From a bacterium (lineage in GTDB: Bacteria; Eisenbacteria; RBG-16-71-46; CAIMUX01): DNA of 64,000 nucleotides. The position numbers and the translations under genes were made by a program. Numbering within the stretch: position 1 is the stretch's first letter; each line of letters begins with the position of its first letter. Location: NCBI GenBank assembly GCA_030431975.1, contig JAUIHP010000008.1, forward strand, positions 108,318 to 172,317, read 5' to 3'. The notes beneath the pieces are model-generated. The model saw only the letters and a list, made by a program, of their open reading frames with translations, ran no database searches and was not told the DNA's origin. Positions 1-64,000 of the stretch are shown here, piece after piece.

Positions 1-449
1 CCGATGAGGCAGAGAATCTCTGCATCCGCGACACGGTCGGCTTCGCCGATGATGTCGGCGTCGCATTGATAGAACTCACGGTACCGGCCTTGCCGTAGCT
101 GCGGGCGGTCTGCCCTCCAGACGGGTTGCATTTGATACCGCTTGAAAGGCTTCGGCAGGTCGCGGTGTTCTGCAGCGAGCCGAGCCAGGGGGACCGTCAG
201 GTCGTAGCGAAGCGCCAGAACCTGGCCGCCCTTGTAGTCCAGCCGGTAGATCAGCTTCTCGCCTTCGGAACCGTACTTCCCCATCAGGATGTCGAGGTAC
301 TCGACAGCCGGCGTTTCCACGGGAGCGAATCCGTAGCGCTGGTAGACCGTTCGCAGATACTGAAAGAGTTCCTCGCGTCGCAGCATCTCCTGCGGAAGAA
401 AGTCCCGCATGCCTTTGAACGTGCGCGGTGTGATGCGAGGTTCGCCCAT
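1..449 (-). CDS. hisS: Histidyl-tRNA synthetase, N-terminal part (cut by window edge)
   Basis: Class II aminoacyl-tRNA synthetase that charges tRNA-His in the cytoplasm. About 149 residues are visible and the gene runs off the window at base 1. The protein opens with the typical HisRS start (P-R-T-F-K-G-M-R-D-F-L-P), continues with a motif-1-like helix, and has the motif 2 region RADRPQLRQGRYREFYQ, which matches the HisRS pattern R-x-x-RPQ-x-GR-x-R-E/Q-F. Two adjacent ATG codons are possible, at 452 and 449. An AGGAGG lies 1 base from the first and 4 bases from the second, so 449 is preferred. It starts 29 bases after the ammonia-lyase gene and is probably co-transcribed with it. Confidence 0.93.
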   Translation of the reverse strand, partial: MGEPRITPRTFKGMRDFLPQEMLRREELFQYLRTVYQRYGFAPVETPAVEYLDILMGKYGSEGEKLIYRLDYKGGQVLALRYDLTVPLARLAAEHRDLPKPFKRYQMQPVWRADRPQLRQGRYREFYQCDADIIGEADRVADAEILCLI

Positions 450-478
450 CATGCCTCCTTGGCGTGGTCGGTCGGCGG

Positions 479-2206
479 TTAGCAGAGCGGTTCTTCGAGC
501 GCGGCGTTGACGGCATCCACGAACTTGGAGGAGCCCACGATCTCCTGCACTTTCAGGAGATCCGCCTCGAGATAGCGGTCTTCTTCGAGCGTGGTGATTC
601 CATGGTCCCGAAGGTACGTGTACGCGGTCCGCGCTCCGATTCCAAGCTGACGATTGCGACCCAAACGGCGTTCGAGCAGATCGACTCCCTGCGCCGCCGC
701 CAGCAGTTCGACCGCGACCACGGTTTGGCTGTTGCGCAACACCTGTCGCGCCTTTCGCGCGGCCCAAAGCCCCATGCTGACGTGGTCTTCCTGACTACCC
801 GAGGTCGGGATCGTGTCGACGCATGCGGGGCTCGACAGCGTCTTGCTTTCGGTGACCAGCGCCGCCGTCGTGTACTGCGCGATCATGAGCCCGGTGTTGA
901 TCCCAGCCTTCCCACCGGTGAGGTTCGACGGTAGCCCGTAACTCAGATTCGAGTTGAGCAGCCGGAAGAGCCGACGCTCCGAGATGCTTCCGATCTCGGA
1001 CAGAGCCATCGATGCGTAGTCCGCGGCCAAGGCCAGCGGCTGGCCGTGGAAGTTCCCTCCGGAGAGCGGTTCGTACCCGTCGCCGAGCGGAAAGATCAGC
1101 GGGTTGTCGGTGACCGCATTGATCTCGCGATCGAAGACTTCGTTGACATGGACGATGGCGTCGCGACTCGCTCCGTGGACCTGAGGAACGCATCGCAACG
1201 AGTAGGCATCCTGCACGCGCGGCACCTGCTCCGTTACGACACGGAACTCCTCCAGCGACTCCTTCGGTATGCCGGCAGCCTTGGCCGCGGCTTCCTGACG
1301 AGGAAACTCTGCCCGGACCTTTCCCCTGAGATATTCCGCGCGGAGCGCCTCTCCCCGAGACTCCCCATTGGCGAGGAGGCTGCGGATGTTTCGCGCCACT
1401 CGTTCCTGTCCGGGGTGGCCGCGCACCGCATGCAACCGGGGGTCGAACGCTTTGTCTTCGCCGAGCATGGCCTCGAGGGAGAGGCTCGCTGCGATGTCGG
1501 CCGTACGCAGTAGGTGCTCCGCGTCCTCCAGCAGCAGCCCGAGTTCGGCGAGCATGAAACTCGTTCCGTTGGTCAGCGCCATGGCTTCCTTCGGCGCCAG
1601 CTCCAAGGGCGTCGGCCGCACCGAATCCGGGAGGTCGGCCAGGCGCATCACTTCACCACGATAGCGAACACGAGCCTCCGGCTCTCCCATGAGCACCGCG
1701 CCAACGTGAGCCAAGGGAGCGAGGTCCCCACTGGCGCCGAGGGACCCGACTCGGGGAACGATCGGATGGATCTGCCGATTGATCAGGGTCACCAACGACT
1801 CGAGGAGTGCCACAGTGACACCGGAGTAACCCGACGCGAGGCTGTTCGCGCGTACCAGCATCGCTCCCCGGACGGTCTCGTCATCGAAAGGCTCGCCGAC
1901 TCCCGTGCAGTGGGACCGAATGTAGAGCTTCTGGAACTCGGTCAGACGCTTACCGTCGACCTGGCGGTCCTTGAGAACTCCGACCCCGGTGTTGAAACCG
2001 TAAATCGCCGGGAGCGTCTTCCCGGGATCGGCCTGCAGCCAGTCCCTTTCGATGACGTCGCGAAGATGCCGGCAGCGATCGGTAGCCGCGTCCGACAACT
2101 CGACGTTCGGGAAGGCTTCGTCCCGACCGCGGGCCACCTGGATCAGCGCGTTTCGATCTAGGGAGAACCCGTCGATCGGCAACGTGGATTGGAATTGTGC
2201 GGACAT
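479..2206 (-). CDS. hutH: Histidine ammonia-lyase (aromatic amino acid lyase family)
   Basis: Predicted to deaminate L-histidine to urocanate using the autocatalytic MIO prosthetic group. The MIO triad Ala-Ser-Gly is visible at residues 158-160 inside GSLGASGDLAPLAH. The active-site Tyr (Y69 in YGFNTGVG), the Ser-His pair at 98-99 that marks HAL rather than TAL (His-Leu) or PAL (Phe-Leu), and the QEDHVSMG block near the C-terminus are all present. At 575 residues it is longer than the usual ~510. An AGGAGGT lies just upstream of the ATG. No hutU, hutI or hutG is nearby; the neighbour is hisS. Histidine is the best-supported substrate, but a tyrosine-type activity is not excluded. Confidence 0.88.
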   Translation of the reverse strand: MSAQFQSTLPIDGFSLDRNALIQVARGRDEAFPNVELSDAATDRCRHLRDVIERDWLQADPGKTLPAIYGFNTGVGVLKDRQVDGKRLTEFQKLYIRSHCTGVGEPFDDETVRGAMLVRANSLASGYSGVTVALLESLVTLINRQIHPIVPRVGSLGASGDLAPLAHVGAVLMGEPEARVRYRGEVMRLADLPDSVRPTPLELAPKEAMALTNGTSFMLAELGLLLEDAEHLLRTADIAASLSLEAMLGEDKAFDPRLHAVRGHPGQERVARNIRSLLANGESRGEALRAEYLRGKVRAEFPRQEAAAKAAGIPKESLEEFRVVTEQVPRVQDAYSLRCVPQVHGASRDAIVHVNEVFDREINAVTDNPLIFPLGDGYEPLSGGNFHGQPLALAADYASMALSEIGSISERRLFRLLNSNLSYGLPSNLTGGKAGINTGLMIAQYTTAALVTESKTLSSPACVDTIPTSGSQEDHVSMGLWAARKARQVLRNSQTVVAVELLAAAQGVDLLERRLGRNRQLGIGARTAYTYLRDHGITTLEEDRYLEADLLKVQEIVGSSKFVDAVNAALEEPLC

Positions 2207-2230
2207 CTGACCTCCTGGAGCGAAGAGATC

Positions 2231-2260
2231 AGGATACGTTCCCCGTCGTAGAATTGTCCA
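2231..2260 (-). promoter_or_regulatory. Candidate sigma-70-type promoter for hutH-hisS
   Basis: On the minus strand TGGACA (5 of 6 to TTGACA) is followed after 18 bases by TATCCT (4 of 6 to TATAAT), ending about 25 bases upstream of the hutH start codon. By eye only. Confidence 0.35.
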
Positions 2261-2303
2261 GATTGCTACCGGAATGCGAGGCGAAGACCTAAGCGGGAAT
2301 GAG

Positions 2304-2347
2304 GCGGCGATCAGGCGGCGATCAGAGAGCGATCAGGCAGCCTCAGG
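2304..2347. repeat. 11-bp tandem repeat (three close copies plus a decayed one)
   Basis: GCGGCGATCAG occurs twice in perfect tandem (2304-2325), followed by AGAGCGATCAG and a weaker fourth copy. It lies between the end of the DUF4388 gene and the hutH promoter region. It is one of several short tandem arrays in this window. Confidence 0.7.
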
Positions 2348-2360
2348 TGAGGCCTGTGGA

Positions 2361-3722
2361 TCAGGCCGCGGCGGCTCGCGGCTTTTCCTGAACGAAGCGG
2401 GTCCTGACGGGATAGGGCTGGGCCGCACTTCCGGCCTCCACCCACCATGCCGCGGACAGGTACTCGGGCAGGCGCGCCTCGCGAGGAGGTGGCAGGTGTG
2501 AGCCCGTAAGAACCCCCTCCAGACGCTGCAAGGCGTCCAGAATCGACGAAGCCGGTGAGGCCAGCAGGACGCGAACGTCACGGTTGGAGGCTCGCAGGGC
2601 GGCTCCAACCAGTTCTCGATCCTCGATAGAGCGGAGAACGATCACACGTGGGTGTGTTCGATCGCAAAGATCGATCAGGGAGTCCGGTTCCGAAAGCGAG
2701 TTCGGTGAGATCTGGCGGATCCGGCCCGGCAACTTCGCCCAGTCGTAAGACGGAAACGGCTCGATGACCCAGCCCAGGCACGGAGCCGCCTGCACCGCTC
2801 GAGCCACCCAGGATGCGACGGACTGTTCAAGCAGACGTTCCATCGCTGAGGACAGAAGCACCGCCTTCGGACTTCGGTCCAGGGCGTTCCCCAGGTCGGC
2901 TTGGAATCCCATCCCTTCCCAGTTCGGAAACTCGGAGGTCGGGCAGGAGATACTGAACCAGGCGCCCTCGGGGCCGCTGTGGCGCGAGACCCAGAGGCGA
3001 GACTGTGGCGACCCGGTGGCCCAACACCCAACCGTCCGACCCGATTTCGGGTCCCACTCCGGGTCTGCCGGACACAGGGTCGAGACCCACTCTTCGACCT
3101 CGGCGAAGGAACGAACCTCGACCGCGGTCGCACCCGAAGCGTGCACGACGTAGACGAGATCGTCCGGACCCACCAGGACCCGTTCCGCTCTCCCCTCCTG
3201 CAGCGCGTCGACGATGGAGTGCTTCCACTCCGCTCCCAGTGAGGAGGTGTCTTCCTCGAACGCAACCGCCTTGCGGAAGGCATCGCTCAGTTCGGCTGTC
3301 CGCCGGTTCATTTCCTGGAATCGGTCGACGTGGGTTGGGGCCGGTTCTCCGTCGTCTTCCAGAAGATCGCCGGCCGACATTTCGTCCAGCTGACGAGCCG
3401 CTTCCAAGAGCACATTCTCGGTGGAGTTGTGAATCTTCTGGGTTGGGTCGACCGGTCCCGAGTCGAAGCTGAATTCACCATCTGCCCATTGCACGGCGCC
3501 CAGGACGACTTCTTCGCCGGAGACCAGCTTTTCATCCAGAGCGTTCAGAAGTTGACCCTCCTGAAACGTGAGGTAGACCGTGTGCTTGCCGTCACGCGCG
3601 GTCAGGGTTCCCGTCTTCCGGTTGAGCATCAGGAACTGGCAGATGTCGAACAGAGACACCTCTGCGAGGCGTCCGACCAGAGCCGCCCCGCCCTTCCCTC
3701 TCGAGGAGGCGACCCTGTTCAC
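2361..3722 (-). CDS. DUF4388 (PATAN-like) protein with a degenerate PilT-like module
   Basis: A 453-residue protein of unestablished function. Residues ~15-115 match the DUF4388 pattern (G-R-L-x-E-V-S-L-F-D-I-C-Q-F followed by N-R-K-T-G-T-L). The remainder can be laid over the neighbouring PilT by eye. Residues ~165-260 correspond to the PilT N-terminal domain. SPKAVLLSS (284-292) sits where PilT has its Walker A strand, and HPRVIVLRSIEDREL (357-371) sits at the Walker B/GEMRD region. The P-loop glycines and lysine, the catalytic Glu and the His box are lost, so this looks like a pseudo-ATPase. Its start overlaps the pilT stop by 4 bases (ATGA), implying translational coupling and a shared role. 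DUF4388 proteins often accompany gliding or pilus regulation. The pseudo-PilT reading is my inference from pattern alignment. Confidence 0.75.
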   Translation of the reverse strand: MNRVASSRGKGGAALVGRLAEVSLFDICQFLMLNRKTGTLTARDGKHTVYLTFQEGQLLNALDEKLVSGEEVVLGAVQWADGEFSFDSGPVDPTQKIHNSTENVLLEAARQLDEMSAGDLLEDDGEPAPTHVDRFQEMNRRTAELSDAFRKAVAFEEDTSSLGAEWKHSIVDALQEGRAERVLVGPDDLVYVVHASGATAVEVRSFAEVEEWVSTLCPADPEWDPKSGRTVGCWATGSPQSRLWVSRHSGPEGAWFSISCPTSEFPNWEGMGFQADLGNALDRSPKAVLLSSAMERLLEQSVASWVARAVQAAPCLGWVIEPFPSYDWAKLPGRIRQISPNSLSEPDSLIDLCDRTHPRVIVLRSIEDRELVGAALRASNRDVRVLLASPASSILDALQRLEGVLTGSHLPPPREARLPEYLSAAWWVEAGSAAQPYPVRTRFVQEKPRAAAA

Positions 3723-4789
3723 GCGGCGTCTTTCGTACCCAGGAGGGGCGCGAAGTTCTCTTTGTTGTTGGCTGTGCGGTACGCCTCTTCGACATCGATC
3801 GTTCCCTCGCGTAGGAGGGTCATCAGACAGTTGTCGAGAAGCAACATGCCGTCGCGCTTGGAGGTTTGCATCACGCTTGGGATCTGGAAGGTCTTGCGCT
3901 CACGGATCAGAGTCCCGATGGCCGTGTTGCAGAAGAGAATTTCCAGAGCGCAAACGCGGCCCTCTCCGTCGGCGCGACGAACGAGCCGTTGCGCGACCAC
4001 TCCCCGGAGGCTTTCGGAAAGCATGGTCCGGATCTGTGCCTGCTGGTCTTCGGGAAACGCGTTGATGATTCGGTCGACGGTCTGAGCCGCGCTCTGAGTG
4101 TGAAGCGTGGCGAAGACGAGCTGACCCGTCTCGGCCGCGGTCAGGGCCAACTGCATCGTATCCAGGTCGCGCATTTCTCCGACCAGGACGATGTTCGGAT
4201 CTTCGCGGAGCGCCGCTCTCAGGGCGGACGAGAACGATCGCGCCGACTTTCCGATCTCGCGTTGATTGACCAGGCAGTTGAGGTTTGGATGCACGTACTC
4301 GACAGGATCTTCGATCGTGAGAATGTGTTTCCGCTGCGTCTGGTTGATGTGGTGGATCATCGAGGCCAGGGTCGTGCTTTTTCCACTACCCGGAGGGCCG
4401 GTCACGACCACCAGACCCTTCGGAAGTTCACAGAAGCGTTGGACCGTGTCCGGAAGTCCGAGCTGCTCGATGGTAAAAATCTGCGAAGGCAGCAGACGGA
4501 ACGCTCCCGCGATCCCTTTCAGCTGTTCGTAGATGTTGCAGCGAACCCGAACCTCGCCCGGGACCTCGTAGGCGAAGTCGATGTCCCGGTCGCGATGGAA
4601 CCTGGACTTCTGCTCCTGCGACATCAGCTCATAGAGTAGCTGTCGTGCCTGTTCGCCCGTCAGCTCCGGGTAGTCCACCGGCCGGATCTCTCCGTGAACC
4701 CGCAGCATCGGAGGGGCACCCGTCGAGATATGGAGGTCGGACGCGCCCTGGTGCTTCACCATCTTGAATATTGCGTCTATCCGAGCCAA
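3719..4789 (-). CDS. pilT: Type IV pilus retraction ATPase PilT
   Basis: Hexameric secretion-type ATPase that powers pilus disassembly at the inner membrane. The 356-residue length is normal for PilT. The N-terminal PAS-like domain carries GASDLHIS (15-22). Walker A is GPPGSGKSTT (131-140), the Asp box is TIEDPVEYVHP, Walker B is NIVLVGEMRD with the catalytic Glu, and the His box is TLHTQSAAQTVDRI. The family-typical ALRAALREDP stretch is also present. It overlaps the DUF4388 gene downstream. A second, larger PilT paralogue lies at 18.6-20.2 kb. The terminator of the preceding lipoprotein lies just upstream. Confidence 0.93.
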   Translation of the reverse strand: MARIDAIFKMVKHQGASDLHISTGAPPMLRVHGEIRPVDYPELTGEQARQLLYELMSQEQKSRFHRDRDIDFAYEVPGEVRVRCNIYEQLKGIAGAFRLLPSQIFTIEQLGLPDTVQRFCELPKGLVVVTGPPGSGKSTTLASMIHHINQTQRKHILTIEDPVEYVHPNLNCLVNQREIGKSARSFSSALRAALREDPNIVLVGEMRDLDTMQLALTAAETGQLVFATLHTQSAAQTVDRIINAFPEDQQAQIRTMLSESLRGVVAQRLVRRADGEGRVCALEILFCNTAIGTLIRERKTFQIPSVMQTSKRDGMLLLDNCLMTLLREGTIDVEEAYRTANNKENFAPLLGTKDAA

Positions 4790-4890
4790 ATCCGAGTTCT
4801 CGCCAGGGCTGAGGATTGGGTAACTACCACCGAAATCGGGACGGTGGGCTCTAGGGAAGGGATCGGCAGAATTGGGGGCGAGCTAAAGAG

Positions 4891-4919
4891 GCGACCCAGC
4901 CGGATTTGGGCTGGGTCGC
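4891..4919 (-). terminator. Rho-independent terminator after the lipoprotein gene
   Basis: Perfect 11-bp stem (GCGACCCAGCC / GGCTGGGTCGC) with a 7-base loop, followed on the minus strand by CTCTTTAG. It lies 18 bases past the lipoprotein stop. Confidence 0.75.
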
Positions 4920-4937
4920 AAGAGAATGTTCCGACAA

Positions 4938-5420
4938 TCAGCTGGGGACCGCGACGAGAGTCGCTCGATATTTGGAGAAATGGTCGAGTTCGACTTGGAC
5001 CCGGTTTCCAACAGTGGTTCCACCGAGTTCTGTCCACGAGTTCGTCGATGGGTTGAACCACTCGATCGTGACAACGTCGGTCGGACTCACATCTGCCGGA
5101 ATTTCAAAGGACAGGACTGCCGGCTGCGAGAACTGAAGTCCATGAGGGGCGAACTCGCATACCCTGTGCCCGTCTTCTTCCTTCAGATCCATCGTAATCT
5201 GGACAGGAACAGCCAGGGCCCCGGCCGGAACCACGAGCTTGCTCTCAAGGTTTGCCAAGTCTGCGCCCACAGCGTCGACGAGGGCAGAGGTGCTGCCGAT
5301 TACGTTCAGCATCGAAATGTCGGTTGCTGGAGCCACCAAAGGCGCGTCGCTAACGTCGCCGCAAGCTGCACTTAGGACCGCAAGCAACGAGGCGAAACCA
5401 ACCAAACTTCCACGATTCAT
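4938..5420 (-). CDS. Predicted lipoprotein with a ZU5-like domain
   Basis: A 160-residue protein of unknown function. The N-terminus is a type II signal peptide: a positively charged start, a hydrophobic core and the lipobox L-S-A-A-C followed by G-D. It should therefore be lipidated and exported. The mature part contains the stretch VVPAGALAVPVQITMDL, which resembles ZU5-type beta-sandwich domains (I-P-x-GAL-x-x-x-V-x-I). The start at 5420 is chosen because GGGGAGA lies 8 bases upstream and the signal peptide then begins properly. An upstream in-frame start at 5459 would spoil the signal peptide. It appears monocistronic, ending in a strong terminator. Confidence 0.75.
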   Translation of the reverse strand: MNRGSLVGFASLLAVLSAACGDVSDAPLVAPATDISMLNVIGSTSALVDAVGADLANLESKLVVPAGALAVPVQITMDLKEEDGHRVCEFAPHGLQFSQPAVLSFEIPADVSPTDVVTIEWFNPSTNSWTELGGTTVGNRVQVELDHFSKYRATLVAVPS

Positions 5421-5732
5421 CGAGTCTATCTCCCCGGATGTGTCAACAATAGGTTGCACTGCGGTAGATGAAAGACATGTGCCATGTCGGATGTGCAGCG
5501 GGACTAAATCATGAAGTTCAACGGCTATTTGACTGCCATACAGCCCTTTACGGCCGCTGTGTGGTCGCCCCGGAGGAACGCCGAGTCAAAAACTGGCCGT
5601 AGTGAACCGCGGGAATCTTCGCGACCGGGGACCGACAGACGTCGGCTGAGATGGCCGAAGATTCTGTGGGTCAGTGGGTTGTCCGGGTTAGGTGACCCGT
5701 GCCGATTTGGGGATTCAGCACCATGAAAAGGA
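5421..5732. other. Gap upstream of the lipoprotein gene; no gene seen
   Basis: About 310 bases without a convincing reading frame on either strand; short ORFs here lack a ribosome-binding site and protein-like composition. It should hold the lipoprotein promoter on the minus strand, but I see no clear -35/-10 pair. Confidence 0.4.
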
Positions 5733-5758
5733 TCGCCCCCGAACGATGCCGGGGGCGA
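5733..5758 (-). terminator. Terminator ending the small-peptide/structured-RNA transcript
   Basis: 9-bp stem (TCGCCCCCG / CGGGGGCGA) with an 8-base loop, followed on the minus strand by ATCCTTTTC. It lies about 140 bases past the stop of the 22-residue ORF. Confidence 0.65.
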
Positions 5759-5810
5759 CCTAACGGCGGTTCAGCCGAAAGTGAAGTTATGGGGCCACTT
5801 AACTCCTGGA

Positions 5811-5889
5811 CCCGGCTTCACCACCGAAACTTTCTGAGCCCGGGAACCGGGTGGCGCGTAGCATGAGGTTTAGCTTACCCCGGTTCCCG
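5811..5889 (-). ncRNA. Structured RNA region downstream of the small ORF (candidate)
   Basis: A perfect 11-bp inverted repeat (CGGGAACCGGG 5841-5851 with CCCGGTTCCCG 5879-5889) encloses a 27-base loop. A second pairing, CCCGGCT (5811-5817) with AG-C-CCGGG (5837-5844), shares bases 5841-5844 with the first helix, so the two cannot form together. It is drawn on the minus strand because the small ORF and terminator read that way. It does not match tmRNA, RNase P, SRP or GEMM consensus features that I can recall. Whether it is a 3' UTR element, a separate small RNA or simple terminator structure is open. Confidence 0.4.
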
Positions 5890-5899
5890 AAGGACCGAC

Positions 5900-5968
5900 T
5901 TACCAGCCAGCCCTGCCATAGTTGACGAGCATCAAGAGTCCTGCGAGGACTGCTCCACCGATGATCAT
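5900..5968 (-). CDS. 22-residue single-span membrane peptide
   Basis: A tiny ORF preceded by an ideal ribosome-binding site, AGGAGG, 6 bases before the ATG. The peptide starts M-I-I-G-G-A-V-L-A-G-L-L and ends N-Y-G-R-A-G-W: one hydrophobic helix of about 15 residues with a short polar, Arg-containing tail. Its size and shape resemble small membrane peptides such as KdpF-type subunits, but no partner gene is adjacent. The same frame is open further upstream to 6118, but that extension is Arg-rich, without a good ribosome-binding site, and overlaps a leader hairpin. I infer a real small protein from the ribosome-binding site and composition; function unknown. Confidence 0.5.
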   Translation of the reverse strand: MIIGGAVLAGLLMLVNYGRAGW

Positions 5969-5999
5969 GGTTGACCTCCTGGTCTTTTTGTTGACCGGA

Positions 6000-6028
6000 C
6001 CCAAACGGCTAAGTCTCAAGCCGTTGGG
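6000..6028 (-). promoter_or_regulatory. Leader hairpin upstream of the small membrane peptide
   Basis: Near-perfect inverted repeat (CCCAAACGGCT / AGCCGTTGGG, one bulged A) with an 8-base loop, ending about 20 bases upstream of the ribosome-binding site. Between it and the start, GGTC and GACC can pair around an A-rich loop, and GGTCAAC is repeated across the ribosome-binding site. This suggests post-transcriptional control, unproven. Confidence 0.4.
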
Positions 6029-6253
6029 CCGCTTCCTGCGACTCGATGCTTTGAAGGATAAAACAAGTGTGCCAAGACCTCGATCACGGCCGGGGGCGCT
6101 CCTAGGGAACGGCAGCACAGCGACTTACGGCGTCATCCTCAATCTGCCAAGACGGAATCTATGATTGGGGCCGTTGTAAGCCAGCGACTACACTTCGAGG
6201 GAGCGCAGCCTAACCCATTTGCAAGTAGCACCTTAGGGCGATGTCGCCCTGAT

Positions 6254-6275
6254 TTGACATGTGCGGGACTGTCAA
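6254..6275. repeat. Inverted repeat TTGACA-N10-TGTCAA at the kinase stop codon
   Basis: Two 6-base arms separated by 10 bases overlap the stop codon of the kinase gene. A second palindrome, AGGGCGA-TG-TCGCCCT, sits next to it at 6235-6250. They may act as an operator for the downstream small-peptide locus or as a weak terminator. The gap from 6029 to 6253 otherwise holds no gene that I can support. Confidence 0.35.
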
Positions 6276-9200
6276 GTCAACGCGACGGCTTGTTGGAGGG
6301 CGAGACAAGCAGGGAGACCTAGGAACGAACGTGCGTCACGCACGTCATCGAATCCGGCAGCCACCCGTACCAGCTCTTCTTTCCCCCGTTCCAGCGCAGT
6401 CCGCTGGCGGGAGGGCTCGTTCAAATCGCGAAAGAGGCGTGCTTCCTGCCACGCGAGGCGCCACCTCCACATGGCCAGTCCCAGCCGTTCAGAGTCTCGG
6501 CGGAGTTCCTCGAGCGACTCCAGGAGTCGGATTGGGTCGCCACCCGCACTGCATACCGCAACTTCCAGTTCGGCCACCCGGGACTGAATCTGCCCCAGCG
6601 CGGAACAGTGCTCGCGCGTACCCGTCAAGAGAGGTGAGATCTCGTCTACGGCAGCTTGGTTCTGAAGATCACACTCGGTCAGGACCCACAAGGCGATGCA
6701 CTCGCTTTTGTCACCGAGGGCGCCTTGGTCTTCGAACTGCTGCAGTGCCCGCCGAAGTCTTTTGCGGCCCGCGTCCGGCTGATCCACGCGCAGCATGCAG
6801 ACACCCAAGCAGGCGTCGAATACGGCTTCATCAATCGGGCCAATGTCGTCGGGCAGGGAATCCGCGGTATCGAAGAAGTGGGTGGAACGACCAATGTTCT
6901 CGAGCACGGCCGATCGATGACGCGCGTAGAGCTCTTTCTCACGTCCATTGCTCACGGCGAGTGCAAGGCCCTCGTTCATGGCTCGCATGGCAGCGCCTAG
7001 TTCGCCCATGGTTGCCAGGACGAGCGATAGATTCGCCAGCACCAGCTCAGTATGGAGCCAAGAGAGCTTCGACCTCGCGATATCAGCGCACGATGACAGA
7101 ACGCGCGCCAACTTTACGACCTCGCCCCTTTCAAAGAGCACCCCCCCGAGGTTCATCAGCAACAAGAGCTCCATTGAGCGATCCTTGACCGTCTCGTTGA
7201 TTCGGAGTGCAGCCTCATAGGACAACTGAGCTTGGTCAATGTCACCACTATCAAACTGCACAACTCCGAGGTGAACAAGAAGGGACATGGTCTCAAGCGG
7301 CCTCGTTGTCTTTGCCAACAGGCGTGAAATCGAATCCCGAACGGCTGCCGGATCGAGGGTGAGATCGATAGCCCTGACCTCGTACGAGAAGAGGTCTGCC
7401 CAGCTCACGCCCACATCGGGCAGCCCCGACGGATCAAACTCCTGAAGCGACCGCCATACCTGACATTTGATCCCGCATCGCAACCAAATCCTGGCCAAAG
7501 CCGCTTCTTGAGGAATCGGCATCGTGGTGATGCCCCGGGCCGCAGCATCGAGTTCGCCGGATTGGCACAGAGCGACGCTCTCAAACAAAGGCCCGGACTC
7601 CAGTCTGAGATCAAGTACCTCAGCGTCAGCGGGAGTGATATCTGGTAGTCCAAGATCGACAGCAACGACTTCGATGCCTGTTCGAATCGATTCCGTACTC
7701 AACTCTGCAAGAAGCTTGGCCTTCCCCAACATGCGAAACGCTTCGAGCACGGCAAAATCGCTCTCTTCGCCCAGGAGCCCTTGAAAGCACAAATCCACAT
7801 CAACCAGGTGCAAGCACCGCGTGAGAGCTGCCAACCGCAGCTTCTGCTGACTCGTCAGCTCTCCACTCTCGACGAGCACCCGTGTCGCCGTTTCCAGATC
7901 GGGCACGGAGTCGACGATGATTCGGGACAAGAAGACCGAATCGCCAAGCGCGCCGTGATCTGAGTCGAGGACGGAGTTGCGAAGCGCAGCCACGACTCTG
8001 GAGTCGAGTTCCTCGGGCTCGGAGTGCAGCGACTCCCTCACCCAATCCTTCCACGCTTCCGGCACCTCCAGTTGATTGATCATCTTTGCCACGTCGACCC
8101 GTCCGTTACGCGCAGCGGAATCGAAGGGTGTCGGCATCACCGAAATCAAAGCATCGAGCAGAGCCGGGCGACCCATGGACACGCGCACGACTTCGTCGAT
8201 CAACGATCGGGCGGTCAGCCCTCGCGATGCCGCGAGTCGAGTCATGTCTTCGCTGGAGAACGCTGAGAGTTCGAGCTCGAGTCGATCTTCAGACATCGAG
8301 GTACTCGCGCGCGGAGATGGATTCAAGGTTGGGGGCAAAACCTCGGACTCGATCTGAAGCGAGGATCCGTCTTCTCGAGTCCACCCGTCTTCACTGGGGA
8401 GCCAATCTTGCGTCTGTGCAATCGCAGCGAATCGGCGATGGAGCCGGGAGGCTCCGAGACCTTGTTCGCCACGGATGAAACAACGGCGATCGGCAACAGA
8501 ATCGTCGAGCAACCACTTCTGAAACGCCTCGACCTCTGCTTCCCTTCCCATAAAGGGAAGCCGACGAGCACCGGTTAGGTTGGTGGGCAGTCGCATCGTT
8601 GTCTGTCCGGTTGCGATCTCGCGCAACCGTGTCCAGACCTCCGGTGCGGAAAGCGGACGAAACTCCGGATCCGGACTCAGCAACTCGCCGAGCAGACGAA
8701 CCAGGGGCCTGGGAATCTGGCCGCTACGATAGAGTGCATCGAGATTCGGGCCTTGCAGCTGGGCTCGCATCACTTCGCCGCCGTGCGCTCCCTGAAACAC
8801 CTTCTCGCCAATGATCAATTCGTAGAGAAGCGCGCCGAACGCATACAAGTCGACTCTCGCGTCCCACTCCTTCGCCCGCTGCAACAACTCCGGTGCCATG
8901 TATCCGGGGGTACCGGCTGGCGGTATCGCGGCGCCAAGGGGGCTCGAAAGGCCGAGATCGAACATGTGGACATGCGCGGGTGGTTCGTCCGCATCCAACA
9001 CCTTGGTGCCGTCATCCCATGACGCCGGCGTCTGTCCCTTCCACTCGATCAGAAGTTGGTCCGGCTTCAGGTCGAGTTGCGCATATCCGTTGACGTGTAG
9101 CGCGTGGAGCCCGCTCAGGACTTGCCGTGCGACTTCGAGAGTATCGGGCGTCCAGTCCCGAATGGGAAACTCGTCGAACGTCTTCCCTTGGGAGTACTCG

Positions 9201-9460
9201 AGTGTGAACGCGAGACTCCCGTCCGCGAGCGTAAAGAAACGATCCGGACGCACCCAGTACGGATGATCGAGGGCTTCGAGTCGCAAGTACTCGTTGCGGA
9301 ACGACTCCGAGTCGATCTCCTCGAAAGGCGTGCGCAGACATTTGACGACGACTTCCGACTCCGCCTGAGTGTCAAACGCGCGATAGACCTCGCGGTTTTC
9401 CGTCGCGACCAGAAGCCGGGCGTCTTCGATTTGGGAAGGAAACTGTGGGATGGATTCCAC
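6272..9460 (-). CDS. Ser/Thr kinase-like, STAND-like ATPase and TPR signalling protein
   Basis: A 1062-residue multidomain protein, probably cytoplasmic. Residues ~10-285 are a Hanks-type kinase fold: Lys40 (VVVK), the catalytic loop as Q-L-D130-L-K-P-D-Q instead of H-R-D, D168-L-G for DFG, and MAPE at 188-191. The glycine-rich loop is not recognisable. At ~300 a STAND-type NTPase begins (F-M-G-R-E), but the P-loop reads G-E-Q-G-L-G-A-S (331-338), with Ala where the Walker Lys should be. The rest is helical, TPR-like. The start is GTG with GGAG 7 bases upstream. It lies 14 bases after the sigma-54-type activator, so kinase and activator probably form one signalling unit, like MalT/AfsK-style sensors. 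Activity of either catalytic domain is uncertain. Confidence 0.8.
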   Translation of the reverse strand: MESIPQFPSQIEDARLLVATENREVYRAFDTQAESEVVVKCLRTPFEEIDSESFRNEYLRLEALDHPYWVRPDRFFTLADGSLAFTLEYSQGKTFDEFPIRDWTPDTLEVARQVLSGLHALHVNGYAQLDLKPDQLLIEWKGQTPASWDDGTKVLDADEPPAHVHMFDLGLSSPLGAAIPPAGTPGYMAPELLQRAKEWDARVDLYAFGALLYELIIGEKVFQGAHGGEVMRAQLQGPNLDALYRSGQIPRPLVRLLGELLSPDPEFRPLSAPEVWTRLREIATGQTTMRLPTNLTGARRLPFMGREAEVEAFQKWLLDDSVADRRCFIRGEQGLGASRLHRRFAAIAQTQDWLPSEDGWTREDGSSLQIESEVLPPTLNPSPRASTSMSEDRLELELSAFSSEDMTRLAASRGLTARSLIDEVVRVSMGRPALLDALISVMPTPFDSAARNGRVDVAKMINQLEVPEAWKDWVRESLHSEPEELDSRVVAALRNSVLDSDHGALGDSVFLSRIIVDSVPDLETATRVLVESGELTSQQKLRLAALTRCLHLVDVDLCFQGLLGEESDFAVLEAFRMLGKAKLLAELSTESIRTGIEVVAVDLGLPDITPADAEVLDLRLESGPLFESVALCQSGELDAAARGITTMPIPQEAALARIWLRCGIKCQVWRSLQEFDPSGLPDVGVSWADLFSYEVRAIDLTLDPAAVRDSISRLLAKTTRPLETMSLLVHLGVVQFDSGDIDQAQLSYEAALRINETVKDRSMELLLLMNLGGVLFERGEVVKLARVLSSCADIARSKLSWLHTELVLANLSLVLATMGELGAAMRAMNEGLALAVSNGREKELYARHRSAVLENIGRSTHFFDTADSLPDDIGPIDEAVFDACLGVCMLRVDQPDAGRKRLRRALQQFEDQGALGDKSECIALWVLTECDLQNQAAVDEISPLLTGTREHCSALGQIQSRVAELEVAVCSAGGDPIRLLESLEELRRDSERLGLAMWRWRLAWQEARLFRDLNEPSRQRTALERGKEELVRVAAGFDDVRDARSFLGLPACLALQQAVALT

Positions 9461-9474
9461 GGCGTCGCTCCGGA

Positions 9475-11205
9475 CTAACGCCCGGGACGAACGAGTCCGT
9501 GGAGCCTCAGCCGGTTGTGAAGGTGCTGACGACTGATTCCCAGTTCGCCGGCCGCTTTCGTGATCACCCAGTCATTGCGCTCGAGCGACTGACGAATGCA
9601 TTGACGCTCTGCAGCCGTCACCGCGTCATGAAGTTTCTTCGGCATGGATTCGTCGGCGACCCCGTTTGCCGGAACGGAAGCGGTCTTCAGGTCCGGCAGA
9701 TGCAGCTGCAGATGGGCCACGTCCAGGGACTCGCCTTCGCGAACGAGCGCGCAGGCGCCTTCGATGACATGACGGAGCTGACGCACGTTGCCCGGCCATT
9801 GATAGTCCATCAGTGACTTGAGCGCACGATTCGTCATGCCCTGAATGTCCCGCTTGAAACGCTCTTTCGTCTTCGTGAAGAAATGGTCGATGAGAAGCGG
9901 AATGTCTTCCCGTCGGTCCCGAAGCGGAGGCAGGTCGATGTGCATTCCGTTCAACCGGTAGTACAGGTCCTGACGGAAAGTACCCTCGCTGACCATCTTT
10001 CGAAGATCCCGATGAGTCGCCGAGACGACCCGGACACTGGAATGACGGGTGCGATTCTCTCCGACACGTCGGAACTCGCCCGACTCGAGGAAGCGCAGCA
10101 ACTTCGGCTGGAACTCTCTCGGAAGGTCGCCGATCTCGTCGAGGAAAAGAGTACCGCCATCGGCCTGTTCGACGAGGCCCGGCCGGTCCTTAACCGCCTG
10201 GGTGAAGGCTCCCATGATGTGACCAAAGAACTCACTCTCGAACAGTTCGCCGGGAATGGCGCCACAGTTCACCGGAACGAAGGGACTCTTGGAACGTCCA
10301 CCCTCTGAATGGAGAGCCTGTGCGACGAGTTCCTTTCCGGTACCGCTCTCACCGATGAGGACCACGGAGAGATCGAGGTCCTTGACCAGACGCATCTTCT
10401 CGAAGAGCGTTTGCATCTCTTCGCTGCGACCGATGAGAGAGGCAAACTGCCATCCTCCCTGAACAGCTGTCCGCAGTTCTTCGTTTTCCCGGGCAAGAAT
10501 GACCCGCCGGTCCTCGATGTCGCGAATCAGTTCGGAATTGATCAGGCTGATCGCTGCCTGCGCAGCGAACGCTTCGAGAATCTCCCGATCGAGAGCGGCC
10601 GGCGTCATCGAGCTGTTCGAACTGTCGAGGTACAGAACTCCAAACGGATCTTTTTGCCGACGAAGCGGACAGCAGACCGCAGAAAAAAGCTGGTTCACAC
10701 GAATGCTCTGGATGTCCTTGTACTCCGGAGTCGAGAGCTGATCGAACTCGACGATGCGGTTCTCGCTCAGGCACTGTCCGGCAAGCGTGTGGGAAATCTG
10801 TCCAATGTCGGCCGGGAGGTGCTCCTGTTCCAGGTCGCGTCCCCGGGCAACCCGCAGGCTCTCCCCCTCCCGTAGGAGGATCATTCCTCTTTGAGCGTTG
10901 AAGAGGGGAATCACGGCATCGAGGATGGCGTCGAGAAGTTCACCGTGATTGAGAATGGACGAGAGCTGTCTGGAAACACCGAGGAGCTTCTGATACGCGT
11001 CGATGTGACGCTTGAGCTGCGGAGAGGACTCCATCGGCGGCCGCGCGATCGGCGGAGGAAGGTACGGCGTCGTCAGGTTTTCCCGCTCGTCGGAGGAGAC
11101 TCCAGGGTCCACGAGCCTTTCGAATGGATCCTCGGATGCCGGTTCGGCCTGGGCTGCAGGCTCCGGCCGGGCGCGCCCTAGCTTCTCGTGCGGGTGCTCA
11201 GACAT
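9475..11205 (-). CDS. Sigma-54-interacting transcriptional activator (GAF, AAA+, Fis-HTH)
   Basis: A 576-residue bacterial enhancer-binding protein. Domains in order: a Pro-rich head (1-60), a GAF sensor (~75-225), a coiled linker, the AAA+ sigma-54 domain with Walker A GESGTGKE (285-292) and Walker B GTLFLDE (351-357), and a Fis-type helix-turn-helix (~535-570, GISRQHLHNRL). The loop that contacts sigma-54, normally GAFTGA, reads GAFTQA (332-337). There is no receiver domain, so the input is likely the GAF ligand or the downstream kinase. It is first in a two-gene operon. Related pairs of Fis-type activator plus kinase/TPR protein are seen in myxobacteria and other phyla. Confidence 0.88.
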   Translation of the reverse strand: MSEHPHEKLGRARPEPAAQAEPASEDPFERLVDPGVSSDERENLTTPYLPPPIARPPMESSPQLKRHIDAYQKLLGVSRQLSSILNHGELLDAILDAVIPLFNAQRGMILLREGESLRVARGRDLEQEHLPADIGQISHTLAGQCLSENRIVEFDQLSTPEYKDIQSIRVNQLFSAVCCPLRRQKDPFGVLYLDSSNSSMTPAALDREILEAFAAQAAISLINSELIRDIEDRRVILARENEELRTAVQGGWQFASLIGRSEEMQTLFEKMRLVKDLDLSVVLIGESGTGKELVAQALHSEGGRSKSPFVPVNCGAIPGELFESEFFGHIMGAFTQAVKDRPGLVEQADGGTLFLDEIGDLPREFQPKLLRFLESGEFRRVGENRTRHSSVRVVSATHRDLRKMVSEGTFRQDLYYRLNGMHIDLPPLRDRREDIPLLIDHFFTKTKERFKRDIQGMTNRALKSLMDYQWPGNVRQLRHVIEGACALVREGESLDVAHLQLHLPDLKTASVPANGVADESMPKKLHDAVTAAERQCIRQSLERNDWVITKAAGELGISRQHLHNRLRLHGLVRPGR

Positions 11206-11305
11206 GCAGACTCGTTTCGCTTCACCAACCCCACTGCCCCGGCCCCTGAATCGACGAGCTACACGCCGACCGTGCGTGCAGAGGCCCCTCTGACGATTAG
11301 AAAGG

Positions 11306-11335
11306 AGAATAGAAGAACCAAGCCCAAACTGTCAA
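11306..11335 (-). promoter_or_regulatory. Candidate promoter of the activator-kinase operon
   Basis: On the minus strand a perfect TTGACA is followed after 18 bases by TATTCT (4 of 6), about 100 bases upstream of the activator start. The rest of the 11206-11465 gap shows no gene. Confidence 0.45.
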
Positions 11336-11465
11336 CCGAACAAGACATCGGCCTCCCAAGTGGCTTCAGAACTCCGCGTTTCCCCGGATTGACCGTGCGA
11401 AATAGGTGCTTTTGTTCCAGATAGAGAAACCGGGCCGATGTCACCAAAGCTTGACGATCAACAAA

Positions 11466-11490
11466 CCTCAAACATTGGCCTAGTTTGAGG
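11466..11490 (-). terminator. Terminator after the glycosyltransferase operon
   Basis: 8-bp stem (CCTCAAAC / GTTTGAGG) with a 9-base loop, followed on the minus strand by TTTGTTG. It lies about 20 bases past the stop of the family 2 glycosyltransferase. Confidence 0.6.
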
Positions 11491-11510
11491 GCTTTCCGAA
11501 CAAAGGGGTC

Positions 11511-12191
11511 TCAGTCCCCGAGTCGGTACCGGAGGATCGTCCAGATGGCATTGACACCGTCCTTCCAGCCGATCTTCTTCCCTTCCGCATAGGTCCGGCC
11601 GTGGTAGGAGATCGGCGTCTCGTAGACGCGATAGCCGCGACGCGCGATCTTTGCGGTGACCTCGGGCTCGAACCCGAAACGGTCTGACTTGAGCGGAATC
11701 GACTGGATGACCTCGCGACGGAAGACCTTGTAGCAGGTCTCCATATCCGTGAGGTTGAGGTTGGTCATCATGTTGGAAAGCGTGGTCAGGAACTGATTCC
11801 CCAGGTAGTGCCAAAAGAAGAGCACACGGTGAGGGCCGCCCAGGAATCGCGAACCGTAGACGACGTCCGCCAGGTCCTGTTCGATGGGAGCGATGAGCTT
11901 GGGATACTCGGCCGGATCGTATTCGAGGTCCGCGTCCTGAATGAGCACGATGTCCCCCGTCGCGTGCTTGAACGCAGTGCGTAGGGCCGCGCCTTTCCCG
12001 CGGTTCTTCTCGTGGAAGAAGACGCGGATGTTGGGGTGGTCGAGCTTCTCCAGGAGGTCGCGCGTCCCGTCGGTCGAGAAGTCGTCCACCATGAGGAGTT
12101 CCTTGTCGTACGGCGTTGCCAGTACGCGTTCGACCAACTGCATCAGCGTGTCTTTCTCGTTGTAGACCGGTATGACCACCGAGAGCTTCAC
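11511..12191 (-). CDS. Family 2 glycosyltransferase (polyprenyl-phosphate sugar synthase type)
   Basis: A 226-residue GT-A enzyme resembling dolichyl/polyprenyl-phosphate mannose or glucose synthases. It opens with [13 protein letters not shown], has the nucleotide-binding VDDFSTDGT, the metal-binding QDADLEYD, and the family-typical [11 protein letters not shown]. It lacks C-terminal membrane helices and so should act peripherally at the inner membrane, moving a sugar from a nucleotide donor to a lipid phosphate. It follows a GT4 enzyme and a site-2 protease in the same direction; the gap to the GT4 gene is 83 bases. Acceptor and sugar cannot be told from sequence. Confidence 0.85.
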
Positions 12192-12274
12192 GCGTGCTCC
12201 TCCTCAAGCCGAAGTGACCTCAAACCGTGAAGTGTAGCAAGGTCACGCACGCTTCGGGAGGGCTCCCAGCGGAT

Positions 12275-13369
12275 TTAGCCCAAAAGTCGCGCATAGACCT
12301 GACAGGTCTCCTCGACCATCCGCTCGACGGAGAGTGATTTCGCACGCTCCCACCCCGCCTTGATCCGAGATTGACGATGGGCATCGTCCCGGAAGAGGGC
12401 GAGAAGGCCTTCCGCCCAGTCTGCCGGGTCCCACGGAAGCAACGCGGCCTCGAGGTCCGGCCCGACAAGCTCTGGAATGCCGCCAACCGGGGTTGCAAGG
12501 AAGGGTGTTCGGGCGGCCATGGCCTCCAGCAGGGCGTAGGGCATTCCTTCGGTCACCGACGGGAGCAGCAGGGCGCCGATCTCTCGGAGAATGGGATTCA
12601 CATCCTCGAGCCGACCGTGGAAACGCACGTGTTCGCCGAGCTCCTCCTCGGCAACCCGCGCCTCGAGCTCGCCCCGCATCGGTCCGTCTCCGACCAGATG
12701 GAGAATCAGACGATGGCGCTCCGTGTCCGTCAGCGGGCCGCCGGTACCGACCAGAAGTCGGATCAGATCCAGCATCCGATGCGGCTTCTTCTCCTTCGAT
12801 AGACGGCCGAGAAAACCGAGGCGAAACCGCGTCTCGGAGCCAGCCACATCGGTACCGTCGTCCTTCGGCAACGGAACGCCGTTGTAGACGACCGCGGCGC
12901 GGTGCGCGGGAAAACCTCCACGACCGACGAGCCGGTCCCGGTCCTGCTTCGAGAGCAGGATCGTGGTGTGGGCCAGTCGACACTTCGCCGCCTCCCATCG
13001 CCAGCGTGCTGCAGAATCAGGCTCCGTCCCCAACGACGGAACGATGAGGCCGTGACGCGTGTCCACGATCGCGGGGATACCCGCCATCCGCCCGGCGATG
13101 CAGGGAAGTCGTCCCGAGTGGGAGTGCAGCACATCCGGTCGAGTCCGCTTCAGCTCACGGAGGAGCTTGGACACATAGGTCACGCCATTCGGCCGAGGGA
13201 TGATCGCGGTCTCTGCCCCCACCGCCCTTGCCTTGTCCACGAGGGGCCCGTCCCGGCTGGAAAGCAGCCGAACCGAATGCCCAAGATTCGCCAGCCCGAC
13301 CAGGAGCAGTTCGACATGGCGCTCGGTTCCACCGATTCCCGCTCCGGCGATGACCAGACTAATCCGCAT
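12275..13369 (-). CDS. Family 4 glycosyltransferase
   Basis: A 364-residue GT-B enzyme. The N-terminal part begins MRISLVIAGAGIGGTERH, with the Gly-rich turn of GT4 proteins. The C-terminal donor-binding half carries LGFLGRLSKEKKPHRML and the E-x7-E motif in TEGMPYALLEAMA, followed by ATPVGGIPELV. It likely transfers a hexose from a nucleotide sugar during surface glycan or lipid glycosylation. It starts 8 bases after the site-2 protease gene, so the two are co-transcribed. The exact substrate is unknown. Confidence 0.88.
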   Translation of the reverse strand: MRISLVIAGAGIGGTERHVELLLVGLANLGHSVRLLSSRDGPLVDKARAVGAETAIIPRPNGVTYVSKLLRELKRTRPDVLHSHSGRLPCIAGRMAGIPAIVDTRHGLIVPSLGTEPDSAARWRWEAAKCRLAHTTILLSKQDRDRLVGRGGFPAHRAAVVYNGVPLPKDDGTDVAGSETRFRLGFLGRLSKEKKPHRMLDLIRLLVGTGGPLTDTERHRLILHLVGDGPMRGELEARVAEEELGEHVRFHGRLEDVNPILREIGALLLPSVTEGMPYALLEAMAARTPFLATPVGGIPELVGPDLEAALLPWDPADWAEGLLALFRDDAHRQSRIKAGWERAKSLSVERMVEETCQVYARLLG

Positions 13370-13377
13370 GAATCGAC

Positions 13378-14229
13378 CTACTCGATCGTCACCGGACGCG
13401 GGATGAAGGTCAGGACGAAGAAGAGCAGTACGAAGATTCCCAGCGCCAAGCGTCCGCGTGAAAGAGGGGTCTGCTCGTCATACGTCTGCGCACTCCGAAA
13501 TCGAGTCGCGACGGCAAGGAAGATCAGAAGGACCCACCACCCGGGAAACCAGTAGCCCGCAACCAGGAGGGTCAGCGCGAAAAAGAGTGAGGCCCAACGT
13601 GCGTGCCGTCCAACAAGGCCGTAGAGCACGTGCCCCCCGTCCAGCTGGCCGATCGGCAACAGGTTCATCGACGTCACGAAGAGCCCCGCCCACCCCGCAA
13701 AGGCGATCGGGTGCAACAGAAGGTCCTGACCCGGCCCCATCGAACCAAAGTAGAATCGCTCCAACGCGGTGAAGAGAAGAGAGCCTCCCAGTTTGAGGTG
13801 AGGTCCATCCAGTGCCTGCTTGTCGACCACCTTCGATTGCGACAGGCCCCAGAGACAGGCCGCCAGCGACGGTGGAATCCCCGCGAGAGGCCCGCCGATT
13901 CCCACATCGAAGAGCACCCTTCGCGAACGGATTCGCTCACGAAGGCGGATGATCGCCCCCATCGTGCCGAAGGGGGAAATAGGGAGAGGAATGAAAAGGG
14001 GCAGGCTGGTCGACACGCCGTAGCGGCGGGCGGTCAGGAAGTGCCCCATTTCATGGCAGAACAGGATGGTCAACAGCCAGAAGCTGAAGGCCGGTCCCTG
14101 CACCAACCACGTCGAAGCGACGGTGGCGATGAGTAGAAGTCCGGCGATGACCCATTCGCGAGTTCGCCGCGCCGGTGGAGGCACAGGACGGCCCCACGCA
14201 GGCTCTTCGACTGACCAGCTTTCGTTCAA
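13378..14229 (-). CDS. Site-2 protease family membrane metalloprotease (M50)
   Basis: An integral membrane zinc protease of the S2P/EGY-like type. The zinc motif HEMGH lies in the second membrane helix, and the third ligand lies in NLLPIGQLDGGH, the hallmark LDG motif. Several further hydrophobic segments follow. The start is uncertain. The longest frame begins at a GTG at 14289, only 17 bases from the divergent tyrA start, with no ribosome-binding site. I give the TTG at 14229, which has AAGG 6 bases and GGAGG 13 bases upstream. Such proteases cleave membrane-embedded substrates such as anti-sigma factors. The target here is unknown, and the neighbours are glycosyltransferases. Confidence 0.82.
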   Translation of the reverse strand: MNESWSVEEPAWGRPVPPPARRTREWVIAGLLLIATVASTWLVQGPAFSFWLLTILFCHEMGHFLTARRYGVSTSLPLFIPLPISPFGTMGAIIRLRERIRSRRVLFDVGIGGPLAGIPPSLAACLWGLSQSKVVDKQALDGPHLKLGGSLLFTALERFYFGSMGPGQDLLLHPIAFAGWAGLFVTSMNLLPIGQLDGGHVLYGLVGRHARWASLFFALTLLVAGYWFPGWWVLLIFLAVATRFRSAQTYDEQTPLSRGRLALGIFVLLFFVLTFIPRPVTIE

Positions 14230-14306
14230 CGGTTGCCTTGATCCTCCGGGCGGGACAGTATCACGCGAACGGAAGTTCAAACAGGGCACGACACTTTGAG
14301 GTTCCC

Positions 14307-15074
14307 ATGGACGAGCAACGCAATCGTTTCGGCATCATCGGCTACGGCCGTTTCGGTCACCTCGTCGCACCGTACCTTGCGGGCGACGGACAGGTCGCCG
14401 TCCACGATCCGAAGGTTTCCGCCGCGACCCTTCCCGCCGGCTGCTTCCCCGCCAGTCTTGCCGACGCCGCAGCATCGCATGTTGTCGTTCTCTGTGTTCC
14501 CATCCGCTCTTTGTACGATGTGCTGGCTGACATCGCACCGTACCTGCTGCCCGGAGCCGTCGTTTTCGATGTGGCCAGCGTGAAGATGAAACCCATGGAA
14601 TGGATGGAGCGGCTCGTCCCGGAGCATGTTGACTACGTGGGAAGTCACCCCCTCTTTGGACCGGATTCCGCGCCGCACAATCTGAGCGACCAGAAGATCG
14701 TCCTCGTTCCGGGTCGGATCGCCGAGGAGCGCTTCCAGCGAGGCCGCCGTTATCTCCAAAGCAAAGGGCTGCGTATCATCCAGACGACGGCGGAGAATCA
14801 CGATCGCAGCATGGCGAGAACCCAGGCCTTTACCCACTGGTTGGGCCGGGCTCTGGGCGGGCTCGAGTTGAAACCGGAGGCCCTCGACACGCAAGGCTAT
14901 CGGCTCTTGCAGGACGTCGAATCCTTTGTCTCCCGCGATACGTGGGAACTCTTCGAAGACATGCTGCGATACAACCCGTTCGCAGCCGAAGTACGTGACG
15001 GCTTTCGTAGAGCGCTCGATGAAATCGATGAACGACTGGCGCGACTCGACTCCACACAAGAGGGCGCAACTTGA
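14307..15074 (+). CDS. tyrA: Prephenate/arogenate dehydrogenase family protein
   Basis: NAD(P)-dependent oxidative decarboxylation step of tyrosine synthesis. The 255-residue protein has a Rossmann fingerprint GYGRFG (12-17), a conserved CVP followed by a helix, and the substrate-binding SHPLFGPDSA, the equivalent of the TyrA H-P-M-F-G-P motif. There is no chorismate mutase or ACT domain, and it is shorter than typical bacterial TyrA, like plant arogenate dehydrogenases. The ATG at 14307 is preferred over upstream frame extensions, because the Rossmann strand begins right after it. The downstream ORF starts within its stop codon (TTGA overlap). Confidence 0.85.
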   Translation: MDEQRNRFGIIGYGRFGHLVAPYLAGDGQVAVHDPKVSAATLPAGCFPASLADAAASHVVVLCVPIRSLYDVLADIAPYLLPGAVVFDVASVKMKPMEWMERLVPEHVDYVGSHPLFGPDSAPHNLSDQKIVLVPGRIAEERFQRGRRYLQSKGLRIIQTTAENHDRSMARTQAFTHWLGRALGGLELKPEALDTQGYRLLQDVESFVSRDTWELFEDMLRYNPFAAEVRDGFRRALDEIDERLARLDSTQEGAT

Positions 15075-16684
15075 TCCGCCCGTCAGTTGCCGTCGTCGAG
15101 TACGCCGAGTGTCCGCAGCCTCCACGTTGGCCTTCGGTGGTTTTGGCTTCGGCTCTTCATTCGTCGGAGTTCGCGGTCTCCCGTCTTCAGGTCCACGACT
15201 TGGGCGCCGAGGCTCTTCTCGCCTGGTGTGACGCGCATCCGCCAAACCTGATCTTCCTCGACTCCCGGTTTTCCATCAGGTCTCTGCGGAAGGTCTGTTC
15301 CGCTCTGAAGGAAATCCCGCTCGTTCTCCAAGGGCCCTACGCCCTGGACCGTTTCGAACTTACGACGTGCGATTTTGCCTTCGTCGGCCCGATTCGGTTG
15401 GAAGCTGCGACGCTGGCGCACCGTGTGCTTCGGTCGAAGAACGGACGGAGTCGACTCCGGTCCATCCCACGGCTTCTGATTCGCAGCGAGACGTCCATCT
15501 GGCAGATGTCCGAGGACTGGACGCCACCTTCCGCACTCGAGATTCTTGGGCCGGCAACGGAAACGGAAGGATGGGAGTATCTCGGTCCCCAGCGCCGTTC
15601 TCCCGGCCCGCCCCGCCCGGCGGAGATCTGGTCGCCATCACCCGAGGCCAGGCCCGACCCTCCCCTCTTTGGACTGGAGGGAGAGGTTCGGCGAACGGAG
15701 CACCTCCTCCTTCCTTCGTTGGACAGTCGGTTCGACACGACCGGACGAAGTGACCGCTCGCATCCTTTCGCAGGCGCTACGGAGACCTCGCTGTACGAAT
15801 GGCGGGAAACGCTTCCGTTACAGGACGTGTTGCAGCTGGTCGACGTCCAGACTCATCACTACCTGCAAACCGGGGCCCGGACTCTGGCGCTGAAGATGGA
15901 TGATCCATTCGATCTGATTCCGCTGTGGGCACGGCGCCTGGCCGACGCTGAAGTTCAACCGCGTGAAGTTCACCTTTCGCCGACCGTCCCGGCTTTGAAG
16001 CGCGTCACGTACCTACCGGAAGCTCTGCAGCCGCTGCTGGATCTGGGAGTTCACGTGCGAGTCGTGCGCGTCCCGTTTTTCAGTTTCGATGACCGGAATC
16101 TCAAGCTTCTCGGGCATGGAGCCACGCACTGGGAAAACCGTTGGGTGGCCCGACTTCTCATCGAAGCGGAGGGCTATGACGACGGACGAATCCGTTCGGT
16201 CGATCATCACCGGCTGCTGCTCCTCGACCCTTGGAGCCGAATGGCGGATCTGCTCGACTCGCTGGTTGCGATCGAGGAAGATGCTCCGTTCCTCAAGGCG
16301 AGTGTCCATCCCGGATCCGTCGTCGAAGTCGAGTCGCGGTACTCGCCGATCGGTCGGCGGGCCGAGGCCGACGGCCTTTTGTCAACGGAGTCGACGCGCA
16401 CCGGGTGGAGCTATTCGTTCGCGCATGAGGAGACCGCGCTGTATGTCGAGTTGGCGCACCGTGGAATGGTCCCCCTCCTGGAGACGATCGGCCGGATGAA
16501 GCTGGCTCCGCTTCGCCGACAGGAAGTCATCGAGGAGGCCCGTTTCCGCTGGATGCGGGAACTCGCTGTCCATCTGCAGAGATCTAGGGACTCTCATGCC
16601 GCCGTCGAGGAGTCGTGGGGAAAGGTCTTGGGCAGCGTCGTCCGGGAACTGGCAACGGACGTTCGCAAGGATGGACCGCAGTAA
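15071..16684 (+). CDS. Unrecognised protein, possibly a degenerate B12-binding/radical-SAM relative
   Basis: A 537-residue protein I do not recognise. It starts at TTG overlapping the tyrA stop by 4 bases and ends 43 bases before mrp, so it sits in a tyrA-X-mrp operon. Residues ~1-125 look like an alpha/beta Rossmann domain (NLIFLDSRFS, later CDFAFVGP), as in B12-binding domains. A Pro-rich linker follows, then a region (~245-400) whose rhythm resembles a radical-SAM TIM barrel: ALKMDDPFDLIPLW in the place of the usual D-D-N-F-T strand, and later ASVHPGSVVE. The CxxxCxxC iron-sulfur motif is absent. If the resemblance is right it is a cluster-less pseudoenzyme. This is inference from pattern only. 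Confidence 0.6.
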   Translation: MIRPSVAVVEYAECPQPPRWPSVVLASALHSSEFAVSRLQVHDLGAEALLAWCDAHPPNLIFLDSRFSIRSLRKVCSALKEIPLVLQGPYALDRFELTTCDFAFVGPIRLEAATLAHRVLRSKNGRSRLRSIPRLLIRSETSIWQMSEDWTPPSALEILGPATETEGWEYLGPQRRSPGPPRPAEIWSPSPEARPDPPLFGLEGEVRRTEHLLLPSLDSRFDTTGRSDRSHPFAGATETSLYEWRETLPLQDVLQLVDVQTHHYLQTGARTLALKMDDPFDLIPLWARRLADAEVQPREVHLSPTVPALKRVTYLPEALQPLLDLGVHVRVVRVPFFSFDDRNLKLLGHGATHWENRWVARLLIEAEGYDDGRIRSVDHHRLLLLDPWSRMADLLDSLVAIEEDAPFLKASVHPGSVVEVESRYSPIGRRAEADGLLSTESTRTGWSYSFAHEETALYVELAHRGMVPLLETIGRMKLAPLRRQEVIEEARFRWMRELAVHLQRSRDSHAAVEESWGKVLGSVVRELATDVRKDGPQ

Positions 16685-16727
16685 GACGAGGGTCTTGCCC
16701 GGTCGGTCGAGAAAGCAGGAGAAGAGA

Positions 16728-17780
16728 ATGTCGATTCGAGAAGCCGCGGGCCGGGCCCTTTCCAAAGTCATGTACCCCGGCATCGACAGGGACATCGTTT
16801 CCCTCGGTTACGTCAAGGCACTGGAAGAGAGAGGTGATTCCGTCTTCGTACGGGTCGAGTTGAGTCCCACCGCGGGAGGCGTTCGAAACGAGATCGAGTC
16901 CCGAATCAAGGCGGAGCTCGGCGAAGAGAACGTCCCGTTCGACCTCGAGGTTTCCGTCCGGGAAGAGCAGACGGCGGCGGCTCCCTCGCCGCCGGATCCG
17001 TTGGCCCACATTCCTTTCAAGATCGCCGTTTCCTCGGCCAAGGGCGGGGTCGGGAAGTCAACCGTGGCGGTCAACCTGGCCCTCGCACTGGCCAAACTCG
17101 GGCACAAGACCGGACTACTCGATACGGACATCTACGGTCCCTCGATTCCGATCATGCTTGGTCTCGAAGACCAGCAACCGATGCTCGATCCCGACCGGGG
17201 AAAGCTCATCCCGCTGGAGCGCTACGGAGTCAAGAACGTCTCGATCGGCTATATGGTCGACCGCAACACTCCGATGGTTTGGCGCGGTCCGATGATGAGC
17301 AAGGCTATCGATCAGCTTATGCGTGACGTTGACTGGGAAGGCACGGAAGTCCTGGTTTTCGACCTTCCGCCCGGCACCGGAGACGTTCAGCTGTCCCTCG
17401 CCCAGAAACTCAGGCTGTCCGGTGCAGTCATCGTTTCGACTCCGCAGGACGTTGCCCTCATCGACGCCGTTCGTGGGATTCGCATGTTCGAGAAGACTTC
17501 CGTTCCCGTACTGGGAATCGTCGAGAACATGAGCTACTTCATTTGTTCCAACTGTGACGCGAAGCACCACATCTTCGGAAAAGACGGCGCGGCCAACGAA
17601 GCCGAAAAACAGGGTATCCCGCTGCTCGGACAACTCCCGATCGATCCACGGATCGCCTCCGGAGCGGACAAGGGTCACCCCATTGTCTTCGAGGAACCGG
17701 ACTCGGAGGCGGCCAAGCTCTTCGAGAGCATCGCCACGGCCGTGATGAAAACGGTCGAAGACCACCGGCGAGACGGGTAA
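16728..17780 (+). CDS. mrp: Mrp/NBP35-family iron-sulfur carrier ATPase
   Basis: A 350-residue P-loop ATPase that binds and delivers Fe-S clusters to apoproteins. It has an N-terminal MIP18/DUF59 domain (~5-80), then the deviant Walker A KGGVGKS (105-111), the switch DTDIYGPSIPIMLG, the FDLPPGTGDVQL motif, and the cluster-binding C-S-N-C pair in the region after ENMSYF. The ATG at 16728 is chosen because GGAG lies 7-8 bases upstream and the DUF59 domain then starts properly. An earlier in-frame start at 16596 overlaps the preceding gene. Confidence 0.93.
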   Translation: MSIREAAGRALSKVMYPGIDRDIVSLGYVKALEERGDSVFVRVELSPTAGGVRNEIESRIKAELGEENVPFDLEVSVREEQTAAAPSPPDPLAHIPFKIAVSSAKGGVGKSTVAVNLALALAKLGHKTGLLDTDIYGPSIPIMLGLEDQQPMLDPDRGKLIPLERYGVKNVSIGYMVDRNTPMVWRGPMMSKAIDQLMRDVDWEGTEVLVFDLPPGTGDVQLSLAQKLRLSGAVIVSTPQDVALIDAVRGIRMFEKTSVPVLGIVENMSYFICSNCDAKHHIFGKDGAANEAEKQGIPLLGQLPIDPRIASGADKGHPIVFEEPDSEAAKLFESIATAVMKTVEDHRRDG

Positions 17781-18052
17781 CGGAAATCCCGCGCGACGCC
17801 CCTGCCTGGCGGGCGGGGCGCGGACACCGACCCCACCCAACGCGCGGAGACATCGGCAGATATTGGCGGGACCGAAGCGGCCGCCCAGGAATTCTCCCGA
17901 CACGATCTACCGCCGGATGCCCGGGGCAGAAATTGCCGACGGGAAAAGGTTTCCGCGCTGCCGTCGCTATGCACGAAAAGTGAACAGCAAGTCCCGGCAA
18001 CGGCCGATGAAACCCATGGAAGGTTCGATCGGTTTCGTTGGGAGAAGTGAAG

Positions 18053-18544
18053 TTGCCTGAGCAGTATCGAATACCGAAGCAGAAGGTCATGGCGGCGATC
18101 ACGTTTCCCTCATCGCCGGCGCGGCACCTCAATATCTATCTGAGTGAGCGTGCCGAGCGACATATCGGTTACGAGCGCCCCAGTGATCTTCTCAACAGCG
18201 ACAAGTCTTTCCTACCGGCCACGGAGACGGATGGCAACGTCGTCATTCTGAATCGTTCACTTATCCGCACTGTCGAAGTCGAAGCCAAGTACGAATTCGA
18301 TCCCGATCAGATCAACGGCAACGGATCGGGAACTTCATTCGACATGGAAGCGACCTCGGCCGACATCGAAGTCGCCCTGTCGGACGATTCGGTTATTCAC
18401 GGGACGATCTCGTTCACTCTTCCGGGCTCGCAGCGGCGGGTCCAGGACTTCATGAATCTTCCCGAGCCCTTCCTCGTCTTACGGCGAAAAGATCACGCGA
18501 TCCTGGTCAACAAGGCTCAGATCCAAAAGATCTCCATCGTCTAG
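18053..18544 (+). CDS. Conserved-looking hypothetical protein upstream of a PilT paralogue
   Basis: A 163-residue soluble protein without a signal peptide or membrane helix; I do not recognise the family. Its composition is beta-rich, with a core block ERPSDLLNSDKSFLP followed by ILNRSLIRTVEV and a C-terminal LRRKDHAILVNKAQI. It ends 35 bases before the pilT paralogue, in the same direction, and is probably co-transcribed and functionally linked. The start is uncertain: TTG at 18053 has GGAGA about 7 bases upstream; GTG 18047, TTG 18038 and ATG 18090 are alternatives. The preceding 17781-18052 gap shows only a GC-rich hairpin near the mrp stop. Confidence 0.7.
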   Translation: MPEQYRIPKQKVMAAITFPSSPARHLNIYLSERAERHIGYERPSDLLNSDKSFLPATETDGNVVILNRSLIRTVEVEAKYEFDPDQINGNGSGTSFDMEATSADIEVALSDDSVIHGTISFTLPGSQRRVQDFMNLPEPFLVLRRKDHAILVNKAQIQKISIV

Positions 18545-18579
18545 CCCTACGCACCCAAAACACAAAGGAGCCTCCCGAC

Positions 18580-20163
18580 GTGGCACGTATCGACAAGTTC
18601 ATCGAAGCGGCCTTCAAACACTCGGCCGAAGAGATGGTCCTGTGCCCCGGCGAAAAGATCTACCTCGTCCGGCAGGGACAGCGTCGATCGTTGTCGGCAC
18701 AGGAAGTCGAGATCGCGCAGATTCGGTCCGTACTGCTCGACGTCGTGCCGGAAGAGCATCGCTCTGCTCTGAACGCCGGTGAGTCCGTCGAGTTTCCGTA
18801 CCTGTCTCCCTCAGGTCCCGTCGTCATTACCGCATCTGACGAGTCCGTTCGCGTGCGGCCGAAGGAATTGGGATTGAGCGGCGCTGGTGCGACGGGGGCC
18901 AACGGCACGAGCGGCGAGCCCGCAGCCGGCGGAGCAGCCACTGGCGGATCGACCGCGGACGGTTCGTCGGACAAGATTGCCGGATCGATCTCACCCGGCG
19001 GGTCCGGAGGCGTCAACGGCGGCATCGGACAAGGCGTAGGTTCCCTCTTGGACAACGCGCCGGGTGCGTCCGCAAGCGGAGCCAAGATCGACCACTACCT
19101 GGCGCAGATGGTCGGCGAAGGTTGCTCCGACCTTCATCTTTGTGCCGGTTATCCCCCGCTCTTCCGAAAGGACGGTGACATCGCCGACCTCGGAGGCGTC
19201 CAGGATATGGACTCCGTCGATGTCGAGGCTCTACTGAAGGCGATCACGCCGTCAGAGGACTGGGATACCTTTCTCGAGTGCAACGACGTGGACTTCGCCT
19301 ACGAGATCGAGGGTGTGGCCCGCTTTCGCTGCAACCTCTTCCGGGATCGTCAAGGAATGGGAGGGGTCTTTCGTACGATTCCCTCGATCATTCCCACCGC
19401 CGAGAAGCTCGGCCTGACGGGACCGATCATGGAACTGACGAACCTCCACAAAGGGTTGGTCGTGGTGACCGGTCCGACCGGGTCCGGGAAGTCGACAACG
19501 CTTGCGGCCATGATCGATCATATCAACCGTGAACAGGCCCGGCATGTCATCACGATCGAGGATCCCATCGAGTTCGTGCATCCGCGCCGACGAGCCCTCA
19601 TCAATCAACGCGAAATCGGGACCCACACCGCGTCCTTCCGCGCTGCTTTGCGCGCCGCCTTGCGTGAGGACCCGGACATCGTACTGTTGGGAGAAATGCG
19701 TGACCTCGAAACCGTCGAGATAGCGCTCGAAACGGCGGAGACGGGTCATCTCGTCTTCGGAACGCTCCACACCAACACAGCAGCTTCGACCGTCGACCGA
19801 ATCATCGATCAGTTCTCGTCAGACCAGCAGGCGCAGATTCGCGTTCTGTTGAGCGAGACGCTCAAGGGAGTGATCGCGCAGACACTCTGCAAACGGAAGG
19901 GTGGCGGCCGCGTTGCGGCCCACGAGATCCTCCTCGTGACCTCCGCCATTTCCAACCTGATCCGTGAAGGCAAGACGTTCCAGATTCCGTCTCTGATGCA
20001 GACGGGCCGGGGCCAGGGGATGAAAACCCTCGACCACAGCCTGATGGAACTGGCGCAGGCGGGGACGATCGAGATCGAAGAAGCCTACAACCGCTCCCTG
20101 ACCAAGAACGAGTTCAAGACGATGATGGAGCGCAACGGAATGTCACTGCCCAAAGCGGCCTGA
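18580..20163 (+). CDS. PilT-family ATPase with duplicated N-terminal domain
   Basis: A 527-residue retraction-type ATPase paralogous to the PilT at 3.7-4.8 kb. Residues ~165-500 form a complete PilT: GCSDLHLCAG, Walker A GPTGSGKSTT (298-307), TIEDPIEFVHP, DIVLLGEMRD and the His box TLHTNTAASTVDRI. In front lies a second, degenerate copy of the PilT N-terminal domain (1-95, with EEMVLCPGEKIYLVRQG at the ASDLH position), joined by a Gly/Ala/Ser-rich linker (100-165). It starts at GTG with AAGGAG 9 bases upstream. Catalytic residues are intact, so it is probably an active motor of altered assembly or regulation. Confidence 0.88.
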   Translation: MARIDKFIEAAFKHSAEEMVLCPGEKIYLVRQGQRRSLSAQEVEIAQIRSVLLDVVPEEHRSALNAGESVEFPYLSPSGPVVITASDESVRVRPKELGLSGAGATGANGTSGEPAAGGAATGGSTADGSSDKIAGSISPGGSGGVNGGIGQGVGSLLDNAPGASASGAKIDHYLAQMVGEGCSDLHLCAGYPPLFRKDGDIADLGGVQDMDSVDVEALLKAITPSEDWDTFLECNDVDFAYEIEGVARFRCNLFRDRQGMGGVFRTIPSIIPTAEKLGLTGPIMELTNLHKGLVVVTGPTGSGKSTTLAAMIDHINREQARHVITIEDPIEFVHPRRRALINQREIGTHTASFRAALRAALREDPDIVLLGEMRDLETVEIALETAETGHLVFGTLHTNTAASTVDRIIDQFSSDQQAQIRVLLSETLKGVIAQTLCKRKGGGRVAAHEILLVTSAISNLIREGKTFQIPSLMQTGRGQGMKTLDHSLMELAQAGTIEIEEAYNRSLTKNEFKTMMERNGMSLPKAA

Positions 20164-20254
20164 TCCGCCGCGCGTGAGTGAGTCGCTCCCCCTTCGTCGG
20201 CCTACGGCTCCGGCCTCGGCCGTCTCGGAGGGTTGAAAACAGAGGAAAGAAGCC

Positions 20255-20281
20255 GGGGTCGATCGTTTGCCGATCGACCCC
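20255..20281 (+). terminator. Hairpin terminator after the PilT paralogue
   Basis: Perfect 11-bp stem (GGGGTCGATCG / CGATCGACCCC) with a 5-base loop, about 90 bases past the stop; a small GCCC-TCTT-GGGC hairpin follows. There is no clean T-run, so termination may not be strictly intrinsic. Confidence 0.55.
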
Positions 20282-20397
20282 GCCCTCTTGGGCCAAACAG
20301 GCCCCCCTAGATCGTGTCTCCCTTCCCAACTCTTTCCAAGCCTCACCCTCTCCCAATGAGACCCGGACGTCATCGGTCCGGTCGACACGAACTCGGT

Positions 20398-21156
20398 CTA
20401 TCGGTCTGCGAACTCCCACTTCACGAAGCCCCAACTGGTCTCCTGAACAGGAAGCAGGCAAGGAATGGAATCACCCACGTTGTAGTGAGGGAAGAACTCC
20501 CCGCCTATGGACTCGCAGTCCGATCGATTCATCACAAACACTTCTTCATCCATACAGCATCCACCGTGAATCGAACGTGCGCAGGGTGCGTACCCGCTTT
20601 GCCCGATCCCCAGCGAACCATAATCGTCGATGTGGTCGAGGACCGCCGGCACCGCTTCGTCGGCGAAATAACCGCCGTGCTTGGGGTGAGCCATCAATGC
20701 GAGTTCACCGCTCGCACCCGGCTGGGCGTAGACCTCAAACCAGTAGACCTCGGCGACTCGCTCCGTCATCGCGGTACCCCAGGACAGGGCAACGCCGGTG
20801 TACGTGGTTGGCCAGTTCGCTTCTTCGAATTGGACTTCGGCACACGATCTCCAATCCGAGACGACGAGAGACTCCGTGTCGTAGTCGATTCCAAAGGAGA
20901 TAGCTTTCACGACCGGGTGGCTCTGCGGCGGAAACGCCGCCATGACCCAAACGATGTAGCTGTCGCCGCCGCCTACGGAGGTGGAAGCATCGGTGCAATC
21001 GTCGATTCCTGAATATCCGCAATACTCGATGCGGGAGGCTTCGCTGGAATCCTGCGCGTGCAGGAAGAGCACGCCGCCAGCGTTGGGGCCGGCCAAACTC
21101 TGGGATGTGAATAGAGCGAGGGCAGCAATGGCCGACACGGTCAATATTCGTCTCAT
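20398..21156 (-). CDS. Secreted Cys-containing protein of unknown function
   Basis: A 252-residue exported protein. The signal peptide is clear: MRRILTVSAIAALALF, with cleavage likely after S-L-A before GPNAGG. The mature part has many aromatic residues and about nine cysteines, suggesting disulfides outside the cytoplasm. The opening GPNAGGVLFLHA, followed shortly by a Y-C-G-Y segment, resembles a group of secreted proteins I associate with Eisenbacteria-type genomes; that is memory, not a search. It stands alone between convergent pilT and divergent trmB. Confidence 0.7.
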   Translation of the reverse strand: MRRILTVSAIAALALFTSQSLAGPNAGGVLFLHAQDSSEASRIEYCGYSGIDDCTDASTSVGGGDSYIVWVMAAFPPQSHPVVKAISFGIDYDTESLVVSDWRSCAEVQFEEANWPTTYTGVALSWGTAMTERVAEVYWFEVYAQPGASGELALMAHPKHGGYFADEAVPAVLDHIDDYGSLGIGQSGYAPCARSIHGGCCMDEEVFVMNRSDCESIGGEFFPHYNVGDSIPCLLPVQETSWGFVKWEFADR

Positions 21157-21612
21157 TCGGCTCCTCCGATTCTAAGGGGACGAATCCCCTTCCTCCTGTG
21201 GACCCGGCGTTAGGTCCGGCTGGCTTCCGACGGCTCGCTGCGGCTCCAGCGACACCTCTCCCCAATCTCGATCACATCCACCGTCGGGAATCAGCCTGCC
21301 CCTGTAGATATAAGTGGCGTGCCACTGACGAATGAGTTGGAACAATAGTTGGAACCTGACCATTAAGACGGTGGTAAACGGGGCGTTAGGCGAGCGATTC
21401 TTCGGAGCGCTCCGGGTCAATTGGGTCGGAAGGGACGATGGGAAAACCCACCGCCTGGAACCTTCGGTGCCACCAAGAATGGGGCATGCCCCCTATCCTT
21501 TTGGCCACCAACTCCTTAGCAGTGGGTCTGACCTACTCACCAAACCATCGAACTTTCTACCTGCAAAATTCGGTCCCGAACTCCCGCCCGCCCTGTTAGC
21601 TTTCCCGATTCT
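21157..21612. other. 456-base gap with small palindromes, no gene seen
   Basis: No credible gene on either strand. It contains the perfect palindrome GGGGCATGCCCC (21481-21492), AGTGGC-GT-GCCACT (21312-21325) and a direct repeat GTTGGAAC. On the minus strand the second palindrome reads TGGCACG, as in the -24 element of sigma-54 promoters, but a -12 GC is missing. It should hold divergent promoters for the secreted protein and trmB. Confidence 0.4.
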
Positions 21613-22245
21613 ATGAGCCGAAGAGTCCGACTTCCCATTCCCGCCGAGACCATGCCCTGCGTGATCAACATGGCGGACCAGGTCCCTCCTTTCGAATGGA
21701 CCAAACTCTTCGACCGGACCGCGCCGGTCGAGCTGGAGATCGGATCCGGAAAGGGCCGATTCCTCGAGATGGCATCCGGCCAGCGCCCGGAACACGACTT
21801 CATCGGAGTCGAGCACGCAGCCAAGTACTTCCGACACGCGGCCTATCGACTGCATCGTTACGCGGGACCCAACGTCCGACTCATCAACGGGGACGCCTTT
21901 GACCTTTTGGAGCGCTGGATCCCTCGCGAATCGCTGCACGCAGCCCACGTTTACTTCCCGGATCCCTGGCCGAAGAAACGCCACGCCCGTCGCCGGCTTC
22001 TACAAGGAAGCCTGTACCGCGGGATCGTGGAAGGCCTGAAGATGGGCGGCCACTTCTACGTGGGCTCCGATGTCGAGCCCTACTTCCGAACCTCCCGGGA
22101 GGAGATTCGGGAATGTGGATTCTTTGCCGAGGAGGACTGGGCGCCGGACGCCCCTGACCGCATCGACACCAACTACGCGCTGAAGTACGCCAAGGAGGGG
22201 CGCTCCCTTCACTACGCGAAGTTTCGGAAGATACGGGGCATTTGA
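21613..22245 (+). CDS. trmB: tRNA (guanine-N7-)-methyltransferase
   Basis: SAM-dependent enzyme that makes m7G46 in tRNA variable loops. The 210-residue length is normal. The SAM-binding strand is ELEIGSGKGRFL, and the family signature YFPDPWPKKRHARRRL is intact, followed by a DRIDTNYALKY C-terminal block matching the TrmB T-x-Y-E-x-K/R motif. The ATG at 21613 gives a short extension; M14 or M20 are alternatives. It lies upstream of clpP with a 115-base gap. Confidence 0.93.
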   Translation: MSRRVRLPIPAETMPCVINMADQVPPFEWTKLFDRTAPVELEIGSGKGRFLEMASGQRPEHDFIGVEHAAKYFRHAAYRLHRYAGPNVRLINGDAFDLLERWIPRESLHAAHVYFPDPWPKKRHARRRLLQGSLYRGIVEGLKMGGHFYVGSDVEPYFRTSREEIRECGFFAEEDWAPDAPDRIDTNYALKYAKEGRSLHYAKFRKIRGI

Positions 22246-22360
22246 CCCAGCCGTCCGAAGCTGCGAGCGTTTTGGGTGACCGAGGCCCAAGGAGTTGCGG
22301 CCACCCGTCGATAACGATTCGAGAGACATGTTGCTGACCCGATACGCAGGGAGGGGTTCG

Positions 22361-22990
22361 ATGAGCCAGCTCTGGCCTTTCAAGCTCGACGACGATGACG
22401 ACGATCATGACGGAGACGACGATGCTCCGAAGAAGGATGAGTCGGACGAAAAGATGACCGAGAAGTTTCTCAAGGCCCGGACGGTTCTCGTTTCCGAGCC
22501 GATTTCCAGCGAGCTCGCCAAGAGCTTCTTCCAGCAGGTCATCCTGCTCGAGAGTGAAGATCCGAAGAAGGCGATCACCGTCTTCATCAACTCTCCGGGT
22601 GGAGAAGCCGACGCCGGATTCGGGATGTATGACATGCTTCGCTTCGTCAGCTGTCCCGTTCGCACCGTCGTGGCCGGGCTCTGCGCCTCTGCAGCCGTCA
22701 TGGTGTTCCTGGGCGGTGACCGTGGACAGCGTTTCAGCCTGCCCAGTTCGCGTTTCCTGCTCCACCAGCCGAGTTCGCAGAGCTGGGGTCAGGCCTCTGA
22801 CCTGGAAATCGCCAGTCGCGAGATTCTGCGCCTGCGTGACCAGTACAACCAGGTCGTGGCGGAAGAGACCGGTAAGTCGCTCGAGCAGGTGACCGGTGAC
22901 GCGGACCGCGACTTCTGGATGTCTTCCGATGTGGCGGCGGAGTACGGACTGATCGACAAGGTCGTGACGTCGCGTTCCGAGATGGGCTAG
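22361..22990 (+). CDS. clpP: ClpP-like serine protease subunit with acidic N-terminus
   Basis: A 209-residue protease subunit of the ClpP/crotonase fold. The catalytic triad is complete: Ser110 (GLCASAAVM), His135 (FLLHQPS) and Asp184 (DRDFWMS). The oligomer-forming NSPGGEADAGF is also present. The N-terminus is not that of housekeeping ClpP: instead of the I-P-x-V axial-loop segment it carries a run of Asp (residues 10-21, almost all D), then a Lys/Asp/Glu-rich stretch. The start at 22361 has GGGAGGGG 4 bases upstream. There is no clpX or clpA next to it. A strong terminator follows. It is best called a ClpP paralogue whose ATPase partner is unknown. Confidence 0.85.
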   Translation: MSQLWPFKLDDDDDDHDGDDDAPKKDESDEKMTEKFLKARTVLVSEPISSELAKSFFQQVILLESEDPKKAITVFINSPGGEADAGFGMYDMLRFVSCPVRTVVAGLCASAAVMVFLGGDRGQRFSLPSSRFLLHQPSSQSWGQASDLEIASREILRLRDQYNQVVAEETGKSLEQVTGDADRDFWMSSDVAAEYGLIDKVVTSRSEMG

Positions 22991-23031
22991 TCGGGACGGA
23001 GTAGACGGCCTAGATGGCCTGTTCTTAAGAG

Positions 23032-23067
23032 AAGACCCCGCTTCGTGGTGACGAAGCGGGGTCTTTT
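23032..23067. terminator. Bidirectional terminator between clpP and tRNA-Ala
   Basis: Perfect 14-bp stem (23032-23045 with 23052-23065) around a 6-base loop. On the plus strand it ends in TCTTTT and on the minus strand in GTCTTCTCTT, so it can serve both clpP and the converging tRNA-Ala. Confidence 0.85.
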
Positions 23068-23072
23068 CGATG

Positions 23073-23145
23073 TGGAGCTAGTCGGGATCGAACCGACGAC
23101 CTCATGACTGCCAGTCATGCGCTCTCCCAACTGAGCTATAGCCCC
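23073..23145 (-). tRNA. tRNA-Ala (anticodon GGC)
   Basis: 73-base cloverleaf. Acceptor GGGGCTA pairs with TAGCTCC, the D arm is GCTC-AGTTGGGA-GAGC, the anticodon stem CATGA/TCATG encloses CTGGCAG, and the T arm is GTCGG-TTCGATC-CCGAC. The CCA end is not encoded. Confidence 0.95.
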
Positions 23146-23155
23146 AGAACGACGA

Positions 23156-23185
23156 ACTTTAGCGAAGCCTCTGCCCAAAGGTCAA
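23156..23185 (-). promoter_or_regulatory. Candidate promoter of tRNA-Ala
   Basis: On the minus strand TTGACC, 18 bases, TAAAGT, ending 10 bases before the tRNA 5' end. Confidence 0.4.
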
Positions 23186-23285
23186 TCCCCGAAACACCAC
23201 CGCCCGCCCCGGATCCTCGCCGTTGGAGTTCGCAGAGTGAGAATCGTTTGCGACGACGATTCTGTGAGGCTAAGCTCCCCGAGCC

Positions 23286-23370
23286 GCCGGAGTGGTGGAA
23301 TTGGTAGACACGCCGGACTCAAAATCCGGTGGGAGTTGATCTCGTGTGGGTTCGAGTCCCACCTCCGGCA
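23286..23370 (+). tRNA. tRNA-Leu (anticodon CAA)
   Basis: 85-base class II tRNA with a long variable arm. Acceptor GCCGGAG pairs with CTCCGGC, the anticodon stem CCGGA/TCCGG encloses CTCAAAA, and the T arm is GTGGG-TTCGAGT-CCCAC. CCA is not encoded. Upstream lies an 8-bp inverted repeat (AGAATCGT / ACGATTCT). Confidence 0.95.
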
Positions 23371-23374
23371 GTTT

Positions 23375-24250
23375 TCACCCCCCAATCATTTCTTCCGGAT
23401 GCAGGCTGGTGTTCGTGGCCACCTGATTCCATCCCATCGGCTCCCGGACGTAGACGTCCAGGACGCGCAACCGGTAGGCCTCGACTCTCCCCTGGCGATT
23501 CCGGCCCGCAATCCGGGCTACGTACGGCACGATGGCAACGTCCCCGTAGAAGATGGGCGCAAGGTCGAGGATCTGGTACTCCTCGAACTGAGTCGATCCA
23601 ACGGCGCCCTCCGCCGCCTGGATGTATGCGTCGATGCCCCGACCGACAGTGTTCGAGGTCACGGTGAAACCCCGCCAGTCGGCGGTGTGGGTGCGCCGCA
23701 GGACGCCCAGGTCCTTCTGTCGGTAGGCCTCGAAGACCCGAAGGATCTGCTCGCGGATGGCCTGCACGTCATCGGCCCGGTGGGCGCCGTCCACGGCCTG
23801 ATGAAGCCCGCGGCTTCCCAGCCAACCCCGGACCTTCCATCCCTCGTCCTCGCGGTGGAAGGTCAAAGCGACGCGTCCTGAGACGTACCGGGGAGAACCC
23901 GCATCGCCCAGGCCGTGCTCGGCGATCCACCGGCATTGCGCCACTCCGGTCTCTCCCAGCACCTGGGCGCCGTCGACGAAGTAGACCAGGTTAGTCAGCC
24001 CCCTACCTTCCCCGAAAAATCGCCGCAGATAGGAGATCCCCGCCTCCGGCGTCGGGATATGCGACTGGGCTTCCGCATCGGACTCCGCTTCTGCCGGGGC
24101 TTCCTCATGCGTGTGTGAGATCCGTACTTTGGGGCCGGGGAACCCCTGCAGTTGAAACTCGGTGTGGAAGACGTCGGAAAGGTCCTCCGTCGTCTTGCGC
24201 AGTCCGTTCCACATTGTGTCCGCGGCTATGATCAATTCTTGCGTCGCCAT
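23375..24250 (-). CDS. NTF2/SnoaL-like fold protein of unknown function
   Basis: A 291-residue soluble protein with what look like two NTF2/SnoaL-type cone folds. The N-terminal half contains FHREDEGWKVRGWLGSR, and the C-terminal half AYIQAAEGAVGSTQFEEYQILDLAP followed by alternating beta strands, as in DUF4440/SnoaL proteins. Such folds serve as small-molecule pockets or nonspecific scaffolds, and no function can be assigned. The start at 24250 (GAGGG 6 bases upstream) is preferred over an upstream ATG at 24334, which would leave only 20 bases to the divergent murB start. The 3' end is 5 bases from the tRNA-Leu 3' end. Confidence 0.65.
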   Translation of the reverse strand: MATQELIIAADTMWNGLRKTTEDLSDVFHTEFQLQGFPGPKVRISHTHEEAPAEAESDAEAQSHIPTPEAGISYLRRFFGEGRGLTNLVYFVDGAQVLGETGVAQCRWIAEHGLGDAGSPRYVSGRVALTFHREDEGWKVRGWLGSRGLHQAVDGAHRADDVQAIREQILRVFEAYRQKDLGVLRRTHTADWRGFTVTSNTVGRGIDAYIQAAEGAVGSTQFEEYQILDLAPIFYGDVAIVPYVARIAGRNRQGRVEAYRLRVLDVYVREPMGWNQVATNTSLHPEEMIGG

Positions 24251-24354
24251 CAGCGTCCCTCGCCTTCCAAGAAATCCCCGGATAGACTCCGTTCCTACTA
24301 TCGTCATCGGCACGTTTCGTCCGGTGCCGAACACTCTACCTCAACGGAGGATCT

Positions 24355-25278
24355 TTGCCAGAGTCTGACCCGTTCGAAACGGTCTCCCCGACGGAGTGCC
24401 CGATCGAGAGAGACCGAGTGCTGGCCCCACTCACGACATGGAAGGTCGGCGGTCCGGCCCTCTACTTTGCGGAGCCCGCCAACCCCTCCGAACTCGCCTT
24501 CTGCTACCAGTTCGCGGCCGAAACGAGCGTAGCGATTCTTCCTTTGGGAGGCGCGAGCAACATGCTGATCTCGGATCAGGGTTTTCCGGGGCTTGTCATT
24601 CGTTATGCCGACAAATCAGAGCAGGAAGACGAATCGGAAGCGAGTCTTCTCCTGCGTGCCGGCGGCCGCACTCTCTTTGCCCGCATGGCCCGGAAGATCT
24701 CGCTACGCGGTTGGTCCGGCCTGGAATGGGCCGAAGGAATCCCCGGAACCGTCGGCGGCGCCGTCGCTGGAAATGCGGGTGCGTACGGAAGCGACACCGC
24801 GTCGGTTGTGAGCGATGTCGACGTGTTCTTTCCGAAGGAGAGCGTCGTCCGCCGGCTCGCTCCGGACTACTGCGGCTTCCGGTATCGCAGCAGTCGTTTC
24901 AAAGCAGAGGGTCCACTGCACGGTTTCGTCGTCCGCGCCGGCTTCCAACTGAAACGGGAGAACCCCGAAGAAGTCCGCAAGCGAATCGACGCCATCCGTG
25001 ACCGCCGAAAGGCAGCCAGTCCCAGCGGGCTGTCCTGTGGTTCGGTCTTCAAGAATCCGGAAGGCGACTATGCAGGACGCATCATCGAACGACTCGGGCT
25101 GAAAGGACGAACGGTGGGATCGGCACAGATCTCTGAAGTTCATGGGAACTACATCGTGAACCTGGGCGGAGCGCGGAGCGCCGACGTTTTGGCGCTCATC
25201 CGATTGATGCAAGGCGAAGCCAAAGAACGGCTGGGGATCGACCTGGAGCCTGAGGTTCGGATCGTCGGCGACCGCTAG
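24355..25278 (+). CDS. murB: UDP-N-acetylenolpyruvoylglucosamine reductase
   Basis: FAD-dependent second step of UDP-MurNAc synthesis for peptidoglycan. The 307-residue protein shows TTWKVGGPA, the FAD-binding LPLGGASNML, the motif EWAEGIPGTVGGAVAGNAGAYG, the catalytic-Ser region CGSVFKNP, and the C-terminal EPEVRIVG with the catalytic Glu. It starts at TTG with GGAGG 4 bases upstream. It stands alone rather than in a mur cluster and overlaps the convergent EAL/HDOD gene by 4 bases. Confidence 0.94.
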   Translation: MPESDPFETVSPTECPIERDRVLAPLTTWKVGGPALYFAEPANPSELAFCYQFAAETSVAILPLGGASNMLISDQGFPGLVIRYADKSEQEDESEASLLLRAGGRTLFARMARKISLRGWSGLEWAEGIPGTVGGAVAGNAGAYGSDTASVVSDVDVFFPKESVVRRLAPDYCGFRYRSSRFKAEGPLHGFVVRAGFQLKRENPEEVRKRIDAIRDRRKAASPSGLSCGSVFKNPEGDYAGRIIERLGLKGRTVGSAQISEVHGNYIVNLGGARSADVLALIRLMQGEAKERLGIDLEPEVRIVGDR

Positions 25279-26495
25279 CGAGCCATGTCGGATGGATCCC
25301 CGAGGCTGGCCCAGTTCACCGCATCGACGTAGCACTCCGGAATCTTCTCTTCGGGAACGCCCTCTTCTTCGACCAGACCCTTCAATTCGGCCCAATGGCC
25401 CCGCTCGTAGGCCCGAACGATTTCGAGAACGCGGAAGAGATCGTTCTCCTTCCCGAGAATGGCGTCTCGGACGTTCTCGGTCAGGGGAAGCGGCTGGATC
25501 GCATCTTTCATTTCGAGATCCATGAAGGCGTCGATCGTCGAGAACATTCCGGCAAGGAAAGCATCGATCTTCCGGATGTCCCGCGGCAGCAGTCCCGCCA
25601 CGAGCTCACACATGCGCGCGCGGATACTGGTGACCTGAATCAGCGCCGCCGGCTTTTCCTGTCCCAGCGAAGACATGACCAGAAGCGTCAGCCACTTTCG
25701 AAGTTCACGCTCTCCGACCAGAAAGAAAGCCTGCTTCAGGTCTTCGATCTCGCGGCGCCAGCCGAAGGTCGGACGGTTGATGTAGCGGAAGAACTTGTAG
25801 GTCAGGGTCGGGTTTCGCTTGATGATTCCTTCGAGACGATCGAAGTCCAGATCCACCTTCTGCAGCTCCATGAGAAGCTCTGCATACATCGCCCCTTCGG
25901 ACGGAACGATCTTCTTCTGGACGATCGAAGGCCGCTCGAGGAAGTACCCCTGAAAGAGGACATACCCGTCTTCCCTTGCCTCCTGCAATTCCTGGTGAGA
26001 CTCAACCTTCTCCGCCAGCAACTTGACGCCGAAGGGCAGGTGTTCCCTGATGCCCTGGCGCTCGGCTCGATTCGTTGTTCGGAAGTCCACTTTGACGATG
26101 TCGACGAGCTGCAGAATCGGATCCCACTCCGGTGTGTAGACGAAGTCGTCGAGAGCGACCTGGAAACCGAGCTTCTTCAGATCGCGAATCGCACGCAGCA
26201 CTTCGGGAACCGGCTCGACGGTTTCCAGAATCTCGACCACGGTCGTCGCCGCCGGAAGCATCTCCGCCAGCCCCTGAACAAGGGCTCCCTGGGTGACATT
26301 GACGAAAGCGGCGTTGCCCCCGGTGATGTGGGTCTGATCGAGAAGCGAGGAAGTGTGCTCGATGACCCACGAAGTGGCCTGCTCCGGATCACCGTCGAAG
26401 GAGTGATCCTCCGGCCCCCCGCGAAAGAGCAACTCGTACCCGAAGATCTCCATCTTGAAGTCGAGGATCGGTTGTCGGGCGACAAAGAAGTCCAT
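25275..26495 (-). CDS. EAL-HDOD domain signalling protein (YuxH type)
   Basis: A 406-residue two-domain regulator. Residues ~1-195 are an EAL-like domain opening F-V-A-R-Q-P-I-L-D, with YELLFR in place of E-A-L-L-R. The VALDDF and VKVDF strands are present, but the full set of metal ligands for c-di-GMP hydrolysis is not. Residues ~200-400 are an HDOD domain (NPTLTYKFFRYINRP, later KWLTLLVMSS). Proteins of this build usually act as c-di-GMP or protein-interaction effectors rather than enzymes. Given the PilT motors in the window, a link to surface motility is possible. The gene follows the DUF4301 gene by 19 bases. Confidence 0.85.
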   Translation of the reverse strand: MDFFVARQPILDFKMEIFGYELLFRGGPEDHSFDGDPEQATSWVIEHTSSLLDQTHITGGNAAFVNVTQGALVQGLAEMLPAATTVVEILETVEPVPEVLRAIRDLKKLGFQVALDDFVYTPEWDPILQLVDIVKVDFRTTNRAERQGIREHLPFGVKLLAEKVESHQELQEAREDGYVLFQGYFLERPSIVQKKIVPSEGAMYAELLMELQKVDLDFDRLEGIIKRNPTLTYKFFRYINRPTFGWRREIEDLKQAFFLVGERELRKWLTLLVMSSLGQEKPAALIQVTSIRARMCELVAGLLPRDIRKIDAFLAGMFSTIDAFMDLEMKDAIQPLPLTENVRDAILGKENDLFRVLEIVRAYERGHWAELKGLVEEEGVPEEKIPECYVDAVNWASLGDPSDMAR

Positions 26496-26514
26496 TTCAG
26501 CGAAGCCCCTCCAT

Positions 26515-28161
26515 CTAACCGTCCGCGCGCCGGGGGCAGTGGGGCGGACGCAAGAGATCGAGCACGGTCTTCACCGGAGTAAAGGTCTCGATCGGCACTT
26601 CCAGAAACACGGTGTTCCAATGAGCCATGGACCCGTTCCAAAGTCCGGGTAGTTCCAAGGCCAGCAGAGGCCGGCCCGCTTCAGACTTCTCACACACGAT
26701 ACCGGTCTCTTCGTCGACGAACTGTGCGAGGTTGTAAAGAGAGCCGTCCGGCCGACGCAACGAAACCGCGAGGTCCACCGGGTTGAAGTGGGTGGCTTTG
26801 ACGACCGCCGCCGACTGCGATTCGTCGGACGTATCGACCTGGGAAAGCTCCACGATCTGGATCGAAGTCGTCCCGTCCGGATGGCGCACCCAAAACGGAC
26901 CGCCGCCAGGTTCACCTTCGTTTCGCACCATTCCGCAAACGCGAATGGGTCGCTCCAGCCTCCCTCGAAGTCGTGCCTTCCGAGCACCCAGTCCGGCCGA
27001 CTCGGGGACCGCTATGCCTTTGTCTTCACCGGAAAGCGGAGCCGTCTCTGCGCCCGCCTGCCAGGTTCGGCAGAAGACGTTTTCGTACTCTCGCTCGATC
27101 GCTCCGATCTCTGCGTCGTCGATTCCCGGCACGGCAAGACGCTCCAGCCAGTGGCCGATCTTCCGTTCGAGAACGACGAGGTACCCGGCGAGTACGCGAC
27201 GCTCGTCCAGCTGCGGGTGACGCCACTCGCGGTGCGCGATGTTGTCGATGTTTCGAACGAGGACGAGATCGCCCCCGCACTTGAAGAGATTTTCCAGGAG
27301 AGCGCCATGTCCTCCCGGGCGAAAAACCAATCGCCCTTCCCTGTCCCGAAAGGGTTGCCCCTCGGGCGACGCGGCCAAAGTGTCCGTCGCCGCCGACTGG
27401 ACCGAGAACTCCAGTTTGAAAGTCGCCCGGTCCAAGTGATGGGCAAACTCGTGGAGTTCCTCGCGAATCGTCTCCATGTGGGCAGGCGGAACCGTGAAGT
27501 GCAGACGAACGCGGCCGTCTGCATCACGGATCGTTTCGGTCGCCTCTTCCAGGTGCTCCTGAAACGCATTCCGCGGTCCGTCCGGATAGCAGTGGAACGG
27601 AATCTTTCCTTTGGGCATTTGGGCGTACCCCAACCCGTCGGGATCGAGCATTGTCCGAAGAAGGTCCGCGGCGTCCATTTCCGTCGCGTGGACTCCACCC
27701 GCCGCCTCACGAAGATCGAGCGCAAACGCGAACTCTTGAAGAGAACCCAGAAACTTCGACGTTGCTTCGAGATCCGCCTCGGAGACGCCGTCCGCCTCGA
27801 GCTTCGGCTCCACTCCCGGTGACGTTTCACCGACCGCTCGAGCGCCACCGTCGGCGGCAGCTCGGAGGGACTTGAACATGCGACTGGCCGCACCCGACGC
27901 AGGAACGAATCGGGTAAAGCGGCCCGCGTCTCTGGCTTCCTCGAAAGCCTCGAGGGCGCTCTCGCGCTGTTCAGTGGATAGGCGGACCACGCCGTCACCC
28001 ACCGTGCAGGGCCGGTCCAGTTCGATCCGAGGAAAACCCTGCCCAATCCGAGCGAGCTGTTCGCGGACCGTGTTTTCGTCGAGCCCCCGTGCCCTGAGAT
28101 CGGCGATGTCCTCTGAGGTCAGGGACAACGCGCCCTTAGGCGGGGTCGGTATCGAGTCCAT
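26515..28161 (-). CDS. DUF4301 family protein
   Basis: A 548-residue cytoplasmic protein of unknown function. The N-terminus follows the DUF4301 pattern: a helix (EDIADLRARGLDENTVREQL), the segment GFPRIELDRPCTVGDGVVRL, then FVPASGAASRMFK, a Ser/Gly-rich loop resembling a phosphate-binding site. Later blocks include PKGKIPFHCYPDG and FRPGGHGALLENL, reminiscent of sugar-nucleotide transferases. DUF4301 proteins are known mainly from Bacteroidetes, which fits the FCB placement. It is flanked by pheT (81-base gap upstream) and the EAL/HDOD gene. Confidence 0.85.
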   Translation of the reverse strand: MDSIPTPPKGALSLTSEDIADLRARGLDENTVREQLARIGQGFPRIELDRPCTVGDGVVRLSTEQRESALEAFEEARDAGRFTRFVPASGAASRMFKSLRAAADGGARAVGETSPGVEPKLEADGVSEADLEATSKFLGSLQEFAFALDLREAAGGVHATEMDAADLLRTMLDPDGLGYAQMPKGKIPFHCYPDGPRNAFQEHLEEATETIRDADGRVRLHFTVPPAHMETIREELHEFAHHLDRATFKLEFSVQSAATDTLAASPEGQPFRDREGRLVFRPGGHGALLENLFKCGGDLVLVRNIDNIAHREWRHPQLDERRVLAGYLVVLERKIGHWLERLAVPGIDDAEIGAIEREYENVFCRTWQAGAETAPLSGEDKGIAVPESAGLGARKARLRGRLERPIRVCGMVRNEGEPGGGPFWVRHPDGTTSIQIVELSQVDTSDESQSAAVVKATHFNPVDLAVSLRRPDGSLYNLAQFVDEETGIVCEKSEAGRPLLALELPGLWNGSMAHWNTVFLEVPIETFTPVKTVLDLLRPPHCPRRADG

Positions 28162-28242
28162 GGATGAGGGGCCTCCGTAGCCCGAATCAATTCACGAGGG
28201 TCTGCTGCGTAGCGACCGTCACGAACACCGGGGCTAGTCTTC

Positions 28243-30114
28243 CTATGCTAGGGATCGGTAGACCCCCGGCACTTCCTTGGTCGGAACGAGCGCTTCCAGA
28301 AGCACGGCCGGATTCTGTAGGCCCAAACGCTCGAGCACGGCGGGGTGAACTTCGCCGAAGACTCCGAGCCTCCGGCCGTCTTCGGTCAGGAGATAGGCGC
28401 CACGCCCGGGAATGAGGAAGGGCACGTCGGCCCTCTCCAGGCGCAGCCCGATTCCGAGGTCGCGCAGCAGCGATTCGGCTTCGGCTCGAACATCGGCGAA
28501 GCCGACCTTCGGCGCGATGCTGCCGAAAGCGAAGTGCAGGGTCTCGAGCGCGCCCGTCTCACTCTCCGGAGCCAGGAACGAGACCTCCCCCACCTCGAAG
28601 ATTCTCTGCGGCAAGGCGTTGTGACGATTGCGGGCAAAGGTGTGGAGGAGCCCGGACAGGAGGGAGGTTCGAAGCTGAGTCTGCTCCTGGCTGATCGGGT
28701 TCCCCACGATAACGGTCTGCGGATGGGCACCGAGCCCGAGCAAGCCGTCCGAAAGCTCATGTGACGTCAGAGTCAGGGTCAGGATTTCCAGGTATCCCAT
28801 CCCGACAAGGACGTCCCGAACAGCGCCCGCCGCCGTCGTGGTCGGCAATTCTTTCCCGGTCGTCACGGTCTCGACGCGGGTCGGAACGATGTTGGCATAA
28901 CCGTAGGCGATGGCCGCGTCTTCCATCAGATCGCGCTCGTGAAGGATGTCGTTGCGAAAGGCCGGCACCAACACCTTGACGTTCGAACCCTTTCCGAGGC
29001 TCGCCCCGTGGCGCATCTGCAGCATACGGTGCTGAAGGTCGGACGCGCTCATCTCGACCCCAAGCAGACGGGCCGTGCGGTCCGCATCGATCTCCATTTC
29101 CTGCGGAGTCAGGTCCGGCGTCGTCAGTGTGCGAGTCGATCCGGCGTCATCCGGGTCCGTGGCATCGATCAACTCGACAGCCCGTAGTTTCGAACCGTGG
29201 TGATACTCCAGAATCGACGTGGCCAGGATGGACAGAGTGCGCTGCACGATGCGGGCGCCGGAACCGGTGACGTCGATGAAGAAGCGACGCGTCCCCAGGT
29301 GGACTTTCGTTTTCTCGCTGTTGATGATCGGCGGCATCGAAAGCACCTGGCCGCCTTGCGTCCGCAGAACCGGGTAACGATCGAAACCGTCCAGCAGGTT
29401 TCGGTAGGCCGTGCCCTTGGGATGCTCCTCGAGAATTCGTTCCAGTGACCACGGAGTCTCCCCCGCCTCGGCGCCCAGCGGAACGAAGGCGTAGTCGGGC
29501 GGTTCCGTCGTGTACTCGAACTCGAGCGAACCGTCCCAGGAATCCAGATCGTAAACACCGATCGAGGCGTGCTTGCGATTGCGACCCAGCGCCCAGTGCA
29601 GGTTCTCCTGCAGCTTCATGAGAGACTTGATCGAATCGTGGTCGAGGTTGACACCTTCGATGACGGCGCACGCGATATGCGGGCGCAGACTTTCAGGACG
29701 ACGAACGGAAGGATCGACACGCAACTTGGCGGCGACGCCCTCGACCTGATACTCGACCGGGCCGACGTCGAGGTCGAGAACACCGCGGATGGCCCGGGCC
29801 AAACCGGCCGGATCGAACATGTCGGGCCGCACGGCCAGAAGTTCCATACGGACGACTTCCAATGGGTCGAGTTCGGTGATCGCCCCGTCCACATCGCGAA
29901 GGTCGGTCCCGCAGTTCGCGCACTGTGGCGGCACGTCCTCCTGTCCGGCCAACTCCATGATAAAGCCGCAGCGATTGCACTGCGGACGCCGGAGCGTGGC
30001 GAATCCTTCGACGTCACAGCCGAGATTGCCCAGCACGTCGAGAAGCTTCTCTCCCTGCACCTCGTCTCCGACCCGTCGGCGCAGTTCCTCGGTGGGGACT
30101 CCGATTACCGGCAT
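28243..30114 (-). CDS. pheT: Phenylalanyl-tRNA synthetase beta chain, archaeal/eukaryotic type
   Basis: Structural subunit of PheRS. At 623 residues it is far shorter than the usual bacterial ~800 and lacks the N-terminal tRNA-binding (EMAP) domain and the C-terminal anticodon-binding domain. The B3/B4 region (NLHWALGRNRKHASIGVYDLD, later MPPIINSEKTKV) and B5 domain follow the archaeal/eukaryotic layout. Unusually, four cysteines at 46, 49, 65 and 68 (CNRC and CANC) form a zinc-ribbon-like insertion near the N-terminus. ATG 30114 is chosen (GGAG 5 bases upstream) over GTG 30135; it overlaps the end of pheS by 10 bases. Confidence 0.92.
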   Translation of the reverse strand: MPVIGVPTEELRRRVGDEVQGEKLLDVLGNLGCDVEGFATLRRPQCNRCGFIMELAGQEDVPPQCANCGTDLRDVDGAITELDPLEVVRMELLAVRPDMFDPAGLARAIRGVLDLDVGPVEYQVEGVAAKLRVDPSVRRPESLRPHIACAVIEGVNLDHDSIKSLMKLQENLHWALGRNRKHASIGVYDLDSWDGSLEFEYTTEPPDYAFVPLGAEAGETPWSLERILEEHPKGTAYRNLLDGFDRYPVLRTQGGQVLSMPPIINSEKTKVHLGTRRFFIDVTGSGARIVQRTLSILATSILEYHHGSKLRAVELIDATDPDDAGSTRTLTTPDLTPQEMEIDADRTARLLGVEMSASDLQHRMLQMRHGASLGKGSNVKVLVPAFRNDILHERDLMEDAAIAYGYANIVPTRVETVTTGKELPTTTAAGAVRDVLVGMGYLEILTLTLTSHELSDGLLGLGAHPQTVIVGNPISQEQTQLRTSLLSGLLHTFARNRHNALPQRIFEVGEVSFLAPESETGALETLHFAFGSIAPKVGFADVRAEAESLLRDLGIGLRLERADVPFLIPGRGAYLLTEDGRRLGVFGEVHPAVLERLGLQNPAVLLEALVPTKEVPGVYRSLA

Positions 30115-31661
30115 CTTGGCTCCGTTCTCAACCACTCGAGGTCAGAGATGTAGAGATCACGAATGTCGCTGCGGTCGTGAAGAAGCATGGCCAGTCGATC
30201 GAGACCCAGGCCCCAGGCCAGGACGGGCTCCGTGCAGCCGAGCGGCTCCGTTACCTCCGGCCGAAAGATTCCCGACCCACCCATCTCGAACCAATCCTGC
30301 TTCTCTTCATGCCAAATGAACACCTCGACCGACGGCTCGGTGTACGGAAAGAATCCTGGCCGAAAGGTGAACTTCTCGAACCCCATCCGCTCGTAGAACG
30401 CGGCCAGCGTGCCCAACAACGACGAGAAACTCGCCGTCTTGTCGATGATGATTCCGTCCACCTGAAAGAAGATCGGCAGGTGCTTGTAGTCGATCGTCTC
30501 GCGACGAAAGACACGACCGATGGAGAAGATCTTGCGCGGGCCGTTCGGGTTCTTGGCCAACTCCCGAATGGTCGTGGCCGTGGTGTGTGTGCGCAGGACC
30601 GTCTGACGAGCCTTCTCCGTATCCCATTTGTAGCGCCAACCGACGGAGCCCGTGTCACCGCCCGTCTCGTGGGTCGCGCGAACGGCGTCGACCAGACCGG
30701 CGTCCGGCAATTCGGTTCGGGACGGCGACTCCATGTAGAACGTGTCCTGCATTTCCCGAGCGGGATGGTCCTGCGGTTGGAAGAGCGCGTCGAAGTCCCA
30801 GAAGCCGGACTCGACATAGGGGCTGACCGCTTCCTCGAATCCCATCTCGATGAAGACCTGCCGGGTCGACTCGATGACCCGTTGCAGTGGATGCCGCTTC
30901 CCGACCTGGAACGGTTCGGTGTCGAGATTGATGTCGTACGGCTTGAATTTGACGTTACGCCACTCGCCGGAGCTGAGAAGTTCGGGAGTCAGCTGGCTGA
31001 CCTCGCGGGTGGCCTCCACACCCTTGGCGCGCAGTTTCGCGCCGGCATCCGTTGCGGACAGCCAACGGTGGACCCGGGTCTTGCGCTCGACAAAAGGAGA
31101 CTTCTTCCCGATGAGCGCCTTCGCGCGTTCCAGATCGTCGGGAGCGATTCCCGCTTCGCCGCCATCGGTCAGGACGATCGAAGACTCGAGAGCGGCGCCC
31201 CCGAGTCTGTCCAGAAGCTCGATGAGTTGTTCGTCGGGCCCCTTCACGTCCCGTTCGGCGCGGCCTTGATCCGTGACTTCCAGGTCTTTGCCTTTTTTCT
31301 CGACCCAGCCGCGGTCGGCCAGACCGCGCAGTGATTGTCCGACAACCTTAGGTTCGAGACCGGCCCAACCGGGAACCTCGGCCATGCTTCCGGATCCGTT
31401 GTGATCGAGTAGCGCCAAAAGAATTCGGCGCTCGGGCGTCCCGCTTTTCAGTGCGCCTGCGGCTTCCTCTTTGAGAACCCACTCCGCATACTCTTCTTCC
31501 TCGACACGGATCAGTTCATCGCCGCCAAGTCCGATGGCCGCGGCAGAGATCTTGGCCTGATCGATTCCGAGTTCGTTCGCCAGGTCGGCGACCGTGACGC
31601 GGCGTCCCTCGTCCAGCGCCTGTAGGACCTGCGCCTCTTCGGGAGTCAAGGTCCGACTCAT
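30105..31661 (-). CDS. pheS: Phenylalanyl-tRNA synthetase alpha chain, archaeal/eukaryotic type
   Basis: Catalytic subunit of PheRS, 518 residues against ~340 in most bacteria. The N-terminal ~200 residues are winged-helix DNA/RNA-binding domains (TVADLANELGIDQAKIS and two more), as in archaeal and eukaryotic PheRS alpha. The class II catalytic core follows, with DALFQPQDHPAREMQDTFY, motif 2 (FSIGRVFRRETIDYKHLPIFFQ) and motif 3 (LAWGLGLDRLAML). It forms an operon with pheT and lies 52 bases downstream of dnaJ. Confidence 0.94.
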   Translation of the reverse strand: MSRTLTPEEAQVLQALDEGRRVTVADLANELGIDQAKISAAAIGLGGDELIRVEEEEYAEWVLKEEAAGALKSGTPERRILLALLDHNGSGSMAEVPGWAGLEPKVVGQSLRGLADRGWVEKKGKDLEVTDQGRAERDVKGPDEQLIELLDRLGGAALESSIVLTDGGEAGIAPDDLERAKALIGKKSPFVERKTRVHRWLSATDAGAKLRAKGVEATREVSQLTPELLSSGEWRNVKFKPYDINLDTEPFQVGKRHPLQRVIESTRQVFIEMGFEEAVSPYVESGFWDFDALFQPQDHPAREMQDTFYMESPSRTELPDAGLVDAVRATHETGGDTGSVGWRYKWDTEKARQTVLRTHTTATTIRELAKNPNGPRKIFSIGRVFRRETIDYKHLPIFFQVDGIIIDKTASFSSLLGTLAAFYERMGFEKFTFRPGFFPYTEPSVEVFIWHEEKQDWFEMGGSGIFRPEVTEPLGCTEPVLAWGLGLDRLAMLLHDRSDIRDLYISDLEWLRTEPRCR

Positions 31662-31713
31662 CCCACACCCCTTTCGTCATCGCGCCCCGCCGAAGTCGAC
31701 GGGCCATCGTCCA

Positions 31714-32871
31714 CTACTGGCCGGAAAACGCAGCTCGAACCTTGTCGAAGAAGCCTTTCTGAATCTTGGGCGGACCGTCGCCGGTCGCAGAGGCCAAGTC
31801 TTCGTAGGCTTTCCGTTCATCGCCGGAGAGCTTTGTCGGAATCGCCACGTGCAGTCGAACCAACAGGTCGCCCTTGTTGCTGCCGCCGTGAAGTTCGGGC
31901 AGCCCCTGGCCGCGTACGCGCAGAGTCTTTCCGTTTTGCGAACCCGCCGGGATTTCCATCCGGATGTGTCCCTTCAGCGTCGGAACGTCGACCTTGTCTC
32001 CGAGCGCCATTTGGTGCGGATGGACGGGAAGTTCGATGAGCAGGTCCTCTCCATGCCGGAAGAACTTGGAATGCGGCTTCTCACCGATGACGACGATGAG
32101 GTCTCCCGCTTCCGCATTCCGGATCCCGGCATCGCCGAGACCGGAGAGGCGCATGTAGTTGCCTTCCATCACGCCAGGAGGAATCTTGACCTCGGCGGTC
32201 TCCGATCCTTCGACGCGCCCGGCTCCGGAACAGCTGGAGCACGGTTCCTGAATGACGGCGCCGTCACCCTGGCATTGGGGACAGGTCGTCACGTTGACCA
32301 TCTGTCCGAAGAAGGATCGTTGGACTCGACGAATCTGCCCCTGTCCCTGACAGGTCGCACACGTCGTCGTGCTCTCGTCCTTGGTCGACCCCTTGCCCGC
32401 GCACGTCGTACAGCGAACCATCTTGCGAACCTTGAGCTTCTTGGTCGTGCCCTCGGCGATGTCTTCGAGAGTCAGCTCCAGGTTGATCTGCCGGTCTCCG
32501 CCTCGGCGTTCCATCCCTCGGCGGTCACCGCCGGTGAAGAAGTCCCCGAGTCCGCCGCCGCCGAAGTCGCGCATGAACGCACGAAGGGCGTCAGAAAGAT
32601 CGAATTCCATTCCGCCGGCGCCGAAGCCCCCCGCCCCGGCCGCACCGTCGACGCCGGCGTGACCGAACTGGTCGTAGGCTTGCCGTTTCTTGGAATCGGT
32701 CAGGACCTCATAGGCTTCGGTAGCCTCTTTGAACTTCTCCTCAGCGTCCTTGTCGCCGGGATTTCGGTCCGGATGGTACTGAAGTGCCAGCTTGCGGTAG
32801 GCCTTCTTGACGGCGGTCTCATCCGCCCCCTTCTCGACGCCCAGCACCTCGTAGTAATCGCGTTTCGCCAT
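31714..32871 (-). CDS. dnaJ: Chaperone DnaJ (type I Hsp40)
   Basis: Co-chaperone that stimulates DnaK ATPase and binds unfolded protein. The 385-residue protein has the J domain with HPD at 33-35, a Gly/Phe-rich linker, and the zinc domain with all four CxxCxGxG repeats ([32 protein letters not shown]), followed by the C-terminal substrate domains. dnaK and grpE are not adjacent; instead pheS-pheT follow. A terminator of the upstream glycosyltransferase separates it from the polysaccharide block. Confidence 0.95.
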
Positions 32872-32955
32872 GGTATCCCTTGAGTTAGCCGTCTAAAGCA
32901 TCCGGCGAGGTTACTGACCCGAGAGCCTTGGGTCAATCTGCACTTCCGTTGGAAA

Positions 32956-32983
32956 CGGGTTCTGAGCATCCCTTCGGAACCCG
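32956..32983 (-). terminator. Hairpin terminator after the glycosyltransferase
   Basis: 7-bp stem (CGGGTTC / GAACCCG) with a 14-base loop followed on the minus strand by TTTCC. It is 40 bases past the glycosyltransferase stop and 85 bases before dnaJ. Confidence 0.45.
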
Positions 32984-33023
32984 CTGTATCTCTGTGAGAT
33001 GCGCGAACACCCGAATCGGTCGG

Positions 33024-34487
33024 TCAGCCGGTCTGAACCCTCTCCAGAATCTCCGCAAGGTCACGGGCCTGGGATGGCCGCGAGTAACGCTCGATCAATT
33101 CCGGGCGACGCGGCGGGGTCGACTCCGGGCCAGGGTGCCCGCTATCCCACCATCGATCCAGAGCAGCCGTGATCCCCTCGGCATCCCTCGGCGGAACAGA
33201 AAACCCCGTGCCCGTTTCCCGAAGCAGTTGCGAGGCCTCCCCCTCGTTGGTGAGAGCGAGGATGGGAGGACCGCTCGCCATGTACTCGAAGATCTTCCCG
33301 GTCAGCATTCCCTTGGAGGTCGCGCCCTCTCCGGTCAGAAGCAAGAGCAGCCCAGCGTCCATCATCAGGCGCAGGGACTCGTCGTGGCTGACGTAGCCCG
33401 CATCCGTGACGACATTGGAAAGGAGAGATCCTTCAACTCTGGCGTTCAGTTCCGGCGCGACGCGTCCGGCGAGGAGAAACTCGAGTTCGTGTCCACGGTT
33501 TCGGTCACGAGACCAGGCTTCCAGGACATCGAGGAACGTCCAGGGAATCCGATTCGTGAAGATGGACCCGATATGTCGAATCGAACGGCGACCCGAGGGA
33601 CGCGCCCGGCGCCCGCTCTCCCCGGTCGGAGACTCGCGGAGCCTCGACGCACCTTCGAGGTCGGCCGGGTCGTAGCCGTTCGGGATGATTGCGTAGCGTT
33701 CCCGTTCGACATCGGGAATCCGGTCGCGAAAGTCTTCGATGATCTCTTCGTTGACCGAAACGATCCGACGCGCGGCACGAAGACACGACGCTTCCAGACG
33801 CTCGTCCCAACCCTTCGCGAATCCGGGACGCGACGGATAGAAGTTGGCACGCGTCCACGGATCCCGGAAGTCCAGGACCAGAGGGAGTCCGTGCCGCGCC
33901 GCAAGCCGGCGTCCGATCCACATCGCGGTAAACGGAGGACCGGTGGCGAGAATGGCATCGGGTTTCTCTGCGGCGATGATTCGCGACCCCTCGGCGACCC
34001 CGGGACGCAACCAACCGATCCGGCCATCCGGAACGAACACGGCACCGCGAAGCCACCGGGCAAATCGATATCGCATTCCGCCACCCTCACGGGAGACTGT
34101 CTGAATGTCGATCGAATCGGTCGACTTCGCCCTCGTGAAACGACGGTAGAGATCGTAGAACTCCGTGATACCACTTCGAACGACTACGGCATCGTCAGGA
34201 ATCTCTTCTTCCAACGAAGGATCCCGCACCGGAAACTCCGCGTCGCGCGGAACGGTTAGGACCAGCGGCTTCCATCCGAACTGTGGAAGGTATCGGGTGA
34301 ACTTGAGCATCCGCTGCACACCCGGTCCGCCGGAGGGAGGAAAGTAGTAGGTAACGATGAGTACCTTGTGCGATGGAGGCTCCGCGACTGAAGGACCCAC
34401 GCCTGATGGACGAACGCCAGAATGACGCACGCCTAAAGGACTCACGCCTAAAGGATCCGTACCCGAGTGTTCGGCGTCGCTCCCCAT
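33024..34487 (-). CDS. Family 4 glycosyltransferase with repetitive N-terminal tail
   Basis: A ~487-residue GT-B enzyme of the exopolysaccharide cluster. After the tail it reads VLIVTYYFPPSGGPGVQRM, typical of GT4 enzymes of the WbuB/ExpE type; the donor half has HIGSIFTNRIP and a GEGATSKGMLTGKIFEYMASGPP block with the E-x7 pattern. The first ~30 residues contain pentapeptide repeats (P-L-G-V-S, P-L-G-V-R, H-S-G-V-R, P-S-G-V-G) coded by a 15-bp tandem array. ATG 34487 lies 5 bases after the sugar transferase stop and is preferred to 34556; the true start could also be inside the repeat. Confidence 0.85.
   Translation of the reverse strand: MGSDAEHSGTDPLGVSPLGVRHSGVRPSGVGPSVAEPPSHKVLIVTYYFPPSGGPGVQRMLKFTRYLPQFGWKPLVLTVPRDAEFPVRDPSLEEEIPDDAVVVRSGITEFYDLYRRFTRAKSTDSIDIQTVSREGGGMRYRFARWLRGAVFVPDGRIGWLRPGVAEGSRIIAAEKPDAILATGPPFTAMWIGRRLAARHGLPLVLDFRDPWTRANFYPSRPGFAKGWDERLEASCLRAARRIVSVNEEIIEDFRDRIPDVERERYAIIPNGYDPADLEGASRLRESPTGESGRRARPSGRRSIRHIGSIFTNRIPWTFLDVLEAWSRDRNRGHELEFLLAGRVAPELNARVEGSLLSNVVTDAGYVSHDESLRLMMDAGLLLLLTGEGATSKGMLTGKIFEYMASGPPILALTNEGEASQLLRETGTGFSVPPRDAEGITAALDRWWDSGHPGPESTPPRRPELIERYSRPSQARDLAEILERVQTG
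34384..34458. repeat. 15-bp tandem repeat, about five copies, coding
   Basis: Units of 15 bp (for example ACGCCTAAAGGACTC 34429-34443 and ACGCCTAAAGGATCC 34444-34458) run back to about 34384 with increasing divergence. On the minus strand each codes for a pentapeptide of the form P/H-L/S-G-V-x at the start of the glycosyltransferase. Confidence 0.85.
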
Positions 34488-34492
34488 CCGCG

Positions 34493-36094
34493 CTACTCGC
34501 CGCGGTGCACGATGACGGCCCAAGCCGTCATCCAGAGGATTCTGAGATCCAGCCAAAGCGACCAGTTCTCGACGTAGTAAAGGTCGTAGGCCGTGCGCTG
34601 CTCGATGGGCACGTTGCCGCGCAACCCGTGCGCCTGCGCCCAGCCAGTGACGCCAGACTTGACCCGATGTCGGTCGTAGTAGTCATGGACGCGGGACTCG
34701 AACTCTTCCACGAACACCGGCCGCTCCGGACGCGGGCCGACCAGGGACATCTCTCCACGAACCACGTTCCAAAGTTGGGGCAGCTCGTCGAGACTCCATT
34801 TGCGAAGGAACACGCCAATCGAGGTGCGGCGCGGATCATTCTGACTTGCCCAAACCGGGCCGGACTCTTTTTCCGCGTCCTGCCGCATCGAGCGAAACTT
34901 CAGCATCTCGAACGGACGACGATCCCGCCCGACCCGGACCTGCCGATGAAACACCGGACCGGGCGAGGTTGCTTTGACAAGGACCGCCAACAGGAGGAAG
35001 AGGGGCGAAAGCACAAGCAAGAGGATCGACGCCACGACGAGGTCGAAGGTTCGTTTGAGCACGCCGTTCCATCCGGTCAAAGGAAGATCGCGCAGCCGCA
35101 GCAGCGGCACGCCGTCCACATCTTCGACCCGCACTTGTCGACCCCATAGGGACAGCACATCCGGAACGAACTGAAAGTCGAGATCGACCCGCTGGCACTG
35201 CGTAAAGACTTCGTCGAGCGGCGCTGCGTCCGCCGAGCCCGTGGCCATGACGATGAGATCGAGTTCGAGGTCCTCCGCACGAACCGCGATTTCGTCGACC
35301 GTGCCGAGGCAGTCCAGAGATTGTCGCTCTCCTCCTTCGGACTCCCAGATCCGCGTGCGTTGACCGGGTAGAGCCGCCTCATTGAAGGTGGAATCTCCGG
35401 CCGAGCCCGGCCCGCGAGCCATTTTCTCGATTGGCGACTCGGTTCCGGCAAGATCCCAACTCGACGATCCGGCAAAAGCGGAAACGGAGGATTGTCGGGA
35501 CGCCGCGGGCAAACTTGCGACCGAATCCGGGGACGCCGTATCGACCCGAAAGTAGCCGGCGCAGAAGTGAGGATAGGAAGAACCTTCGAGAGACATGACG
35601 AGGCGACGAACCAGAGGACCGTCTCCAACTACGGCGTAGCGAATCGGTGTCAGCCCGGTCCACCGGGTGCGCAGCAGATAGACGAGCGTGCGGCCGGAAA
35701 GGACGAGCACCGACGTCATCCCCCAGGTAAGGACGACGGCGAGGCGGGAGAACGATGCGCCGCGATAGAAGAAGCCCACCGTGGCCAGCACGAGGGCGCC
35801 GAGCACGAGACCGCGCAGAAGATCTCCTCTGCGGTGCCGGGCTCGTCCCCGTTCGACCCGGTACAAACCCAGTGCGTAGAAGAGCGGGATCCAGATCAGA
35901 ACCGTCGCTGCGGCAGCCAGCATGTAGAGACCGAAGGGCGGAATCTCGTTGACCGGAGGGATCCAAGTCGCGATCGAGCTGTGGAAACGGACCACGTAAC
36001 CGACACCGAATCCCAGCAGGATGGCGACGACGTCGCTGAGGAACCAGAAGAACTGAAACCAGGTCGTTCGCTTGTGTCGTTCGACTTGACCCAT
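34493..36094 (-). CDS. Undecaprenyl-phosphate sugar phosphotransferase (polysaccharide initiation)
   Basis: A membrane enzyme of the WcaJ/WbaP family that loads the first sugar-1-phosphate onto undecaprenyl phosphate. The 533 residues include four or five N-terminal membrane helices, a cytoplasmic Rossmann-like domain, and the C-terminal catalytic domain beginning [18 protein letters not shown], with [30 protein letters not shown] and the final GLRGN block. About 70 Ser/Gly-rich residues (~185-260) interrupt the Rossmann domain, which resumes at CLGTVDEIA. Its start directly abuts the stop of the upstream glycosyltransferase (TGA-ATG). Confidence 0.92.
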
Positions 36095-37300
36095 TCAACC
36101 GACCTGATGAGAAGGCGTCTTGATTGGGTAGGGTGGATTCGTCGTCCCGGCGTCGGACGGATTCGGAGCACCAGTCCTCGCCTCACCGGCCGCCTCACCG
36201 GCCGCCTGGCCGACCCCTTCCTCGGCCAACCAGTCTGAGATCTCCGACTCGAAGCGGTCCTTGCCGAACTTCTTCGTCCAGTCCGAAATCGTCTCTCCGG
36301 CCCAGTCCTCCGACTCGAACTGGTCGATCGCCCGCGAAAAGTCCCGAATCGTCGCTTCGTCAAAGTGGACCCCTGTCACCCCGTCACGAACTGTCTCGCA
36401 AAGTCCGCCCCGCCCCAGACCGACGACCGGCGCCCCGCAGGCCTGCGCTTCGACGGGAACGATTCCGAAGTCCTCTTCCCCCGGAAACAGGAGCGCGCGA
36501 CAACGTCGATAGAGACTTCGCAACTCTTCGTCCGACTGAAAGCCCAGAAAGGAAACCGACGACGGAGCCGCGGCCTCGAGTCGCTTTCGTTCCACTCCGG
36601 AGCCGACGACGACGACCTTCATGCCCCGTTCCCGGGCCACTTCCAGGACGAGATCGACGCGTTTGTAAGGAACCAGTGCCGTAACGACGAGATAGAAATC
36701 CTCACGCGGAACGGACGGATCCAAAGAGTAGAACTCCGTATCCACGAGTGGATGGATGACGCGGGCGGGCCGACCGTAGAAGCGCTCGATCCGTTTCCGA
36801 ACATGGTCAGAGTTGGCGGCGAAGCTGTCGACCCGGGGCGCGGAACTTACGTCCCACTGCCGCAGGTAGTTTGCGATCAGGGGCAGTAGCCAGGATGCCG
36901 GAGCCCCGACCTTGCCTTCACCGAAGTAGTCTTCGTAGCCGCTCCAGACATAGCGCATCGGAGTGTGGCAGTAGCAGAGATGTTTCGTACCCGGGTGAAC
37001 GACCACGCCCTTGGCCACGCAGTGAGAGGTCGACAGAACGAAGTCGAATCCACGAAGGTCGAAACGTTCGATGGCCGCGGGAAAAAGAGGCAGGTACCTC
37101 TGATACCCGCGCGCCGCCCCCGGTAGTTTTTGGACGAAGCTGGTCCGCACGGGATGGCTCTCGATCTGTGGGGAAACCGAGCCCGGATTGTGAATCAACG
37201 TATGAATGGGAGCGCCGGGAAACCGCTCGGCGAAGGCCTCGAGCACCTTTTCGCCGCCCCGCATTCCGGTCAGCCAGTCATGAACGAGAGCTGTGCGCAT
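36095..37300 (-). CDS. Family 4 glycosyltransferase
   Basis: A 401-residue GT-B enzyme. It opens MRTALVHDWLTGMRGGEKVLE, typical of GT4 enzymes of polysaccharide clusters, and carries CYCHTPMRYVW, the donor-binding TALVPYKRVDLVLE and the E-x7-E motif in GEEDFGIVPVEAQA. The last ~35 residues are a low-complexity tail with G-Q-A-A-G-E-A-A-G-E repeats. It is coupled to the downstream sugar transferase and begins 6 bases after hemW. It likely extends the lipid-linked glycan started by that transferase. Confidence 0.9.
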   Translation of the reverse strand: MRTALVHDWLTGMRGGEKVLEAFAERFPGAPIHTLIHNPGSVSPQIESHPVRTSFVQKLPGAARGYQRYLPLFPAAIERFDLRGFDFVLSTSHCVAKGVVVHPGTKHLCYCHTPMRYVWSGYEDYFGEGKVGAPASWLLPLIANYLRQWDVSSAPRVDSFAANSDHVRKRIERFYGRPARVIHPLVDTEFYSLDPSVPREDFYLVVTALVPYKRVDLVLEVARERGMKVVVVGSGVERKRLEAAAPSSVSFLGFQSDEELRSLYRRCRALLFPGEEDFGIVPVEAQACGAPVVGLGRGGLCETVRDGVTGVHFDEATIRDFSRAIDQFESEDWAGETISDWTKKFGKDRFESEISDWLAEEGVGQAAGEAAGEARTGAPNPSDAGTTNPPYPIKTPSHQVG

Positions 37301-37306
37301 TCCGGG

Positions 37307-38554
37307 TTAGGATCTCCTCTCGAAGGGTTCATTCTCACCGATCGGATCGGCGAGCGCGAGAGCCAGTTCCGCGAACACCGTGTTGCTGACGAAGAGAGAC
37401 CCCGGGCGCAGTCGCAAACGATCCTGATCGAGTTCGAGGTGGGCCTCCAAGGTCTTCAGAGCAGTCAGGACACGCTCTCTCCCATTTGCCCAGTGCTCGT
37501 CGAAGATATCGAGCGGAACGCCTTCCGTCCTGCGCAGTCCGAGAAAGATCCACTCTTCCCCCCGCTCTTCCCCGCTCAGTCGCTCCGGCTCGGTTCTCGG
37601 CAGCATTCCGGCACCGACGCGTTCCTCGTAGCCGGCCAGGGAGCGCGGGTTCGACCAGCGGAGACCGTCACGATGGGAATGCGCCGACGGTCCAAGACCC
37701 AGGTAGTCGCCACACAGCCAGTAGTTCTGATTGTGACGACTCTCATGCTCCGGGCGGGAGAAGTTCGAGATCTCGTATCGCGCAAACCCGGATTGCGCCG
37801 TCTTCTCCAACAGCCACTCATACTGGGAAAGACAGAGTTCGTCGCCGGGAAGCTCGGCAGCGCCTTTCTGCACGCGACGGGCCAGAGGAACGTGGGGCTC
37901 CATCGCCAGTAGGTACGCGGAAAGATGGTCCGGCTGCAACTCGAGGGCACGATCCAGAGTACGCTTCCAACTGGCCTGTTCACCCGACGGACTCTCATTC
38001 TGCAGCGGAAGACCGTAGATCAGGTCGAGGCTCACGCTGTCCATCCCCACCTTCCGGGCGGAGCGCACGCATCGTTCCACATCCTGGACAGCATGGGCGC
38101 GGTCCAGAACCTGCAGCCGATCTTCGTCCATCGACTGGACGCCGAAGGATACGCGTCGAATCCCCGCCTCACGATAGCCCTGAAGCTTCTTTTCGGTCGC
38201 CGACTCCGGATTGCACTCGGCGGTCACCTCTGCGTTCGGGGACAAACAAAAGTTGTTACGGAGCGTGTCCAGAATTCGCCCCATCTGCTCCACGCTGAGT
38301 AGGGACGGCGTCCCTCCGCCGAAGAAAACGGTTTGAAACTCCGAGTCCAGAAAGTCCGGCTCCCGCGCGGCGAGTTCGATCTCTGCGATCAGCGAGTGGA
38401 CGAAACGCTCCCGCGCATCATCGCCGCCGAGTACGACGAAGAAGTCGCAGTATCCGCACCGGCTGCGGCAAAAAGGAATGTGGAGATAGATGCCGGGTCC
38501 GAAACGGCGACGGAGGGAATCCGTGCGGGAACCCGACTCGGCGACCACAGGCAT
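37307..38554 (-). CDS. hemW: Radical SAM heme chaperone HemW-like
   Basis: A 415-residue radical-SAM protein related to coproporphyrinogen III oxidase HemN but of the HemW type, which binds heme and probably inserts it into respiratory proteins. The [4Fe-4S] ligands are Cys29, Cys33 and Cys36 in CRSRCGYCDF, with Y-L-H-I-P-F just before. Further blocks are VFFGGGTPSLL, EVTAECNPES and RVSFGVQSMDEDRL. The C-terminal HemW domain is present. It is part of a tight run lepA-lepB-hemW-glycosyltransferase with 6-39-base gaps. Confidence 0.9.
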   Translation of the reverse strand: MPVVAESGSRTDSLRRRFGPGIYLHIPFCRSRCGYCDFFVVLGGDDARERFVHSLIAEIELAAREPDFLDSEFQTVFFGGGTPSLLSVEQMGRILDTLRNNFCLSPNAEVTAECNPESATEKKLQGYREAGIRRVSFGVQSMDEDRLQVLDRAHAVQDVERCVRSARKVGMDSVSLDLIYGLPLQNESPSGEQASWKRTLDRALELQPDHLSAYLLAMEPHVPLARRVQKGAAELPGDELCLSQYEWLLEKTAQSGFARYEISNFSRPEHESRHNQNYWLCGDYLGLGPSAHSHRDGLRWSNPRSLAGYEERVGAGMLPRTEPERLSGEERGEEWIFLGLRRTEGVPLDIFDEHWANGRERVLTALKTLEAHLELDQDRLRLRPGSLFVSNTVFAELALALADPIGENEPFERRS

Positions 38555-38560
38555 GGCCGC

Positions 38561-39208
38561 CTACTTGATCAGCTTGAACATTCGCGAAAAGCGCGGCACG
38601 TTACGGTCCATGTCCCAGGAGAAATACGTTACCCATGCCTTGCCGCGAACCAGCTTCATGTCGACCACGCCCCAGAAGCGAGAGTCGGAGGAGTTGTCCC
38701 GATTGTCTCCCATCATGAAGAGACAACCTGGCGGAACTTTCATCTCGGCCATGTTGTCCCGCTGACCCCGTTTGATGTGGGGATCGCGGTAGACCTCGTA
38801 CCCGCCGGTAGCCGGCTTGCCATTGACGTAGACCTGCTTGTCCCGGATCTCGACGGTATCCCCCCCAATCGCGACGCACCGTTTGATGTAGTCCTGCTCC
38901 GGCTTCAGCGGATACTGAAAGACGATGATGTCTCCGCGCTGAGGCTCGGTGAACCCGGGAAGTCGGATGTCGGTGAAAGGGATCTCCGCTCCGTAGGCAA
39001 ACTTGTTGACGAAGAGGAAGTCGCCGGGCAGCAACGTATCCTCCATCGACGGAGTGGGAATCCGGAAGGCCTGGAAGGCAAATGTACGAACGATCAGGAA
39101 GATGATGAGCGCCCAGCCCAGGGACTCGGCGGTCTCGCGGGTCCAGCTCTTGCGCTGCTGCTTCACGGGAACGGGCCCACGCCCGACCAGGGTCTTTGCG
39201 GTAGTCAT
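38561..39208 (-). CDS. lepB: Signal peptidase I
   Basis: Inner-membrane serine protease that removes Sec signal peptides. The 215-residue protein has one N-terminal membrane helix (LGWALIIFLIVRTFAFQAF), the nucleophile Ser54 in PTPSMEDTLLPGD, the general base Lys109 in DYIKRCVAIGGD, and box E GDNRDNSSDSRFWG. It follows lepA, as in many bacteria where lepA-lepB form an operon. Confidence 0.95.
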   Translation of the reverse strand: MTTAKTLVGRGPVPVKQQRKSWTRETAESLGWALIIFLIVRTFAFQAFRIPTPSMEDTLLPGDFLFVNKFAYGAEIPFTDIRLPGFTEPQRGDIIVFQYPLKPEQDYIKRCVAIGGDTVEIRDKQVYVNGKPATGGYEVYRDPHIKRGQRDNMAEMKVPPGCLFMMGDNRDNSSDSRFWGVVDMKLVRGKAWVTYFSWDMDRNVPRFSRMFKLIK

Positions 39209-39247
39209 GAATCCTCACTCATTCGGTCACTCACAAAGCTGACAGAG

Positions 39248-41053
39248 TTACTCGTTGGTCTTGAGGAGTGCCAAGAACGCTTCCTGGGGTACGTTGACAG
39301 TCCCGATCTGTTTCATCCGTTTCTTTCCCTCTTTCTGCTTCTCGAGCAGCTTGCGCTTTCGGGAAATGTCTCCCCCGTAGCACTTGGCCGTCACGTCCTT
39401 GCGCAGTGCGCCCACCGTGGAGCGTGCGATGACTTTGGCTCCGATCGCGGCCTGAATGGCGATCTGGAACATCTGCCGGGGAATCGAATCCTTGAGTTTG
39501 TCGACGAGCTCGCGTCCCCGATCGTACGCCTTGTCCCGGTGCACGATGATCGAGAGGGCATCGACCTTGTCGCCGTTGAGCATGACCGTGAGTTTGACGA
39601 GGTCAGAGGCCCGGTAGCCGTGGATCTCGTAATCCAGGGTCGCGTAGCCGCGGCTCATCGACTTCAGCTTGTCGTAGAAGTCCCAGATGATTTCGGAGAG
39701 CGGCATCTTGTAGTTGAGCTGAACGCGGTGCGCATCGAGGTAGTTCATTCCCTCGAACTCACCGCGCCGTTCCTGAACCAGCTGCATGAGCGCGCCGGTG
39801 TAGTCGGTCGGGGTGATGATCCGGGTATCGATGAACGGCTCTTCGACGTGATCCTCCCGCGTGATTTCGGGCATCTCGCCCGGGCTGGAAACGTAGACCG
39901 TGTCCCCGTCCGGCTTGCAGACGCGAAGGGCCACGTTGGGGACCGTCGCAATGATGTCGAGACCGAACTCGCGGGCCAGCCGTTCCTGCACGATCTCGAT
40001 GTGAAGCGGACCCAGGAAGCCGCAGCGGAAGCCGAAACCCAGCGCCGCCGAAGTTTCCGGTTCCCAGGAAAGAGCCGCATCGTTGAGTTGCAGTTTGGCC
40101 AACGCATCCTTCAGGTCGACGTAGTCTTCTGTATCGATGGGAAAGATGCCGGAGTAGACCATCGGCTTGATCGGCTGGAAACCCGGCAGCGGGTCGACGG
40201 TGGACCGCTTGAGCGTCAGGGTGTCGCCCACCTTGGCGTCTGCGACCTTCTTCAGTCCGGCCAGGATGTAGCCCACCTCACCCGAGCGCAGCGCATCGCG
40301 TTTCACCATGTTGAGAACGAAGCTTCCGACTTCGTCGACTTCATAGCTTGCGCCTGACGAGACGAACTTGATCTCATCGCCGGCCTTGACCTCACCGTCG
40401 ACGACCCGGACGTGAGCCACGACGCCGCGGTACTGATCGAACTCCGAATCGAAAATCAGCGCTCGAAGTTCTCCGTCTTCCTTTCCTTCCGGCGGCGGGA
40501 TTCGTTCGACGACGGCTTCGAGAACGTCCTCCACACCGATTCCGGCTTTGGCCGAAGCGAGAAGGATTTCGTCGTCGGTCGCCCCGATCAGATTCCGGAT
40601 CTGTTCCCGAACGACATCGACCTGGGCCGCCGGCATATCGATCTTGTTGATGACGGGAATGATCTCGAGTCCGGCCTCCATCGCCATGAACAGATTGGAA
40701 ACGGTTTGGGCCTCGACTCCCTGACTGGCGTCGACGAGAAGAAGTGCACCCTCGCAGGCCGAGAGCGACCGGCTGACCTCGTAGGAGAAGTCGACGTGCC
40801 CCGGCGTGTCGATCAGGTAGAAACGATAGGACTGTTTGTCCTTGGCCTGGTAGTCGAGCGCAATGGCGTGAGCCTTGATGGTGATACCACGTTCCCGCTC
40901 GAGGTCCATGCTGTCCAGGACCTGGTCCTTCATCTGCTTCTTGGAGATGGTTCCGCAGAAGTCGAGGAAGCGGTCGGCCAGGGTCGACTTCCCGTGGTCG
41001 ATGTGGGCGATGATGCAGAAGTTGCGAACGTGCTTCGGGTCGACGCTTTTCAT
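39248..41053 (-). CDS. lepA: Elongation factor 4 (LepA)
   Basis: Ribosome-bound GTPase that acts in translation fidelity and initiation. With the start at 41053 it is 601 residues, the normal size. It shows G1 [10 protein letters not shown], switch [27 protein letters not shown]3 DTPGHVD, G4 NKID and the LepA-specific C-terminus ending [26 protein letters not shown]. The frame is open upstream to a TTG at 41107, but that adds non-homologous residues that overlap the preceding gene. Confidence 0.96.
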
Positions 41054-41093
41054 GTCTCTCGTCTCGACCGCAGTGGATCGCCCGGAAGAGTTC

Positions 41094-41732
41094 TCACGGA
41101 ACCCCAACCGAGTACTGCAGTCTGAATTGATTCCCTTCTTCCTCGAACTCTACATCGAAGCCGCGCAGGTGGGCATCGACGTAGGCGTCTCCCATGCTGA
41201 GCACCAGCGCGAAAATGGTCCACCAGGCGTAGTCTCGTTTTTCTTCATTCCAACGGTCGGCGACGGCGAGAAACTCATCTTCGCGACCCGGAAAGCGGAC
41301 GGCGTCGTCTTCTGCCTCGGATTCTCTTTGGGCCGCTCGAAGGGCCCGGTAGATCAGATACCCCTCAGTAGCGAAAATGACTCCCGATTTGACGTGTTTC
41401 CCGTTCGACCACTGTCCCCAGCCCGGAATGAGCACCGACTTGAACATGGTCGCCACCGGAGTGCGGTGCCACGGTTCGCCTTGATCGGATTCCTCATCTC
41501 CCTCTTCCGCCGGGAACTCCTCGTCGCTTCTCTGTTCGGTGACCGAACCGGGCTCCGAAACCTGCCAAGCCAAAACGGACTGGGCTCCACTACGCAAGGG
41601 CCCGTCCGGATATTCAGCTTCGGCCCGGGTGCTCCAAAGAAAAAGACAAAGCACGACGAGCAGAGAAATTCCCCCTGCTCGTCTTGGAACACCGCACCGA
41701 ATCTGGCGGGAACGTGTGGGAATCGAACCCAC
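41094..41732 (-). CDS. DUF5683-like membrane protein (start uncertain)
   Basis: A ~200-residue membrane protein of unknown function. The recognisable core is [21 protein letters not shown], the DUF5683 motif common in FCB bacteria, with further hydrophobic segments. A signal-peptide-like stretch ([12 protein letters not shown], then STRAEA) precedes an acidic spacer. No ATG, GTG or TTG lies between the tRNA-Sec 3' end and the signal peptide. The nearest canonical start, GTG 41732, is inside the tRNA gene, and an ATT at 41669 directly follows GGGGGA. The start is therefore unresolved. Confidence 0.6.
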
Positions 41733-41799
41733 CCCGGACACTCGAGTGCCCGACAAAGGATTTGAAGTCCTCGGAGCCCACCAGGACCCATGCGCTCCC
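41704..41799 (-). tRNA. selC: tRNA-Sec (anticodon TCA)
   Basis: 96 bases including an encoded CCA. The anticodon region GGACTTCAAATCC is identical to that of E. coli selC and places TCA at 34-36. The variable arm is very long (CGGGCACT and TGTCCGG around CGAG), the T arm is GTGGG-TTCGATT-CCCAC, and the discriminator is G, as expected for tRNA-Sec. The acceptor has a G-T wobble and possibly one mismatch at position 8. It implies UGA-encoded selenocysteine in this organism; selA, selB and selD are not in the window. Confidence 0.93.
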
Positions 41800-41825
41800 A
41801 GTAAAGCGCAATACATCAAGAGGAT

Positions 41826-41854
41826 AGGTTAGGTCGCGAAATCGGGTTTGTCAA
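41826..41854 (-). promoter_or_regulatory. Candidate promoter of tRNA-Sec
   Basis: On the minus strand a perfect TTGACA, 17 bases, then TAACCT, ending about 27 bases before the tRNA 5' end. Confidence 0.45.
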
Positions 41855-41877
41855 TCCGCTGGAGGCCATCGCTTCCG

Positions 41878-42261
41878 TCAGCCTGCTTTGGCGATGACTT
41901 CGAGTTCGACAAGGGCGCCCTTGGGCAATCCCGAGGCGGCCACGGCGGACCGAGCGGGAAACGGAGCCTGGAAGAACTCGGCATAGAGAGCGTTGACCTT
42001 GGCGAAGTCGGCCATGTCAGCCAGGAACAAGGTCGTCTTGACGACGTGGCCCGGTTCGAGTCCGGCCGCGCCGAGCACCGCCCGCACGTTTTTCAGAACC
42101 TGGCGAAACTGCTCCTCGACTCCCCCGACGACGAACTCACCGCTTTCCGGGATCAGTCCGATCTGACCGGAGCAGTAGAGGAAGCCGGAGGACTCTTCAA
42201 GGACAGCCTGCGAGTACGGACCGATTGCCGCCGGCGCCTGGTCCGTTTGAATCACTTTCAA
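41878..42261 (-). CDS. ridA: RidA family reactive intermediate deaminase
   Basis: A 127-residue YjgF/YER057c/UK114 protein that hydrolyses reactive enamines/imines released by PLP enzymes. It has AIGPYSQAV at the start, YCSGQIGL, the substrate-binding Arg in FPARSAVAASGLPKGALVELEVIA, and the typical length. It is the last gene of glmM-glmS-ridA (24-base gap to glmS). Confidence 0.94.
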   Translation of the reverse strand: MKVIQTDQAPAAIGPYSQAVLEESSGFLYCSGQIGLIPESGEFVVGGVEEQFRQVLKNVRAVLGAAGLEPGHVVKTTLFLADMADFAKVNALYAEFFQAPFPARSAVAASGLPKGALVELEVIAKAG

Positions 42262-42285
42262 GAACGAAGCTCCCCGTGACCGCCC

Positions 42286-44127
42286 TTACTCGACGGTCAC
42301 ACTCTTGGCCAGGTTCCGCGGCTGATCGACGTTGCAGCCCCGGAGGACGGCTACGTAGTAGGAATAGAGCTGAAGCGGCAGCACCGACAGGAGCGGAACG
42401 AGGGCGTCGATGGTCTGCGGAATGTAGAAGACATCGTCCGCGATTCCTTCGACGTGGGTGTCCCCTTCCGTGGCCACCGCGATGATGCGTCCGCTACGGG
42501 CTTTGACCTCGGCCATGTTGCTCTTGATCTTGTCGTAGGCGCGATCCTTCGTGCAGATAAAGACGACCGGCATGTTCTCGTCGATGAGAGCAATCGGACC
42601 GTGCTTCATCTCGGCCGCAGGGTACCCCTCTGCGTGCACGTAGGAAATTTCCTTGAGCTTGAGCGCGCCTTCCAAAGCGACCGGGAAGTTGTATCCGCGA
42701 CCGAGATAGAGGCAGTTCGCGTGGTGCGCATACTTTTCGGCCACGACCCGGCAATGCGAAGCGTCCGCAAGAATCGCCTCCATCTGATCCGGAATGCGTC
42801 GCAATCCGTGGATGAGAGACCGCGCCGGCTCGTCGGAGAGCCCGTGAATGCGGGCCAGGTGCAGCGTGAGGACGGCCAGGGTCGCGACCTGACTCGTAAA
42901 CGCCTTGGTCGAGGCCACGCCGATTTCGGGCCCGGCGTGGATGTACATACCGCCGTCCGCTTCCCGGGCAATGGTCGAACCGACCACGTTGCAGATCCCC
43001 AACGCCATCGCGCCGCGGCGTTGCGCCTCGCGCATTGCGGCCAGGGTGTCCGCAGTCTCACCGGACTGACTGATGACGAGAACGAGCGTCTTACCGTCGA
43101 TGACGGGATCGCGATAACGGAACTCAGAGGCGTACTCGACTTCGACCGGAAGCCGGCAGTACTCCTCGATCATGTACTCACCGATCATGGCCGCGTGCCA
43201 CGAGGTACCGCAGGCCAGGAAGACCACCCGCTCGACGCGAGCCAGTTCTTCATCACTGATGTTGAGACCGCCGATGTGGGCGCGCCAGCCATCGTCTTCC
43301 AGGCGGCCGCGAATGGCGTTTTGAATACAGCGCGGCTGCTCGAAAATCTCTTTGAGCATGAAGTGCTCGTAGCCGCCCTTTTCGGCCTGGGAGAGTTCCC
43401 AGGTGATCTCTTCGACATCCTTGGCGATCGGAATCTCGTTCAATGTCTGGGTGCGGAAGCCGCGGCGCGTCACCACGACCATCTCCTCGTCAGCGAGATA
43501 GATGACCTGGTTCGTGTGCGAAAGGATGGCCGCGACGTCAGACGCGACGAAGTACTCCCCGTCTCCAACGCCGACAACGAGCGGGCTTCCCTTGCGTGCC
43601 CCGACGATCTTGCCCGGGTCCAAATCCGAAATGACCGCGATGCCATAGGCGCCCTCGACGATCCGCAGAGCCGCGGCGACGGCCTTTTCGAGGGAACCGT
43701 CCCAGTACTCGCCGACGAGGTGACAGAGGACCTCGGTGTCGGTTTCCGTATGGAAGGTGTGGCCCTTCGTCTTCAGCATTTCGCGAAGGGCGTCGCAGTT
43801 CTCGATGATCCCGTTGTGGACCAGGGCGATGTGATCGGTTTCGTCGGTGTGGGGATGGGCGTTGATTTGGTTCGGTGCGCCGTGGGTGGCCCAACGCGTG
43901 TGGGCGATCCCAAAGGTGCCGCTGACCGGCTGGGCCTCGACGAGATCCTTCAGCCCCTGCAGCTTGCCCTCTTCCTTACGGATTTCGAGGGAGTAGTCAT
44001 CCGGAGAGTCTCCGGTGACGACCGCTACTCCGGCCGAGTCGTAGCCACGATACTCGAGCCGCTCCAGGCCGCCGATCAGAATAGGTAGACAATCCCGCGG
44101 CCCGGTGTAGCCAACAATTCCACACAT
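42286..44127 (-). CDS. glmS: Glucosamine-6-phosphate synthase (isomerizing)
   Basis: Makes glucosamine-6-phosphate from fructose-6-phosphate and glutamine, feeding peptidoglycan and lipid A. The 613-residue protein starts MCGIVGYTG, with Cys2 as glutaminase nucleophile. It has HTRWATHG and HNGIIENC in the glutaminase domain, followed by two SIS isomerase domains (SQSGETADTLAA) and the C-terminal L-A-K-S-V-T-V-E. It lies 21 bases after glmM, so two successive steps of UDP-GlcNAc synthesis are co-expressed. No glmS ribozyme is evident in that short gap. Confidence 0.97.
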   Translation of the reverse strand: MCGIVGYTGPRDCLPILIGGLERLEYRGYDSAGVAVVTGDSPDDYSLEIRKEEGKLQGLKDLVEAQPVSGTFGIAHTRWATHGAPNQINAHPHTDETDHIALVHNGIIENCDALREMLKTKGHTFHTETDTEVLCHLVGEYWDGSLEKAVAAALRIVEGAYGIAVISDLDPGKIVGARKGSPLVVGVGDGEYFVASDVAAILSHTNQVIYLADEEMVVVTRRGFRTQTLNEIPIAKDVEEITWELSQAEKGGYEHFMLKEIFEQPRCIQNAIRGRLEDDGWRAHIGGLNISDEELARVERVVFLACGTSWHAAMIGEYMIEEYCRLPVEVEYASEFRYRDPVIDGKTLVLVISQSGETADTLAAMREAQRRGAMALGICNVVGSTIAREADGGMYIHAGPEIGVASTKAFTSQVATLAVLTLHLARIHGLSDEPARSLIHGLRRIPDQMEAILADASHCRVVAEKYAHHANCLYLGRGYNFPVALEGALKLKEISYVHAEGYPAAEMKHGPIALIDENMPVVFICTKDRAYDKIKSNMAEVKARSGRIIAVATEGDTHVEGIADDVFYIPQTIDALVPLLSVLPLQLYSYYVAVLRGCNVDQPRNLAKSVTVE

Positions 44128-44148
44128 GATGGTGCTCCCCCGCCTGGA

Positions 44149-45480
44149 TCAGGCTCTAAATGCGGCCTGTGCGCGAGCCATTCGGTCTTCCGCAGAGTCC
44201 GTATCCCCGGCTTCAACCACGATCCGAACAATCGGTTCGGTGTTCGACGCCCGGACGTGGACGAAACCGTCCTCGAACTGCCAGCGGAGCCCGTCCTGCC
44301 GGTCATCTGCCGGCCCCAGCTCACCTTCCAGAATGGACAAGGAGCTTACCTCATTCTCGGAGACTGCCACCTTGTCTTTCAGCATTATCCGGGATGGAAA
44401 GCTCTCGGCCATCGCCCGAAGACCGCCGGGCTGAACCGCTTCCGCCTCGCAAAGACTCGCGAAGGCGACTGCGGCGTCCCGTCCGAGGTGCACCTCGGGG
44501 TCGATGACCCCTCCGTTCCCCTCACCGCCGATTTTCGCGTCATGTTTCCGGATACCGGCCACGACGTGAGCTTCTCCAACCGGAGTCCGGAATAGTGACA
44601 CATCATGTCGCTGAATGGCCACATCCAGTCGCGTCGAAGTGGAAAGATTTGTCACCACATCTCCGGGGTCCCGGCTCAAACGGTGACTGACGACCAGCGG
44701 GAGGGTCCATTCCTCGCCGATGAACTCTGTGCCGGGAATGGCAAAGCCGCAGCGATCGGCGTCAGGATCCGTCATGGCAAGAAAGGCAAAGCCTTCCCCG
44801 ACCTCACTTGCGATACGGGTCAAGGTAGGTGTCGTAGGCTCCGGATTTGCAAGCAGTTGGCCGTTGGGTTCCTCGTGTCGGGTCACCAAGTCCACACCAA
44901 GCGACGCAGCAATCCGCGGAAGCAGCGTTCCGCCGGCGCCGTGGCCGCATTCCAGCGCCACCCGCAACTTGGCGGACCGCACCGCATCCACGTCGACGGG
45001 CGCGAGGATAGCCTCCGCGTGCCGGTCCAGGGCCTCGTCATGGCGGTGCCGGACACCGCCGAAGTCCGACGCGCCGACGAACCGAGGTTCGTCCTTCTCG
45101 TGGGCAGCCCTGAGCTCGCCGAAACGCTCCGGCGACAGAAAGCTGCCGTCATGATCGACGAACTTGAGCGCGTTCCACTCCCCGGGATTGTGGCTGGCGC
45201 TGAGGATGATCCCTCCACCCGCCTTCCAGACCTCAACGGCGAACTGAACGGTGGGAGTCGGGACGATTCCGACATCGAAGACGTCTCGTCCCAAGGCCAG
45301 GAGGTGGCTGGTAACCCCTGCCGCCAAGCCTTCTCCTGTGGTTCGGGAGTCCCGTCCGACCACGATCGGCCCGTCAGGGAGAACACTTGCAAAGGCGTCG
45401 GCCCAAGCCCCCATCACGCGCGGGTTCAGGGAGTCGCCGACGATTCCGCGAACCCCCGAGACGCTTACCATCAATGTCAT
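44149..45480 (-). CDS. glmM: Phosphoglucosamine mutase-like phosphohexomutase
   Basis: An alpha-D-phosphohexomutase of 443 residues. It has the phosphoserine loop L-S-A-S-H-N-P (Ser96), the metal loop DPDADRCG, the sugar loop GGEGNGGVIDP and the phosphate loop RASNTEPIVRI. The sugar loop is of the archaeal PMM/GlmM kind (GEGNGG) rather than the bacterial GEQSGH. Position directly upstream of glmS supports glucosamine-6-P to glucosamine-1-P conversion; phosphomannomutase activity is an alternative. The gene starts 37 bases after tRNA-Thr. Confidence 0.88.
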   Translation of the reverse strand: MTLMVSVSGVRGIVGDSLNPRVMGAWADAFASVLPDGPIVVGRDSRTTGEGLAAGVTSHLLALGRDVFDVGIVPTPTVQFAVEVWKAGGGIILSASHNPGEWNALKFVDHDGSFLSPERFGELRAAHEKDEPRFVGASDFGGVRHRHDEALDRHAEAILAPVDVDAVRSAKLRVALECGHGAGGTLLPRIAASLGVDLVTRHEEPNGQLLANPEPTTPTLTRIASEVGEGFAFLAMTDPDADRCGFAIPGTEFIGEEWTLPLVVSHRLSRDPGDVVTNLSTSTRLDVAIQRHDVSLFRTPVGEAHVVAGIRKHDAKIGGEGNGGVIDPEVHLGRDAAVAFASLCEAEAVQPGGLRAMAESFPSRIMLKDKVAVSENEVSSLSILEGELGPADDRQDGLRWQFEDGFVHVRASNTEPIVRIVVEAGDTDSAEDRMARAQAAFRA

Positions 45481-45517
45481 GCTTGAAACCCCGGTTCGAG
45501 AAGCGAAGAGGGAAAAC

Positions 45518-45593
45518 TGGAGCTGGTGAGCGGATTTGAACCGCTGACCTGCGCATTACGAATGCGCTGCTCTACCAACTGAGCTACACCAGC
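45518..45593 (-). tRNA. tRNA-Thr (anticodon CGT)
   Basis: 76 bases with encoded CCA. Acceptor GCTGGTG pairs with CACCAGC, the D arm is GCTC-AGTTGGTA-GAGC, the anticodon stem GCGCA/TGCGC encloses TTCGTAA, and the T arm is AGCGG-TTCAAAT-CCGCT. Confidence 0.96.
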
Positions 45594-45641
45594 TCCTCGA
45601 CCGTTTGTGCGGCGTTCCGGCCCAACGCCGGATGAAAAAAT

Positions 45642-45717
45642 TGGTGCGACCTCGCAGAATCGAACTGCGGACACCCAGATTTTCAGTCTAGTGCTCTACC
45701 AACTGAGCTAAGGTCGC
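45642..45717 (-). tRNA. tRNA-Phe (anticodon GAA)
   Basis: 76 bases with encoded CCA. Acceptor GCGACCT pairs with AGGTCGC, the anticodon stem CTAGA/TCTGG encloses CTGAAAA, and the T arm is CGCAG-TTCGATT-CTGCG. It precedes tRNA-Thr in the same direction; a small hairpin (GGCGTT / AACGCC) lies between them. Confidence 0.96.
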
Positions 45718-45773
45718 ACGCAAAACAATCGCTCGCAGGCCTCAAACCGAGTCCCATTCGAGCGAGATTGATA

Positions 45774-45803
45774 GTTGTAGTCGGCTAAGCCCCGATCCGT
45801 CAA
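45774..45803 (-). promoter_or_regulatory. Candidate promoter of the tRNA-Phe/tRNA-Thr transcript
   Basis: On the minus strand TTGACG (5 of 6), 18 bases, TACAAC (4 of 6), about 57 bases upstream of tRNA-Phe. The transcript may run on into glmM, whose start is 37 bases past tRNA-Thr. Confidence 0.4.
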
Positions 45804-45899
45804 GCGGATTCCCGGTTGTTTTCCGGCCTCCGAGTCGAGACCAACTCGAGGTCCCGGTTCGAAATCCCACTTCTCGCGGCTCGTCACCGGCACCTGGAT

Positions 45900-47675
45900 C
45901 TATGCCGCGTTTCGGCGGTCCTTGCGCCGGCGGTCGTTCGATCGGCGTCGATCCTGGTTTTCCTGAATCGGGAATCGGACCGTGAAGATGACCGTCCACG
46001 GGTCGCCGGACCGGACATCGATCTCGCCCCCGTGATCGACGACGATCTGCCGAGCCACGGCCAGGCCGAGTCCCTGTCCTCCGGGACGCGGATTGGCAAA
46101 CGGTACGAAGAGCCGATCGAGGACGTCCCCGACCAACGCTCCACCGTCGGTCGCAATCTCGACCCCGAGATGATTGCCCTCGCGGAAGGTGCGAACGTTC
46201 ATCCTCTCCCCTCTGTCCAACGGCTCGAGAGTGTTCTGGATGATGTTGTGGAGAACCTGGGTCACCTTCTCGGCATCGAGCAGAATCTCCGGCAACCCCG
46301 GCTCGTGCTCGGTCTCCAACCGAACGCCTTTGCCATCCGTGGCGCCGCGCTCATTCTCGATGACCTTCCCAACCAGTTTGGAGAAGTCGACGACTTCCAA
46401 CCGGGGTCGTCCCCGGACTTCGCTGCGAGCCAACTGTTCTTTCAGAAGGGACTCGACCCGGACGAGTTCGCGGAACATCAGCGATGCGGTGTTCTCTTCC
46501 TGATCTTCCGGAATGGACTCCGCAAGAATGCGCGCCTGCTCCCGGATCGTTTCCAACGGCGTCGCAATCTGGGAGGCGAAGTCGATGACGTCCTCGCCAA
46601 GGTTGGCCATCCGCTCGGCCTGAAGGAGCATGGCCTGGGTCTCACGCAAGCGCTGCTCCGCCTGTCGCAGCTGCTCGACCCACCGAGCTTCCCGAATGGC
46701 TGCAGAGATCTGCTGGGAGGCCCGCTCCAGGAATCGTTGCTCCGTGCGCGTCAGCCGGGAACCGTCCAGGGCAAGAACCCCGTGCAACCGGTCCCCGGAG
46801 CGAATCGGCTGCAGATAGACCGTCTGCGTTACTTCCGCTTCACGGCGCGTCTCTCGTCCCGATGATGCCTGCAGAGTCTTCTTCGCTTCGTCTGAAAGCC
46901 ACGATTCGAACTCGGCATCGTCCCTGAAGACCCCGACCGAACCGGCGGCCCGAAGTGTCTCCTCTGCTCCGTCTGCGAGCCAGGCGCGACACCAATCGGC
47001 GCCGGTCGTTCGCATGAGAATGCGTGAGGCCGCCGGGAGCAGATCATGGAGGCTGTTCGCCTGCGCAATGGACGCGGTCAGCTCGGACCAACCGTCCAAT
47101 TGCTTTTCAGCACGATCGACCCAGGTCGTCGTCCAGCAACGCTCAAGAGCAGATCCCGCCCAACGGCAGGCATGGTCCATGAACCAGCGCGCTTCCGTCC
47201 CCGGCTCTGGAGCGTTGGACACGCAAAACACGGCGAGGGCCGCCCCGGAACCGCGAAGCGCCACGTACGTCCAGGGCTTGGCGCCGAGAAACGGCTCCAG
47301 TTCCATCGGATCTTCGCTGCCGCCGCCGTTTCTTGCGTCATCCTCCAGGATGCCCACCGGGCGGAGGGTGTGATCCTCCAAAGAAAAGCGGACGCGCTCG
47401 ATGTCCGCCTGTTCGCCTTCCGGGTTGCGACAGAAGCCGCCCCGAAGGTAGTCGCCGTCTTCGTCGCACCCAAAGACCGCCGCGGAAGCCGCTCCGCTGC
47501 GTTCCATGATGAGCTCGACGAGCAACTCGTAGACCTCCCGATCATCGGTCAGGTCGAGAAACCAGTCGTGCAGGTCGGCGATGGTTCTTTCCGGCTCGTC
47601 GCCGCTCGTGGCTACGCTATACTCCGGGCTTCGGTTTGGGTCGAGAGGGCCTCGACTCTTGCCATCCGAACTCAT
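45900..47675 (-). CDS. Histidine-kinase-like protein lacking the phosphoacceptor His
   Basis: A 591-residue cytoplasmic GAF-type sensor protein. Residues ~35-180 and ~195-330 look like two GAF domains. A coiled segment leads into the dimerisation helix LGEDVIDFASQIATPLETI, which aligns with the usual G-E-L-A-A-G-V-A-H-E-I-N-N-P-L: the phosphoacceptor His is Ser368 and the next Glu is Gln. The ATP-binding domain keeps the N box (QVLHNIIQN) and G2 box (GGQGLGLAVARQI), but the G1 box D-x-G-x-G reads D-G-G-A-L. It ends in an Arg/Asp-rich tail. Autophosphorylation on His is unlikely, so it is probably a pseudokinase. It is divergent from the DUF3467 gene. Confidence 0.82.
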   Translation of the reverse strand: MSSDGKSRGPLDPNRSPEYSVATSGDEPERTIADLHDWFLDLTDDREVYELLVELIMERSGAASAAVFGCDEDGDYLRGGFCRNPEGEQADIERVRFSLEDHTLRPVGILEDDARNGGGSEDPMELEPFLGAKPWTYVALRGSGAALAVFCVSNAPEPGTEARWFMDHACRWAGSALERCWTTTWVDRAEKQLDGWSELTASIAQANSLHDLLPAASRILMRTTGADWCRAWLADGAEETLRAAGSVGVFRDDAEFESWLSDEAKKTLQASSGRETRREAEVTQTVYLQPIRSGDRLHGVLALDGSRLTRTEQRFLERASQQISAAIREARWVEQLRQAEQRLRETQAMLLQAERMANLGEDVIDFASQIATPLETIREQARILAESIPEDQEENTASLMFRELVRVESLLKEQLARSEVRGRPRLEVVDFSKLVGKVIENERGATDGKGVRLETEHEPGLPEILLDAEKVTQVLHNIIQNTLEPLDRGERMNVRTFREGNHLGVEIATDGGALVGDVLDRLFVPFANPRPGGQGLGLAVARQIVVDHGGEIDVRSGDPWTVIFTVRFPIQENQDRRRSNDRRRKDRRNAA

Positions 47676-47712
47676 TCGGTCCTCACCCCTATCGTCGAAA
47701 GAAGGCAGCGCG

Positions 47713-48024
47713 ATGAACGAACAGCCTGGTGATGGAAGTCAGAAAACTCTGCAGATCGACATCTCCAACGTGGAGGGCACGTACTCCAACCTGACACTTC
47801 TTGCCCACTCCGGTTCGGAGTTCGTCCTCGACTTCGCCCGCATCGAGCCGGGCATTCCCAAGGCCAAGATCCACTCCCGGATCATCATGACCCCGCAGTC
47901 GGCCAAGCTTCTGCTCAAGGCTCTGGAGAACAAGGTCGGAGCGTTCGAAGCTTCCTTCGGAACGATCCAGACTCCACGTTCGGGTGCCGAACCCAATGGA
48001 GGTATCGGCTTCCCCTACCCGTAG
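47713..48024 (+). CDS. DUF3467 family protein
   Basis: A 103-residue protein of unknown function. The family pattern is clear: a short variable head, YSNLTLLAHSGSEFVLDFA, then SRIIMTPQSAKLLLKALENKVGAFEASFG. The ATG at 47713 has AAGAAGG 7 bases upstream. The frame is open back to 47581, but that part overlaps the divergent kinase-like gene. It lies 56 bases before the aminotransferase. Confidence 0.88.
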   Translation: MNEQPGDGSQKTLQIDISNVEGTYSNLTLLAHSGSEFVLDFARIEPGIPKAKIHSRIIMTPQSAKLLLKALENKVGAFEASFGTIQTPRSGAEPNGGIGFPYP

Positions 48025-48080
48025 CCTTACCTGCAGATCGGCTTTCGGCCCCGTAGCCTTTTGGGAGAAGGAGAATTGCG

Positions 48081-49280
48081 ATGAAACCGGTTCGTGTCTC
48101 GAAGCGTGGGGAGACTTCGCCCGCCAGCCCGATTCGGAAGCTCGTTCCTTTGGCCGTGGCCGCGGAAGAGGCCGGGAGGAAGGTCCACAAGCTGAACATC
48201 GGACAGCCGGATCTTTCGACCCCGGGGCCGATGTGGGATGCGATCCTGAAGGAACCGCCGCGGGTCATCGCCTACTCCCCTTCAGATGGGATCCCCGAAC
48301 TGCGGCGTTCCATGGCGGGCTACTACGAGCGGAACGAAATTCCCATCCGGGCCGACCAGATCATCATCACGACAGGCGCGAGCGAGGCGCTGTGTTTCGC
48401 GGTGGGTTCGATCACCGATCCGGGCGACGAGATCCTGATCGCGGATCCGCTGTACGCGAACTACATCGGCTTCTCTCATCTGCTCGGCGTCAAGGTCGTA
48501 CCGGTTCCGACCCGTCCCGAGGACGGCTATCATCTGCCGCCGCGTGAGGTCTGGGAGTCGAAGCTCTCGTCGAAGACCCGGGGTATCGTCGTCTGCAATC
48601 CGGGGAATCCGACCGGTACCGTCTACCGCCCGGACGAGGTCGAGATGATCCTCGACATCGCCAAGGATTGGGGACTCTTCGTCCTGGCCGACGAGGTGTA
48701 TCGCGAGTTCTGTTTCGACGGAGAGACCCACCGGAGCTTCATGCACTATCCGGAATCGACGGACCGGATCATCCTCGTCGATTCCATTTCCAAGCGGTTC
48801 AGCGCATGCGGCGCACGAATCGGCTCCGTTGCCACGACGAATGCCGACGTCTACAAGGCCTGCCTGCACTTTGCACAGGCTCGCCTTTCCCCGCCGACCC
48901 TCGGACAGCTCATGGCCGTGGACGCCTTCGGGTTCGAAGATGCGTACTACAAGGACCTCGCCGCGGAGTACCAGGTTCGGCGCGATGCCGTCATGGACGA
49001 ACTCTCGAGGATGGAAGGGGTCCTTTGCGAAGTCCCCAAGGGCGCGTTCTACGCCATGGCCAAGCTACCCGTCGAAGATGCGGACGACTTCGCATCCTGG
49101 TTGCTCACCGACTTCGAGTTCGAGGGCGAGACGACCTTCGTCGCACCCGGCAACGGCTTCTACGCGACCCCGGGAGCAGGACGGCAGGAAGTGCGCATCG
49201 CCTATGTCTGCGAGGCCGATGTCATGCGTCGGGCCATGAAGGTGCTGGGCGAGGGACTGAGGGCCTACCAGGCCAGATAA
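48081..49280 (+). CDS. PLP-dependent aminotransferase, class I/II
   Basis: A 399-residue fold-type I aminotransferase of the aspartate aminotransferase superfamily. It has LNIGQPDL, the cofactor-stacking TGASEALCFA, CNPGNPTGTVY, LADEVYREF, and the Schiff-base Lys in DSISKRFSACGARIGS. GGAGAAGGAG lies upstream of the ATG. It is more distant from aspC than the second aminotransferase at 58.5 kb. Amino donor specificity cannot be read from motifs. Confidence 0.9.
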   Translation: MKPVRVSKRGETSPASPIRKLVPLAVAAEEAGRKVHKLNIGQPDLSTPGPMWDAILKEPPRVIAYSPSDGIPELRRSMAGYYERNEIPIRADQIIITTGASEALCFAVGSITDPGDEILIADPLYANYIGFSHLLGVKVVPVPTRPEDGYHLPPREVWESKLSSKTRGIVVCNPGNPTGTVYRPDEVEMILDIAKDWGLFVLADEVYREFCFDGETHRSFMHYPESTDRIILVDSISKRFSACGARIGSVATTNADVYKACLHFAQARLSPPTLGQLMAVDAFGFEDAYYKDLAAEYQVRRDAVMDELSRMEGVLCEVPKGAFYAMAKLPVEDADDFASWLLTDFEFEGETTFVAPGNGFYATPGAGRQEVRIAYVCEADVMRRAMKVLGEGLRAYQAR

Positions 49281-49282
49281 AC

Positions 49283-49329
49283 GAAGTGCTGGCGGGAGCC
49301 TGGTTCGGGCCGACACCGCCAGCAACTTC
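49283..49329 (+). terminator. Hairpin terminator after the aminotransferase
   Basis: 12-bp imperfect stem (GAAGTGCTGGCG / CGCCAGC-A-ACTTC, one bulged A) just past the stop, followed by TTGGATCGTTTG. Confidence 0.5.
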
Positions 49330-49446
49330 TTGGATCGTTTGCATTCAACCGCTGGTCTCAACGTCGCGACGCCGACAGTCAGCGAACTCGTCTGAGCGCA
49401 ACGCACGCCGACATTCAACCACTCGGGTCGACGTGGCAGACGCCGT

Positions 49447-50781
49447 TCAGCGAATCGTTTGGACGCGGCGAACGAAGTGAATGCCGTCTTCTGTCTGAAC
49501 CCGGACGAAGTAAACGCCGTTCGCAACGGGCACGTCGCGCTGATCCCGCAGGTCCCAAGTCACCTCCGGCTCGGTGACACGTAACTCACGAACCATTCTT
49601 CCCTGCACGTCCGAGACCGTCACGTCCGCGATCTCCCCCGACCTTCCATTCCAGGAAAGTGTGGTTTGTTCACGGCTGGGATTCGGAGCGGGTCCCGCGA
49701 CTTGGGACTCGGACAGCCATTCCGGGCTCGAAGCGGCAGGAAGGCTCCATCTGGCCAGGTAGCGAGATGGCGTCGAACCCGCGAATACGAAGTCTCCGCC
49801 AACCAGAAGATCGGAGCCGAAGGGCAGAAGCGCCGATACGGCATCGTTCAGTCCCTCACCGAGCGGCTGCCAGGTCGTCCCATCCCACCACGTGATGTGG
49901 TTGACCTCCTGTCCGTCCGCAAAGTCAAAAGGACCACCGGCAACCAGACGCCCTGCCCAGACATCGAGTTCCCAGATACGCTCTTCCATCCCGGCTCCAA
50001 CGGGGTCGAAGGTCACGCCGTTCCACTTCGCGACCCGACCCACAGGCACGTTGTCGGCATGAAGGAAACGCCCCCCAACGACAAGCTCGCCCTGGAAGCT
50101 CGTCAGAGCCTGGACGAAGTCGTCCATGCCGCTACCGAATCCAGACCAGTTCTCACCGTCCCACTGAGCGAGGTGATTGACCTGAACATCGTCGATTGAG
50201 GAGAAGACGCCGCCAACGACAAGTCGGTCGTCGTGGACGTGCATGGCCCAAACGCGTTCGTTGAACAACTCGCCGACAGGTTTCCAGGAAATTCCGTCCC
50301 ATTCGGCGATGTAGTTGGCGGGAGTCCCACCTCCGGACTGGAAAACCCCGGACGCGTAGAGATTGCCTCGATATACCACGAGATCCGTCGCGACATTGTT
50401 CAACCCCAGACCGAGTGGAGACCAGGAAGCCCCATCCCAAGCCGCAATTCTCTGGGCCGGCTGGCCCCCGGCATCCGAGAAGTCGCCGGCGACGACAAGT
50501 TGACCGTCGTAGACGATCGCGTCGTAGACCACGCCATCGACACCTGCGCCAAGGGGGTGCCATTCCGTTCCATCATACCGTGCCACATTCTCGGCGAGGC
50601 TGCCGCCAACTTCCGAGAAGGAACCCGTTATGACGAGTTCACCGTCAAACTCAATCAAAGACTCGACAGATCCATTGGGAGAATTGGGATCGCCAAACTC
50701 GCCGGACCACTCAGCGGAAGCAATGTCGACACCGTGAGAAAGAAGAAAGGCGCAGGTCGCAAGGGACAGGCATGTCTTCAT
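49447..50781 (-). CDS. Secreted beta-propeller protein with C-terminal sorting-type domain
   Basis: A 444-residue exported protein. The signal peptide (MKTCLSLATCAFLLSHG) probably ends at A-S-A. It is followed by about seven repeats of ~45 residues of the form L-V-V-G-G-x-F...A-x-W-D-G-x-x-W-x-P-L-G-x-G, a Kelch-like/FG-GAP-like propeller. The last ~80 residues (PAPNPSREQTTLSW through WDLRDQRDVPVANGVYFVRV) match the FlgD-like/type IX C-terminal sorting domain pattern. It is likely displayed on the surface or secreted. The gene stands alone, minus strand, next to lysR. Confidence 0.83.
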   Translation of the reverse strand: MKTCLSLATCAFLLSHGVDIASAEWSGEFGDPNSPNGSVESLIEFDGELVITGSFSEVGGSLAENVARYDGTEWHPLGAGVDGVVYDAIVYDGQLVVAGDFSDAGGQPAQRIAAWDGASWSPLGLGLNNVATDLVVYRGNLYASGVFQSGGGTPANYIAEWDGISWKPVGELFNERVWAMHVHDDRLVVGGVFSSIDDVQVNHLAQWDGENWSGFGSGMDDFVQALTSFQGELVVGGRFLHADNVPVGRVAKWNGVTFDPVGAGMEERIWELDVWAGRLVAGGPFDFADGQEVNHITWWDGTTWQPLGEGLNDAVSALLPFGSDLLVGGDFVFAGSTPSRYLARWSLPAASSPEWLSESQVAGPAPNPSREQTTLSWNGRSGEIADVTVSDVQGRMVRELRVTEPEVTWDLRDQRDVPVANGVYFVRVQTEDGIHFVRRVQTIR

Positions 50782-50845
50782 ACGAAAACCTCCAAAGTTC
50801 GGGGTTTCGAGAGGGAAACAGACCGAACGAACCTACCCGCAAGAC

Positions 50846-51751
50846 TCATTGCCGGTCAACGGCTTCCGGCTTCCGGCTTCCAGCTTCCAGCAGTTTTCGC
50901 AGAGACTGGGCCGCCCGGGACGGGACTGAGTTTCTCAGCGCGATCAGTCCGGAACTTCGGACCTGGGAGAAGCCTTGGACAGAGAGCTCGACGAGCTTGC
51001 CCGCAGCGAGGTCTTCCTCCACGGATACTCGGGGCAGAACGGAAAGACCGAGTCCGGCCCGAACCAACCCCTTGATGGCTTCTGGACTCGAAATCTCCGT
51101 CTCTATGTGTAAGGCGAGACCGCGCGACCGGAAGAAGCTCTCGACTTGGCGACGTGTCAAAGAGCTGGGCTTGTGGAGTATCCACGCCTCCCCGGCAAGT
51201 TTGGCTGGACGAATCGATGCACTGCCCGCTTCCCGGTGTCCGCCCGGTCCCACGACAACCAGCGGATCACGAAAGAACGTCATCTGGTCGTAGCGTTCCT
51301 CGTCCACGGGTAACGTCCCCAGGACCAGTTCGGCCCGGCCCCGGTCCAGCAGGTCCAGGAGTGATTCCGTCCCCTCTACATGCATCGTCAACTCGAGGCG
51401 AGGATGCTCCCGTCGGAGACGCGCCAAGAGGCCGGGAATGTGGTGAACCGCGACCAGGTCCGTCGATCCCACCACGATTCGGCCTCTGACTTCCCCACCT
51501 CCGGAAAGCTCTTCGTCGATTCGTTCCAGCTCCCTGAGAAGGGGGAGGGTTCGGTCGAAGAGCCGTCGCCCCGCCGCCGTCGGCTGGACTCCGCGCCCGG
51601 TGCGGGTCAGGAGGGTTTCCCCCAGGTGGGCCTCGAGCTTCTTGATTCTGGTGCTGGCAGCGGGCTGGCTGATGTTTAGGCGCCTGGCCGCCGCGGAAAG
51701 ACCCGACTCCTGCACCGCCAGAACGAAGGTCTTCAAATCAGTGAGATCCAT
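50846..51751 (-). CDS. LysR family transcriptional regulator
   Basis: A 301-residue LTTR. The N-terminal winged helix (MDLTDLKTFVLAVQESGLSAAARRLNISQPAASTRIKKLE) is canonical, followed by the periplasmic-binding-like effector domain. It is divergent from the inositol-phosphate synthase gene with a 231-base shared region, so that gene is its likeliest target. The last ~10 residues are low complexity and lie on a small CTTCCGG repeat. Confidence 0.92.
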   Translation of the reverse strand: MDLTDLKTFVLAVQESGLSAAARRLNISQPAASTRIKKLEAHLGETLLTRTGRGVQPTAAGRRLFDRTLPLLRELERIDEELSGGGEVRGRIVVGSTDLVAVHHIPGLLARLRREHPRLELTMHVEGTESLLDLLDRGRAELVLGTLPVDEERYDQMTFFRDPLVVVGPGGHREAGSASIRPAKLAGEAWILHKPSSLTRRQVESFFRSRGLALHIETEISSPEAIKGLVRAGLGLSVLPRVSVEEDLAAGKLVELSVQGFSQVRSSGLIALRNSVPSRAAQSLRKLLEAGSRKPEAVDRQ

Positions 51752-51982
51752 TCGAGTAGCCTACCCATAAATTGTGACTATGGCCACCAGTTGTAGAATC
51801 CATGGGACAAATACCCGAACCCTACGTATTCTCCACCTTGTCAGGCGGAACAAACGCCGACTCCAGGATCCGCCCCATGGCTCGACGCGTCGCGGCGCGG
51901 ATCCATCAGGGAAGCGAAAAACGGCGACCCGGCGAGTGCTTCTCGCCTCGAGTGGGCCGTCACCAGACTCATGGAGATCGAG

Positions 51983-53290
<1,308 letters not shown>

Positions 53291-53337
53291 TTCGTCTGGT
53301 AGTACATCTGTCAGTCCGTCTGCACGATGAAGCCTCT

Positions 53338-53370
53338 GTGAGTGCGTCCGACACGGTCGGGCGCACTCAC
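53338..53370. terminator. Long hairpin between ino1 and the FAH gene
   Basis: 15-base arms (GTGAGTGCGTCCGAC / GTCGGGCGCACTCAC, one T-G pair) around a 3-base loop, 48 bases past the ino1 stop. No T-run follows on either strand. It likely ends or protects both convergent transcripts. Confidence 0.6.
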
Positions 53371-53372
53371 GA

Positions 53373-53457
53373 CCTCACCTCGGCATGCTCCTCACTCCAG
53401 CATGGTCCTCACCTCGGCATGTACCTCACCCCAGCATGCTCCTCACCTCGGCATCCC
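53373..53457. repeat. 17-bp tandem repeat, five copies
   Basis: Five head-to-tail units: CCTCACCTCGGCATGCT, CCTCACTCCAGCATGGT, CCTCACCTCGGCATGTA, CCTCACCCCAGCATGCT, CCTCACCTCGGCATCCC. Types with CTCGGC and CCAGC alternate, so there is a 34-bp higher-order unit. It lies in the convergent gap and ends 8 bases before the FAH stop codon. Confidence 0.92.
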
Positions 53458-53465
53458 TCTCGACA

Positions 53466-54323
53466 TCACACCACGGGATTGATCAGCTCGCCGATTCCTT
53501 CGACCCGAATTCGAACCGTATCTCCTTTTGCCAGAAAGACCGGCGGGTCGCGGAAGACACCGACTCCGGCCGGCGTTCCCGTGGCGATGAGATCCCCGGG
53601 CAGAAGCGTCATCTGCCGACTGATGTAGGAAACGAGATTGGGGATGTCATGAATGAGGTCGTCCGTCCTCCCCTCCTGCATCTTGTTCTCGTTCCAGTGC
53701 GCGCTGAGGGCGAGATTCCCTGCGTCCGTGATGTCCTCCTTGAGGACGACCCAGGGACCACAGGGCGCGAAGGTGTCGAAGCTCTTTCCGCGAAACCACT
53801 GCCGGTCTCCGTACTGGGCGGCCCGGCCACTGACGTCATTGATGATGGTGTAGCCGAGGATGTGGGCTTCCGCGTCCTCAGATCGGACGTCCTTGGCCGT
53901 CGCACCCATGACGACGCCGAGTTCGGCTTCGGCGTCGACCCGGTCCTCGACCGCCGGGTCCGGCAGGCAGATTGGATCGTTCGGCCCCACGAGTGAACTC
54001 GGGGCTTTGGCAAAGAGAAGCGGCGTCTCCGGCGGCTGCTTGTTCTGTTCTTCGGCGTGCGCCCGGTAGTTCAGACCGACGGCGATGATCTTCGAGGGAT
54101 CCGGAATCGGAGGCCCCAGTCGAACAGAACCCAAGGGAATAGCGGCAACGTTCGGACCCGATTCTTCGATTGCATTCCGGACGTCCGCCCAAAGCCCCGC
54201 CCGGAGGATTCCGCCCCAGGTCTCGGGCCCGCCGGAACGGATCTCCTGCAAGGCGACTATCTTCTCCCGGAGAATGACTCCCGCACGCTCCTGCCCCGGC
54301 TCACCGAAACTCACGATCTTCAC
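53466..54323 (-). CDS. Fumarylacetoacetate hydrolase family protein
   Basis: A 285-residue FAH-fold enzyme acting on C-C bonds of 2-oxo acids (hydrolase, decarboxylase or isomerase). It has IIAVGLNYRAHAEE, the metal ligands in DAEAELGVVMG and YTIINDVSGR, then MTLLPGDLIATGTPAGVG. The start is GTG 54323, with GGGGAGG 7 bases upstream, overlapping the lpxL stop (GTGA). Similar enzymes include acylpyruvases, and the substrate is unknown. Confidence 0.9.
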   Translation of the reverse strand: MKIVSFGEPGQERAGVILREKIVALQEIRSGGPETWGGILRAGLWADVRNAIEESGPNVAAIPLGSVRLGPPIPDPSKIIAVGLNYRAHAEEQNKQPPETPLLFAKAPSSLVGPNDPICLPDPAVEDRVDAEAELGVVMGATAKDVRSEDAEAHILGYTIINDVSGRAAQYGDRQWFRGKSFDTFAPCGPWVVLKEDITDAGNLALSAHWNENKMQEGRTDDLIHDIPNLVSYISRQMTLLPGDLIATGTPAGVGVFRDPPVFLAKGDTVRIRVEGIGELINPVV

Positions 54324-55267
54324 GTCACGTCCTCCCCACCCGATGAAGCGGGCTGTGTCTTCCATCTTCGATGCATCCAGAACCATTGCTCCGGGTGCGA
54401 TCGAATCACATCCTCGAGCTGGCCGACCATCTCTTCCAACAACTTCTTCTCCGCGTTCGACGAGTCGCCGGAAGTCTCGCCGACCCGGGATGCCGCAGGC
54501 TCCTCCTCCGCCGGAAGTTCGAACGGCCCGATGAGTCGAGCCCGGTAGCGGCCGTCCGGCTGTCGGATGGCGAAACCCATCACGATCGGGGCCTTTGCCA
54601 TTCGCGCGAAACGGGCCGGTCCCTGGCTCGTCGAGGCCGGGCGACCGAAGAACGGAAGAAAGACACCGTTTCGACCCGCGTCCTGATCGAAGAGCAGAGT
54701 GATGAACTCTCCGTTGCGAACCGTTCGCAGCATTCGACGGAATCCCTCGTCGGTCTTCAGCACACGCATTCCCGTCGCCTCGCGGGCCTGGGTCACGAAC
54801 TGGTCGACCAACCGGTTGCTTTGTTTCCGAACCGCCACCCAGATGGGGTAGCCGGCACAGGCGACACGCGCGCCCAGAACCTCCCAGTTTCCAATGTGAG
54901 CCGAGGCCAGGACCCCGCCGCGGCCACCTTCGGTGAGAGCGCGCAGGGCCTCCTCGTTCTCGATCTCAACGTGCGCTTCGAACTCCGCCGGACTCATGCG
55001 TGGTAAGCGCGTGAAGTCGAGAAAAACGACGCCGAAGTGTCGGTAGCAGTTTTGGGCGACTTCCAAACGACGGGACTCATCCCATTCTGGAAAGGCGTAG
55101 CGCAGGTTCTCGAGTGTGACCCTTCGCCGAATCCGAAGCACGCTGAAGGCCAGATCCCCGAGCCGTCGACCCATGAACACGCGAAGAAATGTCGGCATCC
55201 GTCCGATGAAACCGGTGGCCAGGCGAACACCCAGGTACTCGACTCGGTGTTTGAGGCTGGCCCCCAT
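54320..55267 (-). CDS. lpxL: Lipid A biosynthesis (lauroyl) acyltransferase
   Basis: An inner-membrane LpxL/HtrB-type acyltransferase that adds a secondary acyl chain to lipid A. The 315-residue protein has one N-terminal hydrophobic segment, the catalytic H-x4-E in ASAHIGNWEVLG, the LLFDQDAGRNGVFLPFFGRPAS block, and the C-terminal HPEQWFWMHRRWK that is diagnostic of the family. ATG 55267 lies 8 bases after the dprA stop. It implies a Gram-negative-type outer membrane. Confidence 0.92.
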   Translation of the reverse strand: MGASLKHRVEYLGVRLATGFIGRMPTFLRVFMGRRLGDLAFSVLRIRRRVTLENLRYAFPEWDESRRLEVAQNCYRHFGVVFLDFTRLPRMSPAEFEAHVEIENEEALRALTEGGRGGVLASAHIGNWEVLGARVACAGYPIWVAVRKQSNRLVDQFVTQAREATGMRVLKTDEGFRRMLRTVRNGEFITLLFDQDAGRNGVFLPFFGRPASTSQGPARFARMAKAPIVMGFAIRQPDGRYRARLIGPFELPAEEEPAASRVGETSGDSSNAEKKLLEEMVGQLEDVIRSHPEQWFWMHRRWKTQPASSGGEDVT

Positions 55268-55275
55268 CTTCAGGG

Positions 55276-56508
55276 TCACACCCGGCCCGGACGCCAACGA
55301 CCGTCTCGTCCTTTGACTGCCCATCCCAGGAGTTCCAGCTCGGTGAGTCGCTGGAGCACTCCCGGCAGCGACGGTGCGCCGCATCTCTCGACGAGTTCAT
55401 CCAACGTGGCGGCGCCAGCGGACAGGGCCTGCCGCACTGGATCTCGCTGATTCAGATCGAACTCGGGAACCAGAGGGGACTTGGGGTCCGAGTCGTGAGA
55501 GGAGCCGGGTCCACGCTGGGGATCGGCGCCACCTGACCCGCCCGTGCAGCCGCTCGAAGCGTCAGTCAGCGTGAGCTCCGCCGGCGGAAAACGCACGTCA
55601 CCCTGAAGCGCCTCCAGCACGTCGTCGGCCGAGGTTACCGGGCGTGCACCCTCTTTCAGGAGGCGGTTGGGCAGTTCGGCTCCCGGATGGCTCGGGTCAC
55701 GCGGAACGGCCATGACCTCGCGTCCCTGATCCAAAGCGTGGTCGACGCTCGAGCGGGCACCGCTTCGTTCGTTGCCTTCGACGACGACAAGAGCGTGGGC
55801 GAGTCCGACGAGAATGCGGTTCCGCCTGGGAAAGTGAAGAGGCAACGGTTGCGTTCCGGGAACGAACTCCGACCAGATGCGACCCGTCTCCAGCAAGCGG
55901 TCATAGAGGCTCGAATGTTCCGGCGGGTAGATGACATCGAGTCCCGTGCCCAGAACGGCCTCAGTCCGTCCACCGACGTCGAGGGCTCCCTCATGCGCCT
56001 GCCCATCGATGCCCCGCGCCATTCCGCTGATCACGACACAACCCGACGCGGCGAGGTCGCGGGAGAGCCGTCGTGTCAGCCTTCGTCCGGAATCGGAGGC
56101 GGCACGGGAACCGACCACTGCGACCCGTGGAGTCAGCGAACTGGGGCTTCGATCGGTAGCCTGCGGCGACGCCCCGCTCCCGGCGACAAACAGGTGCGTC
56201 GGGGCATCCGGGATTTCTCGCAGCAGGTTGGGGAAAGATGGGTCGTCATCTGGGATGAAGGCGAGACCCAGAGAGCCCCATTCCTCCAGCAGCGAGTCGA
56301 TCCCCTCATCGTCCGGCAAGTTCTGAATCGCCTCTCGGAGTCGATCGTTCATCCTCAACGTCTGGGACAGCACGTGCATTGGCCAGGGATGCTCCAGGCC
56401 TTGCGAGCGGACAATCTCGCGAAGCGCACGTTGACGGCGAGCGGTCAGGTTTCCAAGAAGAGCAATCCGGACATCATTGCGCACATTGGGCCGTCCCGGT
56501 CCGGCCAT
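55276..56508 (-). CDS. dprA: DNA processing protein DprA
   Basis: Loads RecA on incoming single-stranded DNA during natural transformation. The 410-residue protein has an N-terminal SAM-like helical part, the Rossmann core with VVGSRAASDSGRRL and ISGMARGIDGQAHEGAL, then GTGLDVIYPPEH and FPRRNRILVGLAHALVVVEG. A linker rich in Gly/Ser/Asp leads to a C-terminal winged helix (LSAGAATLDELVERC). Its ATG shares bases with the obg stop (TGATG). Together with PilT-type motors it suggests DNA-uptake capacity. Confidence 0.94.
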   Translation of the reverse strand: MAGPGRPNVRNDVRIALLGNLTARRQRALREIVRSQGLEHPWPMHVLSQTLRMNDRLREAIQNLPDDEGIDSLLEEWGSLGLAFIPDDDPSFPNLLREIPDAPTHLFVAGSGASPQATDRSPSSLTPRVAVVGSRAASDSGRRLTRRLSRDLAASGCVVISGMARGIDGQAHEGALDVGGRTEAVLGTGLDVIYPPEHSSLYDRLLETGRIWSEFVPGTQPLPLHFPRRNRILVGLAHALVVVEGNERSGARSSVDHALDQGREVMAVPRDPSHPGAELPNRLLKEGARPVTSADDVLEALQGDVRFPPAELTLTDASSGCTGGSGGADPQRGPGSSHDSDPKSPLVPEFDLNQRDPVRQALSAGAATLDELVERCGAPSLPGVLQRLTELELLGWAVKGRDGRWRPGRV

Positions 56509-57785
56509 CAGCTCGTTTCCGCGACGTTGGAGGAAACCTTGTAGGAACGGGGCCATGGAAACGCTCCCAAGGGCCGGTCTTCGTCCACGCTGTCAGCGAA
56601 GAACGGATCTTCCGTATCGGGCGACCCGTCGCCGTCGGCAGGCGCAACAGAGCCGTCTGCATGACGAAGATCGCCCGACGCGCCCGGAAGGTCCGGATCG
56701 CCCGCGCGCCCGACGGCGTCGGCGCCCCGAGCGCCGCCACTGCCGGTGCCGGCTGCAGCCTCACGACGCGCAGCGCGCCGCAGGTCGATCTCCATCGGAG
56801 CCGGGCCCTCCTCGGTCTCCACCTCCATCCAGGTTCGCTCCAGCGCAGCCAGCAGCTCGGTGACGCCGTCGCCCGTCTGCGCGGACAGACGAATCGCCGT
56901 TTCATCTTCACTGAGGGCAGGCAGGTCCTGCCCGATCACCAGGTCTGAGCGGCTGTAGCAAAGAATCCGCGGACGGCGGAGCAGAGCCGGGCGGAACGCC
57001 CGAAGTTCACCCAGCAGAACGTCGAGATCATGCCGGGGCCTGGGTGACGCGGAGTCGATGAGAAAGACGAGAATGCGGGTTCGTTCGACGTGCCGGAGGA
57101 ACTGATGACCCAGCCCTTTCCCGTCGCTGGCCCCTTCGATGAGGCCGGGAAGATCTGCCAGGACGAGCGACTTGAACCCGGGAAGTTCGACGATTCCCAG
57201 ATTGGGACGGATCGTCGTGAAGTGATAGTCACCGACCTGCGGTGTCGCATTGGAGATCCGGCGCATCAGCGTCGACTTCCCCACGTTGGGTAGCCCGACC
57301 AGGCCCACGTCGGCCAGCAGCTTGAGCGTCAGCTTGAGCGTCTTTTCCTCGCCCGGTCTACCGTCCGTGGAGATGCGCGGCACCCGCCGCGTCGCACTTT
57401 TGAAGTGAACGTTGCCCTTGCCGCCCTTACCGCCGCGCGCGACAACGAACTCCTGGCCGGGCTCGACCAAGTCCGCGACGATGCGGCCGTCTTCATCTTC
57501 GACGAGCGTTCCGCGCGGCACGCGGATGACGCAGTCGGCGCCGTCTTTTCCGAACATCTGCTTGCCCATTCCGGGCTGACCGTTACCGGCGGCGAATTCA
57601 CGTTGGTGACGAAAGGTGAGCAACGTTCGCATGTGGGCATCGACTTCGAAGCGAACGTCGCCGCCCCGACCGCCGTCGCCTCCGTCCGGGCCGCCCTTGG
57701 CCACGTACTTTTCCCGACGAAAGCTGACAATGCCATCCCCGCCCTTGCCGGAGCGGACCTGTATGGACACTTCATCTATGAACAT
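56508..57785 (-). CDS. obg: Obg family GTPase
   Basis: Ribosome-associated GTPase of large-subunit assembly. The 425-residue protein has the Gly-rich Obg fold (KGGPDGGDGGRGGDV), G1 GLPNVGKST (164-172), G3 DLPG (211-214) and G5 SAQTGDG. The G4 motif, normally N-K-x-D, reads S-R-S-D (278-281). The C-terminal ~85 residues are a low-complexity acidic tail rather than an OCT domain. GAGG lies 6 bases upstream of the ATG. It is not preceded by rplU-rpmA as in many bacteria. The 236-base gap upstream to fmdB shows no gene. Confidence 0.94.
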   Translation of the reverse strand: MFIDEVSIQVRSGKGGDGIVSFRREKYVAKGGPDGGDGGRGGDVRFEVDAHMRTLLTFRHQREFAAGNGQPGMGKQMFGKDGADCVIRVPRGTLVEDEDGRIVADLVEPGQEFVVARGGKGGKGNVHFKSATRRVPRISTDGRPGEEKTLKLTLKLLADVGLVGLPNVGKSTLMRRISNATPQVGDYHFTTIRPNLGIVELPGFKSLVLADLPGLIEGASDGKGLGHQFLRHVERTRILVFLIDSASPRPRHDLDVLLGELRAFRPALLRRPRILCYSRSDLVIGQDLPALSEDETAIRLSAQTGDGVTELLAALERTWMEVETEEGPAPMEIDLRRAARREAAAGTGSGGARGADAVGRAGDPDLPGASGDLRHADGSVAPADGDGSPDTEDPFFADSVDEDRPLGAFPWPRSYKVSSNVAETS

Positions 57786-58021
57786 GAATCACCTCGGACG
57801 GCGTGGAGGGGTGTGACGGTACCGCGTCGTTTCATCGGAGTCGTTGCGAAACCCATGCCGACTCCGCCAGTGTCTTCGATTCGTTTTCTTGCGCCCAAGC
57901 CGGTCCCGCGCCGGGTCGTCCTCACTTCGAGCCGGTTCTGGCGCCGGAGCGTTCCTGGGCGAACTCGGTTCCGGCTCGCCGCCGGTCCTTTCCTCGACGC
58001 TGACGCAAGGCAGGCTAGGAA

Positions 58022-58375
58022 CTACTTGGAATCGGTCTTGCTGCGAGCCTTCGACTTGCCCTTGTCTTTGCTTCCCGAGGCTGTGCCGGAGTTCTTGGTT
58101 TCCGCACCTTTACCCGGCGAACTCGAGTCGGCCGATTTGGATTCGCTTCCACTCTTGGGTTTGTCGGCTTCCGCGGACTTCTTGTAGTTGTCGCTGCGGT
58201 AGTCCGTGATATAGAAACCCGAGCCCTTGAAAATCAGCCCGGCGCCGGCTCCGATCTTCTTCCGAACTTTGCCCTGACATTCCGGACACTTGCGCTTCGG
58301 CTTGTCCGTCATCTTCTGAAAGACCTCGAACTCGTGGCCGCAGGCTTCACATTCGTAGTCATACGTCGGCATCGA
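58022..58375 (-). CDS. FmdB-type zinc ribbon protein
   Basis: A 117-residue small protein. The first ~50 residues are the FmdB/CxxC-CxxC regulatory ribbon: MPTYDYECEACGHEFEVFQ and C-P-E-C. A Ser/Lys-rich disordered tail follows. Start 58375 is the conserved M-P-T-Y; an upstream ATG at 58414 adds unrelated residues. The function of the family is not established; a nucleic-acid or metal role is usual speculation. Confidence 0.88.
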   Translation of the reverse strand, partial: SMPTYDYECEACGHEFEVFQKMTDKPKRKCPECQGKVRKKIGAGAGLIFKGSGFYITDYRSDNYKKSAEADKPKSGSESKSADSSSPGKGAETKNSGTASGSKDKGKSKARSKTDSK

Positions 58376-58449
58376 CTTGCTCTTCCTCCCAACCGATGAG
58401 CGGATTGAATTCACTTCACGTTGAGATTCCGCGGAGCCTCAACGGGTTT

Positions 58450-58504
58450 CTCCGGCCCTAATCCGGCCTAGCTCCAGCTCTACTCCGGCCCTACTCCAGC
58501 TTAC
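58450..58504. repeat. 11-bp tandem repeat, five copies, over the aminotransferase stop
   Basis: CTCCGGCCCTA, ATCCGGCCTAG, CTCCAGCTCTA, CTCCGGCCCTA, CTCCAGCTTAC run head to tail. The stop codon of the aminotransferase (58491-58493) lies inside the fourth unit, so the array includes the last codons of the gene. Confidence 0.85.
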
Positions 58505-59684
58505 CCAGTGCTTCGACCATCGCGGCCAATCCCTTGTCGATCTGCTCGTCTGCCACTGCATAGGAGATCCGAAGGTTGTTCGGAGCCCCAAAGCCCCGTC
58601 CGGGAACCAGGGCCACCCCCGCCTCATCGATGAAGAATCGGGCAAGACCGAGGTCATCCCCGATCTTCTCGCCGCCAAACGAACGATGGAAGTAGGCCGA
58701 GAAGTCGGGAAACGCATAGAAGGCGCCGGCCGGCGGGCTCAGTCGAATCGCCGGTGCCTGGCCCAACCACTTCAGCACGGCCATCCGCCGCCGGGCAAAG
58801 ACAGAGACCATCCGTTCGACATCTGGATCCGCGGCCCGCAGGGCGTGCGTCGCCGCCTCCTGTGAAATCGAACAGGGGTTGCCGCAAACGTGACTCTGTA
58901 GAGCCGTCGCGGCCTGCGCCCAGGCGCGGTTGGCCGCAAAGTAGCCGATTCGCCAACCCGTCATGGAGTAGGCCTTGGACACACCGTTGACGACTGCGGT
59001 GCGCTCCTTCATCTCCGGACTCAGTGCCGCCAGGCTGACATGCTCCGCTCCGTCGTAGACGATGCGCTCATAGATCTCGTCGGTGATGACATGGATCCCA
59101 CTCGAGACGATGACCTCTGCGAGCGCAGCCAGTTCGGATCGTGTGTAGACGCTCCCCGTCGGGTTGGACGGAGAGTTCAGGATCAAACACGAGGTACGAT
59201 CGGTGATCGCTTCCCGCAGTTGTTGCGGCGTGACTTTGAACCCTGTGCTTTCGTCGGTCACGATGACCTTGGGAACGCCGCCGACAACGGCGACCTGGGT
59301 GGGATAGGAAACCCAGTAGGGTGACGGAATCAGCACTTCCTCGCCCGGATCGACAAGCGCCGAGAGCGCCATGTAGATCGATTGCTTTGCGCCGGCAGAA
59401 ACGACGATATCTCCCGGCTCGTAATCCAAACCCTGATCGCGTTGGAACTTCTCGCAGATAGCCTTGCGTAGCTCCATCGTTCCGGCCGGGCTCGTGTATC
59501 CCGTCATGCCGCCGCGAATGGCCGCGATTCCGGCTTCGCCGACCGATGCGGGAGTCGGGGCGTCGGGTTGTCCCGCACCGAAGCTGATGACCTCACGACC
59601 TTGGGCTTTGAGCTCGCGCACTCTCTCGTCGATGGCGATGGTCTCGGAAAGGGACACCTTGTCCGAAAGCGCGGTTTTCTTCAT
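58491..59684 (-). CDS. aspC: Aspartate aminotransferase (class I)
   Basis: A 397-residue PLP aminotransferase of the AspAT Ib subgroup. It has FGAGQPDAPTP, SAGAKQSIYMALSAL, PSPYWVSYP, LNSPSNPTGSVY, TDEIYERIVYDG and the PLP Lys in VNGVSKAYSMTGWRIGY. It interconverts aspartate/2-oxoglutarate, possibly prephenate as in related enzymes. Its ATG overlaps the coaD stop by 4 bases. Confidence 0.92.
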   Translation of the reverse strand: MKKTALSDKVSLSETIAIDERVRELKAQGREVISFGAGQPDAPTPASVGEAGIAAIRGGMTGYTSPAGTMELRKAICEKFQRDQGLDYEPGDIVVSAGAKQSIYMALSALVDPGEEVLIPSPYWVSYPTQVAVVGGVPKVIVTDESTGFKVTPQQLREAITDRTSCLILNSPSNPTGSVYTRSELAALAEVIVSSGIHVITDEIYERIVYDGAEHVSLAALSPEMKERTAVVNGVSKAYSMTGWRIGYFAANRAWAQAATALQSHVCGNPCSISQEAATHALRAADPDVERMVSVFARRRMAVLKWLGQAPAIRLSPPAGAFYAFPDFSAYFHRSFGGEKIGDDLGLARFFIDEAGVALVPGRGFGAPNNLRISYAVADEQIDKGLAAMVEALGKLE

Positions 59685-60331
59685 ACCCGTCGGTCCTTTC
59701 TCACCTCTCGAAAGTGGGACCGCAGCCTGCGGGCCACACCGGGAGGAACGAGTCCCCGAAGAGAGCCTCCCCCAGCCGCGATCTGCTTGATCAAGGTCGA
59801 GTTGACGGCGCCGTACTTCTCCGAGGGCGGCAGGAACACTGTCTCCATCTCCGGATGGAGTTTTCGATTGAGTTCTGCCATCTGCATTTCGAATTCAAAG
59901 TCCGAGAGAGTGCGCAACCCGCGGACGACGGCCAGGGCGTTTTGGTCCTTGGCAAAGTCTACGAGAAGGCCGCGGAAACCAACGAAAGCCGTTCGTCGCG
60001 CTTCTTCCGGAACCAGACATTCTTCCCACATCCGGACGCGTTCTTCGAGGGAAAAGAGCGGACGCTTGTGATCTCCGATCGCAACGCCGACGACCACCCG
60101 GTCGAAGAGGCGGAGTGCTTTTCGGAGAATGTCGACGTGCCCGAGGGTGACTGGATCGAAAGTGCCGGGAAAGATGGCCAAACGGGAACCGTGTCGCGGC
60201 ACGCCGCCGCCCTCATCCTTGCCTTTGCCTTTGCCCTTGTCCTTGTCCATGCCCTTGCCCTTGTCCATGCCCTTGCCCTTGTCCATGCCCTTGCCGCTGG
60301 CAGCACTCTTCCTCCCGCCGCTAGACTTCAT
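59681..60331 (-). CDS. coaD: Phosphopantetheine adenylyltransferase with Lys-rich repeat tail
   Basis: Penultimate step of coenzyme A synthesis. The catalytic part is canonical: AIFPGTFDPVTLGHVDIL with the T-x-G-H motif, VRGLRTLSDFEFE, and VNSTLIKQIA at the C-terminal nucleotide site. In front are ~50 extra residues with G-K-G-M-D-K repeats coded by an 18-bp tandem array, absent from normal ~160-residue CoaD. ATG 60331 (GGAGG 5 bases upstream) is preferred to GTG 60337; either overlaps the rsmD end. The rsmD-coaD pairing is common in bacteria. Confidence 0.94.
   Translation of the reverse strand: MKSSGGRKSAASGKGMDKGKGMDKGKGMDKDKGKGKGKDEGGGVPRHGSRLAIFPGTFDPVTLGHVDILRKALRLFDRVVVGVAIGDHKRPLFSLEERVRMWEECLVPEEARRTAFVGFRGLLVDFAKDQNALAVVRGLRTLSDFEFEMQMAELNRKLHPEMETVFLPPSEKYGAVNSTLIKQIAAGGGSLRGLVPPGVARRLRSHFREVRKDRRV
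60234..60293. repeat. 18-bp tandem repeat in coaD, three copies plus a partial one
   Basis: CCCTTGCCCTTGTCCATG at 60252-60269 and 60270-60287 is perfect; the copy at 60234-60251 differs by one base and a partial copy follows. On the minus strand it codes G-K-G-M-D-K. Confidence 0.92.
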
Positions 60332-60893
60332 CTCCACCTCCTCTGTGGCGATAGATGCGAAGTGTACTCCCTCCGAACGGTCGCAGCCGAGTCAGCTCCA
60401 GGGTCCCGGACTCTTCCGGGAGGGCGGCTTCCTTGTTTGACTCGAGTACGAGTCCGCCTCCGGCGCGAAGGAGCGCGCTTCCCTTTCCCCCAACCATCTC
60501 CAGGATCTTGGCTTCCTCGCCTTTTCCGTACGGCGGATCGGCCAGGATCCAGTCGAATTCGCTTCCACGGCCGAGTAGCGTGGTCAGGGCCGGACTGACC
60601 CGACGATTCCAGATCTCCGTCTGGTCCCAGGCGGCGAGCGCTCCGATGTTCCACTTGATCCCGGCGCAGGCCCTCGAGTCCATGTCGACGAAGAGGACGG
60701 AACGTGCGCCACGGCTCAAGGCCTCGAGCCCAAGGGCGCCCGATCCCGCGTAGAGATCGAGAACATCCTTCTCGATGACCTCCGGCCCCAGAATGTCGAA
60801 GAGGACCTGTCTGGCCCGGTCCGTGGTTGGACGAACCGTTCGGCCCTTTGCCACGATTCGGTGGCTTCTCCAGCGGCCCGCTATGATTCGCAT
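60321..60893 (-). CDS. rsmD: 16S rRNA (guanine966-N2)-methyltransferase
   Basis: A 190-residue SAM methyltransferase. It begins MRIIAGRWRS with R-P-T-T-D-R-A-R, then the SAM-binding DLYAGSGALGLEALSRGA and the catalytic DPPYGKG. The coaD gene starts within its 3' end. It lies 39 bases after aroK. Confidence 0.94.
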   Translation of the reverse strand: MRIIAGRWRSHRIVAKGRTVRPTTDRARQVLFDILGPEVIEKDVLDLYAGSGALGLEALSRGARSVLFVDMDSRACAGIKWNIGALAAWDQTEIWNRRVSPALTTLLGRGSEFDWILADPPYGKGEEAKILEMVGGKGSALLRAGGGLVLESNKEAALPEESGTLELTRLRPFGGSTLRIYRHRGGGDEV

Positions 60894-60932
60894 GCGTCCA
60901 CCCTATCCCAGCCAGGGTCTTCTTCCCACACC

Positions 60933-61466
60933 TCAAAGCCCATCGAGCGGCAGACCCAAACGATCGATGATCTCCTCGGTCACTCCCTCGATGGTGCGCC
61001 CGTCCGTGTCCACGATGTAGTCGGACTGCTCGTAGAGAGGCTCGCGCTGCGTCAGCAGCCGGTGGACGATAGGCCCCGCGTCGCTCCCTTCCAGAAGGGG
61101 TCGGCCTGGTGCCTCCGGATCCTCGAGTCGGCGAAGGACCTCGGCTTCAGAGACGCGAAGCCAGACCGTCACGCAGTGCGACCGGAGGAGTTCGCGGTTC
61201 GACTTCGCCAGAACGGTTCCTCCCCCGCAGCTGATGATCCAGCCGTTTCGGCGGCAGAGTTCCTGAAGCACCTGACTCTCCAGTTGGCGGAAGTACGGCT
61301 CGCCCTTCTCCCGAAAGATGTCGGCGATCGTCGCTTGTTCCCTCTCGGAGATGAGGTAGTCGACGTCGGCCAGTCGCATCCCGGTCCGTCGGCCGAGCGC
61401 TGCGCCGACCTGGGTCTTTCCCGCTGTCATGAAACCGATGAGTGCGATGTTGGGCTGGGCGTTCAT
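60933..61466 (-). CDS. aroK: Shikimate kinase
   Basis: Phosphorylates shikimate in aromatic amino acid synthesis. The 177-residue protein has the P-loop GFMTAGKTQVG (Thr for the usual Gly at position 4), the shikimate ligands in DVDYLISE, an Arg in EPYFRQLE, and SCGGGTVL. The lid LEDPEAPGRPLLEG is present. It lies in a minus-strand run, 13 bases after tatA. Confidence 0.94.
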   Translation of the reverse strand: MNAQPNIALIGFMTAGKTQVGAALGRRTGMRLADVDYLISEREQATIADIFREKGEPYFRQLESQVLQELCRRNGWIISCGGGTVLAKSNRELLRSHCVTVWLRVSEAEVLRRLEDPEAPGRPLLEGSDAGPIVHRLLTQREPLYEQSDYIVDTDGRTIEGVTEEIIDRLGLPLDGL

Positions 61467-61479
61467 TGCGGCGGAATGA

Positions 61480-61959
61480 TCAGGAAGTCCGTGCCTCGGA
61501 GCTGGGCCCAGGCTTCGTTCCGGACTCGGATCCGGACTCGGATCCAGTCTTCGCCCCGGCCTCTGAGCCAGGCTTCGCTGTAGACGTCACGCCGGACTCG
61601 GCACCGGCACCCGGGTCAGACCCGGTCGCCGCCCCCGTCGGCACCCCACCAATCGGGCCGCCACTGGAATCGGTCGGAGAGGAAGACGCAGGACTTGAAG
61701 CACCGCCCCGTGTCCCTCGCGGATTCGTCATCGGTTCCACGCCGGTCGCAGGCTCGATTCTCGGCGCCGGCGCACGCCGCTTCGGAGGCTCATCGTCGAG
61801 TTCCATCTTGAACTCGTCCTCGATCCCCCGCATGGCCTGCCGAAAATCGCGCATCCCTTTACCGAAGGAGCGGGCCACTTCGGGAATCCTCTTGGACCCG
61901 AAGAGCATGAGCACGACGAACAGGATGATGATGAGTTCTTGTGAGCCGATGTTGAACAT
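61480..61959 (-). CDS. tatA: Twin-arginine translocase subunit TatA/TatB family
   Basis: A 159-residue Tat component. It has one N-terminal membrane helix (ELIIILFVVLMLFG), the hinge G-S-K-R-I-P-E-V-A-R-S-F-G-K-G and an amphipathic helix, followed by a ~110-residue disordered Pro/Gly/Ser/Glu tail with G-S-E-S repeats. ATG 61959 has AGAGG 5 bases upstream. The tail is longer than in TatA and closer to TatB in length; with no tatC here the subtype is open. Confidence 0.9.
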   Translation of the reverse strand: MFNIGSQELIIILFVVLMLFGSKRIPEVARSFGKGMRDFRQAMRGIEDEFKMELDDEPPKRRAPAPRIEPATGVEPMTNPRGTRGGASSPASSSPTDSSGGPIGGVPTGAATGSDPGAGAESGVTSTAKPGSEAGAKTGSESGSESGTKPGPSSEARTS

Positions 61960-62053
61960 CCGAACCTCTGCAGTTTGCCGGCCCAACGACGGCCCTGGAG
62001 AATCTCTTCTCGAGAGTCCCTGGGGAGCCTCTGAAGGGACCCGCTACCAACGA

Positions 62054-62084
62054 TCAGGCCCCGAGCAAAACACCCGGGGCCTGA
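62054..62084 (-). terminator. Hairpin terminator after porV
   Basis: 10-bp perfect stem (TCAGGCCCCG / CGGGGCCTGA) with an 11-base loop, 30 bases past the porV stop. It also separates porV from the tatA operon; the following T content is weak. Confidence 0.6.
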
Positions 62085-62114
62085 CGTAGCCTAGCAAGAA
62101 TTCCCGCCAGGAAA

Positions 62115-63131
62115 CTAGAAGGCGAACTTCACCGAGAGCAGATCATTGTCGTCGAAGAAGTCCTGAACCGTACGGCGCGCATAATCGATGCTCAGCGTCG
62201 ACGTGCCCAAGGGCAGGTTGAAGCCGGCTCCGAAAGCGGGACCGTAGTTGTAGTCGGCATCTCCACTGGCCACGATTCCGGCACGGACGGCGAAGATGTC
62301 CTGGTAGCGATACTCGCCGCCGACACCGAACTCGTCGTCACCGAAGTTGTGGCTTACGAAGTTTCCGTAGACATCGATCGTGTTGTCACCCTGTTCGATC
62401 GGCGTGTAGGCCGCGGCGATCTGGAACACGGACGGCAACTCGAAGGATGCATTGTCACTACGAAGCACACGCGGGCGGGAGTTCGGATCGTCACCGGTCT
62501 GGTGCGAAGAACCGAAGTCCTCACCATCGAAATGCATGTTCGGTCCGAAGTTCTTCAGGACGAAGCCCAATCGCAGGCTCTGCCAACCGGGTCGGTACTG
62601 GATACCGACGTCGAAAGACACACCCTGACTTGTGGTCTGGAGAATGTCCTCCGAAATGAATCGTCCGGTCGCACCGACCGATACCGCGTCGGTCATGAAC
62701 CGCGAGTAGGTTACGCCGATCACGGTAAAGGTCGGGCTGAAGATTCGGCCGGTTCCCTCCGGATTCGCCTCAGTTGTTTCCTGAATGTCACCAATGTTGA
62801 GGACATCGATGCTGGCGCCGATGGTTCCCATCCGGGTCTCGGTCGCCACCGCGATGTACTCTTTCTGGATGTCAGCAATGTACTCGAAGTGCGAGAAGTA
62901 CGCTTCCGTACCATCCAGGCGGGCCGCACCCGCCGGGTTGTACCAAAGAGCGTCCACACCGGAGACATCGGCTTGGTAGCCGTCTCCCAGCGCCACCCCT
63001 CGGGGTGAGACCGGAATTCGCAGTTCTTGCGCGCCGGCCGTACCGACGCGGTCGCCGTTGCCGGCAAATGCCGTCCCCGTCACGCCGACGGCGAGCACGA
63101 GAACGAAGCCGCACAGATTCAGTTTGCGCAT
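62115..63131 (-). CDS. PorV/PorQ family outer-membrane protein
   Basis: A 338-residue outer-membrane beta-barrel of the FadL-like PorV/PorQ family, typical of FCB bacteria, where it acts with type IX secretion. The signal peptide (LNLCGFVLVLAVGVTGTAFA) is cleaved before GNGDR. Diagnostic blocks are LRIPVSPRGVALGDGYQA, VDALWYNPAGAARLDGTE and YSRFMTDAVSVGATGRFI, and the chain ends in an aromatic residue (VKFAF). It directly follows (30 bases) a large secreted protein gene with a sorting-type C-terminus, which may be its client. Confidence 0.9.
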   Translation of the reverse strand: MRKLNLCGFVLVLAVGVTGTAFAGNGDRVGTAGAQELRIPVSPRGVALGDGYQADVSGVDALWYNPAGAARLDGTEAYFSHFEYIADIQKEYIAVATETRMGTIGASIDVLNIGDIQETTEANPEGTGRIFSPTFTVIGVTYSRFMTDAVSVGATGRFISEDILQTTSQGVSFDVGIQYRPGWQSLRLGFVLKNFGPNMHFDGEDFGSSHQTGDDPNSRPRVLRSDNASFELPSVFQIAAAYTPIEQGDNTIDVYGNFVSHNFGDDEFGVGGEYRYQDIFAVRAGIVASGDADYNYGPAFGAGFNLPLGTSTLSIDYARRTVQDFFDDNDLLSVKFAF

Positions 63132-63161
63132 TTCTTGACTCCTTTCAAGTTCCGTCGGTTT

Positions 63162-64000
63162 CTAGAATTCGGCCAGGCGTTCTTTTTCGACAAAGACCGC
63201 CAACTTTCCGGTGGTTGTTCCGATTCCGTCTGCTTCCACGTGATAGATGTAGATGCCGCTTGCAACCGGGATGCCGGCACGATTGTCCAGATCCCAGCGC
63301 AGGATCGACTCATTCATGTCGTCCTTACGCAGCGTGCGAACGAGTTCGCCGGCAAGGTCGAAGATACGAACCGTACACGTCGTGTTCGGCAGATTGATGA
63401 ATCGCAGGATCCGGTCGAACTGGTTGAGTTCGTAGGACGACTGGTTCAGGTACGGATTCGGCACGGCCCGGATCTTGGCCAGGTCGTTGTCGAGATTCGT
63501 TCCCGTGCCGGCACCGACCGGTTGGGCCTGCCACTCGTACACGTCCCCATCCGTGAGGATCTTGTTCATCGTGAAGTACCAGGTGCCTTCGGACTCCATC
63601 CAGGGCCGGTCGCCGCGGAGACGGGGCCATCCAGCGATGAGCACGTCCGTGTTACGGCCGTCGGTGTCAGAACCGGGGTCGCCATAAATCACGGGATTGT
63701 TCTCATCGTACTCGCTATCCATGATGAAGAAGTACTCGCGCCCACCGAGTGCACTGCCATCCGGATTCCAGATGAAGTCTGCAGGCTTGTCGATGTTCCC
63801 GTCGTTGTCCGCATCTTCTTCGTTCTCGACGAGGTTGATGTTCAGACGACGGTGATTGGCCGGGTCCGCATCGGTCACGTCCCACGCCTGGCCCGGGAAC
63901 ATTCCCGTACCGAGAGTGGCGTATCCCTGATCACGACGATAGGTCTGACACTCCGTCCACTCACCCTCGTCGGCGATGAACCGGATCTCGATCGCCTTCG
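63162..64000 (-). CDS. Large secreted protein, C-terminal part (cut by window edge)
   Basis: About 279 residues of a longer protein; the frame stays open to the window end, so no start is assigned. The visible part is acidic and Asn/Asp-rich (NEEDADNDGNIDKPADF), as in calcium-stabilised surface proteins. Its last ~100 residues (IRAVPNPYLNQSSYELN through NRAGIPVASGIYIYHVEA) follow the FlgD-like/type IX sorting-domain pattern. It precedes porV by 30 bases. In related phyla such gene pairs encode a surface protein and its PorV partner. Confidence 0.75.
   Translation of the reverse strand, partial: KAIEIRFIADEGEWTECQTYRRDQGYATLGTGMFPGQAWDVTDADPANHRRLNINLVENEEDADNDGNIDKPADFIWNPDGSALGGREYFFIMDSEYDENNPVIYGDPGSDTDGRNTDVLIAGWPRLRGDRPWMESEGTWYFTMNKILTDGDVYEWQAQPVGAGTGTNLDNDLAKIRAVPNPYLNQSSYELNQFDRILRFINLPNTTCTVRIFDLAGELVRTLRKDDMNESILRWDLDNRAGIPVASGIYIYHVEADGIGTTTGKLAVFVEKERLAEF

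Follow-up and report, generated by a model that had tools for sequence, protein, structure and literature searches.

A putative PilT-family pseudo-ATPase with a DUF4388 domain, encoded in overlap with pilT in Candidatus Eisenbacteria

The overlapping gene pair

The stretch of DNA analysed here (64,000 nucleotides, hereafter the window) belongs to contig C41 in a genome of 6.2 Mb. Two consecutive genes on its reverse strand were considered, namely a pilT gene and, directly downstream, a gene whose product carries a DUF4388 domain followed by a degenerate PilT-like part. This second product is called the partner below. The features are distributed as follows:

3719..4789, reverse strand: live pilT, 356 aa, TTG start; match to TIGR01420 (pilT_fam), E 3e-138
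2361..3722, reverse strand: partner gene (PATAN/DUF4388 and pseudo-PilT), 453 aa, GTG start
3719..3722, reverse strand: overlap of the pilT stop with the partner start, 4 bp, GTGA
3378..3674, reverse strand: DUF4388 domain (taken as PATAN), residues 17-115; PF14332, E 5e-21
2928..3230, reverse strand: degenerate PilT N-domain (N2D), about residues 165-265, from hhalign and the alignment
2505..2927, reverse strand: degenerate RecA-like ATPase domain, about residues 266-406, from hhalign, the alignment and the fold
2847..2873, reverse strand: SPKAVLLSS, the Walker A strand with the P-loop missing, residues 284-292, aligned with KGLVVVTGPPGSGKS
2745..2768, reverse strand: VIEPFPSY, the Asp-box equivalent of TIEDPVEY, residues 319-326
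2610..2645, reverse strand: VIVLRSIEDREL, the Walker B equivalent of VLVGEMRDLDT, residues 360-371, with Glu205 replaced by Ser

All motifs are intact in the PilT of the window (Walker A GPPGSGKS, Asp box TIEDPVEY, Walker B VGEMRD, His box TLHT), and the catalytic residues are invariant in the alignment of 14 PilTs that accompany a partner (14/14). The overlap is real as originally predicted: both reading frames are present and share bases 3719-3722. Such a 4-bp GTGA overlap suggests translational coupling of the two genes; among relatives, the spacing ranges from -4 bp (overlap) to about +12 bp (gap).

DUF4388 is the sole Pfam match of the window partner, in which no receiver domain or other phosphorelay input was found. 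We take PF14332 (DUF4388) to be the PATAN domain, an assignment supported by a PF14332 match found in Synechococcus elongatus. The domain is modelled by AlphaFold with a pLDDT mostly between 80 and 90 over residues 21-90 and of 63-74 over residues 91-120. A plasmid search using the PATAN part as query returned no match. Upstream of the pair, a Ser/Thr kinase with TPR repeats (6272-9460, reverse strand, 1062 aa) adjoins a GAF-type sigma-54 activator-like protein (9475-11205).

Homology to PilT and loss of the catalytic residues

In single-sequence searches (Pfam, NCBIfam and phmmer against the PDB), residues 150-453 gave nothing significant, and the window partner matched neither of the curated families TIGR01420 and PF00437; the homology to PilT therefore rests on profiles and fold. 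Comparison by hhalign of 13 partner homologues with 10 neighbouring PilTs gave an alignment of 250 columns with an E-value of 2.3e-8, which begins with the N-domain and extends past Walker B; an enlarged sequence set gave 1.1e-8. Profile identity between the pseudo-PilT part and PilT/PilU is about 13%. The C-terminal part of the partner alone scored 68.0 against PilT in profile-profile comparison, to be compared with a mean of 10.3 (SD 1.5, maximum 16.2) for 200 column shuffles of the profile, 15.2 for the reversed profile and 12.4 for the PATAN part used as negative control. Chance similarity to PilT is ruled out by these three controls. In addition, two relatives matched the window PilT by BLASTP (L003, E 8e-6; L014, E 1e-3), and an HMM of the 13 partner homologues, built without any PilT, recovered ordinary live PilTs of 350-400 aa from many genomes, with E-values down to about 1e-21 and matches falling at model positions of about 150-420.

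The predicted fold agrees with this. An AlphaFold model of the window partner, computed from an 8-sequence alignment without PilT, has a mean pLDDT of 68 and a pTM of 0.52, with pLDDT values of about 70-88 over most of residues 165-390; within N2D it comprises a helix (166-175) and strands (181-202 and 244-259). When this model was searched against the PDB with Foldseek, Thermus PilT2 (1.1e-10), FlaI, P. aeruginosa PilU, DotB and PilT were recovered at about 1e-10 with probability 1.0. TM-scores to PilT-family structures are just about 0.4-0.5 and the model confidence is modest; the moderate scores are probably due to domain orientation and to the extra domain. A less confident model of the L022 homologue (pLDDT 60) retrieved the same folds, PilU (2.8e-8) and PilT. 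A PilT N-domain followed by a RecA fold is thus predicted for residues 160-406, in agreement with the original prediction. The motif anchors that it had placed by eye are also in register in the profile and in the alignment (SPKAVLLSS with KGLVVVTG, VIEPFPSY with TIEDPVEY, and RVIVLRSIEDREL with NIVLVGEMRDLDT). The alignment was said to cover the full remaining length of the protein; this holds for the N-domain and the RecA core, whereas the C-terminal region (PilT after about residue 265) could not be aligned.

Residues were tallied on an alignment of the 14 partner PilTs with 20 homologues of the dead partner. The Walker A lysine (K137) is lost in 19 of the 20, as is the His-box histidine. 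The Walker B Glu is lost in 15, the five exceptions all belonging to family f110, which itself is without Walker A. In the window copy the Walker B and His-box positions read RSIEDRE and ASPAS, and the loss of both the P-loop and the catalytic Glu, claimed earlier, is borne out by the alignment. The hydrophobic strands, G125 and P198 are kept in the partner family, and the N-domain R98 in 15/20. Most of the residues of the packing-unit interface are gone: among the contacts described for PilT (R195, E164, T221, H230 and L269; PMC6858323), the stretch containing R195 is deleted in 15/20. The retraction region at the PilT C-terminus (AIRNLIRE-type motif) could not be aligned in the window copy. 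Part of it is retained in L003, L057, L058, L146 and L147, with a recognisable remnant also noted for family f110, and L146 matches the PilT HMM at 182-338 (E 3e-8). These remnants make it likely that the ancestor of the dead partner was a whole PilT joined to a PATAN domain.

Judged from these residues, the partner is a PilT-family pseudoenzyme that would have lost both ATP binding and ATP hydrolysis. With the homology, the lost residues and the presence of the pair in many genomes, the claim of a catalytically dead PilT encoded together with a live one stands. One homologue, in G028 (L010:1480-2682), is the only one to keep Walker A: its P-loop GGRGTGKS looks intact, no Asp, Walker B or His box is left, and it may bind nucleotide.

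Conservation and divergence of the pair

PilTs at least 56% identical to that of the window are present in exactly 16 of 47 genomes of the Eisenbacteria class, the next best PilT being 53% identical. The dead partner lies immediately 3' of this PilT orthologue in 15 of these 16 Candidatus Eisenbacteria genomes. The exception is G039 (L107, G039:C386), where the orthologue is without a partner and a trypsin-like protease gene, named by eye, comes next instead. Outside the class, the pair was found in G383 and in family f110, which belongs to another phylum (at least 6 of its 7 genomes), in the same order and with the two genes overlapping or a few bases apart. The search for the pair in related genomes that had been proposed earlier was positive; the counts are lower bounds, scoring being limited to the few top candidates of each genome. 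In G002 the partner sits at a contig edge. In G388 (L148) pilT and the partner are each split over several ORFs, for which assembly frameshift errors are the most likely cause. We considered whether the split PATAN and pseudo-PilT frames of G388 could be separate cistrons and rejected this, since the adjacent PilT is likewise in three ORFs.

The genes flanking the pair vary between lineages, which indicates that the two genes move together as a unit. In the window the flanking genes encode an aromatic amino acid lyase and a small ZU5-domain protein, and in f110 there is a glutamine-synthetase-like gene, identified by eye. A canonical pilB-pilT-pilC-pilS-pilR cluster is located elsewhere in the genome (C41:197-205 kb), as are several further PilTs, and from this we conclude that the pair is an accessory retraction unit.

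Distances among partners correlate with those among their PilTs (r=0.85, reached in 0 of 2000 label permutations), a co-divergence that is expected from co-inheritance alone. The partner has diverged much further: the p-distance averages 0.80 in its pseudo-PilT part and 0.38 in PilT. Purifying selection on the partner is visible in the sole clean genome pair (G145 and G385), in which its omega is 0.15, compared with 0.06 for the accompanying PilT. Selection looks weak in family f10, whose dS values are high and affected by GC bias; omega there is 0.43-0.80 for whole partners and 0.35-0.95 for the pseudo-PilT part. A recent tandem duplication from the adjacent PilT was also considered and is unsupported: the HMM of the partner family scores the other PilTs of the genome at 60 bits and the adjacent one at 49 bits.

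Putative role in pilus retraction

The DUF4388 domain, to which the original prediction gave little weight, is in our reading the best clue to the function of the partner. In Synechocystis the PATAN regulators PixE and PixG bind the pilus motor PilB1, PixG also binding PilC, and such regulators steer phototaxis (PMC7690835, PMC12288463). Because PATAN proteins bind components of the pilus motor in that organism, we consider it probable, with some reserve, that the pair is a dedicated regulator unit in which the partner sets when or where the window PilT retracts pili. PilT and the partner would be translated from one message, the partner directly after PilT; the partner may then dock on the live PilT through its pseudo-PilT part, its PATAN domain or both; the PATAN domain would read a signal, upon which the partner would hold back, recruit or release PilT. 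The bindings on record for PATAN proteins concern PilB and PilC, not PilT. A bolder version is doubtful: the live PilT would assemble with the PATAN-bearing partner into a single hetero-oligomeric retraction motor, with dead ring subunits or a dead cap acting as a built-in signal receiver.

Other readings were weighed against this one. The mixed hexamer put forward in the original prediction is unlikely. In such a ring, dead PilT would sit in at least one of the six positions and bring in non-catalytic subunits with an attached PATAN domain. This would accord with a predicted fold and N2D-CTD layout shared with PilT, with the probable translation of the partner in step with PilT, and with the N2D residue R98 kept in 15/20; silent places could be tolerated, since PilT rings run with unequal subunit states (PMC6858323). 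However, E164, T221 and H230 are lost in most members, R195 falls in a gap in 15/20 and the window copy has no PilT C-terminal region, and the missing interface residues make an ordinary ring position less likely; moreover PilT and PilU, which are far closer relatives, form separate homohexamers in Vibrio (PMC6821130). We would favour a docking, co-translated regulatory partner over a ring subunit.

It is also quite unlikely that the partner regulates other parts of the pilus (PilB, PilC or the polar machinery), its pseudo-PilT part being a competitive PilC decoy or a scaffold. The known targets of PixE and PixG point in this direction, and a PilT-like part without ATPase activity could conceivably fill the docking site on PilC, but the partner is strictly adjacent to one group of PilT orthologues and the unit contains neither pilB nor pilC. 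That the partner is a decaying, functionless relic of a duplicated retraction ATPase such as an old pilU-like gene is very improbable. The large divergence of the pseudo-PilT part, the relaxed omega in family f10 and the complete loss of the partner in G039 are what a relic would give; against it stand a frame kept open in two phyla, the low omega of the clean genome pair, and the conservation of both the gene pair and the PATAN fusion.

The dedicated regulator that we favour shares features with several known systems. PilT and PilU (TIGR01420, PF00437) have the same N2D and RecA fold with motifs in register, and pilU too often adjoins pilT; unlike them, the partner is without the Walker A lysine, the His box and, in the window copy, the Walker B Glu, and has an added PATAN domain. 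Synechocystis PixE, PixG and LsiR likewise have an N-terminal PATAN-type domain and a tie to the type IV pilus motor, but their PATAN is fused to a CheY-like receiver, whereas the partner combines it with a pseudo-PilT and its gene is coupled to pilT. The extension ATPases PilB and GspE have the same order of an extra N-terminal domain, N2D and CTD (RecA domain); their extra domain, a regulatory docking part, is of the MshEN/N1D type and their ATPase is live, unlike that of the partner. Our literature searches found no paper treating both DUF4388 and PilT, none treating both PilT and Eisenbacteria, and no description of a PilT-family pseudo-ATPase; the titles and abstracts retrieved for degenerate PilT paralogues concerned live ones only. 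The PilT fold and the PATAN regulator are each known, and their combination appears undescribed. The control of PilT retraction timing is still poorly understood, and a conserved, co-translated dead twin with a pilus-regulator domain offers a concrete two-gene module for its study. If the partner does regulate PilT, PATAN control would reach the retraction side.

Two observations concern other PilTs. A second PilT of the window (18580-20163, forward strand, 527 aa) has an additional, degenerate PilT N-domain in its first 80 or so residues, followed by a Gly/Ser-rich linker and then a complete live PilT. In two-sequence searches this extra copy was recognised by HMM at E 2e-7, and BLAST of one copy against the other gave E 4e-6. 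At another locus (L072, G000:C50:54000-66000), a pair of neighbouring pilT-like genes is flanked by a HEAT-repeat/Ser-Thr kinase gene on one side and an HD-domain (HD_5) gene on the other, and is possibly another regulated retraction unit.
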